Part shown: positions 1 to 64,000 of the stretch, piece after piece
How the letters are laid out: each line of letters starts with the position of its first letter
Position numbering within the stretch: position 1 is the stretch's first letter
NCBI RefSeq assembly: GCF_001761365.1
Contig: NZ_CP017477.1
Location: 1,386,501-1,450,500 of the forward strand
DNA: 64,000 nucleotides
Direction: 5' to 3'
From: Polaribacter vadi
GTDB taxonomy: Bacteria; Bacteroidota; Bacteroidia; Flavobacteriales; Flavobacteriaceae
Made by a program: the position numbers and the translations under genes
The notes under the pieces: generated by a model
The model's input: only the letters and a program-made list of their open reading frames with translations
Databases searched by the model: none
What the model was told of the DNA's origin: nothing

Positions 1-1214
1 TCAATCCTTTGGTTTAAGCTAGTTATTGTTTCTTGTAAATCTGTAATTTGTTTTTGTAAACCTGCAATAATATTTTTACTTTCTTGAAGCTCTTCTCTAT
101 TTTCTTTATAAGCTGTTGTAATTACCTCAAAACTCTTGGTATCACTATCTCTAACCTTTAAAGTGATTTCATTTAGATATTCATATCTTGGATCTGTTAA
201 CAAGCGGTTTTTCAAAGAATTTTCTTCAGCATCACTTACTTCATTAAAAAACTTTAACTCTAACGTTTTGGTTTCTTCATTATAATTAGGTTGCTCCATT
301 AAAATATAATGATCATTAGATTTGATCTCATTTTTTGTAAACGCCTCTATTTGAGTCTTTATTTGATTTTCTTGAAATACATTAACAAATGTAAAAATAG
401 CAGGAATCATTACAGCAATCCCAACTAAAGTCGCAATTGTAGAGGAGCGTTTTCTCTTAGCTGCATTTGCATATTTATGCATTGGAAAACGCAAAAATTT
501 TAAAACTAAAAATGCTGCTAAAGCAATAAATATTGTATTAATTGTAAACAAATACATTGCTCCCAAAAAATAGTAGAAATTACCTTTTGCTAAACCATAA
601 CCAGCAGTACACAAAGGTGGCATTAACGCTGTTGCAATAGCAACCCCAAAAATTACTGAAGCAATAGTCCCTTTTTTAGTTCTAGCAACCATTAATGCTA
701 AACCACCAAAAAAAGCGATTAAAACATCTCTAATATCTGGTTTTACTCTCCCTAATAATTCTGATGTATCTTCACTTAAAGGAAAAAAATAAAAGAACAT
801 AAAAGAGGCGAATAAACTTAAGCCAATCATAACCCCAAGGTTCTTTAAAGACTTTTTAAAGGTAGCAATATCATTTAATGCAAAAGACATTCCTAAACCT
901 AAAATTGGGCCCATTAATGGCGATATTAACATGGCTCCAATTACAACTGCTGTAGAATCTGCATTTAAACCAATGGATGCTACAAAAACAGCGAAAATTA
1001 AAATCCAAGCTGTTGCACCTTTAAAAGGAATATCTGCTTTAATAGCGTCTATAGTTGCTGCATGATCAGTATCTTCTCTAAAGTCAAAAAGTTCTACAAC
1101 AAATTTCTTAAGATTTTCAAAAAGACCTTTGGCATCTTTTTTTATATTTTCTGTAGAATCTTGCTCTTCTTTAGGAGGATGAGGCTTTATGTTTTTTTGG
1201 ATATCTTCTTCCAT
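1..1214 (-). CDS. DUF389 family membrane protein (3' end outside window)
   Basis: The frame is open from the ATG at 1214 to the window edge, so about 404 residues are visible and the C-terminus is missing. A charged, soluble N-terminal stretch of about 60 residues is followed by a series of hydrophobic segments. The segment with the sequence STAVVIGAMLISPLMGPILG is the hallmark of the DUF389 (TIGR00341) family, and a second glycine/proline-rich segment (ATALMPPLCTAGYGLAKG) fits too. After the last membrane segment comes a soluble region ending in a probable coiled coil (residues about 360-404, rich in E, Q, K). The family is an inner-membrane protein of unknown function; transport has been guessed but not shown. 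The gene is followed on the same strand by nothing visible; its upstream neighbour on this strand is the CIA30-like gene, about 57 bases away. Confidence 0.85.
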   Translation of the reverse strand, partial: MEEDIQKNIKPHPPKEEQDSTENIKKDAKGLFENLKKFVVELFDFREDTDHAATIDAIKADIPFKGATAWILIFAVFVASIGLNADSTAVVIGAMLISPLMGPILGLGMSFALNDIATFKKSLKNLGVMIGLSLFASFMFFYFFPLSEDTSELLGRVKPDIRDVLIAFFGGLALMVARTKKGTIASVIFGVAIATALMPPLCTAGYGLAKGNFYYFLGAMYLFTINTIFIALAAFLVLKFLRFPMHKYANAAKRKRSSTIATLVGIAVMIPAIFTFVNVFQENQIKTQIEAFTKNEIKSNDHYILMEQPNYNEETKTLELKFFNEVSDAEENSLKNRLLTDPRYEYLNEITLKVRDSDTKSFEVITTAYKENREELQESKNIIAGLQKQITDLQETITSLNQRI

Positions 1215-1270
1215 TTTATAATAGTATCAATTTTGAAAGATACAAAAAAGTATTTCTATTTTAAATTGTT

Positions 1271-1807
1271 TTACTGTAGATAAATTTTTCTTATTTCTAA
1301 TCGAAAATTCTCTTCTTTTTTATTACCAATAAGTAGTGCAATCTCTTCAATTTCGTTTGATGAAAAATTACTCATATCTAAATTTCTACCTCTAAAAGCA
1401 GGATACATATCAGATAAATTAATTTCAACAAACTCCCATTCTTTTGAGGTTTCGAAAGTTTGTATATAAGAATAATAATTTTGATAATTATCTTTTATCC
1501 TAAATTGATATTTTTTTCCATCACCTTTAATTTTTAAAATAACTTTAGAAAACTTTTCAACATTAATTTTATCAAATCGATATCTTAAAGAAGAGAATCC
1601 GCCATTATTTTCTAAAGATATTTCACCTGTATACAATCCATTTCCTTCTTCATTAATTTCAAAATTCCCAGAAGAGACACCTCCCATTACAACATCATCT
1701 ACAACCCTCCAAGAAGAGATATTAGATTGCTTTGAAAACTCAAAAATAATATGCGCTGAATTATTCATAATTAGAAAAAATAAGATGATATAAAAGTATT
1801 TGTTCAT
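1271..1807 (-). CDS. CIA30-family (NDUFAF1-like) exported protein
   Basis: 178 residues. A hydrophobic N-terminus of about 19 residues looks like a signal peptide or anchor. The core starts with SSWRVVDDVVMGGVSSG, the typical N-terminal motif of the CIA30 domain (complex I intermediate-associated protein 30), followed by a NGGFSSLRY motif; the rest reads as a galactose-binding-like beta sandwich. In mitochondria NDUFAF1 helps assemble complex I; in bacteria the role of the domain is not established, and no complex I gene is near. The family call is solid from motifs, the function is open. It is transcribed leftward just upstream of the DUF389 gene and may share its transcript. Confidence 0.8.
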   Translation of the reverse strand: MNKYFYIILFFLIMNNSAHIIFEFSKQSNISSWRVVDDVVMGGVSSGNFEINEEGNGLYTGEISLENNGGFSSLRYRFDKINVEKFSKVILKIKGDGKKYQFRIKDNYQNYYSYIQTFETSKEWEFVEINLSDMYPAFRGRNLDMSNFSSNEIEEIALLIGNKKEENFRLEIRKIYLQ

Positions 1808-1920
1808 TTTTCATCAAATTAAAACAAAAATAAAACTTTTAAAACTTTAGGTGAGTTAAATAAAAACTTTAAATAAAAAAACATTTTTCGTTTCAAATAA
1901 AAAAAAACTCTTAAAATCAA

Positions 1921-1950
1921 AAAAAGTTTGCAGAAAACTGCAAACTTTTT
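1921..1950 (-). terminator. intrinsic terminator of tRNA-Lys
   Basis: A perfect 13-bp stem (AAAAAGTTTGCAG paired with CTGCAAACTTTTT) with a 4-nt loop lies just past the 3' end of tRNA-Lys on the minus strand. The T-rich right arm gives the U-tract, and the hairpin works in both directions. Confidence 0.8.
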
Positions 1951-1959
1951 TATTTCTTG

Positions 1960-2032
1960 TGACCGGGCTGGGGCTCGAACCCAGGACCCTCTCCTTAAAA
2001 GGGAGATGCTCTACCAACTGAGCTACCAGGTC
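1960..2032 (-). tRNA. tRNA-Lys (anticodon UUU)
   Basis: Minus-strand cloverleaf of 73 nt: acceptor GACCTGG/CCCGGTC, D arm with AGTTGGTAGA, anticodon loop CTTTTAA on a 5-bp stem (TCTCC/GGAGA), T arm CTGGG-TTCGAGC-CCCAG. The anticodon is TTT, so lysine. CCA is not encoded. The fifth acceptor pair is a U-C mismatch, which is unusual. A promoter of the same type as at the other two tRNA genes sits 18-32 bases upstream. Confidence 0.95.
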
Positions 2033-2049
2033 AATATCTTTTCCTTTAA

Positions 2050-2064
2050 GCGGGTGCAAATATA
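2050..2064 (-). promoter_or_regulatory. tRNA-Lys promoter (TATATTTGCACCCGC)
   Basis: Read on the minus strand, this gives TATATTTG, a match to the Bacteroidota -7 consensus TAnnTTTG, followed by CACCCGC. The same 15-base block precedes tRNA-Arg (exactly) and tRNA-Phe (one base different). Confidence 0.75.
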
Positions 2065-2095
2065 GAAGTTATTTTCAGAAAAACAAACATTTTTT

Positions 2096-2863
2096 TTAAT
2101 TTGTTTCTTTTAAATATGCTTCTCTAACTTTCTTGAATAAATTAGAGGAATATACAAAACCTACAACAGCTTCATTATCAGTTTTAAACATCTCATCACT
2201 GCTTCCTTCCCACTCTTTTTTACCATCCTTTAAAAAAAGAATATTTTCTCCAATTTCCATTACAGAATTCATATCGTGGGTATTTATTACTGTTGTTATT
2301 TTATATTCGTCTGTAATTTCTTGAATTAAATTATCAATTACAGTTGCTGTTTGCGGATCTAAACCAGAATTTGGTTCATCACAAAACAAGTATTTTGGAT
2401 TCATAACAATAGCTCTTGCAATAGCAACTCTTTTTTGCATACCTCCAGATAATTCTGCTGGTAATTTATCATTAGAGTTTTCAAGATTTACTCTATCTAA
2501 AACAAAATTTACTCTTTCCAACATTTCTGCTTGAGATTGTTTGGTAAACATTTTTAAAGGAAACATCACATTTTCTTCTACTGTTTGAGAATCGAACAAA
2601 GCACCTCCTTGAAAAACCATGCCTATTTCTTGACGCCATTGCATTTTCTCTTCAATACTAAAATTTGTATTTATTCTTCCATCAAAAGAAATAGTACCAC
2701 TTTCTGGAATATGCAAACCTATTAAAGATTTTAAGAAAACTGTTTTTCCTGCACCACTTTGCCCAATAATTAAGCTCGTTTTTCCTGGTTGAAAAGTTGT
2801 AGTAATTCCCTTTAAAACTTCAACATCACCAAAACCCTTGCGTAAATCTTTTACTTCTATCAT
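2096..2863 (-). CDS. mlaF: ABC transporter ATPase, MlaF type
   Basis: 255 residues, a single nucleotide-binding domain. Walker A GQSGAGKT is at residues 34-41, the signature ELSGGMQKR at 137-145 and Walker B YLFCDEP at 158-164, followed by NSGLDP. The signature SGGMQKR is typical for the Mla/Ttg2/MCE lipid transport family. The gene directly follows the permease gene (stop and start are adjacent at 2863/2864), so the two form one translationally close unit. Known role of the family: phospholipid movement between the inner and outer membrane to keep outer-membrane asymmetry. The MCE-domain partner (MlaD) is not in this window upstream or downstream, so it must be elsewhere, which is common in Bacteroidota. 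Confidence 0.88.
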   Translation of the reverse strand: MIEVKDLRKGFGDVEVLKGITTTFQPGKTSLIIGQSGAGKTVFLKSLIGLHIPESGTISFDGRINTNFSIEEKMQWRQEIGMVFQGGALFDSQTVEENVMFPLKMFTKQSQAEMLERVNFVLDRVNLENSNDKLPAELSGGMQKRVAIARAIVMNPKYLFCDEPNSGLDPQTATVIDNLIQEITDEYKITTVINTHDMNSVMEIGENILFLKDGKKEWEGSSDEMFKTDNEAVVGFVYSSNLFKKVREAYLKETN

Positions 2864-3604
2864 CTAAGTTAGTAACATTTGAGTTAATAAATAATTCATA
2901 ATTACAATTAATATGGTAGTCCAAACTACAGATTGTGTACTTGCTTCTCCTACTGCAAGCGAACCTCCTTTTACATAATAACCATGATAGGAAGGAACAG
3001 TAGCAATTAAAAATGCAAACACTAACGTTTTTATAAGTGCATATACAATTAAGAAAGGTTTAAAATCTGATTGTAATCCTGTAATATAGTCTACACCTGA
3101 AAACAATCCAGATAAAACACCTGCTAACCAACCTCCGAAAATACCTAAAGCCATTCCTAAAATTATTAGAAAAGGATAAAAGAAAACAGTGGCAATTACT
3201 TTTGGCAATACTAAATGATTTAATGAGTTGATCCCCATGACATCTAAAGCATCAATTTGTTCTGTAACCCTCATAGTACCAATACTAGATGTTATATAAG
3301 AACCCACTTTACCTGCCAAAATAATAGAACAAAACGTTGGTGCAAATTCTAAAATTATAGATCTTTTTGCTGCAAAACCAATTAAGGATCTTGGTATAAA
3401 AGCACTATCCAAATTTAAAGCTGTTTGCAATGCAATTACACCTCCTATAAAAAAGGAGATAAACATAATAATTCCTAAAGACTTTAAACCAAGTTCTTCT
3501 ATTTCCTTGAATAAAGCTTCACGAAAAATTCTACCTTTAAGCGGTTTTTTAAAAACCTGCCCTAGCATAATAAAGTATTTACCAATATGCTCTATGTAAT
3601 TCAT
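2864..3604 (-). CDS. mlaE: ABC transporter permease, MlaE type
   Basis: 246 residues with an amphipathic N-terminal helix and about five membrane segments. The central region with ILAGKVGSYITSSIGTMRVTEQIDALDVM is the diagnostic MlaE motif (EQIDAL). It forms the membrane part of the lipid transporter whose ATPase is encoded directly downstream. The start at 3604 gives the usual family length. The gene is divergent from pafA, with about 108 bases between the starts. Confidence 0.88.
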   Translation of the reverse strand: MNYIEHIGKYFIMLGQVFKKPLKGRIFREALFKEIEELGLKSLGIIMFISFFIGGVIALQTALNLDSAFIPRSLIGFAAKRSIILEFAPTFCSIILAGKVGSYITSSIGTMRVTEQIDALDVMGINSLNHLVLPKVIATVFFYPFLIILGMALGIFGGWLAGVLSGLFSGVDYITGLQSDFKPFLIVYALIKTLVFAFLIATVPSYHGYYVKGGSLAVGEASTQSVVWTTILIVIMNYLLTQMLLT

Positions 3605-3680
3605 AGATTAAATTTTTGCGCTAAATTAATAAATAACATTTACACAATATATAATTAGTGCTATCAAAATAAAATTTAAT

Positions 3681-3688
3681 TACTTTTG
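3681..3688 (+). promoter_or_regulatory. candidate promoter box of pafA
   Basis: TACTTTTG matches the Bacteroidota -7 consensus TAnnTTTG and lies 24 bases before the pafA ATG. No convincing TTTG at -33 is seen. Confidence 0.45.
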
Positions 3689-3712
3689 ATGTTATATTAA
3701 AGTAACAACCTT

Positions 3713-5350
3713 ATGAAAAACAGTATAATTTATCTATTTGCAATCGTAATTTTATTCTCTGGATTTAAAAGTGATGCTAAAAACCCAGAAAAACCCAAAC
3801 TTGTTGTTGGTATTGTTATAGACCAAATGAGATATGATTATTTAACAAGATTTTATAGCAGATATGGAGAAAACGGATTTAAAAGACTTTTAAACAATGG
3901 GTTTTCTCTAGAAAACGCACAATATAATTATATACCAACATATACAGCAGTTGGTCATACCTCAATTTATACAGGTACAACTCCAGATAACCATGGAATA
4001 ATTTCGAACAATTGGTATGACAAATTTTTAAAGGAATCTATTTATTGTGTAGATGATAATACGTATACAACTGTTGGAAATGATAGTAATGAAGGAAAAA
4101 AGTCTCCTTTTAGAATGCAAAGCACCACAATTACGGATCAGTTACGTTTAGCGCAAAATATGCAAAACAAAACTATTAGTGTTAGTATTAAAGACAGGTC
4201 TGCAATTTTACCTGCAGGACATACTGCTAATGGCGCATATTGGTTTGATGGCGGCTCAAGAGGTCAATTTATATCTTCTTCTTTTTATATGGATGCTTTA
4301 CCTAATTGGGTAACAGATTTTAATAATTCTGGAAAAGCAGCTGCTTATTTAGAACAACCCTGGGAAACCCTTTATGACGTGAATACCTATAAAAATAGCA
4401 TTCTTGATGATAATGTTTATGAAGGTAAATTTAAAGGTGAAACTAACAGCACATTCCCTCATAATATTCCTGCTTTAAAAAAGGATAATGGAAATTACAG
4501 TATTATTAAAGCAATTCCTGCTGGTAATTCTTTTACAGCAGATTTTGCAAAAGCTGCTATTATTGGTGAAAATTTAGGTAAAGGTGAATTTACAGATTTT
4601 TTAGCTGTGAGTTTTTCTTCTACAGATTATGTTGGACATCAATTTGGACCAACATCTGTAGAAATTGAAGATACTTATTTACGTTTAGATAAAGATTTAG
4701 CAGATTTACTTTCTTTTTTAGATAAAGAAATTGGAAAAGATAAATATACCGTTTTTTTAACTGCAGATCATGCTGCTGTTGATGTACCTGCGTATTTACA
4801 GTCTTTAAAAATACCTGCTCATTATTTTAGTAACAGAAAATTTAAAGAAGAAGTTTTAGAAATCACTCAAAAATATTTTAACTCGACAGAATTGATTGAG
4901 AACATTTCTAATTATCAAATATTTTTAGATAAAGACAAAATTGAATCTTTAGGACTAACAAAAAGTGTTGTTGCTGATAAATTAGTAGAAGAAATTATAA
5001 ATCTTGATGGTGTTTACAAAGCAGTTACAGCAAAAACATTACAAACTGCAAGATTTACAGACGGAATTATGAATTCTTTACAAAATGGCTATAATCAAAA
5101 ATATTCTGGAGATGTTTTAATGATTCCTTTTCCTGCAACTTTAACTGGAGGTAAAACAGGAACTTCTCATGGTTCTGGCTATTCTTATGATACGCATATT
5201 CCTATTATTTTTTACGGAAATGGTATTCAACAAGGAAGTTCTAAAAAACGTCATGAAATTATAGATATTGCACCAACTATTGCAAATTTATTGCAAATTG
5301 AAGCTCCAAATTCATCCACAGGAAAAATTATTGTGGAAGCTTTGAAATAA
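3713..5350 (+). CDS. pafA: PafA-type alkaline phosphatase
   Basis: 545 residues with a signal peptide (about residues 1-22), so periplasmic. All active-site elements of the PafA family can be seen: metal-ligand Asp37 in GIVIDQMR, nucleophile Thr78 in PTYTAVGHTS (threonine, not serine), Asn99 in the SNNWYD region, Lys160 and Arg162 in SIKDRSA, metal ligands in STDYVGHQFGP and TADHAA, and the C-terminal His in THIPIIFYG. PafA is a two-zinc phosphate monoesterase that releases phosphate from organic phosphomonoesters and, unlike PhoA, is known to be little inhibited by phosphate. The gene stands alone, with a bidirectional terminator behind it and its own promoter. No Pho-box-like repeat was recognised. 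Confidence 0.92.
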   Translation: MKNSIIYLFAIVILFSGFKSDAKNPEKPKLVVGIVIDQMRYDYLTRFYSRYGENGFKRLLNNGFSLENAQYNYIPTYTAVGHTSIYTGTTPDNHGIISNNWYDKFLKESIYCVDDNTYTTVGNDSNEGKKSPFRMQSTTITDQLRLAQNMQNKTISVSIKDRSAILPAGHTANGAYWFDGGSRGQFISSSFYMDALPNWVTDFNNSGKAAAYLEQPWETLYDVNTYKNSILDDNVYEGKFKGETNSTFPHNIPALKKDNGNYSIIKAIPAGNSFTADFAKAAIIGENLGKGEFTDFLAVSFSSTDYVGHQFGPTSVEIEDTYLRLDKDLADLLSFLDKEIGKDKYTVFLTADHAAVDVPAYLQSLKIPAHYFSNRKFKEEVLEITQKYFNSTELIENISNYQIFLDKDKIESLGLTKSVVADKLVEEIINLDGVYKAVTAKTLQTARFTDGIMNSLQNGYNQKYSGDVLMIPFPATLTGGKTGTSHGSGYSYDTHIPIIFYGNGIQQGSSKKRHEIIDIAPTIANLLQIEAPNSSTGKIIVEALK

Positions 5351-5390
5351 TTTCTGAAGCTAACTTTTTAGTTTGATATTTATACATATC

Positions 5391-5439
5391 AAAAAAAATC
5401 AATTCAACCTTAAATTTAAAGTTGAATTGATTTTTTTTT
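5391..5439. terminator. bidirectional terminator between pafA and ctlX
   Basis: The arms AATCAATTCAAC (5397-5408) and GTTGAATTGATT (5421-5432) form a 12-bp stem with a 12-nt AT-rich loop, flanked by A8 on the left and T9 on the right. It can end both convergent transcripts. Confidence 0.85.
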
Positions 5440-5503
5440 GAAGTAATTCAGACAAATCACTTCTATTATTATCTCTCTGTTAAAGTTGTAAATTAAAAAT
5501 AAA

Positions 5504-6442
5504 TTATGAATTATTTTTTGGCAAAAATATTTCAGCCATCATACAACGTGCACTTCCACCTCCACAAGTTTCGATGGTTTCTAAAGAACTAGATATAATT
5601 TTACAATGATTTGTAATTCTAGCAATTTGACTTTGATTTAAACTATCATAAGCAGCTTGACTCATAATTAAAAAAAGTTCGTCATTTTCTCCTTTTAACT
5701 GCAGCATATTCCCTGCAAAATTATTCATCTGTTCTTCTGTAATTTCAATGATTTGCTTACCATCTTCCTTTAAATGTTTTACAACATTTTTACGTTCAGT
5801 TTTATCATCAATAGTATCTAAACAAATTACAGCAAATGTTGTTGCCACACACATCATAACATTGGTGTGATAAATAGCTACTCTTTTATCATTTACAGTT
5901 TGATTCGCAATAAAAACCACAGGTGTGTATTCAAAATCTTCGCAAAATTCAATAAAAAGTTCCTCATCTGCTCTTGCTGATAAAGCACAATATGCTTTTT
6001 TATTTACACGATCTAAAATAATGCTTCCTGTTGCTTCTAAGAACAAATTTTCTTCTTCTGCAGAAGTATAATCGACAACGTTTTCTATTAAAAAATCGTT
6101 TTTTTCTAATTCAACTAAAATATCATCTCTTCTTTCTAAACGTCTGTTTTCTGCAAACATTGGGTAGATTCCAACAGTCCCATCTGCATGAAAAGAAATC
6201 CAATTATTTGGAAAAACCGAATCTGGTGTATCAAACTCATCAGTATCAGAAAAAACAATTACATTGATTCCATAACTTTTTAATTTAAAAACAAAAGCAT
6301 CAAATTCTTCTTGAGCTTTCTTATTTATTTCTGCATTTTTTAAATCGATATCTTCTTGAAAAAAATTATTTACAGCAGTTTGTTCGTTCTTCCTAAAGTT
6401 GATAGGACGAATCATTAAAATAGAATTAGTTGTTTGTTGCAT
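5504..6442 (-). CDS. ctlX: CtlX-like guanidino-group hydrolase
   Basis: I choose the ATG at 6442 (312 residues, beginning MQQTTNSILMIRP) because relatives begin this way; an in-frame ATG at 6484 would add 14 residues. The protein belongs to the amidinotransferase/arginine deiminase superfamily, type CtlX (citrulline utilisation hydrolase). Visible motifs: SVFPNNWISFH near the N-terminus, the central YHTNVMM with the catalytic His, and GGGSARCMM near the C-terminus, where Cys300 is the expected nucleophile. The fold hydrolyses or transfers guanidino and ureido groups; the exact substrate here (citrulline, arginine or a relative) cannot be read from sequence. Monocistronic, convergent with pafA. 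Confidence 0.82.
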   Translation of the reverse strand: MQQTTNSILMIRPINFRKNEQTAVNNFFQEDIDLKNAEINKKAQEEFDAFVFKLKSYGINVIVFSDTDEFDTPDSVFPNNWISFHADGTVGIYPMFAENRRLERRDDILVELEKNDFLIENVVDYTSAEEENLFLEATGSIILDRVNKKAYCALSARADEELFIEFCEDFEYTPVVFIANQTVNDKRVAIYHTNVMMCVATTFAVICLDTIDDKTERKNVVKHLKEDGKQIIEITEEQMNNFAGNMLQLKGENDELFLIMSQAAYDSLNQSQIARITNHCKIISSSLETIETCGGGSARCMMAEIFLPKNNS

Positions 6443-6824
6443 ATATATTTTATGAACAACAAAATTATCATTTTTTATGTTCATAGTGCTTAATTCATCA
6501 AAATAAAGTTCGAAAAATTGCGGAGTGTTTTTTTAAGCTTTTAATTACAATGTACTGTTTCTATTTTTCTAAACAAATCAAATTTAAAACTAAAGATTTT
6601 GAGAATTGTTTAAATATTTTGAATACCTACAAACCTTTTTTCGCTTATAAATAGAACTAAAAATAGTGCTTATAAATTCAGTTTCCACAACTAAAACCAT
6701 TAAAATCTAAGCTAAATAATTTAGTTTATATACCTTTGAAAAAAATAAATTAAAATATTTTAAAAATATATTTAACTGTTTTGCATGAATAGTTTTCTTT
6801 AAAATATAGTTTCCATCCATTTTT
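6443..6824. other. AT-rich divergent intergenic region
   Basis: No gene is visible between the two divergent starts. On the plus strand, TACCTTTG at 6731-6738 fits the TAnnTTTG promoter consensus and would give a leader of about 80 bases for the flavoprotein gene. Nothing else stands out. Confidence 0.5.
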
Positions 6825-8012
6825 ATGAAAAAACAAATTACGATTATTGGTGGTGGAATTTCTGCTTATCTATTAGCATCAACTTTAGATGTTGAAAAAT
6901 TTACAGTTACTATTTACGAAAAAAACAAAACAACAGGTCGTAAATTTTTAGTGGCTGGAAAAGGTGGTTTTAATTTAACACACTCAGAACATCTTGAAAC
7001 ATTCATTAAAAAATATACGCCAACTGACTTTTTAGAGAAATCTTTAAGAAATTTCACAAATGTTGATTTCAGAAATTGGCTCGACAATATAGGAATCCCT
7101 ACTTATATAGGAAGCAGCAAAAGAGTGTACCCAAAAGAAGGCATAAAACCAATTGAAGTTTTAAATGCAATTCTAAAGCATTTGGAAGAAAGAGGAGTTT
7201 CTATAAAATACGAACACATTTTTTCTGATTGGGATAAAAACAACAATCCAATTATAAACGATAAACCAGTTCAATCAGATTACACCATTTTTTGTTTAGG
7301 TGGAGCAAGTTGGAAAATTACAGGTTCTGATGGAACTTGGCTGAATACTTTTGCTAAAAAAGAAATTAAAACAACTTCTTTTCAAGCTTCAAACTGCGGA
7401 TTTGAAATTGATTGGAAACCAAATTTCATTGAAAAAAACGAAGGAATTCCTTTAAAAAATATTGCTATTTATTGTGATGATAAAATTCAAAAAGGAGAAG
7501 CTGTACTTACCAAGTTTGGTTTAGAAGGAAATGCAATTTATGGATTAAGTCCACAAATTAGAGAACAGCTAAGCACCACTAAAAACGCACTAATTTTTGT
7601 TGATTTAAAACCTTCTTTAAGTTTAGAAAATGTATATTCTAAAATAAAATCATCAACCTACAAAAACACAACTCAAATCTTAAAAAAGGAACTTAAATTG
7701 AGTTCAGCTCAAATAGATTTATTAAAAATTTATCTTTCTAAAGAATTGTACTTAAATGCAAAAAGCTTATCAGAAAACATTAAAAAATTTCCTTTAAAAA
7801 TAACCAATACTGCAACAATTGACGAAGCAATTTCTACAGTTGGTGGAATCGATTTAAACGCAGTTTCAACTTATTTTGAACTCAAAAAAATACCAAATCA
7901 ATTTTGTATTGGTGAAATGTTAGATTGGGACGCTCCAACAGGTGGTTATCTTTTGCAAGGTTGTGCAAGTATGGGTTTTTCTTTAGGGAAATATTTGAAT
8001 GGGAAACATTAA
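6825..8012 (+). CDS. BaiN/HI0933-like flavoprotein (TIGR03862-type)
   Basis: 395 residues. The N-terminal dinucleotide-binding motif IIGGGISAYLLAS (residues 7-19) is followed by TTGRKFLVAGKGGFNLTH, which is the signature of the HI0933/YhiN/BaiN flavoprotein family. The C-terminal part has STVGGIDLNAV and EMLDWDAPTGGYLLQGCASMG, matching the FAD-contacting end of the family. The members are FAD-dependent oxidoreductases; the substrate of this branch is unknown. The first glycine motif reads GGGISA instead of GxGxxG/A with small residues, still compatible with FAD binding. Monocistronic by spacing. Confidence 0.82.
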   Translation: MKKQITIIGGGISAYLLASTLDVEKFTVTIYEKNKTTGRKFLVAGKGGFNLTHSEHLETFIKKYTPTDFLEKSLRNFTNVDFRNWLDNIGIPTYIGSSKRVYPKEGIKPIEVLNAILKHLEERGVSIKYEHIFSDWDKNNNPIINDKPVQSDYTIFCLGGASWKITGSDGTWLNTFAKKEIKTTSFQASNCGFEIDWKPNFIEKNEGIPLKNIAIYCDDKIQKGEAVLTKFGLEGNAIYGLSPQIREQLSTTKNALIFVDLKPSLSLENVYSKIKSSTYKNTTQILKKELKLSSAQIDLLKIYLSKELYLNAKSLSENIKKFPLKITNTATIDEAISTVGGIDLNAVSTYFELKKIPNQFCIGEMLDWDAPTGGYLLQGCASMGFSLGKYLNGKH

Positions 8013-8250
8013 ATACAACTAGAAAAAAAGCAACAATGCAAAAAAGAATTATTATGAAAACAAGAAAAAGTTCGAAACTTTCAAAGTAAGAATAATAAAG
8101 AAAGACCGGTTGGAGTTTAAGATTATTAGTAAATACATAATCAAATAAAAATGTAAAAAAAATAACTAAAAGAGTTAATTTTACTGGTGAAATATTTAAG
8201 AGTGATCTAATTTTATTATTAAATAGAAAGTTTTTATTATTATAAAAAAT

Positions 8251-8769
8251 ATGAGCAAAAAATCATTAACAATTGTAGTTCTTTTAAATACAAGCATATT
8301 GCTATGTCAAACTATAAACTCTATAAAAGTAGATGGTTTAAAATCAGTTTTGGGAATTTATCAAATAGAATTAGAGCATTTTAAAGATAATAAATGGTCA
8401 TATGGTCTTGGTTTTACTTTTGTGGACACATCTTTAAGATTATTTGCCAAAGATGAAACTAATTCTTTTGACGGGTTCAGTATTTCTCCATTTGTTAGAT
8501 ATTATAAAAATAATAACAAAAGTAACTCAGCATTTTATCAAAGTAATTTAAGGTATTTTAGTGTTGATTTAGAATCAGATGGAAAACCAAGAGAGAAAAT
8601 GATTAGTTTAGATATTAATTACGGATATCAAATTAAACTATATAAAAAACTCTTTCTTGAAACTACAATTGGTATTGGTGCTATGTACTTTTTAGAAGGA
8701 AGTGAAACCTACAAAGCGGATTTTATTCCTTACCCAATGTTGAACTTGAACATCACTTATAAAATATAA
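8251..8769 (+). CDS. small exported protein, probable outer-membrane beta barrel
   Basis: 172 residues with a signal peptide (about residues 1-20, ending near LLCQT). The rest is an alternating pattern of short polar and aromatic beta strands (WSYGLGFTFVD, SNLRYFSVDL, LFLETTIGIGAMYF) and ends in MLNLNITYKI, the kind of terminal strand seen in small outer-membrane porin-like proteins of Bacteroidota. I do not recognise a named family. It lies between unrelated genes, about 240 bases after the flavoprotein gene and convergent with ygiQ (11 bases apart). Confidence 0.6.
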   Translation: MSKKSLTIVVLLNTSILLCQTINSIKVDGLKSVLGIYQIELEHFKDNKWSYGLGFTFVDTSLRLFAKDETNSFDGFSISPFVRYYKNNNKSNSAFYQSNLRYFSVDLESDGKPREKMISLDINYGYQIKLYKKLFLETTIGIGAMYFLEGSETYKADFIPYPMLNLNITYKI

Positions 8770-8780
8770 ATCAACAAACC

Positions 8781-10751
8781 CTACCTCCTCTTTTTAGGAG
8801 CTCTACTCACTTTCTTTTTTCTTCTATTAAAAGGAATGGCATCATCAAAAGTATGTTGTGCAGTTTTATGAGCAGTTTTATTCTTTTTCCAAGAATTATT
8901 TTCTGGCAATAAAACTTGTAACAAATCAGATCGTCCAACTTTAGTTAACGTATTTTTAATCCAATCTTTATTTTCTTTTTTATACCAAAAGAAAAATTTA
9001 TGCTGATCTTCACGTTCCTTTTTAGTCTTTGGAGTTCTGGTTGGTTTTAAAGTATAAGGATGATATCCTGAGTAATAAATAACAGTGGCAACTGTCATTG
9101 GAGTTGGTGTAAAACCTTGTACTTGCTCCAATTGAAAGCCCATGCTTTTAGTTTCAGCAGCTAAATTTGCCATATCTTCTACCTCACTTGCTGGGTGACT
9201 TGATATAAAATAAGGAATTAATTGTAAGTTTAATTTGTTCTTAATATTTATCTTATCAAAACGTTCCTTAAACTTATGAAAATAAGTAAAAGAAGGCTTA
9301 CGCATCAATTTTAAAACAGGGTCAGAAGTGTGTTCTGGAGCCACTTTTAAACGACCAGAAACGTGTTTTGTCATTACCTCTTCTGTGTACGCATCCAATT
9401 CTTTTGGATCTGCGTTTTTGTTGAATTCAGGCACCAACATATCATGTCGAATTCCACTACCAATAAAAGATTTTTTAATCTTTGGATGCTTATCAACTGC
9501 TTGATATAATTCCGTTAATGGTTTGTGAGACGTATCTAAGTTAGAGCAAATTACAGGCGAAATACAACTTGGTGCAACACATTTATCGCAAATAGATTGT
9601 ACTTTACCTTTCATCTGATACATGTTTGCAGATGGCCCACCAATATCAGATAAATAGCCTTTAAAGTCTGGCATATTCGCCACTTTATCAACCTCTCTTA
9701 AAACAGATTCTTTACTTCTACTCGCAATAAATTTTCCTTGGTGAGCAGAAATTGTACAAAAACTACAACCTCCAAAACATCCTCTGTGAATATTTATTGA
9801 GAATTTTATCATTTCAAAAGCAGGAATTGGCCCACGCTTATCATATTTTGGATGTGGCAAACGTGTAAAAGGCAAATCGAAAGAACCATCAATTTCCTTT
9901 TCTGTCATTGTAGGAAAAGGTGGATTTATCACCAACGTTTTCCCTTCCACTTCCTGTAAAATTCTTCTTGCTTTTAATTTATTCGACTCTTGTTCAATCA
10001 CTTTAAAATTAGAAGCAAACGTTTTTTTATCTTTTAAACAAGCTGTATGAGAGTTGATGGTTACATCTTCCCAATCATTTATAAAAGGTAATTTTTCTTG
10101 TTTTTGGTCAATTAAAACAGCAGTTTGTTTTATGTTTTTCAAACTGGAAAACGGAACACCTTTCTGCAATAATTCTACAATTTCACGCAAAGGTTGCTCA
10201 CCCATTCCATACACTAACATATCTGCTTTCGATGTTTCTAAAATACTTGGCAACAACTTGTCAGACCAGTAATCGTAATGAGTTACACGTCTTAAAGAAG
10301 CTTCAATTCCGCCAATTAAAACTGGCACATCTGGAAATTTTTCCTTTAATATTTTCGAATATACAGACGTTGCATAATCAGGTCTAAAACCCTTATCTCC
10401 ATTTGGAGTGTATGCATCTTTATCACGTCTTTTTTTGCTGGCAGTATAATTAGAAACCATAGGATCCATACAACCTCCAGTCGCTCCAAAAAACAATCTT
10501 GGTTTTCCTAATTTCTCAAAATCTTGTAGATTATCATTCACATTTGGCTGAGGCACAATTGCCACTCTCAAACCGTAACTTTCTAAAATTCGTCCAATTA
10601 CAGCTGGTCCAAAAGATGGATGATCCACATATGCATCTCCACTAAATAAAATCACGTCCAATTCTTCCCAACCACGAATTTTCACTTCCCTGTTTGTTGT
10701 TGGTAACCAGTCTGTTAATTGATGTTTTTTTGTTTCTTGCATAGTTTGCAA
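8781..10751 (-). CDS. ygiQ: YgiQ family radical SAM protein
   Basis: 656 residues. The N-terminal B12-binding-like region is followed by the radical SAM cluster motif CFGGCSFC (CxxxCxxC, about residues 324-332). Family landmarks include DVILFSGDAYVDHPSFG at the N-terminus, GGIEASLRR, the second cysteine cluster CDKCVAPSC, LKVAPEHTSDPVLKLM and FTPTPMTVATVIYYSG. The C-terminus is highly basic (RRKKKVSRAPKKRR), as usual in the family. YgiQ proteins bind one 4Fe-4S cluster and cleave SAM; the modified substrate is not known. Length is as expected for the family. A single gene with no partners nearby. Confidence 0.93.
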   Translation of the reverse strand: MQTMQETKKHQLTDWLPTTNREVKIRGWEELDVILFSGDAYVDHPSFGPAVIGRILESYGLRVAIVPQPNVNDNLQDFEKLGKPRLFFGATGGCMDPMVSNYTASKKRRDKDAYTPNGDKGFRPDYATSVYSKILKEKFPDVPVLIGGIEASLRRVTHYDYWSDKLLPSILETSKADMLVYGMGEQPLREIVELLQKGVPFSSLKNIKQTAVLIDQKQEKLPFINDWEDVTINSHTACLKDKKTFASNFKVIEQESNKLKARRILQEVEGKTLVINPPFPTMTEKEIDGSFDLPFTRLPHPKYDKRGPIPAFEMIKFSINIHRGCFGGCSFCTISAHQGKFIASRSKESVLREVDKVANMPDFKGYLSDIGGPSANMYQMKGKVQSICDKCVAPSCISPVICSNLDTSHKPLTELYQAVDKHPKIKKSFIGSGIRHDMLVPEFNKNADPKELDAYTEEVMTKHVSGRLKVAPEHTSDPVLKLMRKPSFTYFHKFKERFDKINIKNKLNLQLIPYFISSHPASEVEDMANLAAETKSMGFQLEQVQGFTPTPMTVATVIYYSGYHPYTLKPTRTPKTKKEREDQHKFFFWYKKENKDWIKNTLTKVGRSDLLQVLLPENNSWKKNKTAHKTAQHTFDDAIPFNRRKKKVSRAPKKRR

Positions 10752-10811
10752 ATTTACGGAGAAAATTTGTTAAGAAAAACTTATTTTACAATGTCTTTTG
10801 CAGAATTATTT

Positions 10812-10982
10812 GTAGCTATTTCCTGCTTTCACTACTCGCTTTTTTTATGCTGGTTTTATTGCAACATCCGTAATTATTTATAAGAAATTTCACCTTTTAT
10901 AAATGACATTAAAAATTCAAAAAAACATAAAAAAGAGCTCAAACAGGTCGTTCAATCAGGGCTATACTTGTTTGCTGGCTAA
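10812..10982 (+). repeat. dispersed intergenic repeat, copy A
   Basis: The left part (GTAGCTATTTCCTGCTTTC, then ACTCGCTTTTTTTATGCTG) and the right part (AAAAAGAGCTCAAACA, CAATCAGGGCT, CTTGTTTGC) match, in the same order, the reverse complement of 16141-16317. The middle parts differ. It resembles the REP-like intergenic elements common in flavobacteria. Confidence 0.8.
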
Positions 10983-11254
10983 TTACTATACTGATTCAAA
11001 AAGCATTTCAAGTAGCGTCTTTGCGAGATTTACCTTTTCGTAAATCGAAGCAATCTCTTGTTTAAAATACAATACATTTGTTATCAAGAAAACCTTTTTT
11101 CAGAAAGAAAATTAAAAGTTTTCACTCATTGCTATACAAATTTACCAGCTTATTTTCTTCGAGGAAAGAGATTGCTTCGTAAAAACTTTCAAAAACAAAT
11201 TTTTATTTGCTTATTTACTTTTAAAACATTTTTTTTTGTTAAACTAACTAATCT

Positions 11255-11336
11255 CTCTGTGAACCTCTTTTTTCATAATACAACTTCCCTCTGTGAACCT
11301 CATTTTTTCACAAACAAACATTCCTCTGTGAATCTC
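11255..11336 (+). repeat. three CTCTGTGAAyCTC repeats
   Basis: CTCTGTGAACCTC occurs at 11255-11267 and 11289-11301 and CTCTGTGAATCTC at 11324-11336, a period of 34-35 bases. Spacers differ in sequence. Confidence 0.75.
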
Positions 11337-11362
11337 TGAGTCAAAAAAAAAAAAAAAAAATA

Positions 11363-12184
11363 CTACAAAACCTGCTCCACAATTTTAACAGCTTCAACAG
11401 CTTCTTTTACATCATGAACTCGCAAAATATTTACCCCATTTAACAATGCAATTGTATTTGCAGAAGTGGTTGCATTTAAAGCTTCTTGTGCAGAAATATC
11501 CAAAATTTTATACAACATCGATTTTCTTGAAATACCAGCTAAAATTGGCGCATCTAAATTTTTGAAAAGAGACAAATTCTTCAGAATCTCATAATTATGA
11601 TCCGATGTTTTTCCAAATCCGAAACCGACATCAATAATAACATCGTTTAATTTTAGTTGATGTAATTTAAAAATTTGCTCTGCAAAAAAGGAAATAATAT
11701 CTTCCACAACATCTTTATAAACAGGATTTTTCTGCATATTTTGTGGAGTTCCTAACATGTGCATCAAAACATAAGGAACTTGCAAATTAGCAACCGTTTC
11801 AAACATTTTTGCATCCATTGTGCCTCCAGAAATATCATTGATCATTGCTGCTCCAGAATTAATCGTTTCTAATGCAATTTTGCTTCTAAAAGTATCTACA
11901 GAAATAATAATTTCAGGAAAATGTTTTATCAACAAATCAATTACAGGTACAATTCTTTGTAATTCTTCTTCCTCAGCAATATGTTTTGCTCCAGGTCTTG
12001 AAGAATAGGCACCAACATCAATAAAAGTAGCACCCTCCAAAAGCATTTTTTCAACTTGCTTTAAAATAGCAGTTTCGTCTTTGTATTTTCCTCCATCATA
12101 AAAAGAATCTGGAGTAATATTTAAAATCCCCATCACTTTAGGTGATGATAAATCTATTAATGTTCCTTTACAATTTATTGTCAT
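11363..12184 (-). CDS. folP: dihydropteroate synthase
   Basis: 273 residues, TIM barrel. The signature MGILNITPDSFYDGG is at about residues 18-32, followed by FIDVGAYSSRPGA, the second DHPS motif, and later VDTFRSKIA, INDISGG, VIDVGFGFGKT and GISRKSM. The enzyme joins 7,8-dihydropterin pyrophosphate and p-aminobenzoate in folate synthesis and is the target of sulfonamides; SRPGA (usual) and GISRKSM give no sign of a resistance variant. It is the second gene of a leftward pair, starting one base after the stop of the LOG gene, so the two are probably co-transcribed. Confidence 0.95.
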   Translation of the reverse strand: MTINCKGTLIDLSSPKVMGILNITPDSFYDGGKYKDETAILKQVEKMLLEGATFIDVGAYSSRPGAKHIAEEEELQRIVPVIDLLIKHFPEIIISVDTFRSKIALETINSGAAMINDISGGTMDAKMFETVANLQVPYVLMHMLGTPQNMQKNPVYKDVVEDIISFFAEQIFKLHQLKLNDVIIDVGFGFGKTSDHNYEILKNLSLFKNLDAPILAGISRKSMLYKILDISAQEALNATTSANTIALLNGVNILRVHDVKEAVEAVKIVEQVL

Positions 12185-12185
12185 T

Positions 12186-12767
12186 TTAAACTACAACTTT
12201 ATTGATTACGTGACTTATTTTTGGTGCTTTATAGCTGTTCATTTTTTCTAAAAGTTTTTCAACTGAATCTTCAACAATCAATAACTTTTTATTTTCTGGT
12301 TTCACATAACCTTCTTCCACCATTTTATCAAGCTGCATTAAAACACCATCAAAAAAACCATTGATATTTAAAAGTCCAACAGGTTTTTGTTCAATATATA
12401 ATTGACTTAAAGTAAGCGCTTCAAACAATTCATCTAGGGTTCCAAAACCTCCAGGTAACGTAATATAACCATCAACTAATTTGCTCATAATTACTTTGCG
12501 TTCGCTCATATTTTTGCAAATAATCATTTCTTCAACTCCTAAATGCAGCACTTCTTCTTTCTCTAATAATTTCGGAATTACGCCAATAACTTCACCTTTT
12601 TGCTCTAAAATTGTGTCTGACAAAGCTCCCATCATTCCTATTTTTCCTCCTCCATAAACCAAACCAATATTGTTGTTTACAAAATAATTACCAAGCTCAA
12701 TTGCAGCTTGTTTATACATAGGATTAAAGCCTAAACTTGATCCACAAAAAACAACAATTCTTTTCAT
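12186..12767 (-). CDS. LOG family nucleoside 5'-monophosphate phosphoribohydrolase
   Basis: 193 residues with a Rossmann-like fold. The motif PGGFGTLDELFEALTLSQL (about residue 100) contains the PGGxGTxxE element of the LOG (Lonely Guy) family, and SERKVIM is the accompanying motif. N-terminal VVFCGSSLG and VYGGGKIGMMG bind the nucleotide phosphate. Family members release free base from cytokinin-type nucleotides or related nucleotide monophosphates; earlier they were called lysine decarboxylases in error. Upstream of folP with a one-base gap. Confidence 0.9.
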   Translation of the reverse strand: MKRIVVFCGSSLGFNPMYKQAAIELGNYFVNNNIGLVYGGGKIGMMGALSDTILEQKGEVIGVIPKLLEKEEVLHLGVEEMIICKNMSERKVIMSKLVDGYITLPGGFGTLDELFEALTLSQLYIEQKPVGLLNINGFFDGVLMQLDKMVEEGYVKPENKKLLIVEDSVEKLLEKMNSYKAPKISHVINKVVV

Positions 12768-12861
12768 TATTCTAAAATATTTTAGGTTGATAAATTCCGA
12801 GTAAAAATAAACGAATTGCGTTTAAGTTTTACTATTTTTACGCAAATACTTTTACGAAAAA

Positions 12862-13398
12862 ATGCAAGATACATCTAAACAATATGATGCTGTAATTGAA
12901 GGTTGCAGAAGTTTATTCATCAAAAAAATGTCTGATTATGGTTCTGCTTGGCGAATTTTACGTTTACCATCGTTAACGGATCAAATTTTTATCAAAGCAC
13001 AAAGAATAAGACAGTTGCAAGAAAATGAGGTGAGAAAAGTAGATGAAGGAGAAAAATCTGAATTTATTGGAATTATAAACTATTCGATTATGGCACTTAT
13101 TCAATTAGAAAAAGGTGTTGTAGAAAATCCTGATTTATCAACTGAACAAGCAACTGTTTTATATGACAAACATGCAAAAATTACCAAAGAATTAATGATG
13201 AATAAAAATCATGATTATGGTGAGGCTTGGAGAGAAATGCGTGTGTCTAGCCTAACAGATTTAATTTTGCAAAAATTATTACGCGTAAAACAAATTGAAG
13301 ATAATAAAGGAAAAACAATCGTTTCTGAAGGAATTGATGCCAATTATCAAGACATGATTAATTACGCTGTTTTTGCGATGATCCATTTGGGGAAGTAA
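12862..13398 (+). CDS. DUF1599 protein with tandem duplicated domain
   Basis: 178 residues made of two related halves. The first has KKMSDYGSAWRILRLPSLTDQI and the second has KNHDYGEAWREMRVSSLTDLI, each followed by a KAQRIRQLQ or LLRVKQIED helix and an INYxxxAxI segment. This is the usual build of DUF1599, which is all-helical; a relation to MazG-like or nucleotide-handling helical folds has been suggested for such domains but I cannot prove it. It starts divergently from the LOG gene and heads a rightward series of four genes. Confidence 0.85.
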   Translation: MQDTSKQYDAVIEGCRSLFIKKMSDYGSAWRILRLPSLTDQIFIKAQRIRQLQENEVRKVDEGEKSEFIGIINYSIMALIQLEKGVVENPDLSTEQATVLYDKHAKITKELMMNKNHDYGEAWREMRVSSLTDLILQKLLRVKQIEDNKGKTIVSEGIDANYQDMINYAVFAMIHLGK

Positions 13399-13410
13399 AT
13401 TTAACATAAA

Positions 13411-13944
13411 ATGAAAATTGAATCTAAATTAAATGAAAGTTCTTTTAGAAAATCTCAAAAGATTAATCTAGATTTCGTTTTTGGTAAAAAATTAAAAAGT
13501 GTAAAGCAAAATTTAATTTTGCTTTTCTTTGTTTTAATTATTTCCTTAGAGCTAACTTCTAAAGAGATAATTTTGGGTTATATCTTTTTAGGTTTCGCTT
13601 TGATGTTTTTAATAAATATTATTTGGTTTTACTACTCATATTTCAAAATAAAAAAACAGCATTTAAAAAACATTGAAACTGAAATTTCACATTATAAAAA
13701 TAATCCTGATAAAAGTATAATTTCAGAATTTAGAAATGATAGTTTTTATTATAAAGACTATAAAATGGAATTCACTCTTATTTGGGAGAAGTTTGAAAGC
13801 TTCCAAATTATTGATGATTATTTAGTTCTGAAATCTTTCGGAGCAAATTATTTAAATTTCTTTTTTAACAAGCATGAAATTTCTTCTGAAGAATTCGATA
13901 AGATTATTATAATTACAAGAAACAATATCAAAAATAAAAAGTAA
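13411..13944 (+). CDS. YcxB-like membrane protein
   Basis: 177 residues with two hydrophobic segments (about residues 33-50 and 55-72) and a basic linker. The C-terminal part (FRNDSFYYKDYKMEFTLIW, then a DDYLVLKSF element) reads like the YcxB/PH-like domain often found behind two membrane helices. Function unknown. It follows the DUF1599 gene by 12 bases and precedes the DoxX-like gene by 14, so probably in one transcript. Its A/T content and lysine-rich composition are higher than its neighbours', so it may be a later insertion into this operon. Confidence 0.6.
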   Translation: MKIESKLNESSFRKSQKINLDFVFGKKLKSVKQNLILLFFVLIISLELTSKEIILGYIFLGFALMFLINIIWFYYSYFKIKKQHLKNIETEISHYKNNPDKSIISEFRNDSFYYKDYKMEFTLIWEKFESFQIIDDYLVLKSFGANYLNFFFNKHEISSEEFDKIIIITRNNIKNKK

Positions 13945-13958
13945 ATCAGTTATAAAAC

Positions 13959-14942
13959 ATGAAAAAATCAAATAAATCAACAAACATTCTTGTCCAAATA
14001 GCAAGAGTAATAGTAGGAACCTTATTTATATTTTCGGGTTTTATAAAATTGGTAGATCCAATTGGTTCTCAATACAAATTCGAAGAATATTTTTCGGAAG
14101 GCGTCTTAAATTTGGAGTTTTTAATTCCATATGCATTGCCTTTTGCCATCTTTTTAATTATTGCAGAAATTGTTTTAGGAGTAGCACTACTTGTAGGTTG
14201 GAGAGCTAAACTCACAGTGAACTCTTTAAAAATAATGATTCTATTCTTTTTATTTTTAACTTGGTATTCTGCCTACTACAACAAAGTTACAGATTGTGGT
14301 TGCTTTGGTGATGCTATAAAATTAACTCCTTGGGAAACTTTTACAAAAGATGTTATTCTCACCATTTTAATTTTCTTTATTGGTGCAAAAATTAGATTTA
14401 TAAAGCCTGTTTTACCAAAAGCAAATCCTGGTTTAATTGTTATTGTATCACTTTTAATTTCTAGTTTTATTACCTATTATGTATTAAATCACTTGCCAAT
14501 TATCGATTTTAGAGCGTATGCAATTGGCAAAAATATTCCTGAAGGAATGGAATATAAAAATGATGGAAAAATACCTCCTATTCATGATTTTATGTTAGAG
14601 GATTCTCAAAATGATTTAGCTCCTCAAATCTTAAAAATGGACAAAGTGATGTTGGTGATCATGTCTAGTTTAGATAAGTCTGATTTTGAAGCTTTTCCTG
14701 AAATTAAAATAAAAGCAGATGAAGCTTTACAAAAAGGCTATAAAGTATATGGTGTTTCTGCTTCTTTTTCTGATATTATTCAGATGACAAAAAATGAATA
14801 TCAACTTCCTTTTGAAATTTTATTTTGCGATGAAACTACACTGAAAACAATGATTAGATCAAACCCAGGTATTATAATTTTAAACAAAGGAACTATTGTT
14901 GAAAAGAAAAACTGGAGAGATATTGATGCCATAAAACTATAA
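13959..14942 (+). CDS. BT_3928-family DoxX/MauE-like membrane protein
   Basis: 327 residues. The first 180 residues have four to five membrane helices in a DoxX/MauE arrangement, with the conserved loop KVTDCGCFGDAIKLTPWETF holding a CGC motif. A C-terminal soluble domain of about 140 residues has a thioredoxin-like secondary structure pattern (KMDKVMLVIMSSLDKS, GYKVYGVSAS) without a CxxC pair. This matches the BT_3928 family of Bacteroidota. MauE-like proteins take part in disulfide chemistry of the periplasm; here the role is unknown. Its stop codon overlaps the start of crcB (TAATG), so the two are coupled. Confidence 0.82.
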   Translation: MKKSNKSTNILVQIARVIVGTLFIFSGFIKLVDPIGSQYKFEEYFSEGVLNLEFLIPYALPFAIFLIIAEIVLGVALLVGWRAKLTVNSLKIMILFFLFLTWYSAYYNKVTDCGCFGDAIKLTPWETFTKDVILTILIFFIGAKIRFIKPVLPKANPGLIVIVSLLISSFITYYVLNHLPIIDFRAYAIGKNIPEGMEYKNDGKIPPIHDFMLEDSQNDLAPQILKMDKVMLVIMSSLDKSDFEAFPEIKIKADEALQKGYKVYGVSASFSDIIQMTKNEYQLPFEILFCDETTLKTMIRSNPGIIILNKGTIVEKKNWRDIDAIKL

Positions 14943-15313
14943 TGAAAAATTTAATTCTGGTTTTTATTGGTGGTGGTTTTGGTAGTGTTTTACGCTACGT
15001 AATTGGCAAATGGCTAAATAATTCTGAAAACGGAATTCCTTATGGAACTTTTGCTGCAAATATTTTAGGAAGCCTTTTAATAGGATTTATTTTAGGCTAT
15101 GCAGCAAAAAGTGAAGCAATTTCTCAAAATCATACGTTGTTATTAGCAACTGGTTTTTGTGGAGGATTTACAACCTTCTCTACATTTGCTTATGAAAATC
15201 ACCTATTTTTAAAATCTGGAGACTTTACTTCTTTTGCTTTATATACCATTGCAAGTTTTGTAATTGGTTTTTTAGCTGTTTTTGCAGGAATGTATTTAGT
15301 GAAATTTATATAA
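14942..15313 (+). CDS. crcB: fluoride channel CrcB/Fluc
   Basis: 123 residues, four membrane helices. The pore motifs are present: GTFAANILGS with the conserved Asn40, and GFCGGFTTFSTFAYE at residues 71-85 with the two phenylalanines and the TTFSTF stretch that line the pore. Fluc proteins form dual-topology dimers that let fluoride out of the cell. The start overlaps the stop of the DoxX-like gene by one base. No fluoride riboswitch can be recognised upstream, as the gene has no leader. Confidence 0.93.
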   Translation: MKNLILVFIGGGFGSVLRYVIGKWLNNSENGIPYGTFAANILGSLLIGFILGYAAKSEAISQNHTLLLATGFCGGFTTFSTFAYENHLFLKSGDFTSFALYTIASFVIGFLAVFAGMYLVKFI

Positions 15314-15365
15314 TAAGATTTTAAAATATTAGCTCGAAAATTGTCGAGTAAAAAAAACAAGAATT

Positions 15366-16067
15366 ATGAACGAATTTGTAACCTACCAATCTGAAGAAAA
15401 TTACGCAATTATCACCATTAACAATGGCAAAGCTAATGCAATTTCGCACGAAGTTGTTGCTGGTGTCAATGCTGGTTTAGACAAAGCTGAACAGGAAGAT
15501 AAAGTTGTAATTTTAACAGGAACTCAAGGAATTTTTTCTGGTGGTTTCGATTTAAAAGTGATGACAAAATCGCCTGAATCTGCTTTAGAATTGGTTACAA
15601 AAGGATCTCAATTATCACACAGAATGCTTTCTTTTCCGAAACCAATTATTTTGGCTTGTAATGGGCATGCGATTGCAAAAGGTGCATTTTTACTATTATC
15701 TGTAGATTACAGAATTGGAGTTGAAGGCGATTTTAAAATAGGTTTAAATGAAGTTATGATTGGCATGACAATGCACAATGCTGGAATTGCCATTGCAAAA
15801 GCACGTTTGTCTGAAGTGTATTTGAATAGAAGTGTAAATAATGCAGAAATATTCAGTTCTAAAGATGCTGTAAAAGCTGGTTTTTTAGATATGATTGTTC
15901 CTGAAAATCATTTATTGCCAACTGCAATTAAAGTGGCAGAAATGTTTACAAAACTCAACAAGAAAGCACATGCTGAAACAAAGTTGAAGGTTAGAAAACA
16001 TCATTTAGAAGCTTTAGCAAATGCTATTGAATTAGATGCTAAAGGAAGTATTTCTATAGATTTATAA
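15366..16067 (+). CDS. crotonase-fold (enoyl-CoA hydratase/isomerase) family protein
   Basis: 233 residues. The motifs GIFSGGFDLKVM and CNGHAIAKGAFLLLSVDYRIG correspond to the two oxyanion-hole blocks of the crotonase fold, and GLNEVMIGMTM is the following helix. The usual acidic pair of true enoyl-CoA hydratases is not evident (the position after the second block reads LNEVMIG, leaving one Glu), so the reaction may be an isomerase, hydrolase or other crotonase chemistry. It follows crcB by 52 bases and ends the rightward series with a hairpin terminator at 16144-16200. Confidence 0.82.
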   Translation: MNEFVTYQSEENYAIITINNGKANAISHEVVAGVNAGLDKAEQEDKVVILTGTQGIFSGGFDLKVMTKSPESALELVTKGSQLSHRMLSFPKPIILACNGHAIAKGAFLLLSVDYRIGVEGDFKIGLNEVMIGMTMHNAGIAIAKARLSEVYLNRSVNNAEIFSSKDAVKAGFLDMIVPENHLLPTAIKVAEMFTKLNKKAHAETKLKVRKHHLEALANAIELDAKGSISIDL

Positions 16068-16140
16068 TTTCAAAAATAATAAAGGAAGGGAAGTTTTCAT
16101 TTTAGAAAATAGATTCACCAACAGATTATTTTTGATGAAA

Positions 16141-16317
16141 ACCTAAGAGCTCGCAAACAAGGTTAGCCCTGATTGTAGCAATTGTTTGAGCTCTTTTTTT
16201 ATGCTGAACTCGATTCAGTATCTGTTGGAATTAATACAACTAGTTTTTAAAATAAATAGAGACTGAAATAAAATCAGCATAAAAAAAAGCGAGTGCGAAA
16301 AGCAGGAAATAGCTCCA
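16141..16317 (-). repeat. dispersed intergenic repeat, copy B
   Basis: The reverse complement of this stretch matches copy A (10812-10982) at both ends: GAGCTATTTCCTGCTTT, ACTCGC, T8ATGCTG, then AAAAGAGCTCAAACA, CAATCAGGGCTAAC and TTGTTTGC. Inside it, CTTTTTTTATGCTGA and TCAGCATAAAAAAAG form an inverted pair, so the element can fold on itself. Confidence 0.8.
16144..16200 (+). terminator. terminator formed by repeat copy B
   Basis: AAGAGCTCGCAAACAA pairs with TTGTTTGAGCTCTT and is followed by T7, behind the crotonase gene. The repeat element therefore also works as an intrinsic terminator on the plus strand. Confidence 0.65.
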
Positions 16318-16324
16318 AAAAAAA

Positions 16325-16936
16325 CTACTTCTTAAAACTCTTTACTCCAGCTTTAATCTCGACATCTAAATGATTTTTTCTTGGTGTTAATGGGCAAGAA
16401 AATTTTTCGTTGTAAGCACAATAAGGATTGTAGGAATTGTTGAAATTTAATATAAAAGTTCCATCAGGATTTATATCTGTAGTTTTTAGGTTTATATAAC
16501 GACCAGCTCCATATGTTTCATTTCCAGAAGTTTTATCTGTAAAAGGTAAAAATAAATCGTCTTTATATTTTTCGTCTAAAGTTTCATCTTGATCTTGATA
16601 TAAAGTAAGTTCAAAATCTTTTCCTTTTATAATGAAATTTAAAAGTCCATATTCTTTATAAAAAGGTTCTCTGCCTGTATTTGTTGGCATTTTAAAAATT
16701 GGAGAATTTTCGATTTTTGTAAATGTTGACAACACAATAAAAGAAGAATCTACAGGAAAAAAATCGAGTCCTTTAAAATTTTTTAAATCTTTCTTTTTTA
16801 AAGGTGATGTTGTTGCATCCTTAAAACTTGCATTTAATATTTGTTGATATTCAGTTTCGCCCATTAAAGGACGTTTATCATTTGAATTACAAGAAATTAA
16901 GAGTCCTAAAATAAATGTAAATGCAATATTTCTCAT
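16325..16936 (-). CDS. DUF1684 lipoprotein
   Basis: 203 residues. The N-terminus ends in GLLISC, a lipobox with Cys16, so the protein is a lipoprotein. The C-terminal block ETYGAGRYINLK, NFNNSYNPYCAYNEKFSCPLTPRKNHLDVEI is the hallmark of DUF1684, with its conserved NPYCAYN and CPxPPxxN-like elements. The function is unknown; the family is widespread in Bacteroidota and Actinobacteria. Transcribed leftward behind the antiporter gene with 43 bases between them, perhaps on the same transcript. Confidence 0.88.
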   Translation of the reverse strand: MRNIAFTFILGLLISCNSNDKRPLMGETEYQQILNASFKDATTSPLKKKDLKNFKGLDFFPVDSSFIVLSTFTKIENSPIFKMPTNTGREPFYKEYGLLNFIIKGKDFELTLYQDQDETLDEKYKDDLFLPFTDKTSGNETYGAGRYINLKTTDINPDGTFILNFNNSYNPYCAYNEKFSCPLTPRKNHLDVEIKAGVKSFKK

Positions 16937-16979
16937 AATTAATTCGTGTTGAAACTTAATCCAGAAAATTTATACTTTT

Positions 16980-17912
16980 TTATAAAGTTGCGTAAATAAA
17001 AAAGCAATAACCAAGCAGTAAAATTATACCATGTTTCCAATTTAAATTGAACTTTTTAGGGATAAAAACCATTGGTAACAAGATAAATGAAATGCCTAAC
17101 ATCCAGTAAATATCGCTTGTTAATAGTCTTTCATCTGAAAGAGAAATTGGCGTTATTATAGATGTTATACCAATAACAGCCAAAATATTAAATATATTGG
17201 AACCGATTAAATTTCCTAAAGAAATCGCTTTTTCTTTTTTGATAATTGCAATAATTGACGCTGCTAATTCTGGTACACTTGTACCAATTGAAACCACTGT
17301 AACTCCAATTACACGTTCTGTAACTCCAAATTCTAACGCTAAAGAAGTTGCACCTCTTATTAACAATTCTGAACCTCCATAAAGACCTATTGCTCCAAGG
17401 ATTAAAAAGAACGCAGTTTTATAATTAGGTAATAAAATTTCTTCTTCTAAAATTTCATCAACATCTATATTTTTTTGAGTTCGCAAAAGATAAATTAAGA
17501 AAATAATTAAAAAAGCAAATAGAAAAATACCTTCATAGAGTTCAATTACTTTATCGTTTGCTAAAAAGAAGAAAAGCAAACCAGAGGCAATCATCATTAC
17601 TGGCCAATCTGTTTTAAAAAAACCTTTTTGAACAGTCATAGAGCCTAAAAGCAACGTAATTCCTAAAACCAATCCTAAATTTGCAATATTAGAACCAATT
17701 ACGTTTCCTAAAGATAAATCTGACGAGCCATTTAAAGCTGCGTTAATACTCACAATAAGTTCTGGTGCAGAAGTTGCAAAAGAGACAACTGTCATACCAA
17801 TAATAACTTTAGAAATATTTAATTTTAAAGATAAAGCGACTGCTGATTTTAGTAACCAGTTTCCACCTAAAATCAATAAAATTAAACCGCCAACAATTAG
17901 TAAAAAATTCAT
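16980..17912 (-). CDS. calcium/sodium antiporter, YrbG type
   Basis: 310 residues with about ten membrane helices. The two inverted alpha repeats of the CaCA superfamily are clear: VSFATSAPELIVSI with GNVIGSNIANLGLVLG in the first half and VSIGTSVPELAASI with GNLIGSNIFNILAVIG in the second; the two glutamates in these motifs bind the cation. Family role: export of calcium in exchange for sodium (or protons) across the inner membrane. The acidic loop between the halves (NIDVDEILEEEILL) is typical. First gene of a leftward pair with the DUF1684 gene. Confidence 0.92.
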   Translation of the reverse strand: MNFLLIVGGLILLILGGNWLLKSAVALSLKLNISKVIIGMTVVSFATSAPELIVSINAALNGSSDLSLGNVIGSNIANLGLVLGITLLLGSMTVQKGFFKTDWPVMMIASGLLFFFLANDKVIELYEGIFLFAFLIIFLIYLLRTQKNIDVDEILEEEILLPNYKTAFFLILGAIGLYGGSELLIRGATSLALEFGVTERVIGVTVVSIGTSVPELAASIIAIIKKEKAISLGNLIGSNIFNILAVIGITSIITPISLSDERLLTSDIYWMLGISFILLPMVFIPKKFNLNWKHGIILLLGYCFFIYATL

Positions 17913-18411
17913 ATAATTTCTTTTGCGCGAAGATACATTTTTATCACTTTATGATGAAATCAAAAAAATGAAAATGCTATTTTTTAGTTTGAAAATAATC
18001 GTTTTTCCTTTACTTTTTAAAAACTTATAAAAAACCTCCTTTACTTGATAATAATATGAAATCAAATAATAGATTATAGATTACATATATTAACTTATTT
18101 TAAGTAAATGATGTTTTATATTAAAACAATAATAGCTTTTTTAGTTCTAAATATAAAACCAATCTGAAAGATTGTTTTAAATCTGTTTGGTTACTAGCTT
18201 TTGATAGCACTATATTCGAAAAACAGTTGCGCAACTCACTTAATTTTACTAACTTATAAACTTAAACTATTATGATTATTATCGCTTTAAAAATTATCAA
18301 AATTATTTCAGAAATTATTATGCTTGTTATTTTCTAATCTTTTAAACATTACAACTTTACTTAAAATTGCAATGTTATTTTTTAGTAAATTTGACGACTA
18401 ACTAAACCGAA
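17913..18411. other. AT-rich intergenic region
   Basis: About 500 bases. Visible items are a small stem CAATCTGAAAGATTG, a 12-bp palindrome AGTTGCGCAACT near 18223-18235, and a 21-codon hydrophobic frame at 18272-18337 that I do not accept as a gene. TAAATTTG at 18386-18393 is a promoter candidate for the small gene that follows. Confidence 0.45.
18386..18393 (+). promoter_or_regulatory. candidate promoter box
   Basis: TAAATTTG matches TAnnTTTG and sits 19 bases before the ATG of the 50-residue gene at 18412. Confidence 0.45.
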
Positions 18412-18564
18412 ATGAAAAAGAAAGTATTTAAAACCTTGGCAAAAATTAATAAAGCAATATTACCTTCTTTTACAAAAAAAGAATTAGATATTTCTAAAGC
18501 CTCTAAACTGCAATTGGCAATTATTGGTTGGAGAGCTTATGTAACTATGAAAGCATTAGATTAA
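18412..18564 (+). CDS. 50-residue conserved small protein
   Basis: The frame runs from ATG at 18412 to TAA at 18564 and gives 50 residues, basic in the first half (KKKVFKTLAKINK) with a C-terminal SKASKLQLAIIGWRAYVTMKAL. I recall such small proteins from flavobacterial genomes, sometimes labelled SsrA-binding protein without good reason; there is no SmpB fold here. It is followed 18 bases later by a DUF2007 gene and has a good promoter box, so it is probably a real gene. Function unknown. Confidence 0.65.
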   Translation: MKKKVFKTLAKINKAILPSFTKKELDISKASKLQLAIIGWRAYVTMKALD

Positions 18565-18582
18565 CATTTAAAAAACACTATT

Positions 18583-18813
18583 ATGAAAAATGAACATGTT
18601 AAATTATTTACAGACACAAGCATTATTATCAATGGCTTAAAAAGTCTTTTAGAAAAAGAAAACATTAACTATCGGGTAAAAGATAATTTCGAATCTGCAA
18701 GATTAGGTGGCTTTGGACAACCTTTAGCTTCTGTGGAACTTCATGTGTTAGAAAATGATCTAGAAAAAGCAGAAATTGTTTTAGCTGCTTATAAAGAAAA
18801 AATAAACGCATAA
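18583..18813 (+). CDS. DUF2007 protein
   Basis: 76 residues. The order beta-alpha-beta with LFTDTSIIINGLKSLLEKENI, then an aromatic-free loop and PLASVELHVLENDLEKAEIVLAAY, matches DUF2007, a small ferredoxin-like domain often called putative signal transducing protein. It has no membrane segment. It probably shares a transcript with the 50-residue gene directly upstream. Confidence 0.8.
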   Translation: MKNEHVKLFTDTSIIINGLKSLLEKENINYRVKDNFESARLGGFGQPLASVELHVLENDLEKAEIVLAAYKEKINA

Positions 18814-18851
18814 AATATTAGTTTAGCCTTTTTAATTCAAAAAAATGCTAC

Positions 18852-18866
18852 TATATTTGCACCCGC
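18852..18866 (+). promoter_or_regulatory. tRNA-Arg promoter (TATATTTGCACCCGC)
   Basis: TATATTTG fits TAnnTTTG and the whole 15-base block is identical to the one before tRNA-Lys. The tRNA starts 6 bases later. Confidence 0.75.
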
Positions 18867-18871
18867 AAAAA

Positions 18872-18945
18872 GGCCATGTGGCGCAACTGAATAGCGCACT
18901 TGATTACGGCTCAAGAGGTTCTAGGTTTGAATCCTAGCATGGTCA
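18872..18945 (+). tRNA. tRNA-Arg (anticodon ACG)
   Basis: 74-nt cloverleaf: acceptor GGCCATG/CATGGTC (one G-U pair), D arm GCGC-AACTGAATA-GCGC, anticodon stem CTTGA/TCAAG with loop TTACGGC (anticodon ACG, read as ICG after editing), T arm CTAGG-TTTGAAT-CCTAG. CCA is not encoded. Confidence 0.95.
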
Positions 18946-18951
18946 CTACTA

Positions 18952-18995
18952 AAATCAGCACTTTCCTAACAATTTGGAATTTGCTGATTTTTTTT
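18952..18995 (+). terminator. terminator of tRNA-Arg
   Basis: AAATCAGCA pairs with TGCTGATTT across a loop of about 21 nt, followed by a T-run. Confidence 0.7.
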
Positions 18996-19075
18996 GCACC
19001 CTATTTATTGATTTAAATAAAATATATACCTGTTTCATTAAAAAGAAATTATCATAAACTTCTTTTTTTAAACTA

Positions 19076-19108
19076 GAAAAAGCCCTTAACAATTGTCAAG
19101 GACTTTTT
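19076..19108. terminator. bidirectional hairpin terminator
   Basis: AAAAAGCCCTTAACAA pairs with TTGTCAAGGACTTTTT (one G-A type mismatch in the outer stem). No gene ends directly before it on the plus strand, so it may back up the tRNA-Arg terminator or be what is left of a lost gene. Confidence 0.55.
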
Positions 19109-19266
19109 CGTCTAACCAAACTTAGTTAAAAACTAACTACTACTATCTTTACTCTTTTTCAAAATATTTAAAAAAAGATATTTAGGGAATATCTATTTTC
19201 TAATTTTGTTTTCTATTTATAAGACACAACAATATTTAAGAAGTCACATTTTATTATTTAAAAATA

Positions 19267-19290
19267 AAAAAACCGAGAAATTTCTCGGTT
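19267..19290 (-). terminator. terminator after the clpS operon
   Basis: AAACCGAGAAATTTCTCGGTTT is a perfect palindrome directly behind the stop codon at 19291; on the minus strand it runs into T7. A nearly identical hairpin is found at 44420-44450. Confidence 0.8.
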
Positions 19291-19563
19291 TTAGTTTAAA
19301 TATTGTTTGATGGCTAACCTGTGTTCAGGAATACTTTTGTCGTAGTTTTCTACGAGTAATTCTAATATTTCTGGAGGCTTAACACCAATTTCTTTACTGT
19401 TCGCATATTTTGAAACATACAAATTATAAACTTCTTTATTTTTTTCGAAAATTAAAAAATGTGTTTCATTTAATTCTGTAAAAGAAATTTCGTTGCCTGA
19501 AAATGCGTTTGATTCATCTTTTAAAAAATCAGAAAATTCATAATACTTTAAAACATTTTCCAT
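19291..19563 (-). CDS. 90-residue protein of unknown function behind clpS
   Basis: 90 residues, acidic, no membrane segment or signal. Reads as a short alpha-beta protein: an N-terminal helix (NVLKYYEFSDFL), two or three strands (ISFTELNETHFLIFEKNKEVYNLYVS) and a C-terminal helix (PPEILELLVENYDKSIPEHRLAIKQYL). I do not recognise a family. It starts 2 bases after the stop of clpS, so it is co-translated with clpS, and a strong terminator stands right behind it, so the unit prmA-clpS-this gene is one transcript. Position suggests a job in proteolysis or translation quality, but that is only inference. Confidence 0.7.
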   Translation of the reverse strand: MENVLKYYEFSDFLKDESNAFSGNEISFTELNETHFLIFEKNKEVYNLYVSKYANSKEIGVKPPEILELLVENYDKSIPEHRLAIKQYLN

Positions 19564-19565
19564 AA

Positions 19566-19841
19566 TTATATTAATTCTGCAGATAAACCTAATTGTAATA
19601 ATTTAGAGCATCTTGGTTCTAAATCTTTAAGTTCGCCAGATTTTACTGTGCATTTCCCCTTATAATGTACCAAAGTTGCACATTGTTCTGCTTGTTCTAA
19701 AGTATGATCACAAACATCAATTAAAGAATCAATTACGTGATCAAAAGTGTTTACATCATCATTATGCAAAACAATTTCATGTTGAAAAACTTCTTGTTCT
19801 AAGACATCAACATCTTCCTGTATTTTTTCTTTTGTACTCAT
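19566..19841 (-). CDS. clpS: ATP-dependent Clp protease adaptor ClpS
   Basis: 91 residues. The motif VLHNDDVNTFDHVIDSLIDVC is the N-end-rule binding core (the LxNDxxNT pattern), followed by QAEQCATLVHYKGKCTVKSG and LEPRCSKLLQLGLSAEL. ClpS hands proteins with destabilising N-terminal residues to ClpA/ClpC. The N-terminal extension of about 20 residues is acidic and probably flexible. It lies 10 bases behind prmA and 2 bases before the 90-residue gene. Confidence 0.95.
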   Translation of the reverse strand: MSTKEKIQEDVDVLEQEVFQHEIVLHNDDVNTFDHVIDSLIDVCDHTLEQAEQCATLVHYKGKCTVKSGELKDLEPRCSKLLQLGLSAELI

Positions 19842-19851
19842 ATTTGTAAAA

Positions 19852-20688
19852 TTACAACTTATTGTATTTTAATGCAACCCAATTATTTCTTTCTATAAAA
19901 GTATCTAATTTTAAATTGTATTGAGAAACTTCTGCATCTATTACAGGAATATCTTCTTGATAAAAACCACTTAATAAAAGCACACCTTTATCATTTAAAC
20001 AATTTGCATATACTTTTATATCCATCAACAAAATATTTCTGTTGATGTTGGCAATAATAACATCATATTTTTTATTGACTAAAAGTGCTGAATCTCCTTC
20101 ATAAACAGCAATATTGCTACAGTTATTGCGTGCAACATTTTCTATAGAATTTTCATAACACCAGTTATCAATATCTATAGCATCTAATGGTTTTGCGCCT
20201 TTCATTTCAGCAAAAATTGCTAAAATTCCTGTTCCACAACCCATATCTAATACTTTCTTGTTTTCTAAATCTAATTTAAGTAAATGCTGCACCATCATGT
20301 GTGTAGTTTCATGATGACCTGTTCCAAAACTCATTTTTGGTTCTATGACAATATCATATTTCAAATTTGGATTTTCATGGAAAGGAGCTCTTATACTCAC
20401 TAAATCATCTACTTGAATTGGTGAAAAATTCTTTTCCCATTCTGCATTCCAATTCGTTTGCTCAACCTCTTTTTGGTTGTATTCAATGGAAAATTCATCT
20501 GAATTTATTACAAAAATTTCTTCTAAAATAGTTTGTGTCCATTCACTTTTTTGAATGTAAGCTGTTACTCCGTTTTCGTTTTCCACGAAACTTTCAAAAC
20601 CAATATTGCCTAATTCTGCAATTAAAATTTCTGTTGCAGGTTCTTTTGGCGAAACTGTAAAATTGTATTCTATATAAATATTATCCAT
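19852..20688 (-). CDS. prmA: ribosomal protein L11 methyltransferase
   Basis: I place the start at 20688 (278 residues, beginning MDNIYIEY). An in-frame ATG at 20706 exists but lies inside a perfect 26-bp palindrome that ends at a T7 run just before 20688, so it is unlikely to be used. The N-terminal substrate-recognition domain (to about residue 115) is followed by the SAM-binding domain: MSFGTGHHETTHMM, VLDMGCGTGILAIFAEMKGA (motif I), then VIANINRNILL (the catalytic-loop motif) . The enzyme trimethylates several amino groups of ribosomal protein L11. It precedes clpS. Confidence 0.93.
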   Translation of the reverse strand: MDNIYIEYNFTVSPKEPATEILIAELGNIGFESFVENENGVTAYIQKSEWTQTILEEIFVINSDEFSIEYNQKEVEQTNWNAEWEKNFSPIQVDDLVSIRAPFHENPNLKYDIVIEPKMSFGTGHHETTHMMVQHLLKLDLENKKVLDMGCGTGILAIFAEMKGAKPLDAIDIDNWCYENSIENVARNNCSNIAVYEGDSALLVNKKYDVIIANINRNILLMDIKVYANCLNDKGVLLLSGFYQEDIPVIDAEVSQYNLKLDTFIERNNWVALKYNKL

Positions 20689-20698
20689 CATAAAAAAA

Positions 20699-20724
20699 TG
20701 CGTCAAGATTTAAATCTTGACGCA
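20699..20724 (-). terminator. terminator/attenuator between tpiA and prmA
   Basis: The 26-bp sequence from TGCGTCAAGATTT to AAATCTTGACGCA is a perfect palindrome; read on the minus strand it is followed by T7 and then the prmA start. It looks like an intrinsic terminator at the end of tpiA, with read-through feeding prmA-clpS. Confidence 0.75.
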
Positions 20725-20777
20725 AATTTATTAGTTTTTAAAAGAAATTTAGTTAATAAACTCCTATAAAATTATTT

Positions 20778-21536
20778 TTATATTGCTTTTATAATTGCAG
20801 CGAAATCTTCAGCTTTTAAAGATGCACCTCCAATTAAACCACCATCTACATCTGGTTTAGAGAAAATTTCTTCTGCATTTGCAGGTTTTACACTTCCTCC
20901 ATATAAGATTGATACATTATCAGCAACTTCTTTTCCGAACTTTTTGCTAATAGTTTCTCTCACAAAAGCGTGCATTTCTTGCGCTTGTTCTGGACTTGCA
21001 GTTTCTCCTGTACCAATTGCCCAAACAGGTTCGTACGCCAAAACAATGTTTTTAAAATTAGCTGCTTCTAAATGAAATAGCGCGTTTTTTAACTGACTTT
21101 CTACAACTGCAAAATGATTTTCGCTTTTTCTTTCCTCTAATTTTTCACCAAAACAAAAAATTGCTTCTAAACCATTTGATAAAACAGCATCCATTTTTTC
21201 TGCTAAAATTGCATCTGTTTCATTAAAATATTCTCTTCTTTCAGAATGCCCAATAATTACAGTTTCAATATTTATAGACTTTAACATATCTGCAGAAATT
21301 TCTCCTGTATAAGCACCATTTTTTGCTTGATGCATATTTTGTGCAGCTACTTCTATTTTAGAATTATCGGCTTTTTTAATGGCAGCAGATAAATTAACAT
21401 AAGAAGGACTTATAATAACTCTTGTATTTTTTAAAGATAGTTTTTTTATCGCTTTTTTTATCCCTTTAATAAGTGCTTTTGTTTCAGCCTTATCGTTATT
21501 CATTTTCCAATTTCCAGCTACTATTTTTTGTCTCAT
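20778..21536 (-). CDS. tpiA: triosephosphate isomerase
   Basis: The start at 21536 gives 252 residues, beginning MRQKIVAGNWKMN as in all relatives; the frame is open to 21584 but the extra 16 residues are hydrophobic junk. Active-site residues are visible: Asn and Lys in AGNWKMN, His in IIGHSERR, Glu in AYEPVWAIGTG, and the phosphate-binding GGSVKPANA and GGLIGGASL loops. The enzyme interconverts dihydroxyacetone phosphate and glyceraldehyde 3-phosphate in glycolysis. It lies between the TlpA-like gene and prmA, all leftward. Confidence 0.96.
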   Translation of the reverse strand: MRQKIVAGNWKMNNDKAETKALIKGIKKAIKKLSLKNTRVIISPSYVNLSAAIKKADNSKIEVAAQNMHQAKNGAYTGEISADMLKSINIETVIIGHSERREYFNETDAILAEKMDAVLSNGLEAIFCFGEKLEERKSENHFAVVESQLKNALFHLEAANFKNIVLAYEPVWAIGTGETASPEQAQEMHAFVRETISKKFGKEVADNVSILYGGSVKPANAEEIFSKPDVDGGLIGGASLKAEDFAAIIKAI

Positions 21537-21620
21537 GATTTTATACTTTTTTATAAGTTGTAAATTTAATAAAATGAAAAACAACTATCGTTCTTTAAAA
21601 TAAATACTTACTATAACGAT

Positions 21621-22112
21621 TTATTTAGCGTGTTTTAAAGCTTTTATAATTTTTTTATCTGATGGATCTGTGGCTTTAAAAAGTTGAATTTGTCCTTTTT
21701 CATCAATAACCATATATCTAGAAATCCAATTTAAGTTTATAAAATCTACAAAATCTCCTTCATTCATTCCTTTTGGTAAATTGTAATGTTCGCCAACTAA
21801 ATTGTATTTTTCGATTGCTCTTTTCCAAGAAGGATTGCTAATATCTACAGATAAATATAAAAATACAACATCAGGAAATTCTTTCTGCAATTCCTTTACT
21901 TTCGGAAAACCTGCAATACAATCTTTACACCAAGAGGCCCAAACATCAATAAATATTTTTTTACCTTTTTGTTGATATAAAACTTCTCTCAACGTAATTT
22001 TAGAATCGTCCAAACCAATTAACATCTCTAGGTTTGCTTCTTCTGAAAATTCTTTAGGATCTTCTGAACAACTTACAAAAACAATAATTAATAAAAGAAA
22101 TATTTTTTTCAT
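21621..22112 (-). CDS. TlpA-like thioredoxin-fold lipoprotein
   Basis: 163 residues. Signal peptide with lipobox ending at Cys15 (VFVSC), so membrane-attached in the periplasm. The thioredoxin-like domain has DVWASWCKDC with the redox pair Cys62 and Cys65 (CKDC), and the cis-proline-like region near ISRYMVIDEKG. TlpA/ResA-type proteins reduce disulfides in exported proteins, for example in cytochrome c maturation. It is upstream of tpiA with 84 bases to the tpiA start and may share its transcript. Confidence 0.85.
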   Translation of the reverse strand: MKKIFLLLIIVFVSCSEDPKEFSEEANLEMLIGLDDSKITLREVLYQQKGKKIFIDVWASWCKDCIAGFPKVKELQKEFPDVVFLYLSVDISNPSWKRAIEKYNLVGEHYNLPKGMNEGDFVDFINLNWISRYMVIDEKGQIQLFKATDPSDKKIIKALKHAK

Positions 22113-22167
22113 AATGAAATATGCTAATTAAAATGAATAACTAACGAATCTTAAAAGTTAAAAATAG

Positions 22168-22175
22168 TATGTTTG
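22168..22175 (+). promoter_or_regulatory. candidate pyrF promoter box
   Basis: TATGTTTG fits TAnnTTTG and is 21 bases before the pyrF ATG. Confidence 0.5.
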
Positions 22176-22195
22176 TAAAACTTTAAGTAAAAGTA

Positions 22196-23008
22196 ATGAC
22201 AACACAACAATTAGTATCACAAATAAATCAAAAAAAATCTTTTTTATGTATTGGTTTAGATGTAGATTTAGATAAAATTCCAACGCATTTACTAGCTTTA
22301 GAAGATCCTATTTTCGAGTTCAACAAAGCCATTATAGATGCTACTCATCATTTATGTGTGGCCTATAAACCAAATACAGCTTTTTACGAAGCGTATGGAA
22401 TAAAAGGTTGGCAATCTTTAGAAAAAACGATTCAATACATTAACAAAAATCATCCAGAAATTTTTACAATTGCTGATGCAAAACGTGGTGATATTGGAAA
22501 CACCTCAACCATGTATGCCAAAGCATTTTTTAACGATTTAGCATTCGATTCTGTAACTGTTGCTCCTTATATGGGTAAAGATTCAGTAGAACCTTTTTTA
22601 GCTTTTAAAGATAAACATACTATTTTATTAGCCTTAACATCTAATAATGGTGCTTTTGATTATCAAACTAAAAAAATTGACGAAAAAGAATTGTATAAAC
22701 ATGTTTTAGAAACTTCTAAAACCTACAAAAATTCTGAAAACTTAATGTATGTTGTAGGTGCAACCAAAGCCGAATACTTTAAAGAAATTAGAAAAATTGT
22801 TCCCAACGCTTTTTTATTAGTTCCTGGAGTTGGTGCTCAAGGTGGTAATTTACAAGATGTTTGTAAATATGGTTTGTCAGAAAATATTGGCTTGCTAATT
22901 AATTCTTCCAGAGGAATTATTTATGCTTCGAAAGAACATGATTTTGCAGAAAAAGCAGCCGAAAAAGCGAAAGAACTACAATCTGAAATGGAACTTATTT
23001 TAAGCTAG
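22196..23008 (+). CDS. pyrF: orotidine 5'-phosphate decarboxylase (long type)
   Basis: 270 residues. The active-site motif [19 protein letters not shown] holds the catalytic Lys and Asp pair, and [13 protein letters not shown] opens the barrel. [10 protein letters not shown] and [11 protein letters not shown] are the phosphate loops. The length fits the longer bacterial PyrF type (like mycobacterial PyrF). The enzyme makes UMP from OMP, the last step of pyrimidine synthesis. The stop is followed after 4 bases by the next gene, so pyrF and the metal-receptor-like gene form an operon. Confidence 0.95.
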
Positions 23009-23012
23009 TTTT

Positions 23013-23804
23013 ATGGAGTTCAAAGACCAATTAAATACCGTTTTTGAATTAAAAAATACTCCCCAAAGAATTATCTGTTTAGTACCAAGTATTACAGAGT
23101 TATTGGTAGATTTAGGATTACAAAAACAAATTGTTGGTATTACTAAATTTTGCGTACACCCCAGTTTTTTAATTGAAGAAAAAATGATTATTGGGGGTAC
23201 AAAAAACATCAAAATTGATACAATAAAAGAACTTCAACCAGATATTATTCTTTGTAACAAAGAAGAAAATACTAAAGAAATTGTTGAGAATTGTAGAAAA
23301 ATTTCAGCAACACATGTTTCTGATATTTATACAATTGCAGATACTTTAGAGTTGATTCATCAATATGGAAAAATATTTTCTTGTGAAGAAAAAGCCAAAG
23401 AGATTATTTTAAATATCCTTAAAAAACACAATGATTTTTTAGGTTTTATTGAAAGTAAAAACATTAAAAAAGTTGCTTACTTTATTTGGAGAAAACCTTG
23501 GATGATTGCTGCAAATAACACGTTTATAGATTATTTACTAGACACTAATAAATTCGAAAACGTTTTTAGAACACAAGAAAGATATCCTGAAATCGAACTA
23601 AAAGAACTCCATCATTTAGAAACAATAGATTGTATTTTTTTATCTTCAGAACCTTATCCTTTTAAAGCAAAACATATTACTGAACTCCAAAAACAGTTTC
23701 CATCTACTAAAATAGTTTTAGTAAACGGAGAATATTTTTCTTGGTATGGCTCAAGATTGCTAAAAGCTTTTGATTATTTTAAAGAATTACACTATCAACT
23801 TTAA
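23013..23804 (+). CDS. BtuF-like helical-backbone metal/cobalamin receptor without signal peptide
   Basis: 263 residues. The first domain starts PQRIICLVPSITELLVDLGLQKQIVGITKFC, the typical start of BtuF-like binding proteins, followed by GGTKNIKIDTIKELQPDIILCNKEEN; a long backbone helix joins to the second domain (KKVAYFIWRKPWMIAANNTF, EIELKELHH). Such proteins normally sit in the periplasm and pass vitamin B12 or a metal chelate to an ABC transporter, but here no signal peptide or lipobox is visible at the start chosen, and no transporter gene is near. The pairing with pyrF is common in flavobacteria as far as I recall. Ligand unknown. Confidence 0.8.
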   Translation: MEFKDQLNTVFELKNTPQRIICLVPSITELLVDLGLQKQIVGITKFCVHPSFLIEEKMIIGGTKNIKIDTIKELQPDIILCNKEENTKEIVENCRKISATHVSDIYTIADTLELIHQYGKIFSCEEKAKEIILNILKKHNDFLGFIESKNIKKVAYFIWRKPWMIAANNTFIDYLLDTNKFENVFRTQERYPEIELKELHHLETIDCIFLSSEPYPFKAKHITELQKQFPSTKIVLVNGEYFSWYGSRLLKAFDYFKELHYQL

Positions 23805-23806
23805 AG

Positions 23807-24001
23807 TTAATTGCTGTATTGTATCTCTTGATCTAAATAATAAACTTGGTTTAATTTTTCTAAAAGTTTCATAGCTTTAAAAGCTGCTACATCACTAATC
23901 GATTCATCTAAAAATCGATAATTATTAGATTTTTCCACTAAACTTACATAGCTTTTTTGTAGGTGATTTTTGTATTTTTCTAATTGTAGTAAACGAGACA
24001 T
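23807..24001 (-). CDS. 64-residue helical protein of unknown function
   Basis: 64 residues, all predicted helix, no membrane segment: a basic first helix (MSRLLQLEKYKNHLQKSYVS) and a second helix rich in A, K, L (VAAFKAMKLLEKLNQVYYL). The ATG at 24001 and the stop at 23807 leave only two bases to the convergent metal-receptor gene. I do not recognise a named family. Independent small gene; conserved build suggests it is real, but this rests on frame and composition only. Confidence 0.55.
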   Translation of the reverse strand: MSRLLQLEKYKNHLQKSYVSLVEKSNNYRFLDESISDVAAFKAMKLLEKLNQVYYLDQEIQYSN

Positions 24002-24070
24002 ATTTTTGGAGGATTAAAAAATAAATATACATATATTTTTTTAAACACCTAACAAGTAACTCATTAAATA

Positions 24071-25693
24071 TTAATTCTTTATAATTTTATGTAAAGACGT
24101 TCCTTTTTCTGAAGCTAATCTTAGAAAATAAATACCTTTAGTTAAGTTGGAAACATCAATTTTTTTACTCTTTGATTTTTGATAAAACTCTTGAATTTTC
24201 TGACCAGTTATTGTATAAATAGTTCCTTTTATTGCATTTAAATCAGATGAAAATTGAATGTTTAATTCGTTATTTACAGGATTTGGAAATAGCGTTACTT
24301 CTAATAAATTATCATTTTTAGACACAGAAGCTGTAGATTCTTGATAAACTCTAACATAATCAACTTCCATAGCACTTTCAATAAATCCAGCAGTTATATT
24401 TGGCAAAATAGCAACATTAAATAATAAATATTGAGGGGCAGAATAAGGCCAATTCTCTATATTTTTGATTGATGGATTATAAGTATAATGCACATTTCCG
24501 TCAACGCTAAAAATCATTTTATCTTCACTCCATTCTAAAGTATAAATATGAAATTCTGTGGATGCATTTGTGATTTTCTGACCTCCTTTATTTACGGTTC
24601 CACCAAAACTGGATCTGTTATGAAGTGCGCTTTGCACAAAATCTTGATTATCTCCCCAATGTTCAATAATATCTACTTCTCCACAATCTGGCCAAGCTGT
24701 TGTTCCATGAGTTGCTGCCCAATAACCACCAGTTTCTGTAATATTTTGACCTAACATCCAAAGTGCAGGAAACGTACCAACACCAAAAGGCATTTTTGCT
24801 TTAATTTCTACTTTACCATACGTAAATGCGTATTTAGAATTTAATCTTGCAGATGTATAATTTTTAGTTACGTTGTTACTATTTGTATACGTTTCTTTCT
24901 TCGCTACTATTTTTAGAGTTCCATTACTTATATAAGAATTGTCGATTCTATCAGTATAATGTTGAACTTCTCCATTTGCCCAAGATTGTCCACCCAGAAT
25001 TGGATATGTTTGTTTGAACCATTTTGTGTTATCTAAATCTACAGAAACTTCAGATTGCCCATCAAATTCATCTGACCAAACTAACTGATCGAAAACTGGA
25101 TCTTGGTTAACATAAGTAGATTCGTAATAAGCAATATCATCGATATAAGCAGTTACAAGATCTTTGTTATTTTCTCCATTAATTTGAATTAAAACTCTAT
25201 TAAAATCGACTCTAGAAACTGGCGCTCCTGAAGTAGCATTTAAGTTGATGTAACCATCATTTTTAAAATCAAACTCTATAGTTTGCCAGCTGTTTAAAAC
25301 AATTGGCTTTATAATTTCGGTTTGCGTTGTCCAAGGTTCTGCAATTTTGTTATTCTGTAATTTAAGTGAAACTTTATTTTCTTGACTTCCTGTAACATCA
25401 GAAGATGAAACATAAATTTTTATAGAAAACGTATTTTTTACTGATAAATCTAAATTTGAAGAAGTGTCAAAACGAATATTTGCATACGAACCACCAATAT
25501 CATCATATTGTAAAACTTTATCAGATGTATTAATTCCTGTTTTAAATGGATTCGAATAGTTGGTATTTATATCACAATCATCACCTGACCAAGTAGTAAT
25601 TGTTCCATTACCTTCAAAATCATCTTGAATGTTTTGTTGAGAAAATATATTGATGCTTAAAAATAAAAATCCTAAAATATAAAAATTCTTCAT
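24071..25693 (-). CDS. secreted GH16 beta-glucanase (laminarinase-like), type IX secretion
   Basis: 540 residues. Order: signal peptide (1-19), an N-terminal beta-sandwich of about 170 residues that looks like a carbohydrate-binding module (21-190), a GH16 domain (about 200-452) with the catalytic motif GEVDIIEHWG (nucleophile Glu339, Asp341, acid/base Glu344) and LEWSEDKMIFSVDG, and a type IX sorting domain (about 463-540) with FPNPVNNELNI and LTKGIYFLRL. GH16 enzymes with this motif arrangement cut beta-1,3- or mixed beta-1,3-1,4-glucans; laminarin is the likely marine substrate. Located just behind susD in the same direction but after a terminator and with its own promoter box. Confidence 0.9.
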   Translation of the reverse strand: MKNFYILGFLFLSINIFSQQNIQDDFEGNGTITTWSGDDCDINTNYSNPFKTGINTSDKVLQYDDIGGSYANIRFDTSSNLDLSVKNTFSIKIYVSSSDVTGSQENKVSLKLQNNKIAEPWTTQTEIIKPIVLNSWQTIEFDFKNDGYINLNATSGAPVSRVDFNRVLIQINGENNKDLVTAYIDDIAYYESTYVNQDPVFDQLVWSDEFDGQSEVSVDLDNTKWFKQTYPILGGQSWANGEVQHYTDRIDNSYISNGTLKIVAKKETYTNSNNVTKNYTSARLNSKYAFTYGKVEIKAKMPFGVGTFPALWMLGQNITETGGYWAATHGTTAWPDCGEVDIIEHWGDNQDFVQSALHNRSSFGGTVNKGGQKITNASTEFHIYTLEWSEDKMIFSVDGNVHYTYNPSIKNIENWPYSAPQYLLFNVAILPNITAGFIESAMEVDYVRVYQESTASVSKNDNLLEVTLFPNPVNNELNIQFSSDLNAIKGTIYTITGQKIQEFYQKSKSKKIDVSNLTKGIYFLRLASEKGTSLHKIIKN

Positions 25694-25710
25694 GCTTGTA
25701 ATTTAAATAA

Positions 25711-25718
25711 CAAAAATA
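25711..25718 (-). promoter_or_regulatory. candidate promoter box of the GH16 gene
   Basis: On the minus strand TATTTTTG fits TAnnTTTG, 18 bases before the ATG at 25693. Confidence 0.45.
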
Positions 25719-25829
25719 CAAACAGCTTTATGAAAAGTATGTTAAGGGTACCTATACATAAACAATACAGAGAGAAATAAATAATAATAATTAAGAACAT
25801 AATGATGAAAAAAGCAATGATTCTAAAAT

Positions 25830-25866
25830 TAAAAAAAGCCAAAACTTTTTAAGTTTTGGCTTTTAA
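25830..25866 (-). terminator. terminator behind susD
   Basis: AAAAGCCAAAACTT pairs with AAGTTTTGGCTTTT; on the minus strand it runs into T7. It separates susC-susD from the GH16 gene. Confidence 0.85.
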
Positions 25867-25892
25867 ATTATATTAATAAAATTAGTTTAAGA

Positions 25893-27509
25893 TTAATTCT
25901 GATCTGCTTCCGTTAAATTTGGATTTGAATCAATTTCACCTTGTGGAATTTTCCAAATCCAATCATCATTTAAAGAAGGTTTTGCTTGAATAAAACCATC
26001 TCTATATAAATTATCATCAGCTCCAGAATTCGTTAAGTCAATTCCCTCATCCCAACGAATTTGGTCATGAAAGCTAAACCCTTCATTAAAAAGTTCAACT
26101 CTTCTTTGCCATTTAATATGTTCCATTAAAGCAGCTGTAGTTCCAAATGCTGCTGCAGAATAATTAGAATCTCTAGTTGATCCAAAAGCTTGAAGAACAG
26201 TTTGCGCACCTGTCACATCATTTAACATTGTCCTAGCTTCTGCTTCTATTAAATACATTTCAGAAGAACGCATGTATATTACATCATCAGGATCTATAGA
26301 TCCAGGATTCTTTTGTAAGAATTTAACAGCCATATAAGGGTGTGTATTATGACCTGTAGTCATTCCATATTTTGTAATAATTGCTTCCCAAGCATCCCAA
26401 AAAGAATCAGCATCAGTATAATTTGGATCAGTTTCAAAGCTACCACCTTGACCGTTAGAAGCCGAAGAATTTGTATTTGGAGCTAATGGTAAAGCCATGT
26501 TAATTCTAAAATCTGTAGATGGTATTGCATCATACACTTCTTTATTCATTAACTTAGGGTTAGATCTATTTTGACTACCATTAAAAGTAGGGCAAATAAA
26601 ATAAAAATAAGATTGGTAATAATTTGTTTCTGAATCAATAACAGTTGCTCCCCAAATTACTTCAGAAAGTTCTACAGAATTAAAACCAGACAACCAAGAG
26701 CTTTCATCTAATAAACCAAAACCAGAACGAGCAGCTACAGCAGCATCAGCTGCACCTTGCCAATTTCCTTGAGTTAAATCTATTCTTGCTTTTAAACCAT
26801 ATGCTGCATTTATAGATAAATGAGATTTATTATCAGGGTTAGAAGCTCCATTGAAAAAACTAATTGATTTTGAAATATCATCATTAATTTGATCATAAAC
26901 AACTTGAACAGAAGATCTAGGACCACTTGTATAAGGAGCACCAGTAACTAATAATAAAGGTACACCAGCATCTGTAGCAGGGTCTCCAATTAAATATCCT
27001 TTTGCAAATGTTGATATTAATTGATGATAAGCCCAAGCCCTATAAGCATATGCTTGCCCTAGAATATTTCTAATATCTTCATCAGCTTCTGGATAATCAT
27101 TTTCTGCAATTAAATTAATTAAATTATTAGATGTTGCAATAATATGATAACGATTGTACCAAAAGTTATCTACAGTTGTAAAATTAGCATTTGTATGCGT
27201 TAACCACTGTGCTTCACTTCTCAACCAACCATTTCCTGGTGATGAATGAATCATTTGTCCTCCTATTGCATCAAAAGCTGGTAAGTAATAACTTTGCCCA
27301 CTTCTTGCTGAAGTTCCTCCTGGTAATGGATTTTGAGCATACATTATTCTATGCAATCCATTTAATACCAAAAACATATTGTTTACACTGGCAAAAGCAT
27401 CTGCTTCTGCAATAGCATCTGTTGGTGTTGTTTCATGAAAATCTTCTGAACAACCAGTAACAAATACTACTAGTATTCCTAAAATTAATAGGTTAATTTT
27501 TCGTAACAT
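25893..27509 (-). CDS. susD: SusD/RagB-like nutrient-binding lipoprotein
   Basis: 538 residues. The lipobox ends at Cys20 (VFVTGC), so this is a surface lipoprotein. N-terminal SusD motifs are visible (NGLHRIMYA, NNLINLI, AYAYRAWAYHQLI), with TPR-like helices, and the C-terminal RagB/SusD element (IRWDEGIDL, IWKIPQGEIDSNPNLTEADQN) ends in the conserved PxxEIxxNPNLxQN pattern. SusD proteins bind glycan at the cell surface and close the lid over the SusC channel. It follows susC by 32 bases in one operon. The near GH16 enzyme points to a beta-glucan such as laminarin. Confidence 0.95.
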   Translation of the reverse strand: MLRKINLLILGILVVFVTGCSEDFHETTPTDAIAEADAFASVNNMFLVLNGLHRIMYAQNPLPGGTSARSGQSYYLPAFDAIGGQMIHSSPGNGWLRSEAQWLTHTNANFTTVDNFWYNRYHIIATSNNLINLIAENDYPEADEDIRNILGQAYAYRAWAYHQLISTFAKGYLIGDPATDAGVPLLLVTGAPYTSGPRSSVQVVYDQINDDISKSISFFNGASNPDNKSHLSINAAYGLKARIDLTQGNWQGAADAAVAARSGFGLLDESSWLSGFNSVELSEVIWGATVIDSETNYYQSYFYFICPTFNGSQNRSNPKLMNKEVYDAIPSTDFRINMALPLAPNTNSSASNGQGGSFETDPNYTDADSFWDAWEAIITKYGMTTGHNTHPYMAVKFLQKNPGSIDPDDVIYMRSSEMYLIEAEARTMLNDVTGAQTVLQAFGSTRDSNYSAAAFGTTAALMEHIKWQRRVELFNEGFSFHDQIRWDEGIDLTNSGADDNLYRDGFIQAKPSLNDDWIWKIPQGEIDSNPNLTEADQN

Positions 27510-27541
27510 AATTTAATATTTTTAAATTTTAATATTATTTT

Positions 27542-30500
27542 TTAGAATGATAAATTTAATCCTAAAGTAACTACTCTAGCTGGATTAAAATCATTTCCAC
27601 CTTGTGTACCTGCTAAATTATACTGAGGATTAATTCCTTTTCTTTTAGCATTAATAAACATGTTTTCACCTGAAAGAGAAATACGTAAGTCACTTAACCC
27701 TAATTTATCAGTTACAGCCTTATCTAAATTATAACCTAAGTTTACATTTCTTAAAGCTGCGTATGATGCATCAGTTAAAAAACGAGTTGAACCAGCAATT
27801 GTTTGGTTAGGATTCCCGTTTTCTAAACGAGGTACATCTGTAATATCTCCTGGTTGTCTCCAAGCATTTTCTGCATCTACATGCATAGAATTACCAAATG
27901 TACCTGGGTGCATTAAACCAGAATAACCTCCATCTAAAATTTTACCTCCAATTCCAAAAGTAAATAATAAATCTAAAGAAAATTGTTTGTATCTAAAAGT
28001 GTTAGAAACAGATCCGATTAAATCTGGAATACTACTATCTCCTGTAAAAGCTTCTCCAGCATCTTGGTAGTCATTAGTTGTTGCTTGTGTTCCATCTGTA
28101 TTCAATACAGGTATTCTTCCACCATCTGCATCATCTTCAAACATATAATATAAAGCATCTCCATTATCAGGATTTACTCCTGCATAATGATAAATATAGA
28201 AATCATATCTAGATCTACCTTCTTCCCAACGTTTTGACCCATTGTCTGATGGTGCATCAATTTTAGTAATTTCATTCTTTAAAGTTGAAGCCTGTAAAGT
28301 TAAATCCCAATTAACATCTTTAGTACGTACTAAATGTCCTGTTAAACTAAGCTCTATACCTTGATTATAGATATCTCCAATGTTTGTTGGATATTCATTT
28401 AAACCTTCAGACCTTGGAATTGGTAAACTATATAATAAATCTACTGAATTTTTCTTGTAAAATTCAATAGAACCATCTATTAAGTTATTAAATAAGCCAA
28501 ATTCTAAAGCCACATCCCAACTAACTTGATTTTCCCATTCTAATTCAGAATTTCCTGTATCACTCCAAAAAATACCAGGTGCACCAGCATTAGGAATAAT
28601 TGTATATAATGCTTGAGAAGCATAATAAGAACCAATTCTCTCATTACCTATTTCTCCATAAGATGCTCTTAATTTTAATCTATCAATAAAAGAGACATTC
28701 TCCATGAATTTTTCTTGATCTATTCTCCAAGAACCACCTACTGAGTAAAATGTTCCCCAACGTACATCTTTAGAAAATCTAGAAGTACCATCTCTTCTTG
28801 CAGAAGCACTTAAGTAATATTTATTATCAAAATTATAATTTAATCTTGCAAAATAACCTTCAATTCTATGGTCTGTACTGTTTCCATTTACATTATCACC
28901 TGCAGCAAAGTTATCAAATTCATAAATACCTGTTGCTGTTTGAGTGTTAGCTATACCTCCTAATATAGAATAATTTCTATCCATACTTTCATGACCTAAA
29001 GTAACATCTAAATTATGACTATCATTTATAGATGTATTATACGTTAAGATTTGATTAAAGTTCTCGATAACTCTTCTATATCTATCTTCACTATATCTAC
29101 CTGTTGGAGCACCATCACCAACCATTTCATTTTCATATCCTTTAATAATACCATCTTGAATATCTCTACCGTAAGTTACTTTAGCTTTTAACCCATCTAA
29201 AATACCCACTTCTATATAATTTCTAAATCCGTAAAGGTTTTGCTTGGTTTGATCTTCATTTAAGATTAACTCAGCAATACCATGTCTTCCTGGATTGTAA
29301 GGTCTTGTTTGAATGTTATTAGCTGGATATCCTTCTCCTAAATCGTACAAAGGATTTCCTGAAGCATCATTTACAATTTTACCATCGTTATCTACTTGAT
29401 AAACTGGATAAATTGGTCCTAAGCTATTAGCCCAGTTAAAAGGGTTTACAATAGAACCACTACCACCACTAGTTGGTCCATGAGAATCTGTAGTTGTAAT
29501 ATATACACTACCACCAAGAGAAAGGTTTTCAATTGGTGTAAAATCTGCATTTAATCTGTTTGTAACTCTTTCATAGTCACTTTCAATAACATAACCTTCT
29601 TCTTTTAAGTAAGATGCAGAATAAAATATAGAATGATTTTCTCCACCAGAAGCTACGTTTACAGAATGATTTTTTCTACTACCTGTTCTTTCTAGGTAAT
29701 CTAACCAGTTTAAAGATTCATATTTTAGAGTTGCATTAGGATTTAATACCCCATCTGTACCTACAATTTGGTCATTAGGAACATTAAAAGGATTATAACC
29801 TAATTGATTAAATATTGTTGCAGAAGCTTCAATTTCTGGATTTGCACCACCAATTGTATTTTTATAACCTTCCCACATTAACTCGTAGTAAGAGCCAGCT
29901 CCTACCATATCATAATCATCAACAGCTCTAGTAATTACACTATATTGAGATGTAGCACTTACAGTAGTTTTATTCTTTTTACCTTTTTTAGTTGTAATAA
30001 TAATAACCCCATTTGCTGCTCTAGAACCATATAAAGAAGTTGAAGCAGCATCTTTTAAAACTGTCATAGATGCAATATCATCTTGATTTATTGATGATAA
30101 AGAACCATCAAACTGCATTCCATCTAAAATGTATAAAGGAGTTGTACTTCCATTAAGAGTACCAACTCCACGAATTACAATTCCTGGAGAAGATCCTGGT
30201 TGACCAGAAGCTGCTAAAAATTGAACCCCTGTTGCTTTACCTTCAATTGCTGCAATTGGAGATGTTACAGATCTAAGTGCTAAATCTTTTGCATCTACAA
30301 CACTTGCTGATCCAGTAAAAGCTTCTTTAGTTGTAGTACCAAACGCTACAACAATTACTTCATCTAGAACACTATTATCTTCTGCCATAGTAACATTGAT
30401 AGTTCTAGAATTACCTATAACTTTTTCATTTGTTTTATAGCCTAAATACCTATACACTAAAGTATTTCCTACTTCAGCATTAATAGTGTATTTACCATCA

Positions 30501-30670
30501 AAATCTGTCTCTGTACCTTTACTTGTGCCTTTAATTGAGACACTTACACCAGGTAAAGCTCCTGATGAGTCATTTACAGTACCTGAGATGGATACTGATT
30601 GTGCATTGGTTATTAGTATTGCTCCTAAAAAGAGAAATAATAATAAACCTTTCTTGTAAGTTTGTTTCAT
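27542..30670 (-). CDS. susC: SusC/RagA TonB-dependent outer-membrane transporter
   Basis: 1042 residues. Signal peptide (1-23), CarboxypepD_reg-like domain (about 25-105, VSISGTVNDSSGALPGVSV), then the plug (about 115-230) with GVQFLAASGQPGSSPGIVIRG and the SusC signature PLYILDGM, and a 22-strand-type beta barrel ending in VVTLGLNLSF. It imports oligosaccharides captured with SusD, powered by TonB-ExbBD. The first gene of the operon with susD. A candidate promoter TATGTTTG stands 31 bases upstream; no SusR, HTCS or anti-sigma regulator gene is adjacent. Confidence 0.96.
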   Translation of the reverse strand: MKQTYKKGLLLFLFLGAILITNAQSVSISGTVNDSSGALPGVSVSIKGTSKGTETDFDGKYTINAEVGNTLVYRYLGYKTNEKVIGNSRTINVTMAEDNSVLDEVIVVAFGTTTKEAFTGSASVVDAKDLALRSVTSPIAAIEGKATGVQFLAASGQPGSSPGIVIRGVGTLNGSTTPLYILDGMQFDGSLSSINQDDIASMTVLKDAASTSLYGSRAANGVIIITTKKGKKNKTTVSATSQYSVITRAVDDYDMVGAGSYYELMWEGYKNTIGGANPEIEASATIFNQLGYNPFNVPNDQIVGTDGVLNPNATLKYESLNWLDYLERTGSRKNHSVNVASGGENHSIFYSASYLKEEGYVIESDYERVTNRLNADFTPIENLSLGGSVYITTTDSHGPTSGGSGSIVNPFNWANSLGPIYPVYQVDNDGKIVNDASGNPLYDLGEGYPANNIQTRPYNPGRHGIAELILNEDQTKQNLYGFRNYIEVGILDGLKAKVTYGRDIQDGIIKGYENEMVGDGAPTGRYSEDRYRRVIENFNQILTYNTSINDSHNLDVTLGHESMDRNYSILGGIANTQTATGIYEFDNFAAGDNVNGNSTDHRIEGYFARLNYNFDNKYYLSASARRDGTSRFSKDVRWGTFYSVGGSWRIDQEKFMENVSFIDRLKLRASYGEIGNERIGSYYASQALYTIIPNAGAPGIFWSDTGNSELEWENQVSWDVALEFGLFNNLIDGSIEFYKKNSVDLLYSLPIPRSEGLNEYPTNIGDIYNQGIELSLTGHLVRTKDVNWDLTLQASTLKNEITKIDAPSDNGSKRWEEGRSRYDFYIYHYAGVNPDNGDALYYMFEDDADGGRIPVLNTDGTQATTNDYQDAGEAFTGDSSIPDLIGSVSNTFRYKQFSLDLLFTFGIGGKILDGGYSGLMHPGTFGNSMHVDAENAWRQPGDITDVPRLENGNPNQTIAGSTRFLTDASYAALRNVNLGYNLDKAVTDKLGLSDLRISLSGENMFINAKRKGINPQYNLAGTQGGNDFNPARVVTLGLNLSF

Positions 30671-30700
30671 AAAATTTGAATTGAATTAATATTATGCAAA

Positions 30701-30708
30701 CAAACATA
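30701..30708 (-). promoter_or_regulatory. candidate susC promoter box
   Basis: TATGTTTG on the minus strand fits TAnnTTTG; it lies 31 bases before the susC ATG. Confidence 0.5.
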
Positions 30709-30898
30709 AATATTTTGTTAAAACTTTCACTATAAATTGTTAATTTTAACATATTAAAAATGATTTCAATAATTAAAATAGGAATAAAAATAAATAGTAA
30801 AATTAAACAACTACAAAAACTGTAATTTGATAATTACATACTTAAAGCTTACTATTAAAATAAATAAAAAAAGAAAATTTAACTGCTAAAATCTAAAC

Positions 30899-30923
30899 AC
30901 CTTAGCATGATTTATGCTAAGGT
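30899..30923. promoter_or_regulatory. 10-bp inverted repeat upstream of susC
   Basis: ACCTTAGCAT and ATGCTAAGGT form a perfect stem around a 5-nt loop (GATTT). There is no T-tract on either side, so a protein-binding site is more likely than a terminator. It lies about 190 bases upstream of the susC promoter candidate. Confidence 0.45.
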
Positions 30924-30953
30924 CAACTAAATATAAACAATACAACCTAAAAT

Positions 30954-30991
30954 AAAAAAAGGCTAATTATATTTAAATATAATTAACCTTT
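30954..30991 (-). terminator. terminator of the DUF4197 gene
   Basis: GGTTAATTATATTTAAATATAATTAGCC on the minus strand forms a long AT-rich stem capped by GG/CC pairs and followed by T7. Confidence 0.75.
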
Positions 30992-31012
30992 AATGTCTTA
31001 AAGCTAAAAAAA

Positions 31013-31720
31013 CTACCTATTGTCTTGCAAAGCAAAAACTTGCTTTAATAATGCTGTAGATCTTAATCCAACTTTTTCTCTTATTCCTTTTTCTTCAATT
31101 TCAATCATGGTAAAAACACCTTTTAAAGCCTGTTCAGTTACATATGCTGTTAAATCTGGATTTACACTTTTTACAAAAGGAATCGAATTATATCTCGTAA
31201 TTAAATTACTCCATATTTTATCTGCACCAACTTTGGCAAAAGATTCGTTAATTACTGGACTAAAACTAATGTATAGACTTTGGTTTGTTTTAGATTGTAA
31301 ATATGAAGTTGCTGCATTTTGCTCTCCCAATAAAATATTTTTTGCATCATTAAAAGTAATTTCTTTTACGGCATTCACAAAAATTGGAGTTGCTGTTTTA
31401 ACTGCATCTTCTGCTGCTCTATTTAAAACTTTAATTCCTTCATCTGCTAAATTTCCCAAACCTATTTGACGTAAACCTTTATCTACAGCTTGTAATTCTT
31501 CTGGTAATAAAATCTTTACCAACTCGTTTCTATAAAAACCATCAGTAGAAGTTAATTTAGTTACTTGATTACTGATACCTTGATCTAATGCTTGCCTTAA
31601 ACCATTACCTATTTGAGCTTGAGTTAATCCTCCATTTGGTAATTGACTTGCTATTTTTTGTAATTCTGCACAACCTGCAAACTGAATTGCAATTACTAAA
31701 ACTATAATTCTTTTTATCAT
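31013..31720 (-). CDS. DUF4197 lipoprotein
   Basis: 235 residues with a lipobox ending at Cys17 (FAGC). The body is all-helical with the DUF4197 landmarks: GLTQAQIGNGLRQALDQGISNQV near the N-terminus, a FYRNELVKILLPEEL block, and ITFNDAKNILLGEQNAATSYLQSKT in the middle. The family is found across Bacteroidota and Proteobacteria as an exported protein of unknown function. Leftward single gene ended by a terminator. Confidence 0.9.
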   Translation of the reverse strand: MIKRIIVLVIAIQFAGCAELQKIASQLPNGGLTQAQIGNGLRQALDQGISNQVTKLTSTDGFYRNELVKILLPEELQAVDKGLRQIGLGNLADEGIKVLNRAAEDAVKTATPIFVNAVKEITFNDAKNILLGEQNAATSYLQSKTNQSLYISFSPVINESFAKVGADKIWSNLITRYNSIPFVKSVNPDLTAYVTEQALKGVFTMIEIEEKGIREKVGLRSTALLKQVFALQDNR

Positions 31721-31789
31721 TTTCTATAATTTATATTCACTATTAATTGGAAACGTTTTTTACAAAAAAGTCACTATTGTTTAAATGTA

Positions 31790-31942
31790 TCAGTTTTTTT
31801 TATCATATCCATAAGGACAGTGTCTGCATCCACTTTTACAGCAATAACCTCTTTTTCTATGAAATTTCTCAGTAAAAACTTTGTAGCCTTCAGGTGTTAA
31901 ATAAAAGTCGTCATCTTCTAACTCTATTCTTGATTTAAACAT
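31790..31942 (-). CDS. small cysteine-rich DUF5522-type protein
   Basis: A 50-residue frame from ATG at 31942 to TGA at 31790. The C-terminal cluster YCCKSGCRHCPYGYD (four cysteines, CCxxxCxxCPY) is the mark of DUF5522, and the front half reads LEDDDFYLTPEGYKVFTEKFH. The cysteines may bind a metal or iron-sulfur cluster; function unknown. It is a short leftward gene between the VOC and DUF4197 genes. Confidence 0.8.
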   Translation of the reverse strand: MFKSRIELEDDDFYLTPEGYKVFTEKFHRKRGYCCKSGCRHCPYGYDKKN

Positions 31943-32077
31943 TTAGCAAAAATAGAAGTTTAAAAGTGATTATTATATAGAATTTAAAGTATCTTTTTTT
32001 CGAAACTTATTCCATATTTTTTCAAAGCTAAAAGTATAATTTGATTTAAAATTTAAAACACCAAAAATTGATCATTA

Positions 32078-33145
32078 TTATTTGAAATTTTTTACTCGTT
32101 TTAAATTCATCGCTTTTATCATCCAATTTGGTAATGGCTTCTTTGGGTTTCTGTTTCTTAGGTTGATGTTTATGCCCAACTTTTTTATCAAAGGGACTTT
32201 ATTTGTTTCAATAAATTCTATTAGAGTTCCATCAAAATCTTCTATGTAACCCCAATGTCCATTTGCATCTCCCATATCAAAAGATTCGCCACTAATTACT
32301 TGAAAAGGTACTTTAATTGCTGAACATTCTTTAGATAATTGCTGAATATTCTTGATATCAAAACATAAATGAATATACCCCAAATCTCCCCAAAACCTGT
32401 TTTCGAAAATTTTATTAGGAGCGTTTTCTATTGCTTGAATTAATTCAATTTGACTCTCGCCAAACAAATTAGCAAAACCTCCAGTTCTTTTTTTGGAATG
32501 TGCTAATAAGATTCTTCTAAATTTTTTATTCCCATTATTTAGAGAAGTTAAATCTTCAAAAAAATTAGTTTTATCATAAATAACAGTGTCATATCCTAAA
32601 ACTTTAGCATATAAATCCAAAGATTCATCAATATTAGAAACACCAATTACAGCAGAAAAAACACCTCCAAAATCGTTTTTTTTATCAGCATAAAAAGAAG
32701 AAAATTCTTTAACTTTTAAAATATTATCAAAAGGATCTTTTAAATAAAATGATTTTTTATCATCTGGGTCTACTACAATTTCTGATAATATATTTTCATT
32801 TGCTCCTTTTAAACGATTAAAAGTAGCTAATATATTTTTTGTCTTTATTACAGGAAAATGGATTCCTAAATCGCCAATTCTAAACTCATTTTTAGGTTTT
32901 GAGGGTTTCCTATTGGTATATTGCCAAATTTCATAACCTCCTCCACCTTGCATATTCAAAGCTAATAAAGCTCTTTTTTTTCTAGCTTTATCGCCCATAT
33001 ATTTTGCCATATATGTAGCTTCATTACTATCATCAAAGATTAAAGCATCTGCTCCTAAAGTTTTGGCATACCATTTAAAAGTTTCGTCTGCATTTTCAAC
33101 TCCAATACCAATTTGTTGAATGCCATAAATTAATTTTTCAGTCAT
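32078..33145 (-). CDS. two-domain VOC (glyoxalase/dioxygenase fold) protein
   Basis: 355 residues with two vicinal-oxygen-chelate domains: one starting GIQQIGIGVENADETFKWYAKTLG (residues 8-125) and one starting GVFSAVIGVSNIDESLDLYAKVLG (about 158-300). Possible metal ligands are the His in LGIHFPV, Glu and His in the second domain (YIHLCFD, TLIEFIE). The reaction cannot be fixed: relatives include glyoxalases, ring-cleaving dioxygenases and resistance proteins. The gene is 10 bases behind the DUF4174 gene and forms a leftward group of three with it and the CocE-like hydrolase. Confidence 0.82.
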   Translation of the reverse strand: MTEKLIYGIQQIGIGVENADETFKWYAKTLGADALIFDDSNEATYMAKYMGDKARKKRALLALNMQGGGGYEIWQYTNRKPSKPKNEFRIGDLGIHFPVIKTKNILATFNRLKGANENILSEIVVDPDDKKSFYLKDPFDNILKVKEFSSFYADKKNDFGGVFSAVIGVSNIDESLDLYAKVLGYDTVIYDKTNFFEDLTSLNNGNKKFRRILLAHSKKRTGGFANLFGESQIELIQAIENAPNKIFENRFWGDLGYIHLCFDIKNIQQLSKECSAIKVPFQVISGESFDMGDANGHWGYIEDFDGTLIEFIETNKVPLIKKLGININLRNRNPKKPLPNWMIKAMNLKRVKNFK

Positions 33146-33155
33146 AAATAAATGG

Positions 33156-33575
33156 CTAATTTTTGCGTTTTAACTCACTTCTTCTCATAGGCATTCCATC
33201 AATAATGGTAAATAATTTTTCAAGTGATAAAACTTTATTTTGTTCTAATTTTACACCACCATCTAAACCCAACAATAGTACTTTGAAACTATCATTAATA
33301 TTTACGTATTTTCTGTGCAAAGAGTTTGAAGAAGTCCAAACTTCGTTAAAATCCACCCTAAAATCATTTTTTGTAAACTGATAAACACCTAATTTTCTTT
33401 CTACTAATCCTTCCTTTTCTTTTGATAAAACTTTTATTTGATCTTTAAAATCATCTGCATTTTTATCATCCGTAAAAATTAATAACACCCTATGTTTCCA
33501 TTGATGTTTTTCTATATTTTGACCAATAAAAACCATACTTTTAAAAATGACCAAGAATAATAAAAGATTTTTCAT
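33156..33575 (-). CDS. DUF4174 exported protein
   Basis: 139 residues with a signal peptide (about 1-18, ending in VFIGQ). HQWKHRVLLIFTDDKNADDFKDQI and GVYQFTKNDF, and the C-terminal LLGLDGGVKLEQNKVLSLEKLFTIIDGMPMRRSEL, match DUF4174, a thioredoxin-like domain without redox cysteines. Function unknown. It starts 3 bases after the CocE-like gene, so they are translationally close. Confidence 0.88.
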   Translation of the reverse strand: MKNLLLFLVIFKSMVFIGQNIEKHQWKHRVLLIFTDDKNADDFKDQIKVLSKEKEGLVERKLGVYQFTKNDFRVDFNEVWTSSNSLHRKYVNINDSFKVLLLGLDGGVKLEQNKVLSLEKLFTIIDGMPMRRSELKRKN

Positions 33576-33578
33576 TGA

Positions 33579-35498
33579 TTATTTTAAAACAGAAAACTCG
33601 ATACTAGAATCTGTAAAAACAGTGTGCGTTTGTGTTTTAAAATCTGCTTCATCTGCTTTGTAAATATTATCTACATAGGTTTGTGGATTCAAGTCAATTA
33701 ATGGAAACCATGTACTTTGCACTTGAACTTGTAGTTTATGTCCTTTTTTGAATGTATGAAAAACGTCTTGTAATTTTATATTTACATCGGTTTTTTTATT
33801 AGCGATAAAAGGCTCTGGAAACTCAAAACTATTTCTAAAACGTCCACGTAAAACTTCACTTCTTACCATTAAATGATAATTGCTCATTTTTAAATGGTCT
33901 TGCAAACCTTCATTATTTTCCTCCATATCAGAAGGATGAACGTCAATTACTTTTACAATCCAATCTGCTGCAGTTCCTGTAGTTGCTACTTTTAGTTTTG
34001 CTAAAATATCGCCAGCTAACGTATAATCTTCCGTTAAAACATCAGTTTCAAAAACCAAAACATCAGGTCTTCTTGCTGCAAAACGCTGATCATCTGTCAT
34101 ATATTTTCTTGGTGTAAAAACCGTTTTTATATCTTCAGAATATGGAACAGGACGTTTTATATCACTTATAAAACTAATTTTTTCTGTTGATTTTTTATCC
34201 GAAGTTAACGTTTGATTCTCTGACAAAAACCAATCTTGTTTTACCACATTTTTTGGTGGCCAAGCATCGTAACTTTTCCATTCTTTTTTACCTGAATCAA
34301 AAACATAGGCTTCTGGTAAACCTGAATTTTTATCACCTTTTCCTTTTAAGAAATGATTAAAAAACTTTGTCTCAATTTCCGATTGAAATTTTAATGAAAT
34401 AGAATCTCCAAAATAGTAATTACCAACTGTATTTTTAACTGTATTTCTTGACCATTTTCCATGATCCCAAGGTCCAAAAACTAAGGTGTTGTAATTCTCT
34501 TTTCCGTTTTTTTCGATTCCTTTATACGTTTCTAAAGGGCCATATAAATCTTCTGCATCAAACCAACCACCAACAATCATAGTTGCTACAGAGCTTGGTA
34601 CTTTATCTAAATGCTGAATAATACCTTTGCTTTGCCAAACAGAATCGTAATTTGGATGTTCTGTAATTTCTTTCCAGAAAAAATCATCGATTTTATCTTT
34701 TGATGCTGTTGCATTTACATCTAATTTATCATATTGAAAATATTCATTTAAGTTCTTTAAAGGTCCTTTATCTAAGAAAAATTGATATTGATCTTGTGAA
34801 TTCATTTTTGGAAAAGAATACCAAGCAGAATCTGTTGGAGTATCTTTATACGTCCCAAACAATGAAATTGCTCTAAAATAACTTAATAAAAAGGCTCCAT
34901 TATGATGAAAATCATCAAAGAAAAAATCGCCAATACACGCTTGTGGAGAAGCCGCTTTTAATGCAGGATGCGCATCAATTGTAGAAATTGTTGCATAATG
35001 ACCTGGGTATGAAATTCCCCAAGTCCCAACATTTCCATTATTATTTTCTACATTCTTAACCAACCAATCAATGGTATCATAGGTGTCTGAAACTTCATCA
35101 GATTGATTTTCGGTTTTATTAGGAATATAAGCACGCATATTATCGTAAACACCTTCACTCATCCATCTTCCACGAACATCTTGATAAACCACAATATTTC
35201 CTTCTTTCATTAAATGAATATTTGGTCCAATTTTGGTTTTCATTCCTTCTCCATAAGGAGCAGAACTGTAAGGTGTTCTTTGCATTAAAATTGGGTATTC
35301 TTGTGAAGTATCTTTTGGAGAATAGATAGTTGTGTGCAATTTTACACCATCTCTCATTATAATATCTACTTCTTTTTTGGTGTAATTATCAATGACAAAA
35401 GTATCTTTTTGATCCTTTTTTTCTTCTTGATCTTTGGATGAATTACATCCTATAAAAAGAAAAATACTAAAAATTGAAAGTAATAAATATTGTTTCAT
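33579..35498 (-). CDS. CocE/NonD family acyl hydrolase (lipoprotein)
   Basis: 639 residues. Lipobox ending at Cys18 (FIGC), so anchored in the envelope. The alpha/beta-hydrolase domain has the nucleophile Ser163 in GTWGISYPGHY, preceded by the oxyanion-type motif QRTPYSS, and the CocE-type C-terminal jelly-roll (from about residue 450: TDVLTEDYTLAGDILAKL, FHTFKKGHKLQVQVQSTWFP). Family members are X-Pro dipeptidyl peptidases, alpha-amino acid ester hydrolases or glutaryl-7-ACA acylases; a peptidase or ester role in the periplasm is likely. First of three leftward genes. Confidence 0.9.
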   Translation of the reverse strand: MKQYLLLSIFSIFLFIGCNSSKDQEEKKDQKDTFVIDNYTKKEVDIIMRDGVKLHTTIYSPKDTSQEYPILMQRTPYSSAPYGEGMKTKIGPNIHLMKEGNIVVYQDVRGRWMSEGVYDNMRAYIPNKTENQSDEVSDTYDTIDWLVKNVENNNGNVGTWGISYPGHYATISTIDAHPALKAASPQACIGDFFFDDFHHNGAFLLSYFRAISLFGTYKDTPTDSAWYSFPKMNSQDQYQFFLDKGPLKNLNEYFQYDKLDVNATASKDKIDDFFWKEITEHPNYDSVWQSKGIIQHLDKVPSSVATMIVGGWFDAEDLYGPLETYKGIEKNGKENYNTLVFGPWDHGKWSRNTVKNTVGNYYFGDSISLKFQSEIETKFFNHFLKGKGDKNSGLPEAYVFDSGKKEWKSYDAWPPKNVVKQDWFLSENQTLTSDKKSTEKISFISDIKRPVPYSEDIKTVFTPRKYMTDDQRFAARRPDVLVFETDVLTEDYTLAGDILAKLKVATTGTAADWIVKVIDVHPSDMEENNEGLQDHLKMSNYHLMVRSEVLRGRFRNSFEFPEPFIANKKTDVNIKLQDVFHTFKKGHKLQVQVQSTWFPLIDLNPQTYVDNIYKADEADFKTQTHTVFTDSSIEFSVLK

Positions 35499-35748
35499 TA
35501 TAAAGTTGGTTTTAAGTGCTAAAGCTACAAAACAATTGAGAGTTATTTAAGAATGAATTGTTAAAATGAATTTTGATTAGAATCTAAATTTGTGTGAAAA
35601 TATCAACTAAAGTATTGTTGAAATTATTTTGGCACTTTTTTTGTTAAATAAATGTTAAAGCAAAAAACTCAACCTACCAAATCTTAAAAATTTCTTGAAT
35701 ACTTCAAGAAGAAAAAATCAATTTTAATAACTTAAAAATTTAGAAATT

Positions 35749-36354
35749 ATGAGTAGAAAAAAATCACCTGAAATTAATGCAGGTTCCATGGCTGACATCG
35801 CATTTTTATTGTTAATCTTCTTTTTAGTTACAACAACGATGAATGTTGATGCTGGAATTAGCAAAAAAATTCCTGAAAAACCAATTCACGAAGCTCCATT
35901 TGACGTCAAAGAAAAAAACATTTTGGAGGTTAATATCAACTTTAATAATCAATTATTTGTTGATGGAAAAATCATCGAACTTAAAGATTTAAAACAAATC
36001 GCAATTAATTTTATTGATAATGGTGCTGGTTTTGATAGCAATCAGCAACCTTGTAATTGGTGTGAAGGAGATAGAATCGAAACGTCTTCAGATCATCCTT
36101 CAAAAGCAATCATATCCATAAAAACCGATAGAAATACTAGTTACGAAACCTACATTACGACTTTAGATAAATTGAATTCAAGTTATACCTTTTTAAGAAA
36201 TAAATTGGCTATAAAAATGTACAATGTAAACTATGAGGCTTTGTTAGATACTTATAAAAAATCTAACTATACAAATGAATCTGTTGCAAAAAGTATTAAA
36301 ATAATTAAAGATAAATATCCTCTTTTAATTTCTGATGCAGAAATAAATAACTGA
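35749..36354 (+). CDS. ExbD/TolR family protein, orphan
   Basis: 201 residues. MSRKKSPEINAGSMADIAFLLLIFFLVTTTMN is the ExbD start: a short cytoplasmic end and one membrane helix (about 15-33) with the conserved Asp16 in MADIAFLLLIFF. The periplasmic part is longer than in TolR-type proteins and has an extra C-terminal helical segment after residue 150, as in the second ExbD of flavobacterial exbB-exbD-exbD sets. No exbB or tonB is near, so it is an orphan here. It may give energy to TonB-dependent transport; upstream 250 bases are AT-rich. Confidence 0.85.
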   Translation: MSRKKSPEINAGSMADIAFLLLIFFLVTTTMNVDAGISKKIPEKPIHEAPFDVKEKNILEVNINFNNQLFVDGKIIELKDLKQIAINFIDNGAGFDSNQQPCNWCEGDRIETSSDHPSKAIISIKTDRNTSYETYITTLDKLNSSYTFLRNKLAIKMYNVNYEALLDTYKKSNYTNESVAKSIKIIKDKYPLLISDAEINN

Positions 36355-36406
36355 TATTGCACTCACAAATTTTATTAGTACTTTTACCTAAAATCAGTCT
36401 ATTTAC

Positions 36407-37183
36407 ATGTTAGATTTTGTGCCTTTCTCTTTTTTAGATGTGCTAGATATTTTGCTAGTGGCAATATTACTTTATTACATATATAAATTATTAAAAGGTA
36501 CTGTTGCCATTAACATTTTTATTGGTATTGCTCTTATATTTCTTATCTGGAAAATTACGCAAGCATTAAAAATGGAAATGTTAAGTGGCATTTTAGGATA
36601 TTTACTTTCTGGAGGAGTAATTGCTTTAATCATCGTTTTTCAGCAAGAAATTCGTAAATTTTTATTGATGATTGGAACCACCAATTTTGCCAATAAAAGA
36701 AGTTTTTTTAGACAACTTAAATTTCTTAAAACAGAAATCACTTCTGATGTTGATACTGAAAAAATTGTAAGAGCTTGTGCAAATATGTCTAAAACTAAAA
36801 CTGGTGCTTTATTAGTTATTGAAAGAACCAATAGTTTAGATTTTTTAATAAATACTGGAGATACAATGAATGCGCTTGTAAATGAAGTAATTTTAGAAAG
36901 TATCTTTTTCAAAAACAGTCCTTTACATGATGGAGCAACCATCATTAGAGATAATTATGTGGTTGCTACAAGAGTTGTTTTACCAATTTCTGATAGCACA
37001 AAAATACCTGCAAGATTTGGTTTAAGACACAGAGCTGCTATTGGAGTTAGCGAAAAAACAGATGCTGTTTGTTTGCTTGTTTCAGAGGAAACTGGTGAAA
37101 TTTCTTATATAAAAGATGGCGAATTTGTTCTCTATACAACCTTAGATGAATTAATAGATAAACTCAAAAAAGATACCATATAA
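36407..37183 (+). CDS. cdaA: diadenylate cyclase CdaA
   Basis: 258 residues. Three N-terminal membrane helices (about 13-90) are followed by the DAC domain, with the DGA motif at residues 175-177 in SPLHDGATIIRD and the RHR motif at 207-209 in FGLRHRAAIG; both are needed for making c-di-AMP from two ATP. It is the CdaA type (membrane, not DisA). Second messenger role: potassium and cell-wall homeostasis. It follows the ExbD gene by 52 bases and ends in a strong hairpin. The usual partner genes glmM and cdaR are not here. Confidence 0.94.
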   Translation: MLDFVPFSFLDVLDILLVAILLYYIYKLLKGTVAINIFIGIALIFLIWKITQALKMEMLSGILGYLLSGGVIALIIVFQQEIRKFLLMIGTTNFANKRSFFRQLKFLKTEITSDVDTEKIVRACANMSKTKTGALLVIERTNSLDFLINTGDTMNALVNEVILESIFFKNSPLHDGATIIRDNYVVATRVVLPISDSTKIPARFGLRHRAAIGVSEKTDAVCLLVSEETGEISYIKDGEFVLYTTLDELIDKLKKDTI

Positions 37184-37185
37184 AA

Positions 37186-37212
37186 AAAACGCTCATTTCT
37201 GAGCGTTTTTAA
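37186..37212. terminator. terminator behind cdaA
   Basis: AAAACGCTCA pairs with TGAGCGTTTT (loop TTTC) and is followed by T-rich DNA. It also lies behind the convergent lipoprotein gene. Confidence 0.85.
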
Positions 37213-37232
37213 ATTTTCAACAAAAAATAAGA

Positions 37233-37706
37233 TTAATCTTCTAAATCATTTTCTATTTCTTGAGCTTTTGCATCAATCTTTTCCATTGTTGCTTTAAAAG
37301 ATGCTTTGGCTTCTGAACCTAAATTCTTCATATACATTTCGCTCTCATTTGCAAATTCTTTCATTTTCTGAGTAAATTCAGAATTTTTTATATTTTCTGC
37401 ACCTTTATCCATTTGCGTTTTTACATACTCTGCATAACTTTTTAAATGTGCTTCAGCTTTTTCGTCATCAAATTCTGGTATTCTAATATCATCAAAAGCA
37501 GAAGCTACACTATTTTTTGCATCATTATAGCCTTCTTTAATATCATTCCCTACATCATTTAGGCCTTCTTTTGCATCCTCTAATCCATCTTCAATATCGT
37601 TACCAATCTCTGTAGTTTCTTTATCTATATCTTTTTTTGTGCTTTCTTTACATCCAGTAAATATAATAGATGCAGCCACCATAATTGTTAAAACTATTTT
37701 TTTCAT
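37233..37706 (-). CDS. small helical lipoprotein
   Basis: 157 residues. Lipobox with Cys19 (IIFTGC). The body is charged and helical, with an 11-residue-type repeat rich in D, N, E (IGNDIEDGLEDAKEGLNDVGNDIKEGYNDAKN) like apolipoprotein or YtxH-type stretches, then a long amphipathic helix region. I do not recognise a named family; it may be a periplasmic stress or membrane-binding protein. It stands alone on the minus strand between cdaA and the ABC exporter. Confidence 0.75.
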   Translation of the reverse strand: MKKIVLTIMVAASIIFTGCKESTKKDIDKETTEIGNDIEDGLEDAKEGLNDVGNDIKEGYNDAKNSVASAFDDIRIPEFDDEKAEAHLKSYAEYVKTQMDKGAENIKNSEFTQKMKEFANESEMYMKNLGSEAKASFKATMEKIDAKAQEIENDLED

Positions 37707-37856
37707 AATTGTTATTTTAGTTAATTAAAAAATAAATATTTCTATTTATATACTATTTACAAAAGTAAAAGTATAAAGGTTAACTGCTTAACTCAAAAAA
37801 AAAGTTTTTTAACGCAAACAAAAGGAATAATTCTTAAAAAGTATGAAGAAAATAAA

Positions 37857-39623
37857 TTATGAGGCTACTTCCAAACTAAACTGTTTGTCATATAAGTTCT
37901 TATAATAACCGTTTTCTTTCTCTAACAATTCTGTATGAGAACCTTCTTCAACAATTAAACCTTTGTCCATCACAATAATTTTGTCTGCCTTTTGTATGGT
38001 TGCCAATCTATGTGCAATTACAATCGATGTTCTATCTTTTGTAATGGTTTCTGTTGCATATTGAATCATTTGTTCTGCATTTGCATCTACAGAAGAAGTT
38101 GCTTCATCTAAAATTAAAATACTTGGTTTACTTACATATGCACGCAAAAACGCAATTAATTGTCTTTGCCCAGAAGATAACATAGCTCCTCTTTCTTTTA
38201 CGTTATAATTGTAACCTCCAGGAAGTGTCATTATAAAATCGTGAATTCCGATTTGTTTTGCCGCTTTTTCTACATCAGCTAAAGAAATATTTTTATTTTT
38301 TAAAGTGATGTTATGTAAAATTGAATCTGAAAATAAAAATACGTCTTGCAACACAATAGCAACTTGATTTCGTAAACTTTCTAATGTATATTCATCTACA
38401 GGAATACCATCAATAGCAATTGTACCTGAATCAATTTCGTAAAAACGATTTATTAAGTTGATAATTGTAGATTTCCCTGCACCAGTTGCTCCAACAATGG
38501 CAATAGTTTGTCCAGGTTGCACGTTCAAAGAAATTCCTTTTAAAACTTCTTCGTCTTTTACGTAACTAAATCTTACATCTTTAAAACTGATGCTTCCTTG
38601 TAAGTTACCTGCTTTGATTGTACCATTTTTAGCAATACTACTATCAGTATCTATCACTTTAAAAACACGTTCGCCAGCCACAATTCCCATTTGTAATTGG
38701 TTAAATTTATCAGCAATTTGTCTTAAAGGTCTAAACAACATTTGTGCAAATTGTATAAATCCCATAATCATACCAATGGAAATTCCTGTATCTTGAATTA
38801 CTTGTCCACCTCCAAACCAAACAATCAAACCAATACCTATGGATGATAATATCTCAGCTATTGGAAAGAAAATCGAGAAATACCAAATCGTTTTTATGTT
38901 TGCTTTTTTGTGTTTATCATTTATTTCTTTAAAATTCTCGTACTCAATTTTTTCACGATTAAAAAGCTGCACAATTTTCATTCCTGTAACTCTTTCTTGT
39001 ACAAAACTATTTAAGTTAGAAACTTGATTTCTTACCTCTTGAAAAGTAGCTTTTATAGCAACCTGAAACAATTTTGTTGCGTAAATAAGGATTGGCAAAA
39101 CAGCAAGTGTAATTAATGCCAATTTCCAATTAAGAATTAACATAACTACAGTTACAGCAAGCATTTTAAGAATATCACTTAAAATTGTAAAAACGCCATT
39201 ACTAAAAAAAGCAGCAATTGTTTCAATATCAGAAACAACTCTTGTTACTAATTTACCGACAGAATTTTTATCAAAATAAGACATTTTAAATTGTAAAATA
39301 TGTCTGAATATTTTCGCTCTAATATCTCTGATAATATGTTGCCCAACCCAATTTGCAAAATAAATAAAAGTGAATTGCAGCAAAACTTCCACCAATAAAA
39401 TACCCAACATTAATAGGGAGTAATTTAAAAGCCCAACTTTGTCTTTCGTTAAAATATAATCATCAACTGTATTGATTAAAATATAAGGTGATAAAACTGA
39501 AAATAATGCTAAAAGTATGGTAGATGAAGATGCTATAAAAAAATATAAACGATAGCGTTTTGCAAAAGACATTAGTCTTTTAAAAATTTGCATATCGAAA
39601 GCATTTCCTGTGTTAGTTGCCAA
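37857..39623 (-). CDS. ABC exporter, MsbA/LmrA-like half transporter
   Basis: 588 residues. N-terminal membrane domain with six helices (about 20-320) and C-terminal ATPase domain: Walker A GATGAGKST, signature LSSGQRQLIAFLRA, Walker B ILILDEATSSVDA and the switch His in IVIAHRLATI. The Q-loop reads VLQDVFLFSD. Half transporters of this kind act as homodimers and export lipids or drugs. It starts 3 bases after truA, so the two are coupled, as is often seen in flavobacteria. Substrate unknown. Confidence 0.92.
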   Translation of the reverse strand: MATNTGNAFDMQIFKRLMSFAKRYRLYFFIASSSTILLALFSVLSPYILINTVDDYILTKDKVGLLNYSLLMLGILLVEVLLQFTFIYFANWVGQHIIRDIRAKIFRHILQFKMSYFDKNSVGKLVTRVVSDIETIAAFFSNGVFTILSDILKMLAVTVVMLILNWKLALITLAVLPILIYATKLFQVAIKATFQEVRNQVSNLNSFVQERVTGMKIVQLFNREKIEYENFKEINDKHKKANIKTIWYFSIFFPIAEILSSIGIGLIVWFGGGQVIQDTGISIGMIMGFIQFAQMLFRPLRQIADKFNQLQMGIVAGERVFKVIDTDSSIAKNGTIKAGNLQGSISFKDVRFSYVKDEEVLKGISLNVQPGQTIAIVGATGAGKSTIINLINRFYEIDSGTIAIDGIPVDEYTLESLRNQVAIVLQDVFLFSDSILHNITLKNKNISLADVEKAAKQIGIHDFIMTLPGGYNYNVKERGAMLSSGQRQLIAFLRAYVSKPSILILDEATSSVDANAEQMIQYATETITKDRTSIVIAHRLATIQKADKIIVMDKGLIVEEGSHTELLEKENGYYKNLYDKQFSLEVAS

Positions 39624-39626
39624 AAT

Positions 39627-40352
39627 TTAATATTTTATATTCGTTAAAAATAATCCTTTTGCAGGAACTGACAAACCTGCATTACCTCTGTTTTTACTCT
39701 CAATTATAGCTCTAAAGTCTTCTACAGATATTTTACCCAGACCAACATCTAACAACGTGCCAACTATGGCTCTAACCATATTTCTTAAAAATCTGTTGGC
39801 AGAAATATGAAACGTTAGTTCGTTTTCATTTTGCTCCCAAAAAGCTTCTGTAACATCGCAATTAAACGTGTAAACTTCGGTTTTAACTTTAGAGAATGTT
39901 TGAAAATCTGTATATTCTAATAATAATTTTGATGCTTGATTCATCAGATTTAAATCGGGTCTTTGTGAGTGAATTTGCCATGAAAAATCTAACAAAAACG
40001 GATTTCTGCCCAACCAAATTTTATATTCGTAACTTCTGGATGTTGCATCAAATCGAACATGCTTTTCATCATCAACCAGAAAAACATTATAGACAGCAAT
40101 ATCATTTGGTAAAATTGAATTCAATTTAAAAATAACATCACTTTTAAGTTCCTTTTCAATATCAAAATGCGCAAACATTTGTGAAGCATGCACACCTGCA
40201 TCTGTTCTTCCTGCACCAACAACCTCTATTTTTTCTTGAAAAATTGTGCTAATTGCGTTGTTCAATTTTTCTTGTACAGACATTGCATCTGGTTGAATTT
40301 GCCAACCATGATAATTTTTTCCATTATAAGAAAGTTCTATAAAATATCTCAA
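39627..40352 (-). CDS. truA: tRNA pseudouridine synthase A
   Basis: 241 residues. The motif GAGRTDAGVHASQ carries the catalytic Asp51; RFDATSRSYEYKIW and FLRNMVRAIVGTLLDVG are the other family blocks. TruA makes pseudouridine at positions 38-40 of tRNA anticodon arms. Length is typical. First gene of a leftward pair with the ABC exporter, divergent from the metallophosphoesterase gene. Confidence 0.96.
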   Translation of the reverse strand: MRYFIELSYNGKNYHGWQIQPDAMSVQEKLNNAISTIFQEKIEVVGAGRTDAGVHASQMFAHFDIEKELKSDVIFKLNSILPNDIAVYNVFLVDDEKHVRFDATSRSYEYKIWLGRNPFLLDFSWQIHSQRPDLNLMNQASKLLLEYTDFQTFSKVKTEVYTFNCDVTEAFWEQNENELTFHISANRFLRNMVRAIVGTLLDVGLGKISVEDFRAIIESKNRGNAGLSVPAKGLFLTNIKY

Positions 40353-40404
40353 GAAATTATATTTTTTGAAGTCCTCAAAATTACGGAATTTATTTAGGTT
40401 TTCT

Positions 40405-40412
40405 TACTTTTG
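40405..40412 (+). promoter_or_regulatory. candidate promoter box
   Basis: TACTTTTG fits TAnnTTTG, 41 bases before the metallophosphoesterase ATG at 40453. Confidence 0.4.
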
Positions 40413-40452
40413 AACTTCTTTGAAGCGTTAAACTTTTCTTACTGTTTTTTTA

Positions 40453-40950
40453 ATGACAAAAATTTTACTTTTATCTGATACTCATAGTTATATTGATGAC
40501 CAAATTCTAAAGTTTGTAAAACAAGCAGATGAAGTTTGGCATGCAGGAGATATTGGAGACTTACATGTTACAGATACCATAAAAAAATTAAAACCTTTAC
40601 GTGCAGTTTTTGGTAATATTGATGACAAAGATGCTAGAGCAGAATTCCCTTTAGACAACAAGTTTTCTTTAGAAGATGTTTCTGTTTGGATTACGCATAT
40701 TGGAGGATATCCTAATAAATATAACAAAAGGATTAAAGAAGAAATAAAAATAAATTCTCCAAAGATTTTTATTTCTGGACATTCTCATATTTTAAAAGTA
40801 CAATATGATAAAAAGTTAAATTTATTGCATTTAAATCCTGGTGCAGCTGGCAATCATGGTTTTCATAAAATTAGAACTATGTTACGTTTTGAATTAGAAA
40901 AAGGAGAAATTAAAAATTTAGAAATTATAGAATTAGCTACACGTGGTTAA
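40453..40950 (+). CDS. metallophosphoesterase, YfcE/MJ0936-like
   Basis: 165 residues. Metal-binding motifs in order: LLSDTHSY (D, H), WHAGDIGD (D), FGNIDD (N), ITHIGGYP (H) and ISGHSHILK (H-x-H). This is the small calcineurin-like phosphodiesterase family that needs manganese or iron; the natural substrate is unknown. The 3' end overlaps the kinase gene on the other strand by 14 bases (convergent). Start fits the family length. Confidence 0.92.
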   Translation: MTKILLLSDTHSYIDDQILKFVKQADEVWHAGDIGDLHVTDTIKKLKPLRAVFGNIDDKDARAEFPLDNKFSLEDVSVWITHIGGYPNKYNKRIKEEIKINSPKIFISGHSHILKVQYDKKLNLLHLNPGAAGNHGFHKIRTMLRFELEKGEIKNLEIIELATRG

Positions 40951-42706
40951 ATGCTACTTTTTCTACAATTGGTAGTATTATTGATATTCTTGTGCCATTA
41001 TTTAAGGAAGATTGTATATTAAATTCTCCTTTCATCATTTGAATTCTGGCATCTATTTGATTAATACCTAAGCCGTCTTTAATATTAATAGAATTTTTAT
41101 CAAACCCAACTCCATCATCTGAAATAGTAATATATAACTTTTCGTTTTCTTGCTTTAATTCTATAAGTGCATTAGATGCATTACTATGTTTTAAAATATT
41201 ATTTGCAAATTCTTGAGTTATATTATATACTTTAATTTCAAAATTCTGCTCATACCTTCTTGTATTTTTTATATTAGTATCTATATTTAAAACTGAATTT
41301 GAATATTTTTCTGCAAGTTCTTTTATAGCAAACTTAAGTCCGAATTTTAATAATACAGATGATACCAATGTATGAGACAAGTCTCTAATTTTATGAGATG
41401 CTTCTAATATTATTTCTTGAGTTTTATCAATTTCAATAGGAGTACTTCCATTGAACTGTTTTCTTGTGGCTTGTAAATGAAGATTTGCAGAAGATAATAA
41501 TGCACTTACACTATCATGTAAAGTTTCTGCAATTTGTTTTCTTTCAGATTCTTTTCCATCTATGGTTGCATTTAAAATTCGGACTTGTGATTCTGATTTT
41601 AATTTTTCTATTTTTTGATTTTGAAGTAATTCTGTTTGTTTAAGTTTAAGAGCAAGATTTTTTCTTCTCAAATAAAAATATACGCTAAGAACAAGTAAAA
41701 TTGTAAAGATTACCAAACCAATAAGAACAATAGTTCTAGCTTTATCTTTTTCTTTTAGTAATTTTAATTCCTCTTGTTTTTGAAATCTCTCTTTTTGTGA
41801 TTCGAAATTGTATTTGAAATCTAATTCCTCAATCATTCTCCTAATTTCTTTATCTCTTAAAGTGTCTTTTAAATCGTATGATAACTCTTGATATCTGTAA
41901 GCTTCATAATCTTTTAGAATATACAAATTGTAAGCTAAATTAAGATAAAGTCTTTCTCTTATTCTTAATGCTTTGTCACTATTTTCAAATTTAATTAAAT
42001 TTAAAGCTTCATTATAAGTCTTTTTTGCCTTATCAAAATCATTAACCCCTAGATATATAGAAGCTAAATTTCCAAGAGCAGCAGCTTCAGAAATTTTATT
42101 ATTTAATGTCCTATGAATTGTTATTGCTTCTAAAACGTACTCTTTAGCTTTATCATATAAAGAATCTTGCATAAAAACCCCAGAAAGATTTGACAAAGCT
42201 TTGGCCCTGTAAGATATAAATTCTTTGTCTAGACTTTTTATTTCTAAAGTTTTATTATAAAAATATATTGAGGAATCCTGCTTACCTAATCTAAGATATT
42301 CATTTCCTAAATTTAGATAGGTTTTAGATAAATATAAATCTGTCGTTTGATAATATTTTGAGTCTAAATTATTATTATCTTCTTTTAAAATTTTTAAGGC
42401 TTTTTTTAGATAGCTAATTGATTTAGTATGATTATTGTTAATTTTAAAAATTTCAGAAATTAGAAAAGTTGTTTTATATTTAGTTTCTTCATTTATATTA
42501 TGTTTTAAAAGTTCTAAAGCATTAATTAAACATTTTTCATCTTGCCCATCTTTAAAAAGTTTTTCTATTTTTTCATATTTTAAACTATCGCTTTCTTGAA
42601 ACAATAAAAAAGAGACCTTTTTTAAAAAGGTCTCTTTTTTATTACTAAAAGTCTTATTAAAATTTAATAAAATAAAAATAAGTAAAAAAAAATTTCTAGT
42701 TTTCAA
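40937..42706 (-). CDS. TPR-containing sensor histidine kinase (HisKA_3 type)
   Basis: 589 residues. Order: signal peptide (1-22), a periplasmic array of TPR-like helical pairs (about 40-300), coiled coil, one membrane helix (about 325-346), HisKA_3 dimerisation domain with phosphoacceptor His397 in ETLHDSVSALL, and an ATPase domain with NNILKHSNAS (N box), ISDDGVGFD (G1) and GLGINQIDARIQMMKGEF (G2). This is the NarX/DesK-like architecture usual in Bacteroidota, which pairs with LuxR-type response regulators; the regulator at 43544-44212 is the natural partner. A perfect terminator-like hairpin lies at codons 23-34. The 3' end overlaps the gene on the other strand by 14 bases. Confidence 0.93.
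   Translation of the reverse strand: MKTRNFFLLIFILLNFNKTFSNKKETFLKKVSFLLFQESDSLKYEKIEKLFKDGQDEKCLINALELLKHNINEETKYKTTFLISEIFKINNNHTKSISYLKKALKILKEDNNNLDSKYYQTTDLYLSKTYLNLGNEYLRLGKQDSSIYFYNKTLEIKSLDKEFISYRAKALSNLSGVFMQDSLYDKAKEYVLEAITIHRTLNNKISEAAALGNLASIYLGVNDFDKAKKTYNEALNLIKFENSDKALRIRERLYLNLAYNLYILKDYEAYRYQELSYDLKDTLRDKEIRRMIEELDFKYNFESQKERFQKQEELKLLKEKDKARTIVLIGLVIFTILLVLSVYFYLRRKNLALKLKQTELLQNQKIEKLKSESQVRILNATIDGKESERKQIAETLHDSVSALLSSANLHLQATRKQFNGSTPIEIDKTQEIILEASHKIRDLSHTLVSSVLLKFGLKFAIKELAEKYSNSVLNIDTNIKNTRRYEQNFEIKVYNITQEFANNILKHSNASNALIELKQENEKLYITISDDGVGFDKNSINIKDGLGINQIDARIQMMKGEFNIQSSLNNGTRISIILPIVEKVAFNHV
42606..42640 (-). terminator. terminator-like hairpin inside the kinase reading frame
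   Basis: The arms at 42606-42622 and 42624-42640 are perfect complements (17 bp, core GAGACC/GGTCTC flanked by A6 and T6). On the minus strand it ends in T6. It lies 66-100 bases downstream of the kinase ATG and about 90 bases behind the stop of the lipoprotein gene. Confidence 0.75.
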
Positions 42707-42729
42707 AGATTTAATTTATTATTAATAGT

Positions 42730-43413
42730 TTAATCTGTTATAGCGTCGTCAATAATAATAACTGGTTTTTTAATTAAAACTTCATTACCATCACTTTTAG
42801 CAGAAGTATTTGGAATATGATTTACAAAATCAATTTTTAATACTTCCCCTTCTTCTTTTTCAAATGTTCTTTCGAAAGTTGTTTCAGAATTTTTACCTTT
42901 TTCTAAATGTATTTCGTAAGTTCTTTTCTCTTCATTAAAAACAAACGTCACATCAGAATTATTTTTTATAGTAAAATCTAAGGTATAAATACCATCATCA
43001 TTACTTGTTATATTATATGATTCTAAAAATGACTTGTCAGCTGATTTTTTACTTAACGTAATATCATCATCAAATACGGTAACATATTGTTTTTTATTTG
43101 TATTATTATCTATAAATCCAATTTTTAATTGATTGTTATTTATCAATAAAGTTTCATCAAGCTTTTTTGGTGTTTCTTTATCTGTCGAATATAATGAAAA
43201 TTCGTTTAAGCTGCTATTTGTATTTTTAGCTACAATTGCATTATCGTACAAATCATAATCAATAGAATAAGCTCCAGTAGCATCTCTTTTTACTTTATAA
43301 GACTTTAAAAGTTTAGAGTTTAAATCGTTTGATAATAATGTTTCTTCATTAGAACAAGATGTAAAAACTAATGTAATGATTGTTGCTAAGGTTAAAAATT
43401 TAATTTTTTTCAT
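42730..43413 (-). CDS. lipoprotein with an internally duplicated domain, between regulator and kinase
   Basis: 227 residues. Lipobox ends at Cys20 (LVFTSC). The rest appears to hold two related units of about 90 residues: LLKSYKVKRDATGAYSIDYDLYDN and FLESYNITSNDDGIYTLDFTIKNN start the two copies, each followed by strands with a conserved Asn and Glu, and each ending in a LKIGFIDN or LKIDFVNH strand. All-beta; no known family recognised. It follows the regulator gene and precedes the kinase gene by 23 bases, all leftward, which suggests that it senses or presents the signal for the kinase, or is the main output of the system. This is inference from position. Confidence 0.8.
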   Translation of the reverse strand: MKKIKFLTLATIITLVFTSCSNEETLLSNDLNSKLLKSYKVKRDATGAYSIDYDLYDNAIVAKNTNSSLNEFSLYSTDKETPKKLDETLLINNNQLKIGFIDNNTNKKQYVTVFDDDITLSKKSADKSFLESYNITSNDDGIYTLDFTIKNNSDVTFVFNEEKRTYEIHLEKGKNSETTFERTFEKEEGEVLKIDFVNHIPNTSAKSDGNEVLIKKPVIIIDDAITD

Positions 43414-43493
43414 GGAGTTAATTTTAAATTTGTTTTCTATTATTATTAATGAATTTAAAATAGGTTTTGTAATGCAAGCAATAAATTATATAA

Positions 43494-43545
43494 ATTGGGG
43501 GATTTTTAATAATTATTGGGGGACTTTAATCGAATTGGGGGATTT
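43494..43545 (-). promoter_or_regulatory. three ATTGGGGGAyTT direct repeats
   Basis: ATTGGGGGATTT at 43494-43505, ATTGGGGGACTT at 43515-43526 and ATTGGGGGATTT at 43534-43545, with starts 21 and 19 bases apart (two helical turns). On the coding strand of the flanking genes they read AAATCCCCCAAT. They lie between the regulator stop and the lipoprotein start, 81-132 bases upstream of the lipoprotein ATG, so they are good candidates for the binding sites of the regulator. Confidence 0.65.
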
Positions 43546-44212
43546 ATATTATTTTGTGTTTCATTGCATACATTACCAAACCTACTACATTTTTTACTTT
43601 TAATTTTCTTAATAAACTTTTTCTATATGTTTTTACTGTGCTAATTGCTAAATTAAGCGTGTCTGCAATTTCTGTTGTGTTATATTCTTTTGAAATTAAC
43701 CTTAATACTTTTAACTCTCTTTCAGTCAACTCTTCTAGTAGCATATCTTCTGGCATTTCTCCATCTACTATTAATTTATGACCTGATAAAATTGTTATTA
43801 AATTTTTATGCAAATCACTACTAAAATATTGCTCTCCTCTATGAACTGCTTTTATACCTTCTATTATATGTTCGCCAGCATTGTTCTTTGTAATATATCC
43901 CTTGCAACCAAGGCTTAACATTTCTTGAACAATTTTAACATCATCATAACTAGATAAAATAATAACTTTTTGTTTGATATTTCTTTCCTTGAAATATGTT
44001 AAAACTTCGATTCCATCTAAAACAGGCATTGTAATATCTAATATTAAAACATCTGCTTTGTTATCTTTATTATTAACCCAATCAATTACTTCTTTACCAG
44101 TTAAAGAGTATCCTATTGTTTCAATATCTTCGTCAGTATTTATAACAGCTATGATTCCTTCTATTAAAATCTTGTGATCATCAGCTACATGAACGTATAT
44201 CTTTTCTTTCAT
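43544..44212 (-). CDS. NarL/FixJ family response regulator
   Basis: 222 residues. Receiver domain (1-120) with the acidic pocket Asp11-Asp12 (VADDHKIL), phosphoacceptor Asp59 in LILDITMPVLDG, and Ser-Ser in ILSSYDD before the usual Lys region; the C-terminal LuxR-type HTH domain (about 155-222) has LTERELKVLRLISKEYNTTEIADTLNLAISTVKTYRKSLLRKL. It belongs with the HisKA_3 kinase at 40937-42706. First gene of the leftward cassette; a 42-bp palindrome and a CCCCCTAAAGGGGG copy stand directly upstream, which may be its control region. Confidence 0.93.
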   Translation of the reverse strand: MKEKIYVHVADDHKILIEGIIAVINTDEDIETIGYSLTGKEVIDWVNNKDNKADVLILDITMPVLDGIEVLTYFKERNIKQKVIILSSYDDVKIVQEMLSLGCKGYITKNNAGEHIIEGIKAVHRGEQYFSSDLHKNLITILSGHKLIVDGEMPEDMLLEELTERELKVLRLISKEYNTTEIADTLNLAISTVKTYRKSLLRKLKVKNVVGLVMYAMKHKII

Positions 44213-44254
44213 TATTACATTACAAATTTAAAGTACTTATTAACTTTACACAAT

Positions 44255-44318
44255 CCCCCTAAAGGGGGTATTTTCACCTCCCCCTAAAGGGGGAGACGTC
44301 TCCCCCTTTAGGGGGAGG
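44255..44318. repeat. CCCCCTAAAGGGGG cluster with 42-bp perfect palindrome
   Basis: CCCCCTAAAGGGGG occurs at 44255-44268. A second copy and its exact mirror copy CCCCCTTTAGGGGG, joined by AGACGTCT, form a perfect 42-bp palindrome at 44277-44318 (including CCT/AGG at the ends). The block is extremely GC-rich compared with its surroundings. Confidence 0.85.
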
Positions 44319-44419
44319 CCAAAATCATAACAAACTAATTATCAATATATTAAAAAATTTTATATTTTACCTTTTTTTTTCGTTTAAAAATCAATAAATA
44401 TAAATTCTGCCTAAAATGC

Positions 44420-44452
44420 AAAAAACCGAGAAAATTTCTCGGTTTTTTTTCG
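44420..44452 (-). terminator. terminator of the DUF4293 gene
   Basis: AAAAACCGAGAAAATTTCTCGGTTTTTTTT: perfect stem, T-run on the plus strand and A-run on the other, so it works for the leftward DUF4293 transcript. Almost the same hairpin stands behind the clpS operon. Confidence 0.8.
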
Positions 44453-44475
44453 CACTAAATATACTACTATTAGTT

Positions 44476-44907
44476 TTATCGTAATCTGTCTACAGATTTT
44501 ATAAGATCTTCATCCTTTTTAATAGCTTTATTTGCCAAAACAACAAGCAAAATAGCCAAAATTGGTAAGAACATCCCAATACCTTTCTCAGAAACTGTCG
44601 TTTCTCCAGATAAATTTAGAGACAAATAAATCAACAAACCTAGTAAAAAAAGATTTATCATAATTATAATACGTCCAATAACAAATTGTAACTTTCTATT
44701 TTTAAATAAAAAAATCGTTACTAATGATAAAATTGCGGACATAATGAACATAAAAGGAATTACTTTTAAAGTAAAAACCTCTCTTGAAAACAAATCTACA
44801 ACAAATATTTTTTCTTTAATTGTATTCCATAAATTAAATACGAAAATTAAACCTCCAGAAACAATGGAAGCTAAAAGTAAATATATTGTTTGTACTCTTT
44901 GAATCAT
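44476..44907 (-). CDS. DUF4293 membrane protein
   Basis: 143 residues with four membrane helices: the family start MIQRVQTIYLLLASIVSGGLI, and further segments FMFIMSAILSLVTIFLF, IIIMINLFLLGLLIYLSL and FLPILAILLVVLANKAIKKDEDLIKSVDRLR, the last with the typical basic end. DUF4293 is found in Bacteroidota next to rho, as it is here (divergent, 197 bases between starts). Function unknown. Confidence 0.92.
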   Translation of the reverse strand: MIQRVQTIYLLLASIVSGGLIFVFNLWNTIKEKIFVVDLFSREVFTLKVIPFMFIMSAILSLVTIFLFKNRKLQFVIGRIIIMINLFLLGLLIYLSLNLSGETTVSEKGIGMFLPILAILLVVLANKAIKKDEDLIKSVDRLR

Positions 44908-44924
44908 ATAAAAATATTATGCCA

Positions 44925-44932
44925 CAAAAATA
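44925..44932 (-). promoter_or_regulatory. candidate DUF4293 promoter box
   Basis: TATTTTTG on the minus strand, 18 bases before the ATG at 44907. Confidence 0.45.
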
Positions 44933-44979
44933 GAATTTCTTTTTTAAAAAAAGAAAACTTAAAAGTAAAAAAAAAAGTA

Positions 44980-44987
44980 TATATTTG
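44980..44987 (+). promoter_or_regulatory. candidate rho promoter box
   Basis: TATATTTG followed by TGG, 117 bases before the rho ATG. The leader so defined holds the stem ATTGTATA/TATACAAT near 45010-45032. Confidence 0.5.
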
Positions 44988-45104
44988 TGGAACAGTACCC
45001 ACACAAAATATTGTATAGCACTATATACAATAAATTAAAAAATCAAATAAACAATTTTTTTAATATCTTATTTTAAGATTTATCATAACTTAACAACTAT
45101 ATAA

Positions 45105-46826
45105 ATGTTCGAAATTTCTGAACTGAAAGCAAAAACTCTTGCTGACCTGCAAGTAATTGCAAAATCTATTGGACTTACTAAGACTAGCCAATTAAAAAAA
45201 TTAGATTTAGTATATCAAATTTTAGATAGACAAGCAGCTAACCCTTCTTCTACAAAACAAGATACTGCTCCTACAGAAAAGACTACAACTGAAAAACCTA
45301 AAAGAAAAAGAGTTGTACAAAAGGTTAAAAACGAACCTAGTAAGGAGCCAGAAACTAAAAATGAAACTATTTCTGACGAAAATACAACACCCGTAAAAAA
45401 GCGTCCTGTAAGAAAAGTTGTAAAAAAGGTACCTAACAAAGAAGAAAGACCTCAAGTGTCACAAAATAAAACAGAAGATTCTTCTGAAAACACTAATGTT
45501 GATGCTAAAAAAAATAAACCAAGAGCTGTAAAAACGGACTCTAATGATTCTAAAGAACAGAAACCTGTTCATAAAAATCAAGCGAGAAATAATCCGCCAA
45601 GAAATCCTAATCAGCAGAAAACTAAAAACACGAATCAGCAAAATAAAACGAACAATAGTAGAAGTAATGGAAACAAATCTAGTAATAGATATAGAGATCC
45701 AGATTTTGAATTTGATGGTATTATAGAAAGTGAAGGTGTTTTAGAAATGATGCCTGATGGTTATGGCTTTTTACGTTCTTCTGATTATAATTATTTATCT
45801 TCTCCTGATGATATTTACGTTTCTCAATCTCAAATTAAACTATTTGGTTTAAAAACTGGTGATACTGTTAGAGGAAATGTAAGACCTCCTAAAGAAGGTG
45901 AAAAATATTTCCCATTAATTAGAGTCTCTAAAATTAATGGATTGAACCCAAATATTGTTAGAGATCGAGTTTCTTTCGAACATTTAACGCCTTTATTTCC
46001 TCAAGAAAAATTCAATTTAGCAGAAAAAGGAAGTTCTTTATCAACAAGAATTATCGATTTATTTTCTCCTATTGGAAAAGGTCAAAGAGGAATGATTGTT
46101 GCCCAGCCAAAAACGGGTAAAACAATGTTATTAAAAGATATTGCCAAAGCAATTGCACAGAATCATCCAGAAGTTTATCAAATTGTATTATTGATTGATG
46201 AACGTCCTGAAGAGGTTACAGACATGCAAAGAAGTGTTCGTGGAGAAGTTGTTGCTTCTACTTTTGATGAGCCTGCAGATAAACACGTTCGTGTTGCAAA
46301 CATTGTATTAGAAAAAGCAAAACGTTTGGTAGAATGTGGCCATGATGTGGTAATTCTTTTAGATTCTATAACACGTTTGGCAAGAGCTTATAATACTGTT
46401 GCTCCAGCATCTGGAAAAATACTTTCTGGTGGTATAGATGCCAATGCTTTACACAAACCAAAACGTTTTTTTGGAGCTGCTAGAAATATAGAAAATGGTG
46501 GTTCTTTAACCATTATTGCAACTGCTCTTACAGAAACTGGTTCTAAAATGGACGAAGTTATCTTTGAAGAATTTAAAGGTACAGGAAACATGGAACTACA
46601 GTTAGATAGAAATATTTCTAATAGACGTATTTATCCTGCTATCGATTTAATTAAATCTTCTACAAGAAGAGATGATTTATTATTAGATGAAAAAACTGTG
46701 CAAAGAATGTGGATTTTAAGAAAATATCTTGCAGATATGAATCCTATTGAAGCAATGGAATTTATCAATGATAAAATAAAGTTTTCTAAAAATAATGATG
46801 AGTTTTTAATTTCTATGAGAGGATAA
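45105..46826 (+). CDS. rho: transcription termination factor Rho with long disordered insert
   Basis: 573 residues, against 419 in E. coli. Rho_N helical domain at about 1-43 ([20 protein letters not shown]). Residues 44-198 are a low-complexity K/R/N/Q/P/T/E-rich stretch with no predicted fold. The RNA-binding cold-shock-like domain follows (about 205-275, [21 protein letters not shown]), then the ATPase core with Walker A AQPKTGKT at 333-340, Walker [17 protein letters not shown], the Q-loop/R-loop region and RRIYPAIDL. The insert is typical for Bacteroidota; in Bacteroides a disordered region of Rho is reported to drive condensate formation. Own promoter, divergent from DUF4293, ended by a hairpin at 46858-46887. 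Confidence 0.97.
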
Positions 46827-46857
46827 TAATTTCATAAATTAGACATAATTAATATAC

Positions 46858-46887
46858 AAAGCCTTTTTGATTTCTCAAAAAGGCTTT
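46858..46887 (+). terminator. terminator of rho
   Basis: AAAGCCTTTTTGA pairs with TCAAAAAGGCTTT with a 4-nt loop, followed by a T-rich run. Confidence 0.85.
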
Positions 46888-47244
46888 ATTTATTGCATTT
46901 TTATCCAACAAAAATAAAGGTTAATTTATTATTGAATAAAAAATATACTTTCATTCAATAAAAATAGGACTCAATTTTTAAAAAGGTAACTTAATTTATT
47001 CCTTGAAAAGTTATTAGTTTTTATTGTAACATATTTACTATAATAGTTAGCTTATTTATTGTTAACAAAATTACGTCTTAACAAATACTTTGTACTCTTT
47101 GAAAAACATCAACTTATATACAAGTATCTTACAATAAGTTGAATCAATAGATGTCATAAACTTTAAGCTAGTTATAAATTTTATAATAATCTTTTTTTCT
47201 ATTTTTTTTGATTTATCACCATACATTCAAAAATAATAAGCAAG

Positions 47245-47277
47245 AAAAAATCCGTTCAAAAAATGAACGGATTTTAT
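47245..47277 (-). terminator. terminator of the ppiD-like gene
   Basis: AAAATCCGTTCA pairs with TGAACGGATTTT around an A-rich loop; on the minus strand it is followed by TTTTTCTTG. Confidence 0.85.
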
Positions 47278-47300
47278 AAATTTTAAGAAGTTAAAAGCGA

Positions 47301-49388
47301 TTAATTTGTGTACATTAATGCTCTGTTATCTTCTATTTCTGATGAATTTTTAATTGCCTCATACATTTTAAAAGTAGAGCTTTTTCTACTTTCTGCAATT
47401 CTCTTTCTATTTGCATCATAGTTTGGCAAAGCTGTTGGTATTTCTTTATTAGTTACTTTAAAAGCATAAACTCCTCTGCTTCCTTCAACTGAATTGTATA
47501 ATTTATTTATTTCTGCATTATACATAGCACCAACTACTTTAGGCTCTACTCCAACTCCTGAAAGTGTTGGGCTTTTTAAAGTTACATTGCTTGCAGTTCT
47601 AATACTTGTATTATTAGCTTTTGCAATAGCTTCTAAGTCAGATCCATTTAATTTATCTTTAAGCATTGCAGCTTTCTTTTCATTTGTTAAAATAGGTCTT
47701 ACAGTACTTGTAGCTTTTTCTACAGACATTAAACCTTTTTCTTCTGAACCTGTAACAAATGCTACAACATAACTACCTTCTAAATCGAAACGTTTAAAAT
47801 CGTTTACATTTGTATCGCTGCTAAATGCCCAGCTAACAATTTGTCTTTGATTTCCAATACCAGGAACGTTTTCGTCTAAAGATTTTAAACCTATTGCTGG
47901 TTTTGGTGTGTAGTTTTTTTCTGCAGCAACATCATAGAATTTATTTTCTTTAGATACTGCTAAAGCAAATTCTTCTGCTGTTCTAAACATTTCATTTTCT
48001 GTAGCTTCAGAAGGAACAATTGTAGAAGTATAGGTTGCTAATTTTAAAACTTTTTGATTGTTCTTTTGATTATCAATCTTAATGATATGATATCCAAATG
48101 GAGTTTTTACAACACCAATATCTCCTTTTTTTCCAGTAAAAGCATAATCTCTAAAAGCAGGAGTCATTCTACTATAATTAAACCAATCTAAATCTCCTTC
48201 TTTTGCTCCAGATCCTAAATCTGATGAAAATTCTTTAGCTAATTGACCAAATTTATTAGCACTTCTTTTTACAACATTTAATAAGCTATCTGCTAACTTC
48301 TTTGCTTCTTCTTCTGTTCTAGTAACATCTGGTGCAACTCTTTGAGAACCAGCAAAAGGAATTAATATATGACTTGCTCTTACAGAATCTGGCATTTGTG
48401 AAACTTCTAAAACTTTAGAAATTTTAAAAGCATTTTTATCTTTATAAGGCCCAACTACATCTCCTTTATTTCCTTCAAATAATTGATTTGCAATTTCCTG
48501 GTTAACAGAACTTTTAAATTGAAAATTAGGATTTAAGCTTGAGTCTGAATTATTTTCTGATAAAAATACAGCATCGTCTTTTGTAGCTTTAAAATCTTCA
48601 ATTAAACCAGAAAGATTATTTTTTATTGCTTGTTCATCTTCTGCTGATGGAGTAATATTAAATTGAACGTAAGAAATATCTCTTGAAGCTTCAACTTTAA
48701 ATTGTTCTGAATTATTTTTGATATATGCCTCTACTTCAGATTTTTTAATCTTCACTAAGCTATCTGCAATAGATGTGTAAGGAACATATACAAATTGTGC
48801 ATTTAACTTTACGTTATCAATCATATAAGCTGCTTCACCTTCCTTTAAAGAAGCTCCAAGCCCTGCAGTTACTAAATTATTGTATGTATTTCTTTCTGCA
48901 TTATCTCTAATTTGGTTCATGTAAGCAGACCACTGAGACCATAATTGTGTTTTGTTTTCTTTTTCTGTAGCTAAAAATTGTTTGAATTTAGCTTCATCAA
49001 ATAAACCAGCTTCATTTTGGTATTCTGGACTGTTTTGTACAAATTGTGAATTTACAACTTCGTTCCAAATATCTGCCTCGCCAATTGTGATACCAGCTTC
49101 TTCTAATTGGTTTTTGTATATTTTTTTTCTTACAATATTATCCCAAACTGTTTTTGCAGCTTGCATTTCAGATATTCTTCCTCCAGATTGTTGTTTGTAA
49201 GCTTCTAATTCGTTTGCAAATTCTTGTCTAGAAATAGCTTCGCCATTGATTTCACCAATTTCATTTACCTTGCTAGAATCGAAAAAATCACCAAGTGTTG
49301 ATGGATCTAATACAAACGCAAAAAGTGCTAATCCAATAATTATAATTAAGAACATTGAACGTTCTCTAATTTTTGATAAAACTGCCAT
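47301..49388 (-). CDS. PpiD/SurA-like peptidylprolyl isomerase
   Basis: 695 residues. One N-terminal membrane helix (about 12-30, FLIIIIGLALFAFV) after MAVLSKIRERS, then a SurA_N-type chaperone region with INGEAISRQEFANELEAYKQQSG, and a parvulin PPIase domain around residues 335-450 (ASHILIPF, KKLADSLLNVVK, FGQLAKEFSSDLGSGAKEGDLDWF, and GVVKTPFGYHIIKI with the typical G-YHI). The architecture is that of PpiD: an inner-membrane-anchored periplasmic folding factor that helps outer-membrane proteins. Last gene of the leftward envelope cluster beginning at coaX, 124 bases behind the CNNM gene. Confidence 0.92.
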   Translation of the reverse strand: MAVLSKIRERSMFLIIIIGLALFAFVLDPSTLGDFFDSSKVNEIGEINGEAISRQEFANELEAYKQQSGGRISEMQAAKTVWDNIVRKKIYKNQLEEAGITIGEADIWNEVVNSQFVQNSPEYQNEAGLFDEAKFKQFLATEKENKTQLWSQWSAYMNQIRDNAERNTYNNLVTAGLGASLKEGEAAYMIDNVKLNAQFVYVPYTSIADSLVKIKKSEVEAYIKNNSEQFKVEASRDISYVQFNITPSAEDEQAIKNNLSGLIEDFKATKDDAVFLSENNSDSSLNPNFQFKSSVNQEIANQLFEGNKGDVVGPYKDKNAFKISKVLEVSQMPDSVRASHILIPFAGSQRVAPDVTRTEEEAKKLADSLLNVVKRSANKFGQLAKEFSSDLGSGAKEGDLDWFNYSRMTPAFRDYAFTGKKGDIGVVKTPFGYHIIKIDNQKNNQKVLKLATYTSTIVPSEATENEMFRTAEEFALAVSKENKFYDVAAEKNYTPKPAIGLKSLDENVPGIGNQRQIVSWAFSSDTNVNDFKRFDLEGSYVVAFVTGSEEKGLMSVEKATSTVRPILTNEKKAAMLKDKLNGSDLEAIAKANNTSIRTASNVTLKSPTLSGVGVEPKVVGAMYNAEINKLYNSVEGSRGVYAFKVTNKEIPTALPNYDANRKRIAESRKSSTFKMYEAIKNSSEIEDNRALMYTN

Positions 49389-49512
49389 ACTAATTTTAAT
49401 TTAATTTCAGTTGGCGAATATACGGTTTTTGGTTTTAATATTGCAACCCATTTTTTACTTATTAGAAGCGAGTTAGGTACATTTTTTTCAGCTAAAAAAA
49501 AAGAAGTGTTAT

Positions 49513-50778
49513 TTAGTCTGTTTGGTTGGATATTTTAAGAGATACTTCATCTATTTTTGCTCCACTCATCTTCAAAATTTTGATTTCAAAAGTCTCTAAA
49601 TCTATCAATTCTTTTTCTTCAGGAATATTTTCTGTGTGCTCTATAATAAAGCCTCCTAAAGTTTCGTAAGCTTCTGATTTTGGAATATTTAAATCGTATT
49701 CTTCATTTAAATAATCGATTTCTAATCTTGCAGAGAAATTAAATTTCGATTCACTAATTTTTTCCTCTAAAAACTCTTGAGAATCATGCTCATCTTCTAT
49801 TTCTCCAAACAATTCTTCTACAATATCTTCTACTGTAATCATGCCAGAAGTTCCTCCATATTCATCGATTACAACTGCTACGCTTTTACGTTTTTTCATT
49901 AATGAATTTAGGATATCATTAATCATCATAGACTCTGGCACAAATTCTAAAGGCAATAAAATAGATTTTATAGTTTTTGGTTTTTTAAACAATTCGAAAG
50001 CATTTACATACCCAACAACATCATCTAAAGAAGTTTTATAAACCAAAATTTTTGATAAACCCGTATTTATAAAAGTGTTTTTTAAATTGGTAACTGTTTC
50101 ATGGATTTCAACAGAAACAATTTCTGTTCTAGGTACCATAACTTCTCTTGCTTTAACGTTTTGAAATTCTAAAGCGTTTTGAAAAATTTGGATTTCAGAA
50201 TCCATTTCATCATCATCATTACCTGAATCTAACTGTTCATTAATATAAATACCTAATTCCTCTTTACTAAACTCCGTTTGTTGTTCATCTGCATTCGTTT
50301 TAAAAAATACACGCAGAAAAAAATCGGAAATTAAGGTAATAAATTCAGAGAAAAAATGAAATATATAATAGAAGATATAAGCAGGAACAGCAAATATTTT
50401 TAAAACTTCGTTTGCGTAGATTCTAAAAATTGCTTTTGGCAAAAACTCTGCTGTTATCAATATTATAATTGTAGAAATTATGGTTTGTATTAACAATACA
50501 GAAAAGTCATTAAAGGTTTCAATTGGCAAAAACCTAATGAGCAATTCGCCCATATAATAACTATAAATTACCAAAGAAATATTATTACCAACCAACATAG
50601 TTGTAATAAATTTCGATGATTTTTGAGTAATTATTGTTAAAATTTTAGGGATAAAACCATCTCTTTTTTTTTCTAGCTCAATATGCATTTTATTGGCAGA
50701 AACAAATGCAATTTCCATACCTGAAAAAAACGCAGATAGCAAAATTGATATGATAACAATAATGAGTTCAACCTCCAT
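49513..50778 (-). CDS. CNNM/CorC-HlyC family CBS protein (hemolysin family)
   Basis: 421 residues. DUF21 membrane domain with four helices (about 1-180, LSAFFSGMEIAFVSANKMH), two CBS domains (about 205-330, with VMVPRTEIVSVE and VVIDEYGGTSGMITVEDIVEELFGEIEDEHD), and a C-terminal CorC_HlyC domain (about 345-415). Family members are Mg2+/Co2+-linked transport or regulation proteins; the hemolysin name is historical. In the gliding bacterium Flavobacterium johnsoniae a related protein, GldE, is linked to gliding, but I see no evidence that this is GldE. Follows the 70-residue gene by 10 bases. Confidence 0.9.
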   Translation of the reverse strand: MEVELIIVIISILLSAFFSGMEIAFVSANKMHIELEKKRDGFIPKILTIITQKSSKFITTMLVGNNISLVIYSYYMGELLIRFLPIETFNDFSVLLIQTIISTIIILITAEFLPKAIFRIYANEVLKIFAVPAYIFYYIFHFFSEFITLISDFFLRVFFKTNADEQQTEFSKEELGIYINEQLDSGNDDDEMDSEIQIFQNALEFQNVKAREVMVPRTEIVSVEIHETVTNLKNTFINTGLSKILVYKTSLDDVVGYVNAFELFKKPKTIKSILLPLEFVPESMMINDILNSLMKKRKSVAVVIDEYGGTSGMITVEDIVEELFGEIEDEHDSQEFLEEKISESKFNFSARLEIDYLNEEYDLNIPKSEAYETLGGFIIEHTENIPEEKELIDLETFEIKILKMSGAKIDEVSLKISNQTD

Positions 50779-50788
50779 TATATATTAG

Positions 50789-51001
50789 TTATTGCTTTTT
50801 TTGATTGTTTTGATTATTTCTTTTTTCAACTTTTTTTCTAAAATGTCTTTTAAAGAAAAATACTAATGTAATTAAAACTCCGAAAATTAAGAAGAAATAG
50901 GCCCTATTTCTATCTACGTTCCATTGCACATAAGTTTCTACTAAACAAATAAAAGCTATCATTAAATATCCGTATTGAAAAAATTTCCAAATTCTATTCA
51001 T
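50789..51001 (-). CDS. 70-residue two-helix membrane protein
   Basis: 70 residues. Two membrane helices (about 11-26 and 36-50) with a short loop and a strongly basic tail (KRHFRKKVEKRNNQNNQKKQ). The N-terminal MNRIWKFFQYGYLMIAFICLVETY is typical of a small conserved flavobacterial family found in this cluster. Function unknown. It lies 3 bases behind lptC and 10 bases before the CNNM gene, so it is clearly in the operon. Confidence 0.75.
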   Translation of the reverse strand: MNRIWKFFQYGYLMIAFICLVETYVQWNVDRNRAYFFLIFGVLITLVFFFKRHFRKKVEKRNNQNNQKKQ

Positions 51002-51004
51002 AAT

Positions 51005-51580
51005 TTAATCTTCTTTAGTTTCTAATTTTCCTGTTGTTTTTTTTGCAAGATGTTTCGATAAATCATCTTTAGACTCAAAACCAATACCAAAAATAGTATC
51101 ATTTTCTTTGGTTAACTTAAATGCTTTTTCTGACACAAAGTATTTTGTTTTTTCGTCCCAAAATAATTGTTCTGTTTCTAATCTAGATTTATCTGTATGA
51201 TTGATAACAATAACATTTCCTTTAATTTCTGATATAGATGTTTTTGCATATGATAGTGCATAATTACCAGTAATCGTAATGGAATCTCTTCCTTTATTCT
51301 CAAAATTGATAATCTTTATTCCTAGAGGAAACTCATTATAAGGATGCTGTTCTCTATTACTAAAGTCTAACATTTTAGGTGTTATCAATTTAGAAGTAAT
51401 TCTACCAGAATCTTTATATACATGATACGCATCTGTAGAAGTACCAACTGGTAAATTTTTATCAGCCAAAAAATCTCTTGCCTTTTGAGTATTATTTGTA
51501 CATGCAAAAAGCATTGCTGTTACAAATAGAACAGCAATGCTTTTTGTTATAATAGAATATGTTTTTTTATAATTAATCAC
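51005..51580 (-). CDS. lptC: LptC-like LPS export periplasmic protein
   Basis: 191 residues. A lipoprotein-type or anchor N-terminus (AVLFVTAMLFAC, Cys27) is followed by an LptC-like beta jelly-roll: QKARDFLADKNLPVGTSTDAYHVYKDSGRITSKLITPKMLDFSN and later GNYALSYAKTSISEIKGNVIVINHTDKSRLETEQLFWDEKTKYFVSE, the LptC repeat pattern (ends in the strand KLTKENDTIFGIGFES). LptC links the inner-membrane LptBFG transporter to LptA in lipopolysaccharide export. It overlaps the TPR gene by 8 bases. Confidence 0.9.
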   Translation of the reverse strand: MINYKKTYSIITKSIAVLFVTAMLFACTNNTQKARDFLADKNLPVGTSTDAYHVYKDSGRITSKLITPKMLDFSNREQHPYNEFPLGIKIINFENKGRDSITITGNYALSYAKTSISEIKGNVIVINHTDKSRLETEQLFWDEKTKYFVSEKAFKLTKENDTIFGIGFESKDDLSKHLAKKTTGKLETKED

Positions 51581-52910
51581 TAGATGCTATAGTTACAGTT
51601 TCTCCTATCCAACATTTAATTGTATAAGATTGTCCAATTGTTTTACTTGCTGTAAAAATAACCTTTTTAGTTGGTAAACTTCCTTTATAAGACGCAATAT
51701 ATCTAGAAGCTAAAGAATAAATACTTGGATCTACAGAAGCTGCTTTTTGTGCTTGTCTTAATGCAGCTGCATATACCATTCTTTTTTCAAATTCATCATC
51801 TCCACAATTATTTGCACTAGATGCATATAATCTACCAATTAATAAATAAGCTTTTCCTGAATTAGGATTAAATTTTAAAGCTTCTCTTGCTAAGCTTCTA
51901 GCACTAGATAATTGACCTCTAGATTGTGCAGCTTGTGCAAACTTTAATTTATAATTTGCTTTTTTAAGAGGGTCTGTTTCTAAATCAAAAGACTTTTGTC
52001 TCATTTCTGTTGCCCCTTTAGAATCGCCATTATTTTCTAAAACATTTGCTAAAAAAGAATATGCTTCTGGAGATGGAGATGCTTCTGCATATGCTTTCGC
52101 TAATTCTGCATATAAAGGATCATCTTGACATTCTTTATAAAACATTCTAGAAACAGCTCTTTTTAACCAACTTACATTACCTCTATTCTCCTCAAAATCT
52201 CTTCTATATAAAGGAACTAAACGTTCACAAGTCGCTAAATCAGAAATCATTCTATCCAAACCACCTTCAATTTGCCCTAAAGCTTTAGAGTTTATTGTGT
52301 AAGCTTTTAAATTCGATTTTTCTCTACTATCTAAAACTCTTGTAGAATCTGATAATTCCAAAATTTTCTTTGCATACCCATCTAATTTTTCTCCAACAGA
52401 CTCTACAACATCATCATACGTATCAAATACTAATTGAGGATTTGTATCTTTATTTCTATCAGTTACTCCTTGAAAGTAAATATATAAGTTTTTTACACCC
52501 ATTCTTGTTGGATCTAACTTATAGGCTTTATCTAAAAGACCAAAAACCTCATCATCTGTTCCTAATTTGTTTTCTAACAAATACTCAGCATAATCACTAT
52601 GAACCTTTGCAGGGTCTACATCAGGAAAATATTGTAGTCTTTGTTCAAAAACTCTTTTTACTAAAGCAGGATCTTTTTTAAATTTTTCTGCCATCGTTGA
52701 TCCTAATTTGTAAATATTTACAGATAAATCTTGACAATTATCCATTAAATAAATCCAATTTGGATAGGCATCATCATACTTTTTAGATTGATAATCCCCT
52801 TTAAATAAATTATATTTAATTTGGCATTCCCTGTTAGCATCATCTTGTGCATTGGTCTTTGCAGATACAAAAAATATAGTAGCTGCTAATAAAAACGTTA
52901 TTTTCTTCAT
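51573..52910 (-). CDS. exported TPR protein of the coaX-lptC cluster
   Basis: 445 residues with a signal peptide (1-21, ending TNAQ). The body is built of helical TPR-like pairs: PNWIYLMDNC, EYLLENKLGTDDEVFGLLDKAYKLDPT, AEASPSPEAYSFLANVLENNGDSKGATEM, SARSLAREALKFNPNSGKAYLLIGRLYA. The last 60 residues (KKVIFTASKTIGQSYTIKCWIGETVTIA) form strands. The gene order OMP-TPR-LptC is conserved in flavobacteria, suggesting a role in the envelope; the exact job is unknown. The 3' end overlaps lptC by 8 bases. Confidence 0.85.
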   Translation of the reverse strand: MKKITFLLAATIFFVSAKTNAQDDANRECQIKYNLFKGDYQSKKYDDAYPNWIYLMDNCQDLSVNIYKLGSTMAEKFKKDPALVKRVFEQRLQYFPDVDPAKVHSDYAEYLLENKLGTDDEVFGLLDKAYKLDPTRMGVKNLYIYFQGVTDRNKDTNPQLVFDTYDDVVESVGEKLDGYAKKILELSDSTRVLDSREKSNLKAYTINSKALGQIEGGLDRMISDLATCERLVPLYRRDFEENRGNVSWLKRAVSRMFYKECQDDPLYAELAKAYAEASPSPEAYSFLANVLENNGDSKGATEMRQKSFDLETDPLKKANYKLKFAQAAQSRGQLSSARSLAREALKFNPNSGKAYLLIGRLYASSANNCGDDEFEKRMVYAAALRQAQKAASVDPSIYSLASRYIASYKGSLPTKKVIFTASKTIGQSYTIKCWIGETVTIASSD

Positions 52911-52924
52911 TTTGATAGTTTATG

Positions 52925-54211
52925 TTAATCTATTTTTCTTTTTACGAACCAATTTGTATCTGTCAAAGATAAACTTAATCTAAAATTAAAATAATTTTCT
53001 TGAATCAAGTTATTTTCTATGGTTCCTCTTTTACCAAATTCAAATCCCATATTTACTGTGGACAATCTCTTTAGTGGTAAACCTAAACCAAAAGATATGC
53101 CAAAGTCATTTATTTCTGTAAAATTCGAGGTATTTCCTGATCCGTCAACCAATAAACCTGTGTTTTCATAACGCACACCAGCTCTATAAGTTATTCTTTC
53201 CCAGTAACTTGATATAGAATTAATTTTAGGCAAATAAAAACCTCCTAAAGATATTCTATTTGAATTTCCATACCTATAAGCACCAGTTGTATTTGCTAAT
53301 AAATCAGTAGAACCTATGGCATTTTGACTTTCATATTCAACACCTGCATACCATTTGTCGAATTTACCAAGACCAACTCCAAAGTTAGTTTTTAATGGCA
53401 AATTAAATTCACCATCAATTAAAGTAGATGAAATAGTATCTCTAGGATTTTCTGAGCCAGCGCTTGTATATCTAAAAGAGTATAAATAATCATTACCTTC
53501 TACATTTAGACTATTGCCAAGTTTTGCAGTTGCACCAGCAGTAAGCATCAATTTGTTTTTTAATTCTTTTTGATATTGTGCTCCAAACTTTACAGAAGTT
53601 CCTCTTAAATTAATAACCTCATTATATTTTGTAGCTAAAGAAACATTAGCTCTTTGGTTTATGATACTATTTTCTATATCTCCAAAACTAAAATCGGCTT
53701 CCACACCTAAAGACAACCCTTTATATACTTTAATTCCAAAACTTCCATAAAACCTATTTACACCTCCATTACCAGTGTAAGCAGAAGCTTCTGTAATTTC
53801 ATCATTAACTGTAACTGTGTTAGATAAAGAATAACCAACAGCAGAAACTGGCTGCAAACCAAAAGAAAGACCTGCATTTTTACCAACTGGAAACGCTAAA
53901 GCTATATAAGATAAACTTGTGGAAACACTATTTTGTTCTGTAGTTCCGCTTTTAACTGTTAAATCGCTATTTAATAAACCAAAAGCATATGTTGTATACC
54001 TTAAATCTGCAAATGCTGCAGGGTTTGTAAAATTTAAATATTTGTAATGGTTAAATGCTACTCCTATACCACCCATTGAGTTCTGCTCAACAGTTCTAGG
54101 ACTAAATTGATCTCCAATTCCAAAATAAGAATAAGGAGAAGAACTGGTTCTTTGTGCTATAAAATTTACAGAATTTAATAGTAAAATAATTACTACGATA
54201 CTTCTAATCAT
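52925..54211 (-). CDS. outer-membrane beta-barrel protein of the coaX cluster
   Basis: 428 residues with a signal peptide (1-19). The mature protein starts QRTSSSPYSYFGIGDQF, then a pattern of long transmembrane-type strands throughout, ending in ENYFNFRLSLSLTDTNWFVKRKID. It resembles FadL/OmpP1-like 14-strand barrels of Bacteroidota (PorV-like in length), but I cannot name a substrate. The start overlaps the stop of coaX by 4 bases (ATGA), so it is translationally coupled. Confidence 0.85.
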   Translation of the reverse strand: MIRSIVVIILLLNSVNFIAQRTSSSPYSYFGIGDQFSPRTVEQNSMGGIGVAFNHYKYLNFTNPAAFADLRYTTYAFGLLNSDLTVKSGTTEQNSVSTSLSYIALAFPVGKNAGLSFGLQPVSAVGYSLSNTVTVNDEITEASAYTGNGGVNRFYGSFGIKVYKGLSLGVEADFSFGDIENSIINQRANVSLATKYNEVINLRGTSVKFGAQYQKELKNKLMLTAGATAKLGNSLNVEGNDYLYSFRYTSAGSENPRDTISSTLIDGEFNLPLKTNFGVGLGKFDKWYAGVEYESQNAIGSTDLLANTTGAYRYGNSNRISLGGFYLPKINSISSYWERITYRAGVRYENTGLLVDGSGNTSNFTEINDFGISFGLGLPLKRLSTVNMGFEFGKRGTIENNLIQENYFNFRLSLSLTDTNWFVKRKID

Positions 54212-54936
54212 TTGCTTTTGTTAAAAATCAATATTTCATTTAATCCTTCTAGGAGAAAATTTTGATTGGCAAATATGCTACTTTTTAATTGTTTTGACAA
54301 GAAATTTGTATCACCACCTGTTAAAACAACTGTTAAATCTAAATATTTTTTTTCGTATTGATTTATAACACCCTCAATTTCTTGAATTACACCATTTACA
54401 ACTCCAGAGTTTATGCTTTCTTTTGTACTATTCCCAACAAAGTTTTCGGGTTTATTTATAGGAAGTAGAGGAAGTTTAGATGTAAATTTATGAAGTGACT
54501 TGTACCTCATTTCTACTCCAGGCGAAATTGCGCCTCCTAAATATTCACCATTCTTAGTCAAAAAATCAAAAGTTATGCAAGTTCCTGCATCAATAATTAA
54601 GACATTTTTCTTCGGATATTTTATAAAAGCGCCAAAAACCAGCGCAATTCTATCGACACCTAACGTAGTTGGAGTTGCATATAAATTTTTAAAAGGGATT
54701 TCAAGATTCGACGAAACAAACATAATTTCGACGAAACTTTGTAGTTTTTCAATCTTCTTTGCTGACAAAAGCGCCACACTTGATGCAATTGCAGCTGTAA
54801 TATTATACTTTTTAATTATTTTTTTTATTTCTGATACAATTTTTATTTTATCAAAAACTACGAAATCAACAATTGTATCCTCCTCAAAAACAGCAACTTT
54901 TACTCTTGTATTGCCAACATCTATAATTAAATTCAT
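54208..54936 (-). CDS. coaX: type III pantothenate kinase
   Basis: 242 residues. ASKHA-type motifs: phosphate-1 LIIDVGNTRVKVAVF at the N-terminus, adenosine/substrate motif LIIDAGTCITFDFL, GGAISPGVEMRYKSLHKFTSKLP and VVLTGGDTNFL. CoaX phosphorylates pantothenate with ATP as the first step of coenzyme A synthesis and, unlike CoaA, is not inhibited by CoA. First gene of the leftward cluster; the candidate promoter box is at 54956-54963. Confidence 0.95.
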   Translation of the reverse strand: MNLIIDVGNTRVKVAVFEEDTIVDFVVFDKIKIVSEIKKIIKKYNITAAIASSVALLSAKKIEKLQSFVEIMFVSSNLEIPFKNLYATPTTLGVDRIALVFGAFIKYPKKNVLIIDAGTCITFDFLTKNGEYLGGAISPGVEMRYKSLHKFTSKLPLLPINKPENFVGNSTKESINSGVVNGVIQEIEGVINQYEKKYLDLTVVLTGGDTNFLSKQLKSSIFANQNFLLEGLNEILIFNKSK

Positions 54937-54955
54937 TTTCTTTTTTTAGGAAATT

Positions 54956-54963
54956 CAAAAATA
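54956..54963 (-). promoter_or_regulatory. candidate coaX promoter box
   Basis: TATTTTTG on the minus strand, 20 bases before the coaX ATG. Confidence 0.45.
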
Positions 54964-55010
54964 CAATCAAATTTTTATTAATTTTATTTAGGAGATATCA
55001 AAAAACATAT

Positions 55011-55025
55011 TATATTTGCATCCGC
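55011..55025 (+). promoter_or_regulatory. tRNA-Phe promoter (TATATTTGCATCCGC)
   Basis: Same 15-base block as before tRNA-Lys and tRNA-Arg, with T for C at the 11th base. The tRNA starts 17 bases downstream. Confidence 0.75.
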
Positions 55026-55041
55026 TAACGGTAATATTAAT

Positions 55042-55114
55042 GGTACCTTAGCTCAGTTGGTAGAGCAAAGGACTGAAAATCCTTGTGTCCCTGGTTCGAT
55101 TCCTGGAGGTACCA
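55042..55114 (+). tRNA. tRNA-Phe (anticodon GAA)
   Basis: 73-nt cloverleaf: acceptor GGTACCT/AGGTACC, D arm AGTTGGTAGA, anticodon stem AAGGA/TCCTT with loop CTGAAAA (GAA), T arm CCTGG-TTCGATT-CCTGG. CCA not encoded. Confidence 0.96.
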
Positions 55115-55116
55115 CT

Positions 55117-55152
55117 TAAAAACCCTGTAAACTCAATGTTTATAGGGTTTTT
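55117..55152 (+). terminator. terminator of tRNA-Phe
   Basis: AAAAACCCTGTAAAC pairs with GTTTATAGGGTTTTTT around TCAAT; T-run follows. Confidence 0.85.
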
Positions 55153-55160
55153 TATTTTTA

Positions 55161-55184
55161 GGGCGCTAAATAGGGTGCTATAAA
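55161..55184 (+). repeat. GGGCGCTAAATA/GGGTGCTATAAA tandem pair
   Basis: Two 12-base units directly behind the tRNA-Phe terminator, GGGCGCTAAATA and GGGTGCTATAAA. Short direct repeats of this look are common beside integrase attachment sites, but no integrase gene is in view. Confidence 0.5.
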
Positions 55185-55339
55185 AATTAAATTGACTTTC
55201 TTTAACTCCCATTATAAATATTTCAAAATTAATTTTTATTATTATACTTAATATTCCTCTCTATCAGTTGAATACTTCAAGCAATATAAGGCTATCTAAA
55301 AATAAATCACGATGAAATAAAAATTATTTCAATTGAAAA

Positions 55340-55376
55340 GAAACAAAAACCGCCACAATTTAATGCAGCGGTTTAC
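55340..55376 (-). terminator. terminator of the DUF6266 gene
   Basis: On the minus strand AAACCGC pairs with GCGGTTT over a 14-nt loop and is followed by TTGTTTCTTTT. Confidence 0.65.
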
Positions 55377-55398
55377 AATGTTTATTTAAATTCTATTA

Positions 55399-56040
55399 TT
55401 AAGCCACTGTACCAGAGCCTAAATAAACACTATTTGACACAATCTTACTATCTAAAGAAATAAATGCCATAAATAGCTGAACATTGTCTCCTGTGTATGA
55501 AGTTGGTAAAATTAATGTTTGAGTAGTTGCACTTCTTTGTGCTCCATCTAATAAAGAAATTGATTCTTTTTTTGATGGGTTATATGCTATTATCATAGAC
55601 CTATCTGTTGCACTTGCATTTCCATCTGTTGAGTTATCATCCCAATTAAAAGCAACTTCATTAGCAGTTGACAAATCAACACTTGCATTTAAAGGTGATG
55701 ACAAATTACCTCTACTTAATAATGCTGTAGAGTAGTCTACATTAAAATTAGGAAAAGTTCCTATAATTCCATTTTTTAAGACGTAAGACATTGCTGCATT
55801 AAATTCTGTTTTCTTAATTGCATAAGATTTGTAACCAACTTTAATGAAGTCTTTATTTGCCTGTAAGTATTCTAATGTAATTGTAAACTTGTTTCTTTGA
55901 CTAACTTGACCTTCTGTTTTTGGATTGGCTACACTAGAAGGTTTGATTCTTAAATAATCAATGCCTTTCCAACTTCCACCAATAACGTTTCCAACTTTAC
56001 CAGATAATCCTCCTAAAATTCCTTGAGATATTTTTCCCAT
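55399..56040 (-). CDS. DUF6266 family protein
   Basis: 213 residues. The start MGKISQGILGGLSGKVGNVIGGSWKGIDYLRIKPSSV is the DUF6266 signature, followed by QVSQRNKFTITLEYLQ and ALSRGNLSSPLNASVDL-like strands; the C-terminal half is all-beta with repeated strand pairs. Such proteins are short, repeated in some flavobacterial genomes and probably structural or surface proteins, but their role is unknown; no signal peptide is visible. Alone on the minus strand between tRNA-Phe and a large gene-free stretch, with its own terminator. Confidence 0.85.
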   Translation of the reverse strand: MGKISQGILGGLSGKVGNVIGGSWKGIDYLRIKPSSVANPKTEGQVSQRNKFTITLEYLQANKDFIKVGYKSYAIKKTEFNAAMSYVLKNGIIGTFPNFNVDYSTALLSRGNLSSPLNASVDLSTANEVAFNWDDNSTDGNASATDRSMIIAYNPSKKESISLLDGAQRSATTQTLILPTSYTGDNVQLFMAFISLDSKIVSNSVYLGSGTVA

Positions 56041-56288
56041 TACTATATTTATTTAAAATTAATACTTGTTTGGACTTGGTACGGGTTTAATATGGCTTTA
56101 ACATGTGCGCATAATACATAATTCTTCCCTTCAAAATTATTTTTAAACTTGTTTTACCCTTGATTAACTTGTTTTACACGTTTTTTCTTAACGAAATGAG
56201 GCAAACAAAGAATTTTGATAAAGAAAATAAATGAATTTAGCAGAATTTTTGTGCAGATGAATGAGATAAGGGAAAATGTGTTATATCG

Positions 56289-56348
56289 TTTTTAAAGATT
56301 GATAAACAGAGGCTGGGTTTGAGCGTGGAGTTTATCAATCTTTAAAAA
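56289..56348. repeat. 19-bp perfect inverted repeat with 22-nt loop
   Basis: Arms at 56289-56307 (TTTTTAAAGATTGATAAAC) and 56330-56348 (its exact reverse complement) around a G-rich loop. No T-tract follows, so it is not a plain terminator. Confidence 0.85.
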
Positions 56349-56483
56349 TGTTAGCCTAATGGCGATTGAATGATTTAGAGTAAGTTATTAGGTAGTACAA
56401 AAAATCTACATAATACTACAAAAATCGACGATATTAATACAACACATTTGAAAAATAATTAAAGTACGTAGTGCGCTGGCAGA

Positions 56484-56693
56484 AGCGAGGATAAGGGTAA
56501 AGACTTTTTATTTGTGCTAACTTATTCTATTAGGTTTTATTAAAAGTGGATGCCTACTATTTGTAATTTTAAGCGATTGATTTACCTATTTAACTTTTTC
56601 TCTGATTTGTTCATAGCATTTACTTTTAGTGAAAACGGCTACTACTAATTTTCTTCATAAATAAAAAGTTTTACTCTTATTGGCTTTTTTTGA
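56484..56693. repeat. long imperfect inverted repeat
   Basis: The left part ATAAGGGTAAAGACTTTTTATTTGTG (split here: ATAAGGGTAAAGA, CTTTTTATTTGTG) is matched by the reverse complement of about 56658-56686 (ATAAGAGTAAAA, CTTTTTATTTATG); a second matching pair is AAAAGTGGATGCCTA (about 56546-56560) with the reverse complement of the 56615-56635 stretch (AAAAGTAAATGCTA). Arms are about 75-90 bases with indels. Confidence 0.6.
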
Positions 56694-56871
56694 TTTTATA
56701 GGTGCTTAATAAATTGTCTTTAATTTTCTACTTTTAATTATATAGTTCTTGTGCTTAATTTAAAGTTGCCAAAAGCACTTATAAAAACAATGCATTAAAG
56801 ATTTAATGTTGTTTAAATATCTAAATGTTATTATTAATATCGGGTGTGAGCGTTGGATGTGCGGCTATTTT

Positions 56872-56938
56872 ACATAATGGCGTTATAGTGCCTGGAACTT
56901 TTGTGGAAGAGCAGTATAACTGCGCATTATGTAACTTA
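56872..56938. repeat. imperfect hairpin with ACATAATG/CATTATGT arms
   Basis: ACATAATGGCGTTATAGTGC and GCAGTATAACTGCGCATTATGT are imperfect reverse complements (a 3-base insertion and two changes) around a loop of about 19 bases. Bulged long stems of this kind are seen in integron attC sites. Confidence 0.6.
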
Positions 56939-57181
56939 GCTTGGGGTTGGTTTTATGGCGAAATAGTTGTTTGAGCGTTGGCAATGGCTCTTTGTTTTTA
57001 TATTGTTCCTATTATAAAATAATAACTACGTTTAAATAAAAAAACAATGTGCCATTTTAGCGTTGGCTACAACTATTATGACATAAAACCAACTATGCGT
57101 TGGCTAGAGGAACAGCACAAAAGACAGCCGTTTATTGTTTTTCTCAATAAATTGGGTTTTGTGGTGTGAGGAATTAAAAAT

Positions 57182-58087
57182 CTAAATAGCTTGTTTAATC
57201 AAATACAAAATATACTCTAAATTATCATTATTTGTTATTACTAATTCATAATCTCCATTTCCCCAATGTCCTGTATTTGATACATCTCGCATTAGGTTTT
57301 TTGGGTCTTCTAGTTTACCTTTTGGTAAATTAATAAATAGTTTTATTCCTTTCTTTAGTGTTACAATATCTGCTATGTTTTTATCCTTTTTAAATGCTAT
57401 ATATAGCTTTTTAGGTTCTAGCTCTATATCATCAGCTAGGTTTAAAATAGCTTCTTTATAGGTTTCGTAAAGTTCTTTTACTTTATCTGGATAATTGTCT
57501 AAATGAAATTCTTCTGTATATACTTTTATCTCTTTTGTAACTGCTTCTAATTGTGTATTGCTAGATGTAATTGGCTTGATACTTTCTGCCGATTTACTTT
57601 TCTTTATTTGGTTTACACTAATTAAATTGTTTTCATATCTTTTTACTTCCCATAACTCAATAGCTATATCTTTAAAATTCGTGGCTGTTTTTTGATTTTC
57701 GGTAAAACTTGTAGATACAAAAACTACTCTTGTTTGACTCCAATCTACATCTGTGCGTTTTAAATTTTGCTTTAATGTTTCGTTATACTCAACTATAAAA
57801 TCTGCTTTATTCTCAAGCATTAAACTTAAATATGTAAATCCTTGATCTACTACACTTATATTTCTACTACGTTTATATTCAATAATAATAAAAGCATTTG
57901 ATTGTGTGTCGTAAGCTAAAGTATCTATACGTTTATTTTTAATAGAGAACTCAGATTTCACTAATTGCAAATCCATTAACTCCTTTAAATTATTTTCAAA
58001 AAGCGATTGTATTTCTCTTTCTAATTTAAATGGTTTCTCTTTTAAAACACTAATAGACTCTTTTGATTTTAAGTTATATAAATGCAT
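57182..58087 (-). CDS. DUF5655 protein with PD-(D/E)xK-like N-terminal domain
   Basis: 301 residues. The N-terminal half has a nuclease-like pattern: Asp in KRIDTLAYD and the pair Glu-x-Lys in FIIIEYKRSRN, as in PD-(D/E)xK nucleases, with upstream helix LEREIQSLFENNLKEL. The C-terminal third (about 195-300, ELYETYKEAILNLADDIELEPKKLYIAFK, NLPKGKLEDPKNLMRDVSNTGHWGNGDYELVI) is the DUF5655 domain. It is the last gene behind hsdS (16 bases away) in the same direction, so it is probably part of the restriction-modification operon. It may be a nuclease helper or DNA-binding partner; this is not proven. Confidence 0.8.
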   Translation of the reverse strand: MHLYNLKSKESISVLKEKPFKLEREIQSLFENNLKELMDLQLVKSEFSIKNKRIDTLAYDTQSNAFIIIEYKRSRNISVVDQGFTYLSLMLENKADFIVEYNETLKQNLKRTDVDWSQTRVVFVSTSFTENQKTATNFKDIAIELWEVKRYENNLISVNQIKKSKSAESIKPITSSNTQLEAVTKEIKVYTEEFHLDNYPDKVKELYETYKEAILNLADDIELEPKKLYIAFKKDKNIADIVTLKKGIKLFINLPKGKLEDPKNLMRDVSNTGHWGNGDYELVITNNDNLEYILYLIKQAI

Positions 58088-58102
58088 TGTATGAATTGTT
58101 CT

Positions 58103-59416
58103 TTAACTATAATCCTTTTGTGGTTCTGCTGCTTGGTTAATATGTGCTTCTGCTTCCGCAACTGTTACTTGACCATTTATCAACATAGGCAATAACCAAT
58201 CTCTTAATTCTTCTAATTTTCGTGAAATCTTTTCATTACTAACTATTTTATCTATTAAAGGATTTGTCACTTTATTAAAATCTTCTAAAACCACAGAGTT
58301 AGGGAATGAATTGTATGCTTTCACAGCATCAATAGGACTTAGGTTTTTTTGAGAGCTACCCGTAGATATTTTTATTAATCTTAACCTTTGTTCTCTCCTT
58401 TTAAAAAGCAAATAGAAGTAAGAATGATATTTTTCATCGCAACTAAACTTACCAACCCTTTGATTTAATAGAGTATTTTCCTCTGAAACTAAACAAGTTC
58501 TACCTACATTACCTGTTAGAGATATTAAAATATCACCACAATGTAGCTCACAAGTAGATGGTAAACCAATTGGTTTGTCATCAATATAACTTACAGTATT
58601 TGTATCAAACTTAGAATCTTGTACATTTTTAATTGTAATAATTTTAAATTTGCCTTTTTCTAAATAGGAATCAGAATCAAAAGAGTAACCAGAATCAATA
58701 CTAAGATAATTATTCATTCGTTTTACTTCCCAACCTAAAGGAATATCAATATTTAGATCTTTATCATATTCCATTTTCCCACCTGATGATTTGTATGGCA
58801 TTCCATCTTTATTTGGAAAATCATATTGAATAAACCAATAATCAAAATATGCAATAGCCAAATCTTCTAATTTATTATTTATCGCATTATTTAACTCAAT
58901 TCTAGAATTAATAAGGAATAGTAAGTCTCCAATTCTTTTTTGAGTATTATAATCTGGAAGCAAAAGTTCTAAGTAAGAAAAAATTTGTTCATTTAAACTT
59001 GCTCTTAAAGTCATTAAAGCATTATTGTTCATTGTTTTTCTAAACAATTTACTCCTAAGATAAAAAGCCATAAATTTATGATATGTTATATCATTTTGAT
59101 TAGGTCTTAACCTTTTTGCAAACCCACTAAACGTTGCATCTGGCATATCTTGAATAGCTACAGAACTCATACCTAATTCATCTACAGTTTCGCTTGTTCT
59201 TGTCAAGAAAATATCTCCTTCTTTAACCGAATATTTTTTTCTGTCTGCATCAGAAGAATCCATTAAGTCAGGCAACTCAGTTGGTATGAAATAATTATTA
59301 AATATTGTAGAAAATGAGATAAAAGGATAACCTTTTCCAGCTTGTTCAGGTTTTGTTGATATACCAGAACTCATTTCGTACAAATCACTAAACTTATATT
59401 TCTTTAGTTTACTCAT
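58103..59416 (-). CDS. hsdS: type I restriction-modification specificity subunit
   Basis: 437 residues with two target-recognition domains: TRD1 at about 5-160 and TRD2 at about 225-375, each followed by a coiled-coil spacer (IGDLLFLINSRIELNNAINNKLEDLAIAYFDYWF, and VTNPLIDKIVSNEKISRKLEELRDWLLPMLINGQV). The link has the usual DFPNKDGMPYKSSGGKM-type conserved region. HsdS picks the two half-sites of the DNA target; the TRDs differ, so an asymmetric bipartite site is expected. It overlaps the 3' end of hsdM by 8 bases. Confidence 0.93.
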   Translation of the reverse strand: MSKLKKYKFSDLYEMSSGISTKPEQAGKGYPFISFSTIFNNYFIPTELPDLMDSSDADRKKYSVKEGDIFLTRTSETVDELGMSSVAIQDMPDATFSGFAKRLRPNQNDITYHKFMAFYLRSKLFRKTMNNNALMTLRASLNEQIFSYLELLLPDYNTQKRIGDLLFLINSRIELNNAINNKLEDLAIAYFDYWFIQYDFPNKDGMPYKSSGGKMEYDKDLNIDIPLGWEVKRMNNYLSIDSGYSFDSDSYLEKGKFKIITIKNVQDSKFDTNTVSYIDDKPIGLPSTCELHCGDILISLTGNVGRTCLVSEENTLLNQRVGKFSCDEKYHSYFYLLFKRREQRLRLIKISTGSSQKNLSPIDAVKAYNSFPNSVVLEDFNKVTNPLIDKIVSNEKISRKLEELRDWLLPMLINGQVTVAEAEAHINQAAEPQKDYS

Positions 59417-61037
59417 AGCTTAGTTTTTTTAAACGAGTTTTAATTTTATTTTCCAATGATGTGCCTTCATTGAAAAGATTTTCTAAGCTGTTATTATAAT
59501 CAGTTATTTTAATATTAAATTCTTCACTTGTTATATCTATGTGCTCTATTCTAACTTCAAAATATTGTCCTGCACTAAAAGAATAATTTTTTTCCTCAAT
59601 ATCTTTATATTTAACAACAACAGAGAGGTCATTTACAACATTTTTATTGTTAAAAACATCTATAATTTGCTGTTCTTCTGTTCCTGATAATAAAGTTTTT
59701 TGATTTTTACCTTCTTTTACCTTTGTTCCTAAATTTGAGGCGTCGATTAACACAACATCTTCAGTATTATTTTTATCTATAAAAACAATTGAAACATTTG
59801 TACCTGTAGTAGCAAAAATATTAGATGGCATACTTACTACACCTGCTAGCATTTTACTTTCTACCATTTTTTTTCTAATTTTTTTGTCTATGCCTGTTTG
59901 TGCTGTAATAAAACCTGTAGGCACAACAATAGCTGCTTTACCATTTTTGGTTAAACTGTGCATAATATGCTGTAAGAATAAACTATAGATAGCCATAGAC
60001 TCTTTTTTCTTTTTAGGAATATTTGGTATACCTGCAAAAAAACGGTCGTTATTTTCTTTACTATCTAAATCGTCTCTATACTCGCTAAAATCTAATTTAA
60101 ATGGTGGGTTTGATACTACATAGTCGAACTTCTGTAACTCATTATCATCATCTTTATGAAAAGGTGCTAAAATAGTGTTACCACGAACTACATTTTGAAG
60201 AGAATGTACTAAGTTGTTTAAGATTAGGTTTAATCGTAATAATTTAGATGATTTTTTTGAAACGTCTTGTGAATAAATAGTACACTTGTCCTCGCCAATT
60301 GCGTGTGCTAAATTCATTAATAATGTACCCGAACCTGCACTTGGGTCGTAACAGGTAACATCTTGAATATTATCTTCTGTTACCAGAATAGAAGCCATAA
60401 TTTTAGCTACTGCGTGTGGTGTATAATACTCTGCATATGTACCACCACTATCGTTATTATAGTCTTTTATTAAGTACTCAAAAATAGTAGCATAGAAATC
60501 GTATTTCTCATTAAAAATATGCTCGAAACTAAAATCTACTAATTGGTTTATAATTGCTTTACAAAAGGCATTACGCTCTGCTGTTTCTACAATTTCACTA
60601 ATGCGTTCAAATAAAGGTTCTTTAGAACCACCTGTTGTTTTTACAGAGAAAATATCATTATTCTGTATGGCAATATCCATTAAGGTATCGTCAAAGGTTT
60701 TTGCAAAATCTGGTGTGTTTTGTATATCAAACAAGTGCGAAATTAAATGCTGTGTTTGTAATACTGCTGTATCTGCATTTAGCTGTAAGGTTAGCATTTC
60801 ATACTCTTCATCAGGCAATGCTTCAATAGCCTTTTGCCATTTTTCTACTTTTGCTAATGCAGGATTTAATTGTTTTACCTCATAAGCAAATTTGTCGTTT
60901 AAAAACTTATATAGAAATACTTGTGTTATGATTTTATATTCATCACCATCATTACCTAAACCATAATTAGAACAAATACCTTTAAGGCTGTCTATTAGGT
61001 TTTTTACTTCTGTTTGAAACTGTACTGTTGTTGTCAT
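59409..61037 (-). CDS. hsdM: type I restriction-modification methyltransferase subunit
   Basis: 542 residues. N-terminal HsdM helical domain, then the SAM-binding DPSAGSGTLLMN (motif I, in a TCYDPSAGSGT context) and the N6-adenine catalytic motif NPPF (YVVSNPPFKLDF). AEYYTPHAVAKIMASIL is the typical preceding block. The subunit methylates adenine on both strands together with HsdS; two HsdM with one HsdS form the methylase. It follows hsdR by 13 bases and overlaps hsdS by 8 bases. Confidence 0.95.
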   Translation of the reverse strand: MTTTVQFQTEVKNLIDSLKGICSNYGLGNDGDEYKIITQVFLYKFLNDKFAYEVKQLNPALAKVEKWQKAIEALPDEEYEMLTLQLNADTAVLQTQHLISHLFDIQNTPDFAKTFDDTLMDIAIQNNDIFSVKTTGGSKEPLFERISEIVETAERNAFCKAIINQLVDFSFEHIFNEKYDFYATIFEYLIKDYNNDSGGTYAEYYTPHAVAKIMASILVTEDNIQDVTCYDPSAGSGTLLMNLAHAIGEDKCTIYSQDVSKKSSKLLRLNLILNNLVHSLQNVVRGNTILAPFHKDDDNELQKFDYVVSNPPFKLDFSEYRDDLDSKENNDRFFAGIPNIPKKKKESMAIYSLFLQHIMHSLTKNGKAAIVVPTGFITAQTGIDKKIRKKMVESKMLAGVVSMPSNIFATTGTNVSIVFIDKNNTEDVVLIDASNLGTKVKEGKNQKTLLSGTEEQQIIDVFNNKNVVNDLSVVVKYKDIEEKNYSFSAGQYFEVRIEHIDITSEEFNIKITDYNNSLENLFNEGTSLENKIKTRLKKLSYE

Positions 61038-61050
61038 TTATATTTTTAAT

Positions 61051-64000
61051 CTAAGCTGTACGCCCGTGAAATTCGTTAGTATATTCTTGTACTACTAAAT
61101 TATTAATGAATTTAGAAGTCTCTGGATTTAATTTAATATTGTTTTGTTTTACAAATTGATTAATTACCAACTTAATCATCATTTTATCTAAATAGCCCTC
61201 ATTTTGAAGTAAACGACTATTTTGTATTACCTGAAGGTCTGCTTCACTTTTAACAGATTGTAAGGCTTCAAATAATTGGCTTTCTCTTTTTGTTAAACCA
61301 CCTTTTTCTACTAATCGTTTATGAATACGACAGTATTTAGGATCGTTATCATATTTAGCTTGTAGTAGTTTATTTTGTCTATTTAACTCTAATATTTTTG
61401 CGTGAATTTCTTTTAACGCTCCAATATTAGCTTTCATATCGTCTTGCGTTACTTCGTTTAATTTCTTCTTCTTAAATAAACGTTCTAATTCATCGTACAA
61501 ACTTACAAATTCAGGGTCTTTTTTATCAAAATTACTTGCTAATTCTTCTCTTGTTTTACGAAGCGTATCTTTTAGTTGGTCTGCTAAGATTAGTTCTTCT
61601 TCTCCAACCTTATTAAACATAAACACTACATCTTCTAACGCTACATTTAATAGATTGGTAGTATCTATATTATTTTCTAACGCTTCCTTTTGGTTTAGTA
61701 ATTGTAAGTGATTATTAGCTTCTCTATACAATACTGAAAGCTTTTTAAAATCTACTTTTTCTAATAACTCATAATGCCCAAATAAACGAATTAGATTGTA
61801 CAGACTTTTAGCATTACCTAAAGCCTTTACTAAACCTAACATTTTTTTACGGTCTGATATTTGAGAAATTTGTTGTGAGAAGTTTTCAGCGTTTAAAGTA
61901 TCATAATGAAATAATATCTCTTTTATATCTGCTATTTCTTCTTGAATTTCTTCTTTAGATTTAAAGATGTTAGAGTAGTGCTCCATTTCATCACCTAAAA
62001 CCTCTTGTAGCTCTTCAAAATAGTCTTTATTAGTTTTATCAAACTCTGCTTTAATGTCCGCAAAATCAACTACAAAACCATATTTATAATCTTTATATGT
62101 TCTGTTTACTCTGGTTAATGTTTGTAATAGATTGTGCTTTTTAATTAAACGACCTATGTATAATTTCTTTAACCTTTTAGCATCGAAACCAGTTAATAAC
62201 ATATTGTACACAAAAAGAAAATCTATTTTACCATCTTTAAAATCTTCTACTTCTTGTTTACGTTCTTCTTTAATACCTATGTCGTGAAGAATTAAAGCTG
62301 CTTTTTTTACTTTATAGCTTTCTCTTTTTTTATCTCCATAAGACTCTCTTTCCTCTGCTACTTTGTTTAAAGCATAACTATTACTATATTTATTATTAAA
62401 TATCTCAAATAGCATTTTAGCTTGATCTGAACTATCACACACTACCATTGCACCAACTGATGCATCGTTATTCATTAATCTAAAACTTTCAAAATCTTCA
62501 ACAATGTAATCCAACATTGGTTCTGCAAATCTTGCATCTGCATAGATTTTCTTTTTAGGAACGTCACCTTGTAGTACTTTAATTTCTTTTAAGGCTTGCT
62601 CTAAAACCATTTTATAATTAGATGCTATTTCTTCTCTAATTAGTTTTAGTGTGTATCCATCTGCAATAGATGCATTGTAGTAGTACTTATGAATATAATC
62701 GCCAAACAAGGTTTTAGAGTTATATTCTGTACCCAATAAAGGTGTACCGGTTAATCCAATTTTAATAGCGTTTTTATCTGACTGCTCTAAATTAGCTAAG
62801 AAACTACCTTCAGGATTATAACTACGATGTACTTCATCTAAGAAATAAACACGTTGAATATTTATATCATAATCTTGTTCTGTTACTATTTTAGCATCAT
62901 CTGAAAACTTTTGAATATTTACTACCGTAATTTCTGCGTTTCCTCTTTCATTATGTAACGCTGCTTTAGATTTTATATCTGCAACAAACTCATTTCTTGA
63001 ATTAACAATATGCACCGTTAAACCTCTGCTTGTAAACTCTCTTTTAGCTTGAATTAATAAATCTAACCTATCTACTATAAAATAGAATTTTGGAATTACA
63101 TGTTGTTTTTGATAATAGTCTGTTAGAAACTTAACATTGTAATACGTCAATGCTGTTTTTCCACTTCCTTGTGTATGCCATATAATACCTTTTCTTATAC
63201 CCTCATTTAGTTTATTCTCTATTGCTTTGGTTGCAAATAATTGAGGATAACGCATTATATGTTTTTGTAAGCCTGAGCTTTCATTTACATAAGCTATTGC
63301 ATACTGTAGCACAAAAAACAATCTATCTTTAGAGAATAAAGAAGTAGAGACTCTATTTGTTGGTGTATTGGAATCTTTATTGGTCAAAAACTCTGGCGAA
63401 TGTTTAATAATAACTAAGTTGTTATCTTTTAAAACTTCGTTTTCTGTAGCATCATTTTCAGGTAACAAAAGACTATTTAAGTCGAACGTTTCTTCTTCTC
63501 TGAAATAATTAAATATTGGTTTGTGATATGATGGCGATGCATAAAATACACCTTGAACTGTATCTACATCATCACTATCGTATTCCATATTATTAGAGAA
63601 TACCATTAACTGTGTAATGTTTACAAAACGTCTAAACTTTTTATTTTGGAATCTCTTGTTTATTCTATTTCGTTCTGCAATAATACCCTCTCTGTTATTA
63701 GGCTTTTTAACTTCTATAAAAACTAAAGGTAAACCATTAACTAAAAGAATTATATCTGGTCTAAACTCTTCGTCTCCGTTTTTATAAGTTAGTTCTGTAA
63801 CAACATTAAATGTATTGTTTTCAAAGTTTTCAAAATCAATAATCTTATGTCCAGTTTTTTGACTTAACCTCTCATAGAACGCTTTTCCTAAATCTTCATT
63901 ATCTAAAAGTAATGATACATCACTTAATAATCTTTTAGCTTCGTCTTTATCTAAATCGTGATTGATTTTCTGGATGCTATCAATAAATATATCTGTAAAT
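61051..64000 (-). CDS. hsdR: type I restriction endonuclease subunit (start outside window)
   Basis: The frame has no stop up to the window end, so at least 982 residues are visible and the start is missing; an ATG at 63606 is internal. Order: PD-(D/E)xK nuclease domain near the 5' end (RPDIILLVNGLPLVFIEVKK), then helicase motor: Walker A IWHTQGSGKTAL, DEVH box in YFLDEVHRSYN, motif III GLTGTPLLG, and a motif VI TLTRVNRTYKDYKYG; the C-terminal helical domain follows. HsdR translocates DNA with ATP and cuts at a distance. First visible gene of the leftward operon hsdR-hsdM-hsdS-DUF5655. Confidence 0.95.
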   Translation of the reverse strand, partial: FTDIFIDSIQKINHDLDKDEAKRLLSDVSLLLDNEDLGKAFYERLSQKTGHKIIDFENFENNTFNVVTELTYKNGDEEFRPDIILLVNGLPLVFIEVKKPNNREGIIAERNRINKRFQNKKFRRFVNITQLMVFSNNMEYDSDDVDTVQGVFYASPSYHKPIFNYFREEETFDLNSLLLPENDATENEVLKDNNLVIIKHSPEFLTNKDSNTPTNRVSTSLFSKDRLFFVLQYAIAYVNESSGLQKHIMRYPQLFATKAIENKLNEGIRKGIIWHTQGSGKTALTYYNVKFLTDYYQKQHVIPKFYFIVDRLDLLIQAKREFTSRGLTVHIVNSRNEFVADIKSKAALHNERGNAEITVVNIQKFSDDAKIVTEQDYDINIQRVYFLDEVHRSYNPEGSFLANLEQSDKNAIKIGLTGTPLLGTEYNSKTLFGDYIHKYYYNASIADGYTLKLIREEIASNYKMVLEQALKEIKVLQGDVPKKKIYADARFAEPMLDYIVEDFESFRLMNNDASVGAMVVCDSSDQAKMLFEIFNNKYSNSYALNKVAEERESYGDKKRESYKVKKAALILHDIGIKEERKQEVEDFKDGKIDFLFVYNMLLTGFDAKRLKKLYIGRLIKKHNLLQTLTRVNRTYKDYKYGFVVDFADIKAEFDKTNKDYFEELQEVLGDEMEHYSNIFKSKEEIQEEIADIKEILFHYDTLNAENFSQQISQISDRKKMLGLVKALGNAKSLYNLIRLFGHYELLEKVDFKKLSVLYREANNHLQLLNQKEALENNIDTTNLLNVALEDVVFMFNKVGEEELILADQLKDTLRKTREELASNFDKKDPEFVSLYDELERLFKKKKLNEVTQDDMKANIGALKEIHAKILELNRQNKLLQAKYDNDPKYCRIHKRLVEKGGLTKRESQLFEALQSVKSEADLQVIQNSRLLQNEGYLDKMMIKLVINQFVKQNNIKLNPETSKFINNLVVQEYTNEFHGRTA

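Follow-up and report, generated by a model that had tools for sequence, protein, structure and literature searches.

A three-gene cassette of Polaribacter vadi probably encodes a two-component system that regulates itself and has both RNAs and a lipoprotein as outputs. Judging from the DNA of Polaribacter-type marine bacteria, its own expression and that of a single distant small RNA appear to be controlled through sites that track the DNA-contacting residue of its response regulator. It lies in a stretch of 64,000 nucleotides, referred to below as the window (contig NZ_CP017477.1, positions 1,386,501 to 1,450,500).

Layout and conservation of the cassette

The initial annotation described a leftward trio of NarL-type regulator, lipoprotein and TPR histidine kinase, and the open reading frames are as it had them. 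Its span, 40937..44320, does cover the three genes, but the right-hand end overshoots the start of the regulator gene and takes in palindromes that went unmentioned.

43544..44212, minus strand: NarL-type response regulator, receiver and GerE helix-turn-helix, recognition helix AISTVKTYRK (ORF of 222 aa; Pfam)
42730..43413, minus strand: lipoprotein with lipobox Cys20 and a tandem duplication of an all-beta unit (ORF of 227 aa; alignment; AlphaFold2)
40937..42706, minus strand: TPR sensor histidine kinase with TPR array, HisKA_3 and HATPase_c (ORF of 589 aa, TTG start; Pfam)
42603..42643, minus strand: intrinsic-terminator-like hairpin with perfect 20-bp arms and a U run within the first kinase codons, candidate attenuator after the lipoprotein

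TPR, HisKA_3 and HATPase_c are the only kinase domains above the Pfam cut-off, and the regulator consists of Response_reg and GerE. A HisKA_3 and HATPase_c kinase thus adjoins a receiver-GerE regulator, which by Pfam and linkage is the HisKA_3/LuxR-NarL two-component layout. None of the NCBIfam models listed exceeded its cut-off for the cassette proteins (in the case of the regulator, among its 25 best matches of 92). The terminator-like hairpin within the kinase ORF is present at 18 of 37 loci.

The order regulator-lipoprotein-kinase recurs in 36 of 37 fetched loci, the remaining one ending at a contig edge. Among 299 family genomes searched, all six full-length lipoprotein matches adjoin the regulator; at L050, one of the six, the kinase gene is lost to the contig end. 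Three weaker matches are single-unit proteins occupying the same slot, and two of the 20 other weak matches were opened, both matching in the signal peptide only. The 60 DUF4293 stretches were picked by hand, six of them since the lipoprotein search had already revealed the cassette there. Where genus-group genomes lack the lipoprotein, the cassette is missing or decayed as a block (8 of 8 opened), and L170-L172 retain only fragments of regulator and kinase.

The lipoprotein

42733..43035, minus strand: lipoprotein unit 2, residues 127-227, with a conserved KPxII tail (hhalign against unit 1)
43054..43317, minus strand: lipoprotein unit 1, residues 33-120 (hhalign against unit 2)

The lipoprotein had been said to match no known family, and no Pfam or NCBIfam model scores above its cut-off. 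Membership of a known family was discarded on this ground and on the absence of any PDB fold at E <= 0.001; the C-terminal tandem domains of phospholipase C (PDB 9gy2, 9gye) are among the closest candidates for a related fold. The two internal units are significantly similar to each other, with a profile-profile score of 83.6 (probability 98.6), whereas none of 40 column-shuffled controls scored above 18.9. Both are all-beta, as proposed for units of ~90 residues, and AlphaFold2 models them as two seven-stranded units (pLDDT 83, pTM 0.78). Unit 2 also resembles the signal-less single-unit relatives (75.7 versus at most 17.9 in 40 shuffles). Cys20 of the lipobox is invariant in 100 aligned sequences, with a signal peptide, and acylation is predicted. 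Most likely, the lipoprotein would serve as the envelope-side effector or feedback subunit of the cassette. If the circuit proposed below is real, an orphan lipoprotein family gains a defined regulatory context.

Constant gene linkage, block presence or absence with joint decay of the cassette, and the lipobox are also what would be expected of an envelope sensor, the other role suggested initially, in which the lipoprotein binds the periplasmic TPR array of the kinase and sets kinase activity, the RNA features described below being secondary. A signal peptide and a membrane helix predicted on either side of the TPR array point the same way. We consider this rather unlikely: in three cassettes (L081, L120 and L132) the slot is occupied by unit relatives without any signal peptide, which would not be expected to meet a TPR array in the periplasm, and in L179 and L180 other genes lie between lipoprotein and regulator.

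Matched candidate operators at two unlinked sites

44253..44318, no strand assigned: palindrome CCCCCTWWAGGGGG in three copies with a spacing of 22-25 bp, candidate regulator operator (sequence, genome scan, relatives)
44223..44254, minus strand: promoter-like ATTG (44251-44254) and TAAATTTG (44223-44230), 20 nt apart (sequence; same arrangement in relatives)

Upstream of the regulator gene lies an ATTG/TAAATTTG pair, which we take to be the Bacteroidota-type promoter consensus, preceded by tandem palindromes that vary between species. Palindrome class, as defined after the sequences had been inspected, agrees with one recognition-helix residue of the cognate regulator at 37 of 37 loci (the window and 36 others), and in 74 of 75 rows, 54 of them distinct, once the genomes bearing G handles are added. 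This constitutes a natural series of seven recognition-helix residues, four operator classes and two unlinked sites. Operator class changes as few as 4 times on the tree of neighbouring genes, and there are only 2-3 phylogenetically independent pairs; in the test of helix against operator, supported branches carried 2 of these (p 0.5). With class changes and independent pairs so few, the agreement of helix and operator does not by itself reach significance once relatedness is allowed for. If true, the series offers material on how transcription-factor specificity shifts without breakage of the regulon.

Genome-wide, the exact palindrome of P. vadi occurs at the regulator promoter (3 copies) and in one other place only, before a candidate small RNA of ~90 nt upstream of an ABC-F gene. 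There, a promoter-like stretch comes after the operator, then a CCCC box (C-box) and finally a terminator, AACCCAAG...CTTGGGTTTTTT. The two operator places share 8.5 7-mers in cognate versus 3.2 in non-cognate combinations (39 genomes). None of 10,000 permutations reached 8.5 (maximum 5.7), in a test that ignores relatedness among the 39 genomes, and only 21 of 39 genomes have the cognate pair among the top tenth.

An ABC-F match was present in 90 genomes, 49 of which were examined for the small RNA; the lipoprotein-less G356 was left out of this count, its contig starting at the ABC-F gene. A matched site precedes the ABC-F gene in 25 of 39 lipoprotein-bearing genomes, is missing there in 14, Tenacibaculum-type (K) ones included, and is found in 0 of 10 lipoprotein-less genomes. 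The promoter pattern at this site likewise occurs in 22 of 39 versus 0 of 10, and the 10 lipoprotein-less genomes have a single C4 run, a distant one. The 29 scanned small-RNA sites hold 41 C4+ versus 1 G4+ runs, and 32 of the 41 C-runs continue with AA or [TG]AA versus only 66 of 128 in the gap between regulator and lipoprotein. At five loci, the candidate small RNA has no match in Rfam release 15 at gathering score.

It was previously suggested that the lipoprotein is the main target of the regulator. With a candidate operator at the regulator's own promoter, the lipoprotein lies downstream in the same operon and may well be a target, which upholds the suggestion in modified form; a second, matching operator precedes the small RNA. 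Activation rather than repression is assumed, since the operator lies upstream of the -33 element. That the small-RNA site is no more than an ABC-F leader or attenuator, with the regulator controlling ABC-F expression, is improbable. The site does immediately precede the ABC-F gene, shares its direction and has a terminator at its end, but four lipoprotein-less genomes whose sequences were printed keep a terminator-like stretch and TTGTTTCTTTG without operator or C-box, and the RNA of G311, G318, G333 and G357 ends at a terminator of its own, placed some 65-85 nt upstream of where the others have theirs.

A structured RNA between regulator and lipoprotein

43456..43588, minus strand: structured RNA element, the last ~14 regulator codons pairing with the downstream non-coding region, C-boxes unpaired between
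about 43560-43586 with 43459-43485, minus strand: stem P1, part of this element
43494..43546, minus strand: three CCCCCAAT C-boxes, minus-strand reading, 19-21 nt apart

Unpaired CCCC boxes are common to this element and the candidate small RNA, and the C-box region is the sole place in the P. vadi genome with the pattern TCCCCCAAN{8,24}TCCCCCAA. The stem beats all 40 shuffles at 34 of 37 loci and fails or is weak at three (L019, 8/40; L027, 2/40; L033, 1/40). In two sequence-only alignments, percentage paired and covariation score exceed all 500 shuffles. In the 30-locus alignment, double-change pairs (5 versus 3.9 in shuffles; 110/500) and pair types (15 versus 16.1; 474/500) do not rise above shuffles, and from this alignment alone RNAalifold predicts no more than 7 pairs, of which 3 show double changes. 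Of the 18 sequences on which the 31-pair structure was scored, 13 had also served to derive it. G-U cells outnumber A-C cells 67 to 16, which indicates the sense RNA strand, and synonymous codon conservation is raised at the 3' end of the regulator gene (observed/expected 1.37 versus 0.99, sd 0.08). Stem P2 is not recognisable in the window's own copy.

The RNA model has one match below E 0.01 in its own genome. The element occurs in 73 of 97 genus-group genomes, once per genome, and all 73 are among the 77 with the lipoprotein; at L179, 4.2 kb separate it from the lipoprotein gene. G238, a genome without a known cassette, gives a weak match to the family-level RNA model (E 0.004). In the gap, neither the window nor five loci have an Rfam release 15 match that reaches the gathering score. 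A second tandem copy of the element is seen at 8 loci.

Across the 37 gaps there are 132 C4+ runs versus 0 G4+ runs, that is, C-runs on the opposite strand. Shuffled gaps hold 70.2 C4+ runs (sd 4.7) when dinucleotides are preserved and 12.6 (sd 3.3) for mononucleotides; as dinucleotide shuffles keep many C-runs, the stronger contrasts are those with mononucleotide shuffles, the opposite strand and neighbouring gaps. A reading of the C-runs as DNA boxes for the regulator on a lipoprotein promoter was dropped, because the palindromes of each species are found elsewhere and vary, unlike the C-boxes, and because the RNA stems covary. A long inverted repeat around a promoter-sized segment could also denote an invertible promoter or another DNA-level inverted repeat. 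We rejected this highly implausible explanation on the one-strand C-runs, an inverton being expected to show both orientations, and on the G-U excess, which indicates RNA.

The C-boxes might instead form a Rho-utilisation region, with Rho loading on the C-rich, G-poor gap after the regulator stop and the stem controlling access, so that the element would attenuate the lipoprotein in a Rho-dependent manner. For gal in E. coli, Rho termination linked to translation has been described at intercistronic sites (PMC9239205). The C-rich gap begins right at the stop codon, and C exceeds G at all 37 loci (1562 C versus 539 G), as compared with 12 of 37 (C/G 1262/1456), 2 of 37 (885/1161) and 28 of 36 (898/743) in control gaps. 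We nevertheless regard this as unlikely: the phosphoesterase-TruA control gap is likewise richer in C than G in most loci, and this reading accounts neither for the recurring CCCCTAAA/CCCCCAA sequences nor for the presence of these boxes in a candidate small RNA that is free and has its own terminator.

Proposed mechanism

HisKA_3-type TPR kinases phosphorylate NarL-type regulators, and the TPR kinase would do so here. The regulator would then bind the tandem palindromes that immediately precede its own promoter, as the matched operators and their tracking of the recognition helix suggest, and in many Polaribacter genomes presumably also the corresponding array in front of a single, unlinked gene for a small RNA. 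Ahead of the lipoprotein gene, the operon transcript would traverse the conserved RNA structure, which covariation supports. This element may gate lipoprotein expression through translation and a factor or RNA recognising the C-boxes; we propose gating because ribosomes finishing the regulator must open P1, and because the loops expose C-boxes shared with the small RNA. The hairpin in the first kinase codons and the TTG start may hold the kinase at a lower level than the lipoprotein.

More tentatively, the system could be a Gac/Rsm-like post-transcriptional switch of Bacteroidota, in which CCCC-box RNAs made through the regulator, namely the intercistronic element and the separate small RNA, capture a C-box-binding protein or pair with G-rich mRNA sites, and in which regulator specificity and the two unlinked operators co-change between species. 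If true, there would be a two-component-to-RNA circuit in Flavobacteriaceae, where none was found among the open-licence papers listed, with two candidate RNA families lacking an Rfam match and a handle for finding the C-box-binding factor.

Comparison with known systems

FimS/FimR of Porphyromonas gingivalis operates in a fimbriae context, which is absent at the cassette. The NCBIfam FimS model matches kinase residues 62-541 with 43.1 bits versus a cut-off of 600, and the cassette kinase is therefore not FimS. RbpB with the GibS/FopS small RNAs of Bacteroides thetaiotaomicron is likewise a case of small-RNA regulation in Bacteroidota; unlike the candidate small RNA, the FopS RNAs are described as a multicopy family from canonical promoters, in a description in which we found no C-box (PMC11697453).

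A close parallel exists with GacS/GacA (BarA/UvrY) and Rsm/Csr of Gammaproteobacteria. In both, a NarL-type regulator goes together with a palindromic upstream site and with small RNAs, a candidate one here, in which a short unpaired motif recurs. BarA-type kinases are hybrid sensors with receiver and HPt domains; the cassette kinase is of the TPR/HisKA_3 type, with no receiver or HPt above the Pfam cut-off. Among its best 25 of 92 matches, the regulator has the UvrY/SirA/GacA NCBIfam model second (115.7 bits, cut-off 280) and is not a GacA/UvrY equivalog. An upstream sequence for GacA and GGA motifs (PMC2375449) and a link from UvrY to CsrB (PMC7652899) have been reported. Here, the recurring motif is CCCC, not GGA, and the printed RNAs contain no repeated GGA. 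The palindromic arrays at the candidate small-RNA site (25 of 39 genomes), matched to the regulator promoter, are predicted operators that resemble the GacA site in being palindromic and upstream of the RNA gene. Moreover, operator sequence varies between species here, and the cassette includes a lipoprotein and a structured intercistronic RNA. The circuit is best read as one that works like Gac/Rsm, built from other parts.

Conservation and joint loss of the cassette

The cassette is conserved as a unit and decays as one, as supported by computation. Its genes in the window are:

43544-44212, minus strand, NarL-type response regulator
42730-43413, minus strand, lipoprotein
40937-42706, minus strand, TPR/HisKA_3 kinase

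The initial annotation had raised the possibility that the lipoprotein adjoins kinase/regulator pairs in relatives, and this was borne out. A genome scan yielded 37 lipoprotein loci (33 from Polaribacter/Tenacibaculum and 4 from MAGs), of which 36 have the order regulator-lipoprotein-kinase; the remaining locus, L044, starts within the lipoprotein at a contig end. Because the whole run of Rho, DUF4293, cassette, metallophosphoesterase, TruA and ABC transporter is syntenic, part of the linkage within these genera reflects inherited order. Beyond these genera, 60 stretches around DUF4293 were examined, six of which had been picked since the cassette had already been seen there. The regulator-kinase pair is absent from 51, with the phosphoesterase start at most about 330 bp from DUF4293 in 33 of these, further away in 10 and outside the stretch in 8. 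Regulator and kinase are present in eight, and one stretch (L134) holds regulator pieces only. Eight lipoprotein-less genomes of the genus group were opened: five have no cassette gene and three (loci L170-L172) have just a regulator fragment adjoining a kinase fragment. Given such absence or joint fragments, regulator, lipoprotein and kinase are gained or lost together.

Those three loci (genomes G317, G320 and G359) belong to small-genome relatives, have the regulator fragment directly 5' of the kinase fragment, and gave no lipoprotein or RNA-element match. L081 (3461-5266) and L132 (3555-5306), both in cassette direction, carry two tandem TPR kinases downstream of a regulator and a small single-unit protein, one of each. 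A SAM riboswitch (Rfam RF00162, 78.6 bits) occurs elsewhere in a Tenacibaculum locus (L024, 660-768).

In the window, a terminator-like hairpin with a T run (44420-44455) follows the DUF4293 gene and parts it from the cassette, which is therefore probably its own transcription unit.

The lipoprotein and its single-unit relatives

The two internal lipoprotein units are related, as initially proposed, and their duplication is among the computation-supported points. Within the eight DUF4293 stretches with regulator and kinase, L118, L119 and L121 encode a double-unit extra protein, L092 and L111 one unit carrying a Sec-type signal, its gene lying before the regulator, and L081, L120 and L132 a single unit without any signal. 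Against lipoprotein unit 2 the signal-less set scores 75.7 (shuffled maximum 17.9); the relationship of the L092/L111 pair is less sure, its score being 36.6 (shuffled maximum 21.6). The L081 protein, modelled from seven sequences, is also predicted to have seven strands (pLDDT 72). Over 299 family genomes the lipoprotein profile gave 29 matches at E ≤ 0.001, comprising six full-length and three single-unit proteins in the cassette slot and 20 weak matches; in the two weak ones opened, similarity was confined to the signal peptide.

A structured RNA between regulator and lipoprotein

The operon contains a covarying RNA, as supported by computation. Across 37 loci (the window and 36 others), 132 runs of at least four C but no such G runs lie on the coding strand of the gap between regulator and lipoprotein, compared with 12.6 (sd 3.3) C runs expected from base shuffles and 70.2 (sd 4.7) from dinucleotide shuffles. 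The last regulator codons and the distal part of the gap form stem P1; with C- and G-runs held as blocks, this pairing was equalled by none of 40 shuffles in 34/37 loci (mean z -4.7), and was weaker in L019 (8/40), L027 (2/40) and L033 (1/40). In a sequence-only alignment of 30 loci, 87.5% of cells in the 14-bp helix are paired versus at most 46% in slid versions. For these loci, all 500 shuffles fell below the observed covariation score and the observed count of doubly changed cells (23 vs. 8.5), but not below the count of pairs showing double change (5 vs. 3.9) or that of pair types (15 vs. 16.1). A further test covered 18 loci and used 31 pairs, which had been worked out from 13 of those 18; it gave 85.6% paired, 16 double-change pairs (shuffled 10.1) and 47 doubly changed cells (20.6), all 0/500, and pair types at 7/500. 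G-U cells exceed A-C cells by 67 to 16, which makes the sense RNA the constrained strand. Regulator codon choice is constrained near the 3' end, where observed/expected identity is 1.37 (alignment columns 200-213), and 0.99 (sd 0.08, maximum 1.23) in the rest.

An RNA covariance model found a single match below E 0.01 in the P. vadi genome and one match each in 73/97 genus-group genomes, all belonging to the 77 that bear the lipoprotein; 20 have neither and four have the lipoprotein but no RNA match. At family level just 6/299 genomes matched, four weakly (G060, G002 and G113 at cassettes, G238 at no known cassette). The element ends at most 250 nt from the lipoprotein match in 70/73 genomes, the exceptions being G386 (260 nt) and, owing to inserted genes, G370 (520 nt) and G316 (4215 nt). 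A second tandem copy is found in eight Tenacibaculum loci (L031-L035, L038-L040; e.g., L040 5803-5937) and repeats the last codons of the regulator as well. The window element keeps P1 and three C-boxes (runs of C), with no recognisable further stem P2. The element may gate the lipoprotein, and its C-boxes might meet a protein or a G-rich RNA.

Between element and lipoprotein, in cassette direction, L179 encodes two proteins that look secreted (278 and 877 aa; 1972-5441) and L180 a 124-aa lipoprotein-like protein (1467-1841).

An intrinsic-terminator-like hairpin lies within the first kinase codons in 18/37 loci (the window and 17 others, one Tenacibaculum); among the non-Tenacibaculum loci, 18/24 have TTG as the furthest-upstream start codon that the kinase could use. 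From this hairpin and the TTG start, more lipoprotein than kinase is therefore predicted.

Regulator palindromes and the recognition helix

Upstream of the regulator promoter, most loci have two or three palindromes at a spacing of 22-25 bp, and the copies within one genome are alike.

Window regulator promoter: ATTG, 20 nt, TAAATTTG; palindromes upstream

The window palindrome is CCCCCTWWAGGGGG; elsewhere it is TCACTGAAAACAGTGA, TCCCTGAATTCAGGGA, CTACGTATAAATACGTAG or TTAGGGTTAACCCTAA. Operator class follows the recognition-helix residue immediately preceding T-V/I, with agreement in 37/37 loci (the window and 36 others), the classes having been set up after the sequences had been seen.

Table. 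Recognition-helix residue and operator class (75 rows, of which 54 are distinct; the named loci overlap with the G-handle genomes)
S: nCCC, 17/17
T: nCCC, 2/2
H: nCCC, 16/16 (one row fits TCAY too)
N: TCAY, 19/20
Y: TCAY, 1/1
R: TACG, 2/2
K: AGGGnnnnCCCT, 17/17

The sole miss is G337, whose operator belongs to none of the classes. On a tree built from DUF4293, TruA and phosphoesterase, operator class has to change four times and grouped residue four times, with only two to three independent pairs for helix versus operator, so that the match alone falls short of significance. Judged from sequence, the regulator would bind the palindromes, and it presumably activates.

A second operator and a candidate small RNA

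Matched operators occur at two unlinked places, as supported by computation. An exact search of the P. vadi genome with the window palindrome returned four occurrences, three at the regulator and one at C1:1866294 (locus L004). Three near-palindromes mark the latter site, together with a promoter-like GGGGATTGAC...TATTAATTTTAC, a stretch containing AGTCCCCCAATAAATTG, and an intrinsic terminator; an ABC-F gene lies downstream in the same direction, and a nucleotidyltransferase gene runs the opposite way. The 103-nt stretch of the candidate small RNA folds better than 198/200 shuffles, an advantage owed largely to the terminator.

Upstream regions of ABC-F were inspected in 49 of the 90 genomes having the orthologue (39 with lipoprotein, 10 without). 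At least five 7-mers, a cut chosen by eye, are common to the ABC-F site and own regulator promoter in 25/39 lipoprotein-bearing genomes. Relatedness being ignored, these 39 share on average 8.5 7-mers in cognate versus 3.2 in non-cognate comparisons, a cognate mean reached by 0/10,000 permutations (maximum 5.7); the cognate pair is within the top tenth in 21/39. Lipoprotein-less genomes, having no regulator promoter to compare, were judged by promoter pattern, which is present in 0/10 versus 22/39 lipoprotein-bearing genomes; a C4 run is present in 1/10 (G359, 296 nt away) versus 26/39. Examples of matched sites are TATCCCTGAGCTCAGGGATA, at both regulator promoter and ABC-F site in G311, and CCCCATAAATGGGG and CCCCATTTATGGGG in G313.

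A box of at least four C lies between promoter and terminator in 24/25 matched sites (exception G314). Fifteen of 29 scanned sites, chosen by the motif ATTTA[AG]T and then aligned, have a common stem CATTTAATTT/AAATTAAATG around the boxes, followed by the terminator; covariation is not among the claims made for the small RNA. At this site, none of five loci matched an Rfam family at gathering score. The small RNA is presumably transcribed.

A second operator-like palindrome or promoter pattern lies farther upstream in four genomes, about 470 nt upstream of ABC-F in G337 and G374, and in G344 and G394, whose RNAs have two C-box hairpins; this suggests tandem small RNA genes.

Comparison with known systems

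In the open-licence literature, titles and abstract openings on Polaribacter/Tenacibaculum two-component systems with lipoproteins, and on flavobacterial small RNAs with response regulators, disclosed no paper on this system. The cassette falls outside Gac/Rsm by the equivalog score of its regulator, the architecture of its kinase and the motif. It is like Gac/Rsm, as described in PMC2375449 and PMC7652899, in having a NarL-type regulator, a palindromic upstream site and an RNA with a repeated motif. By analogy, the cassette may work like Gac/Rsm.
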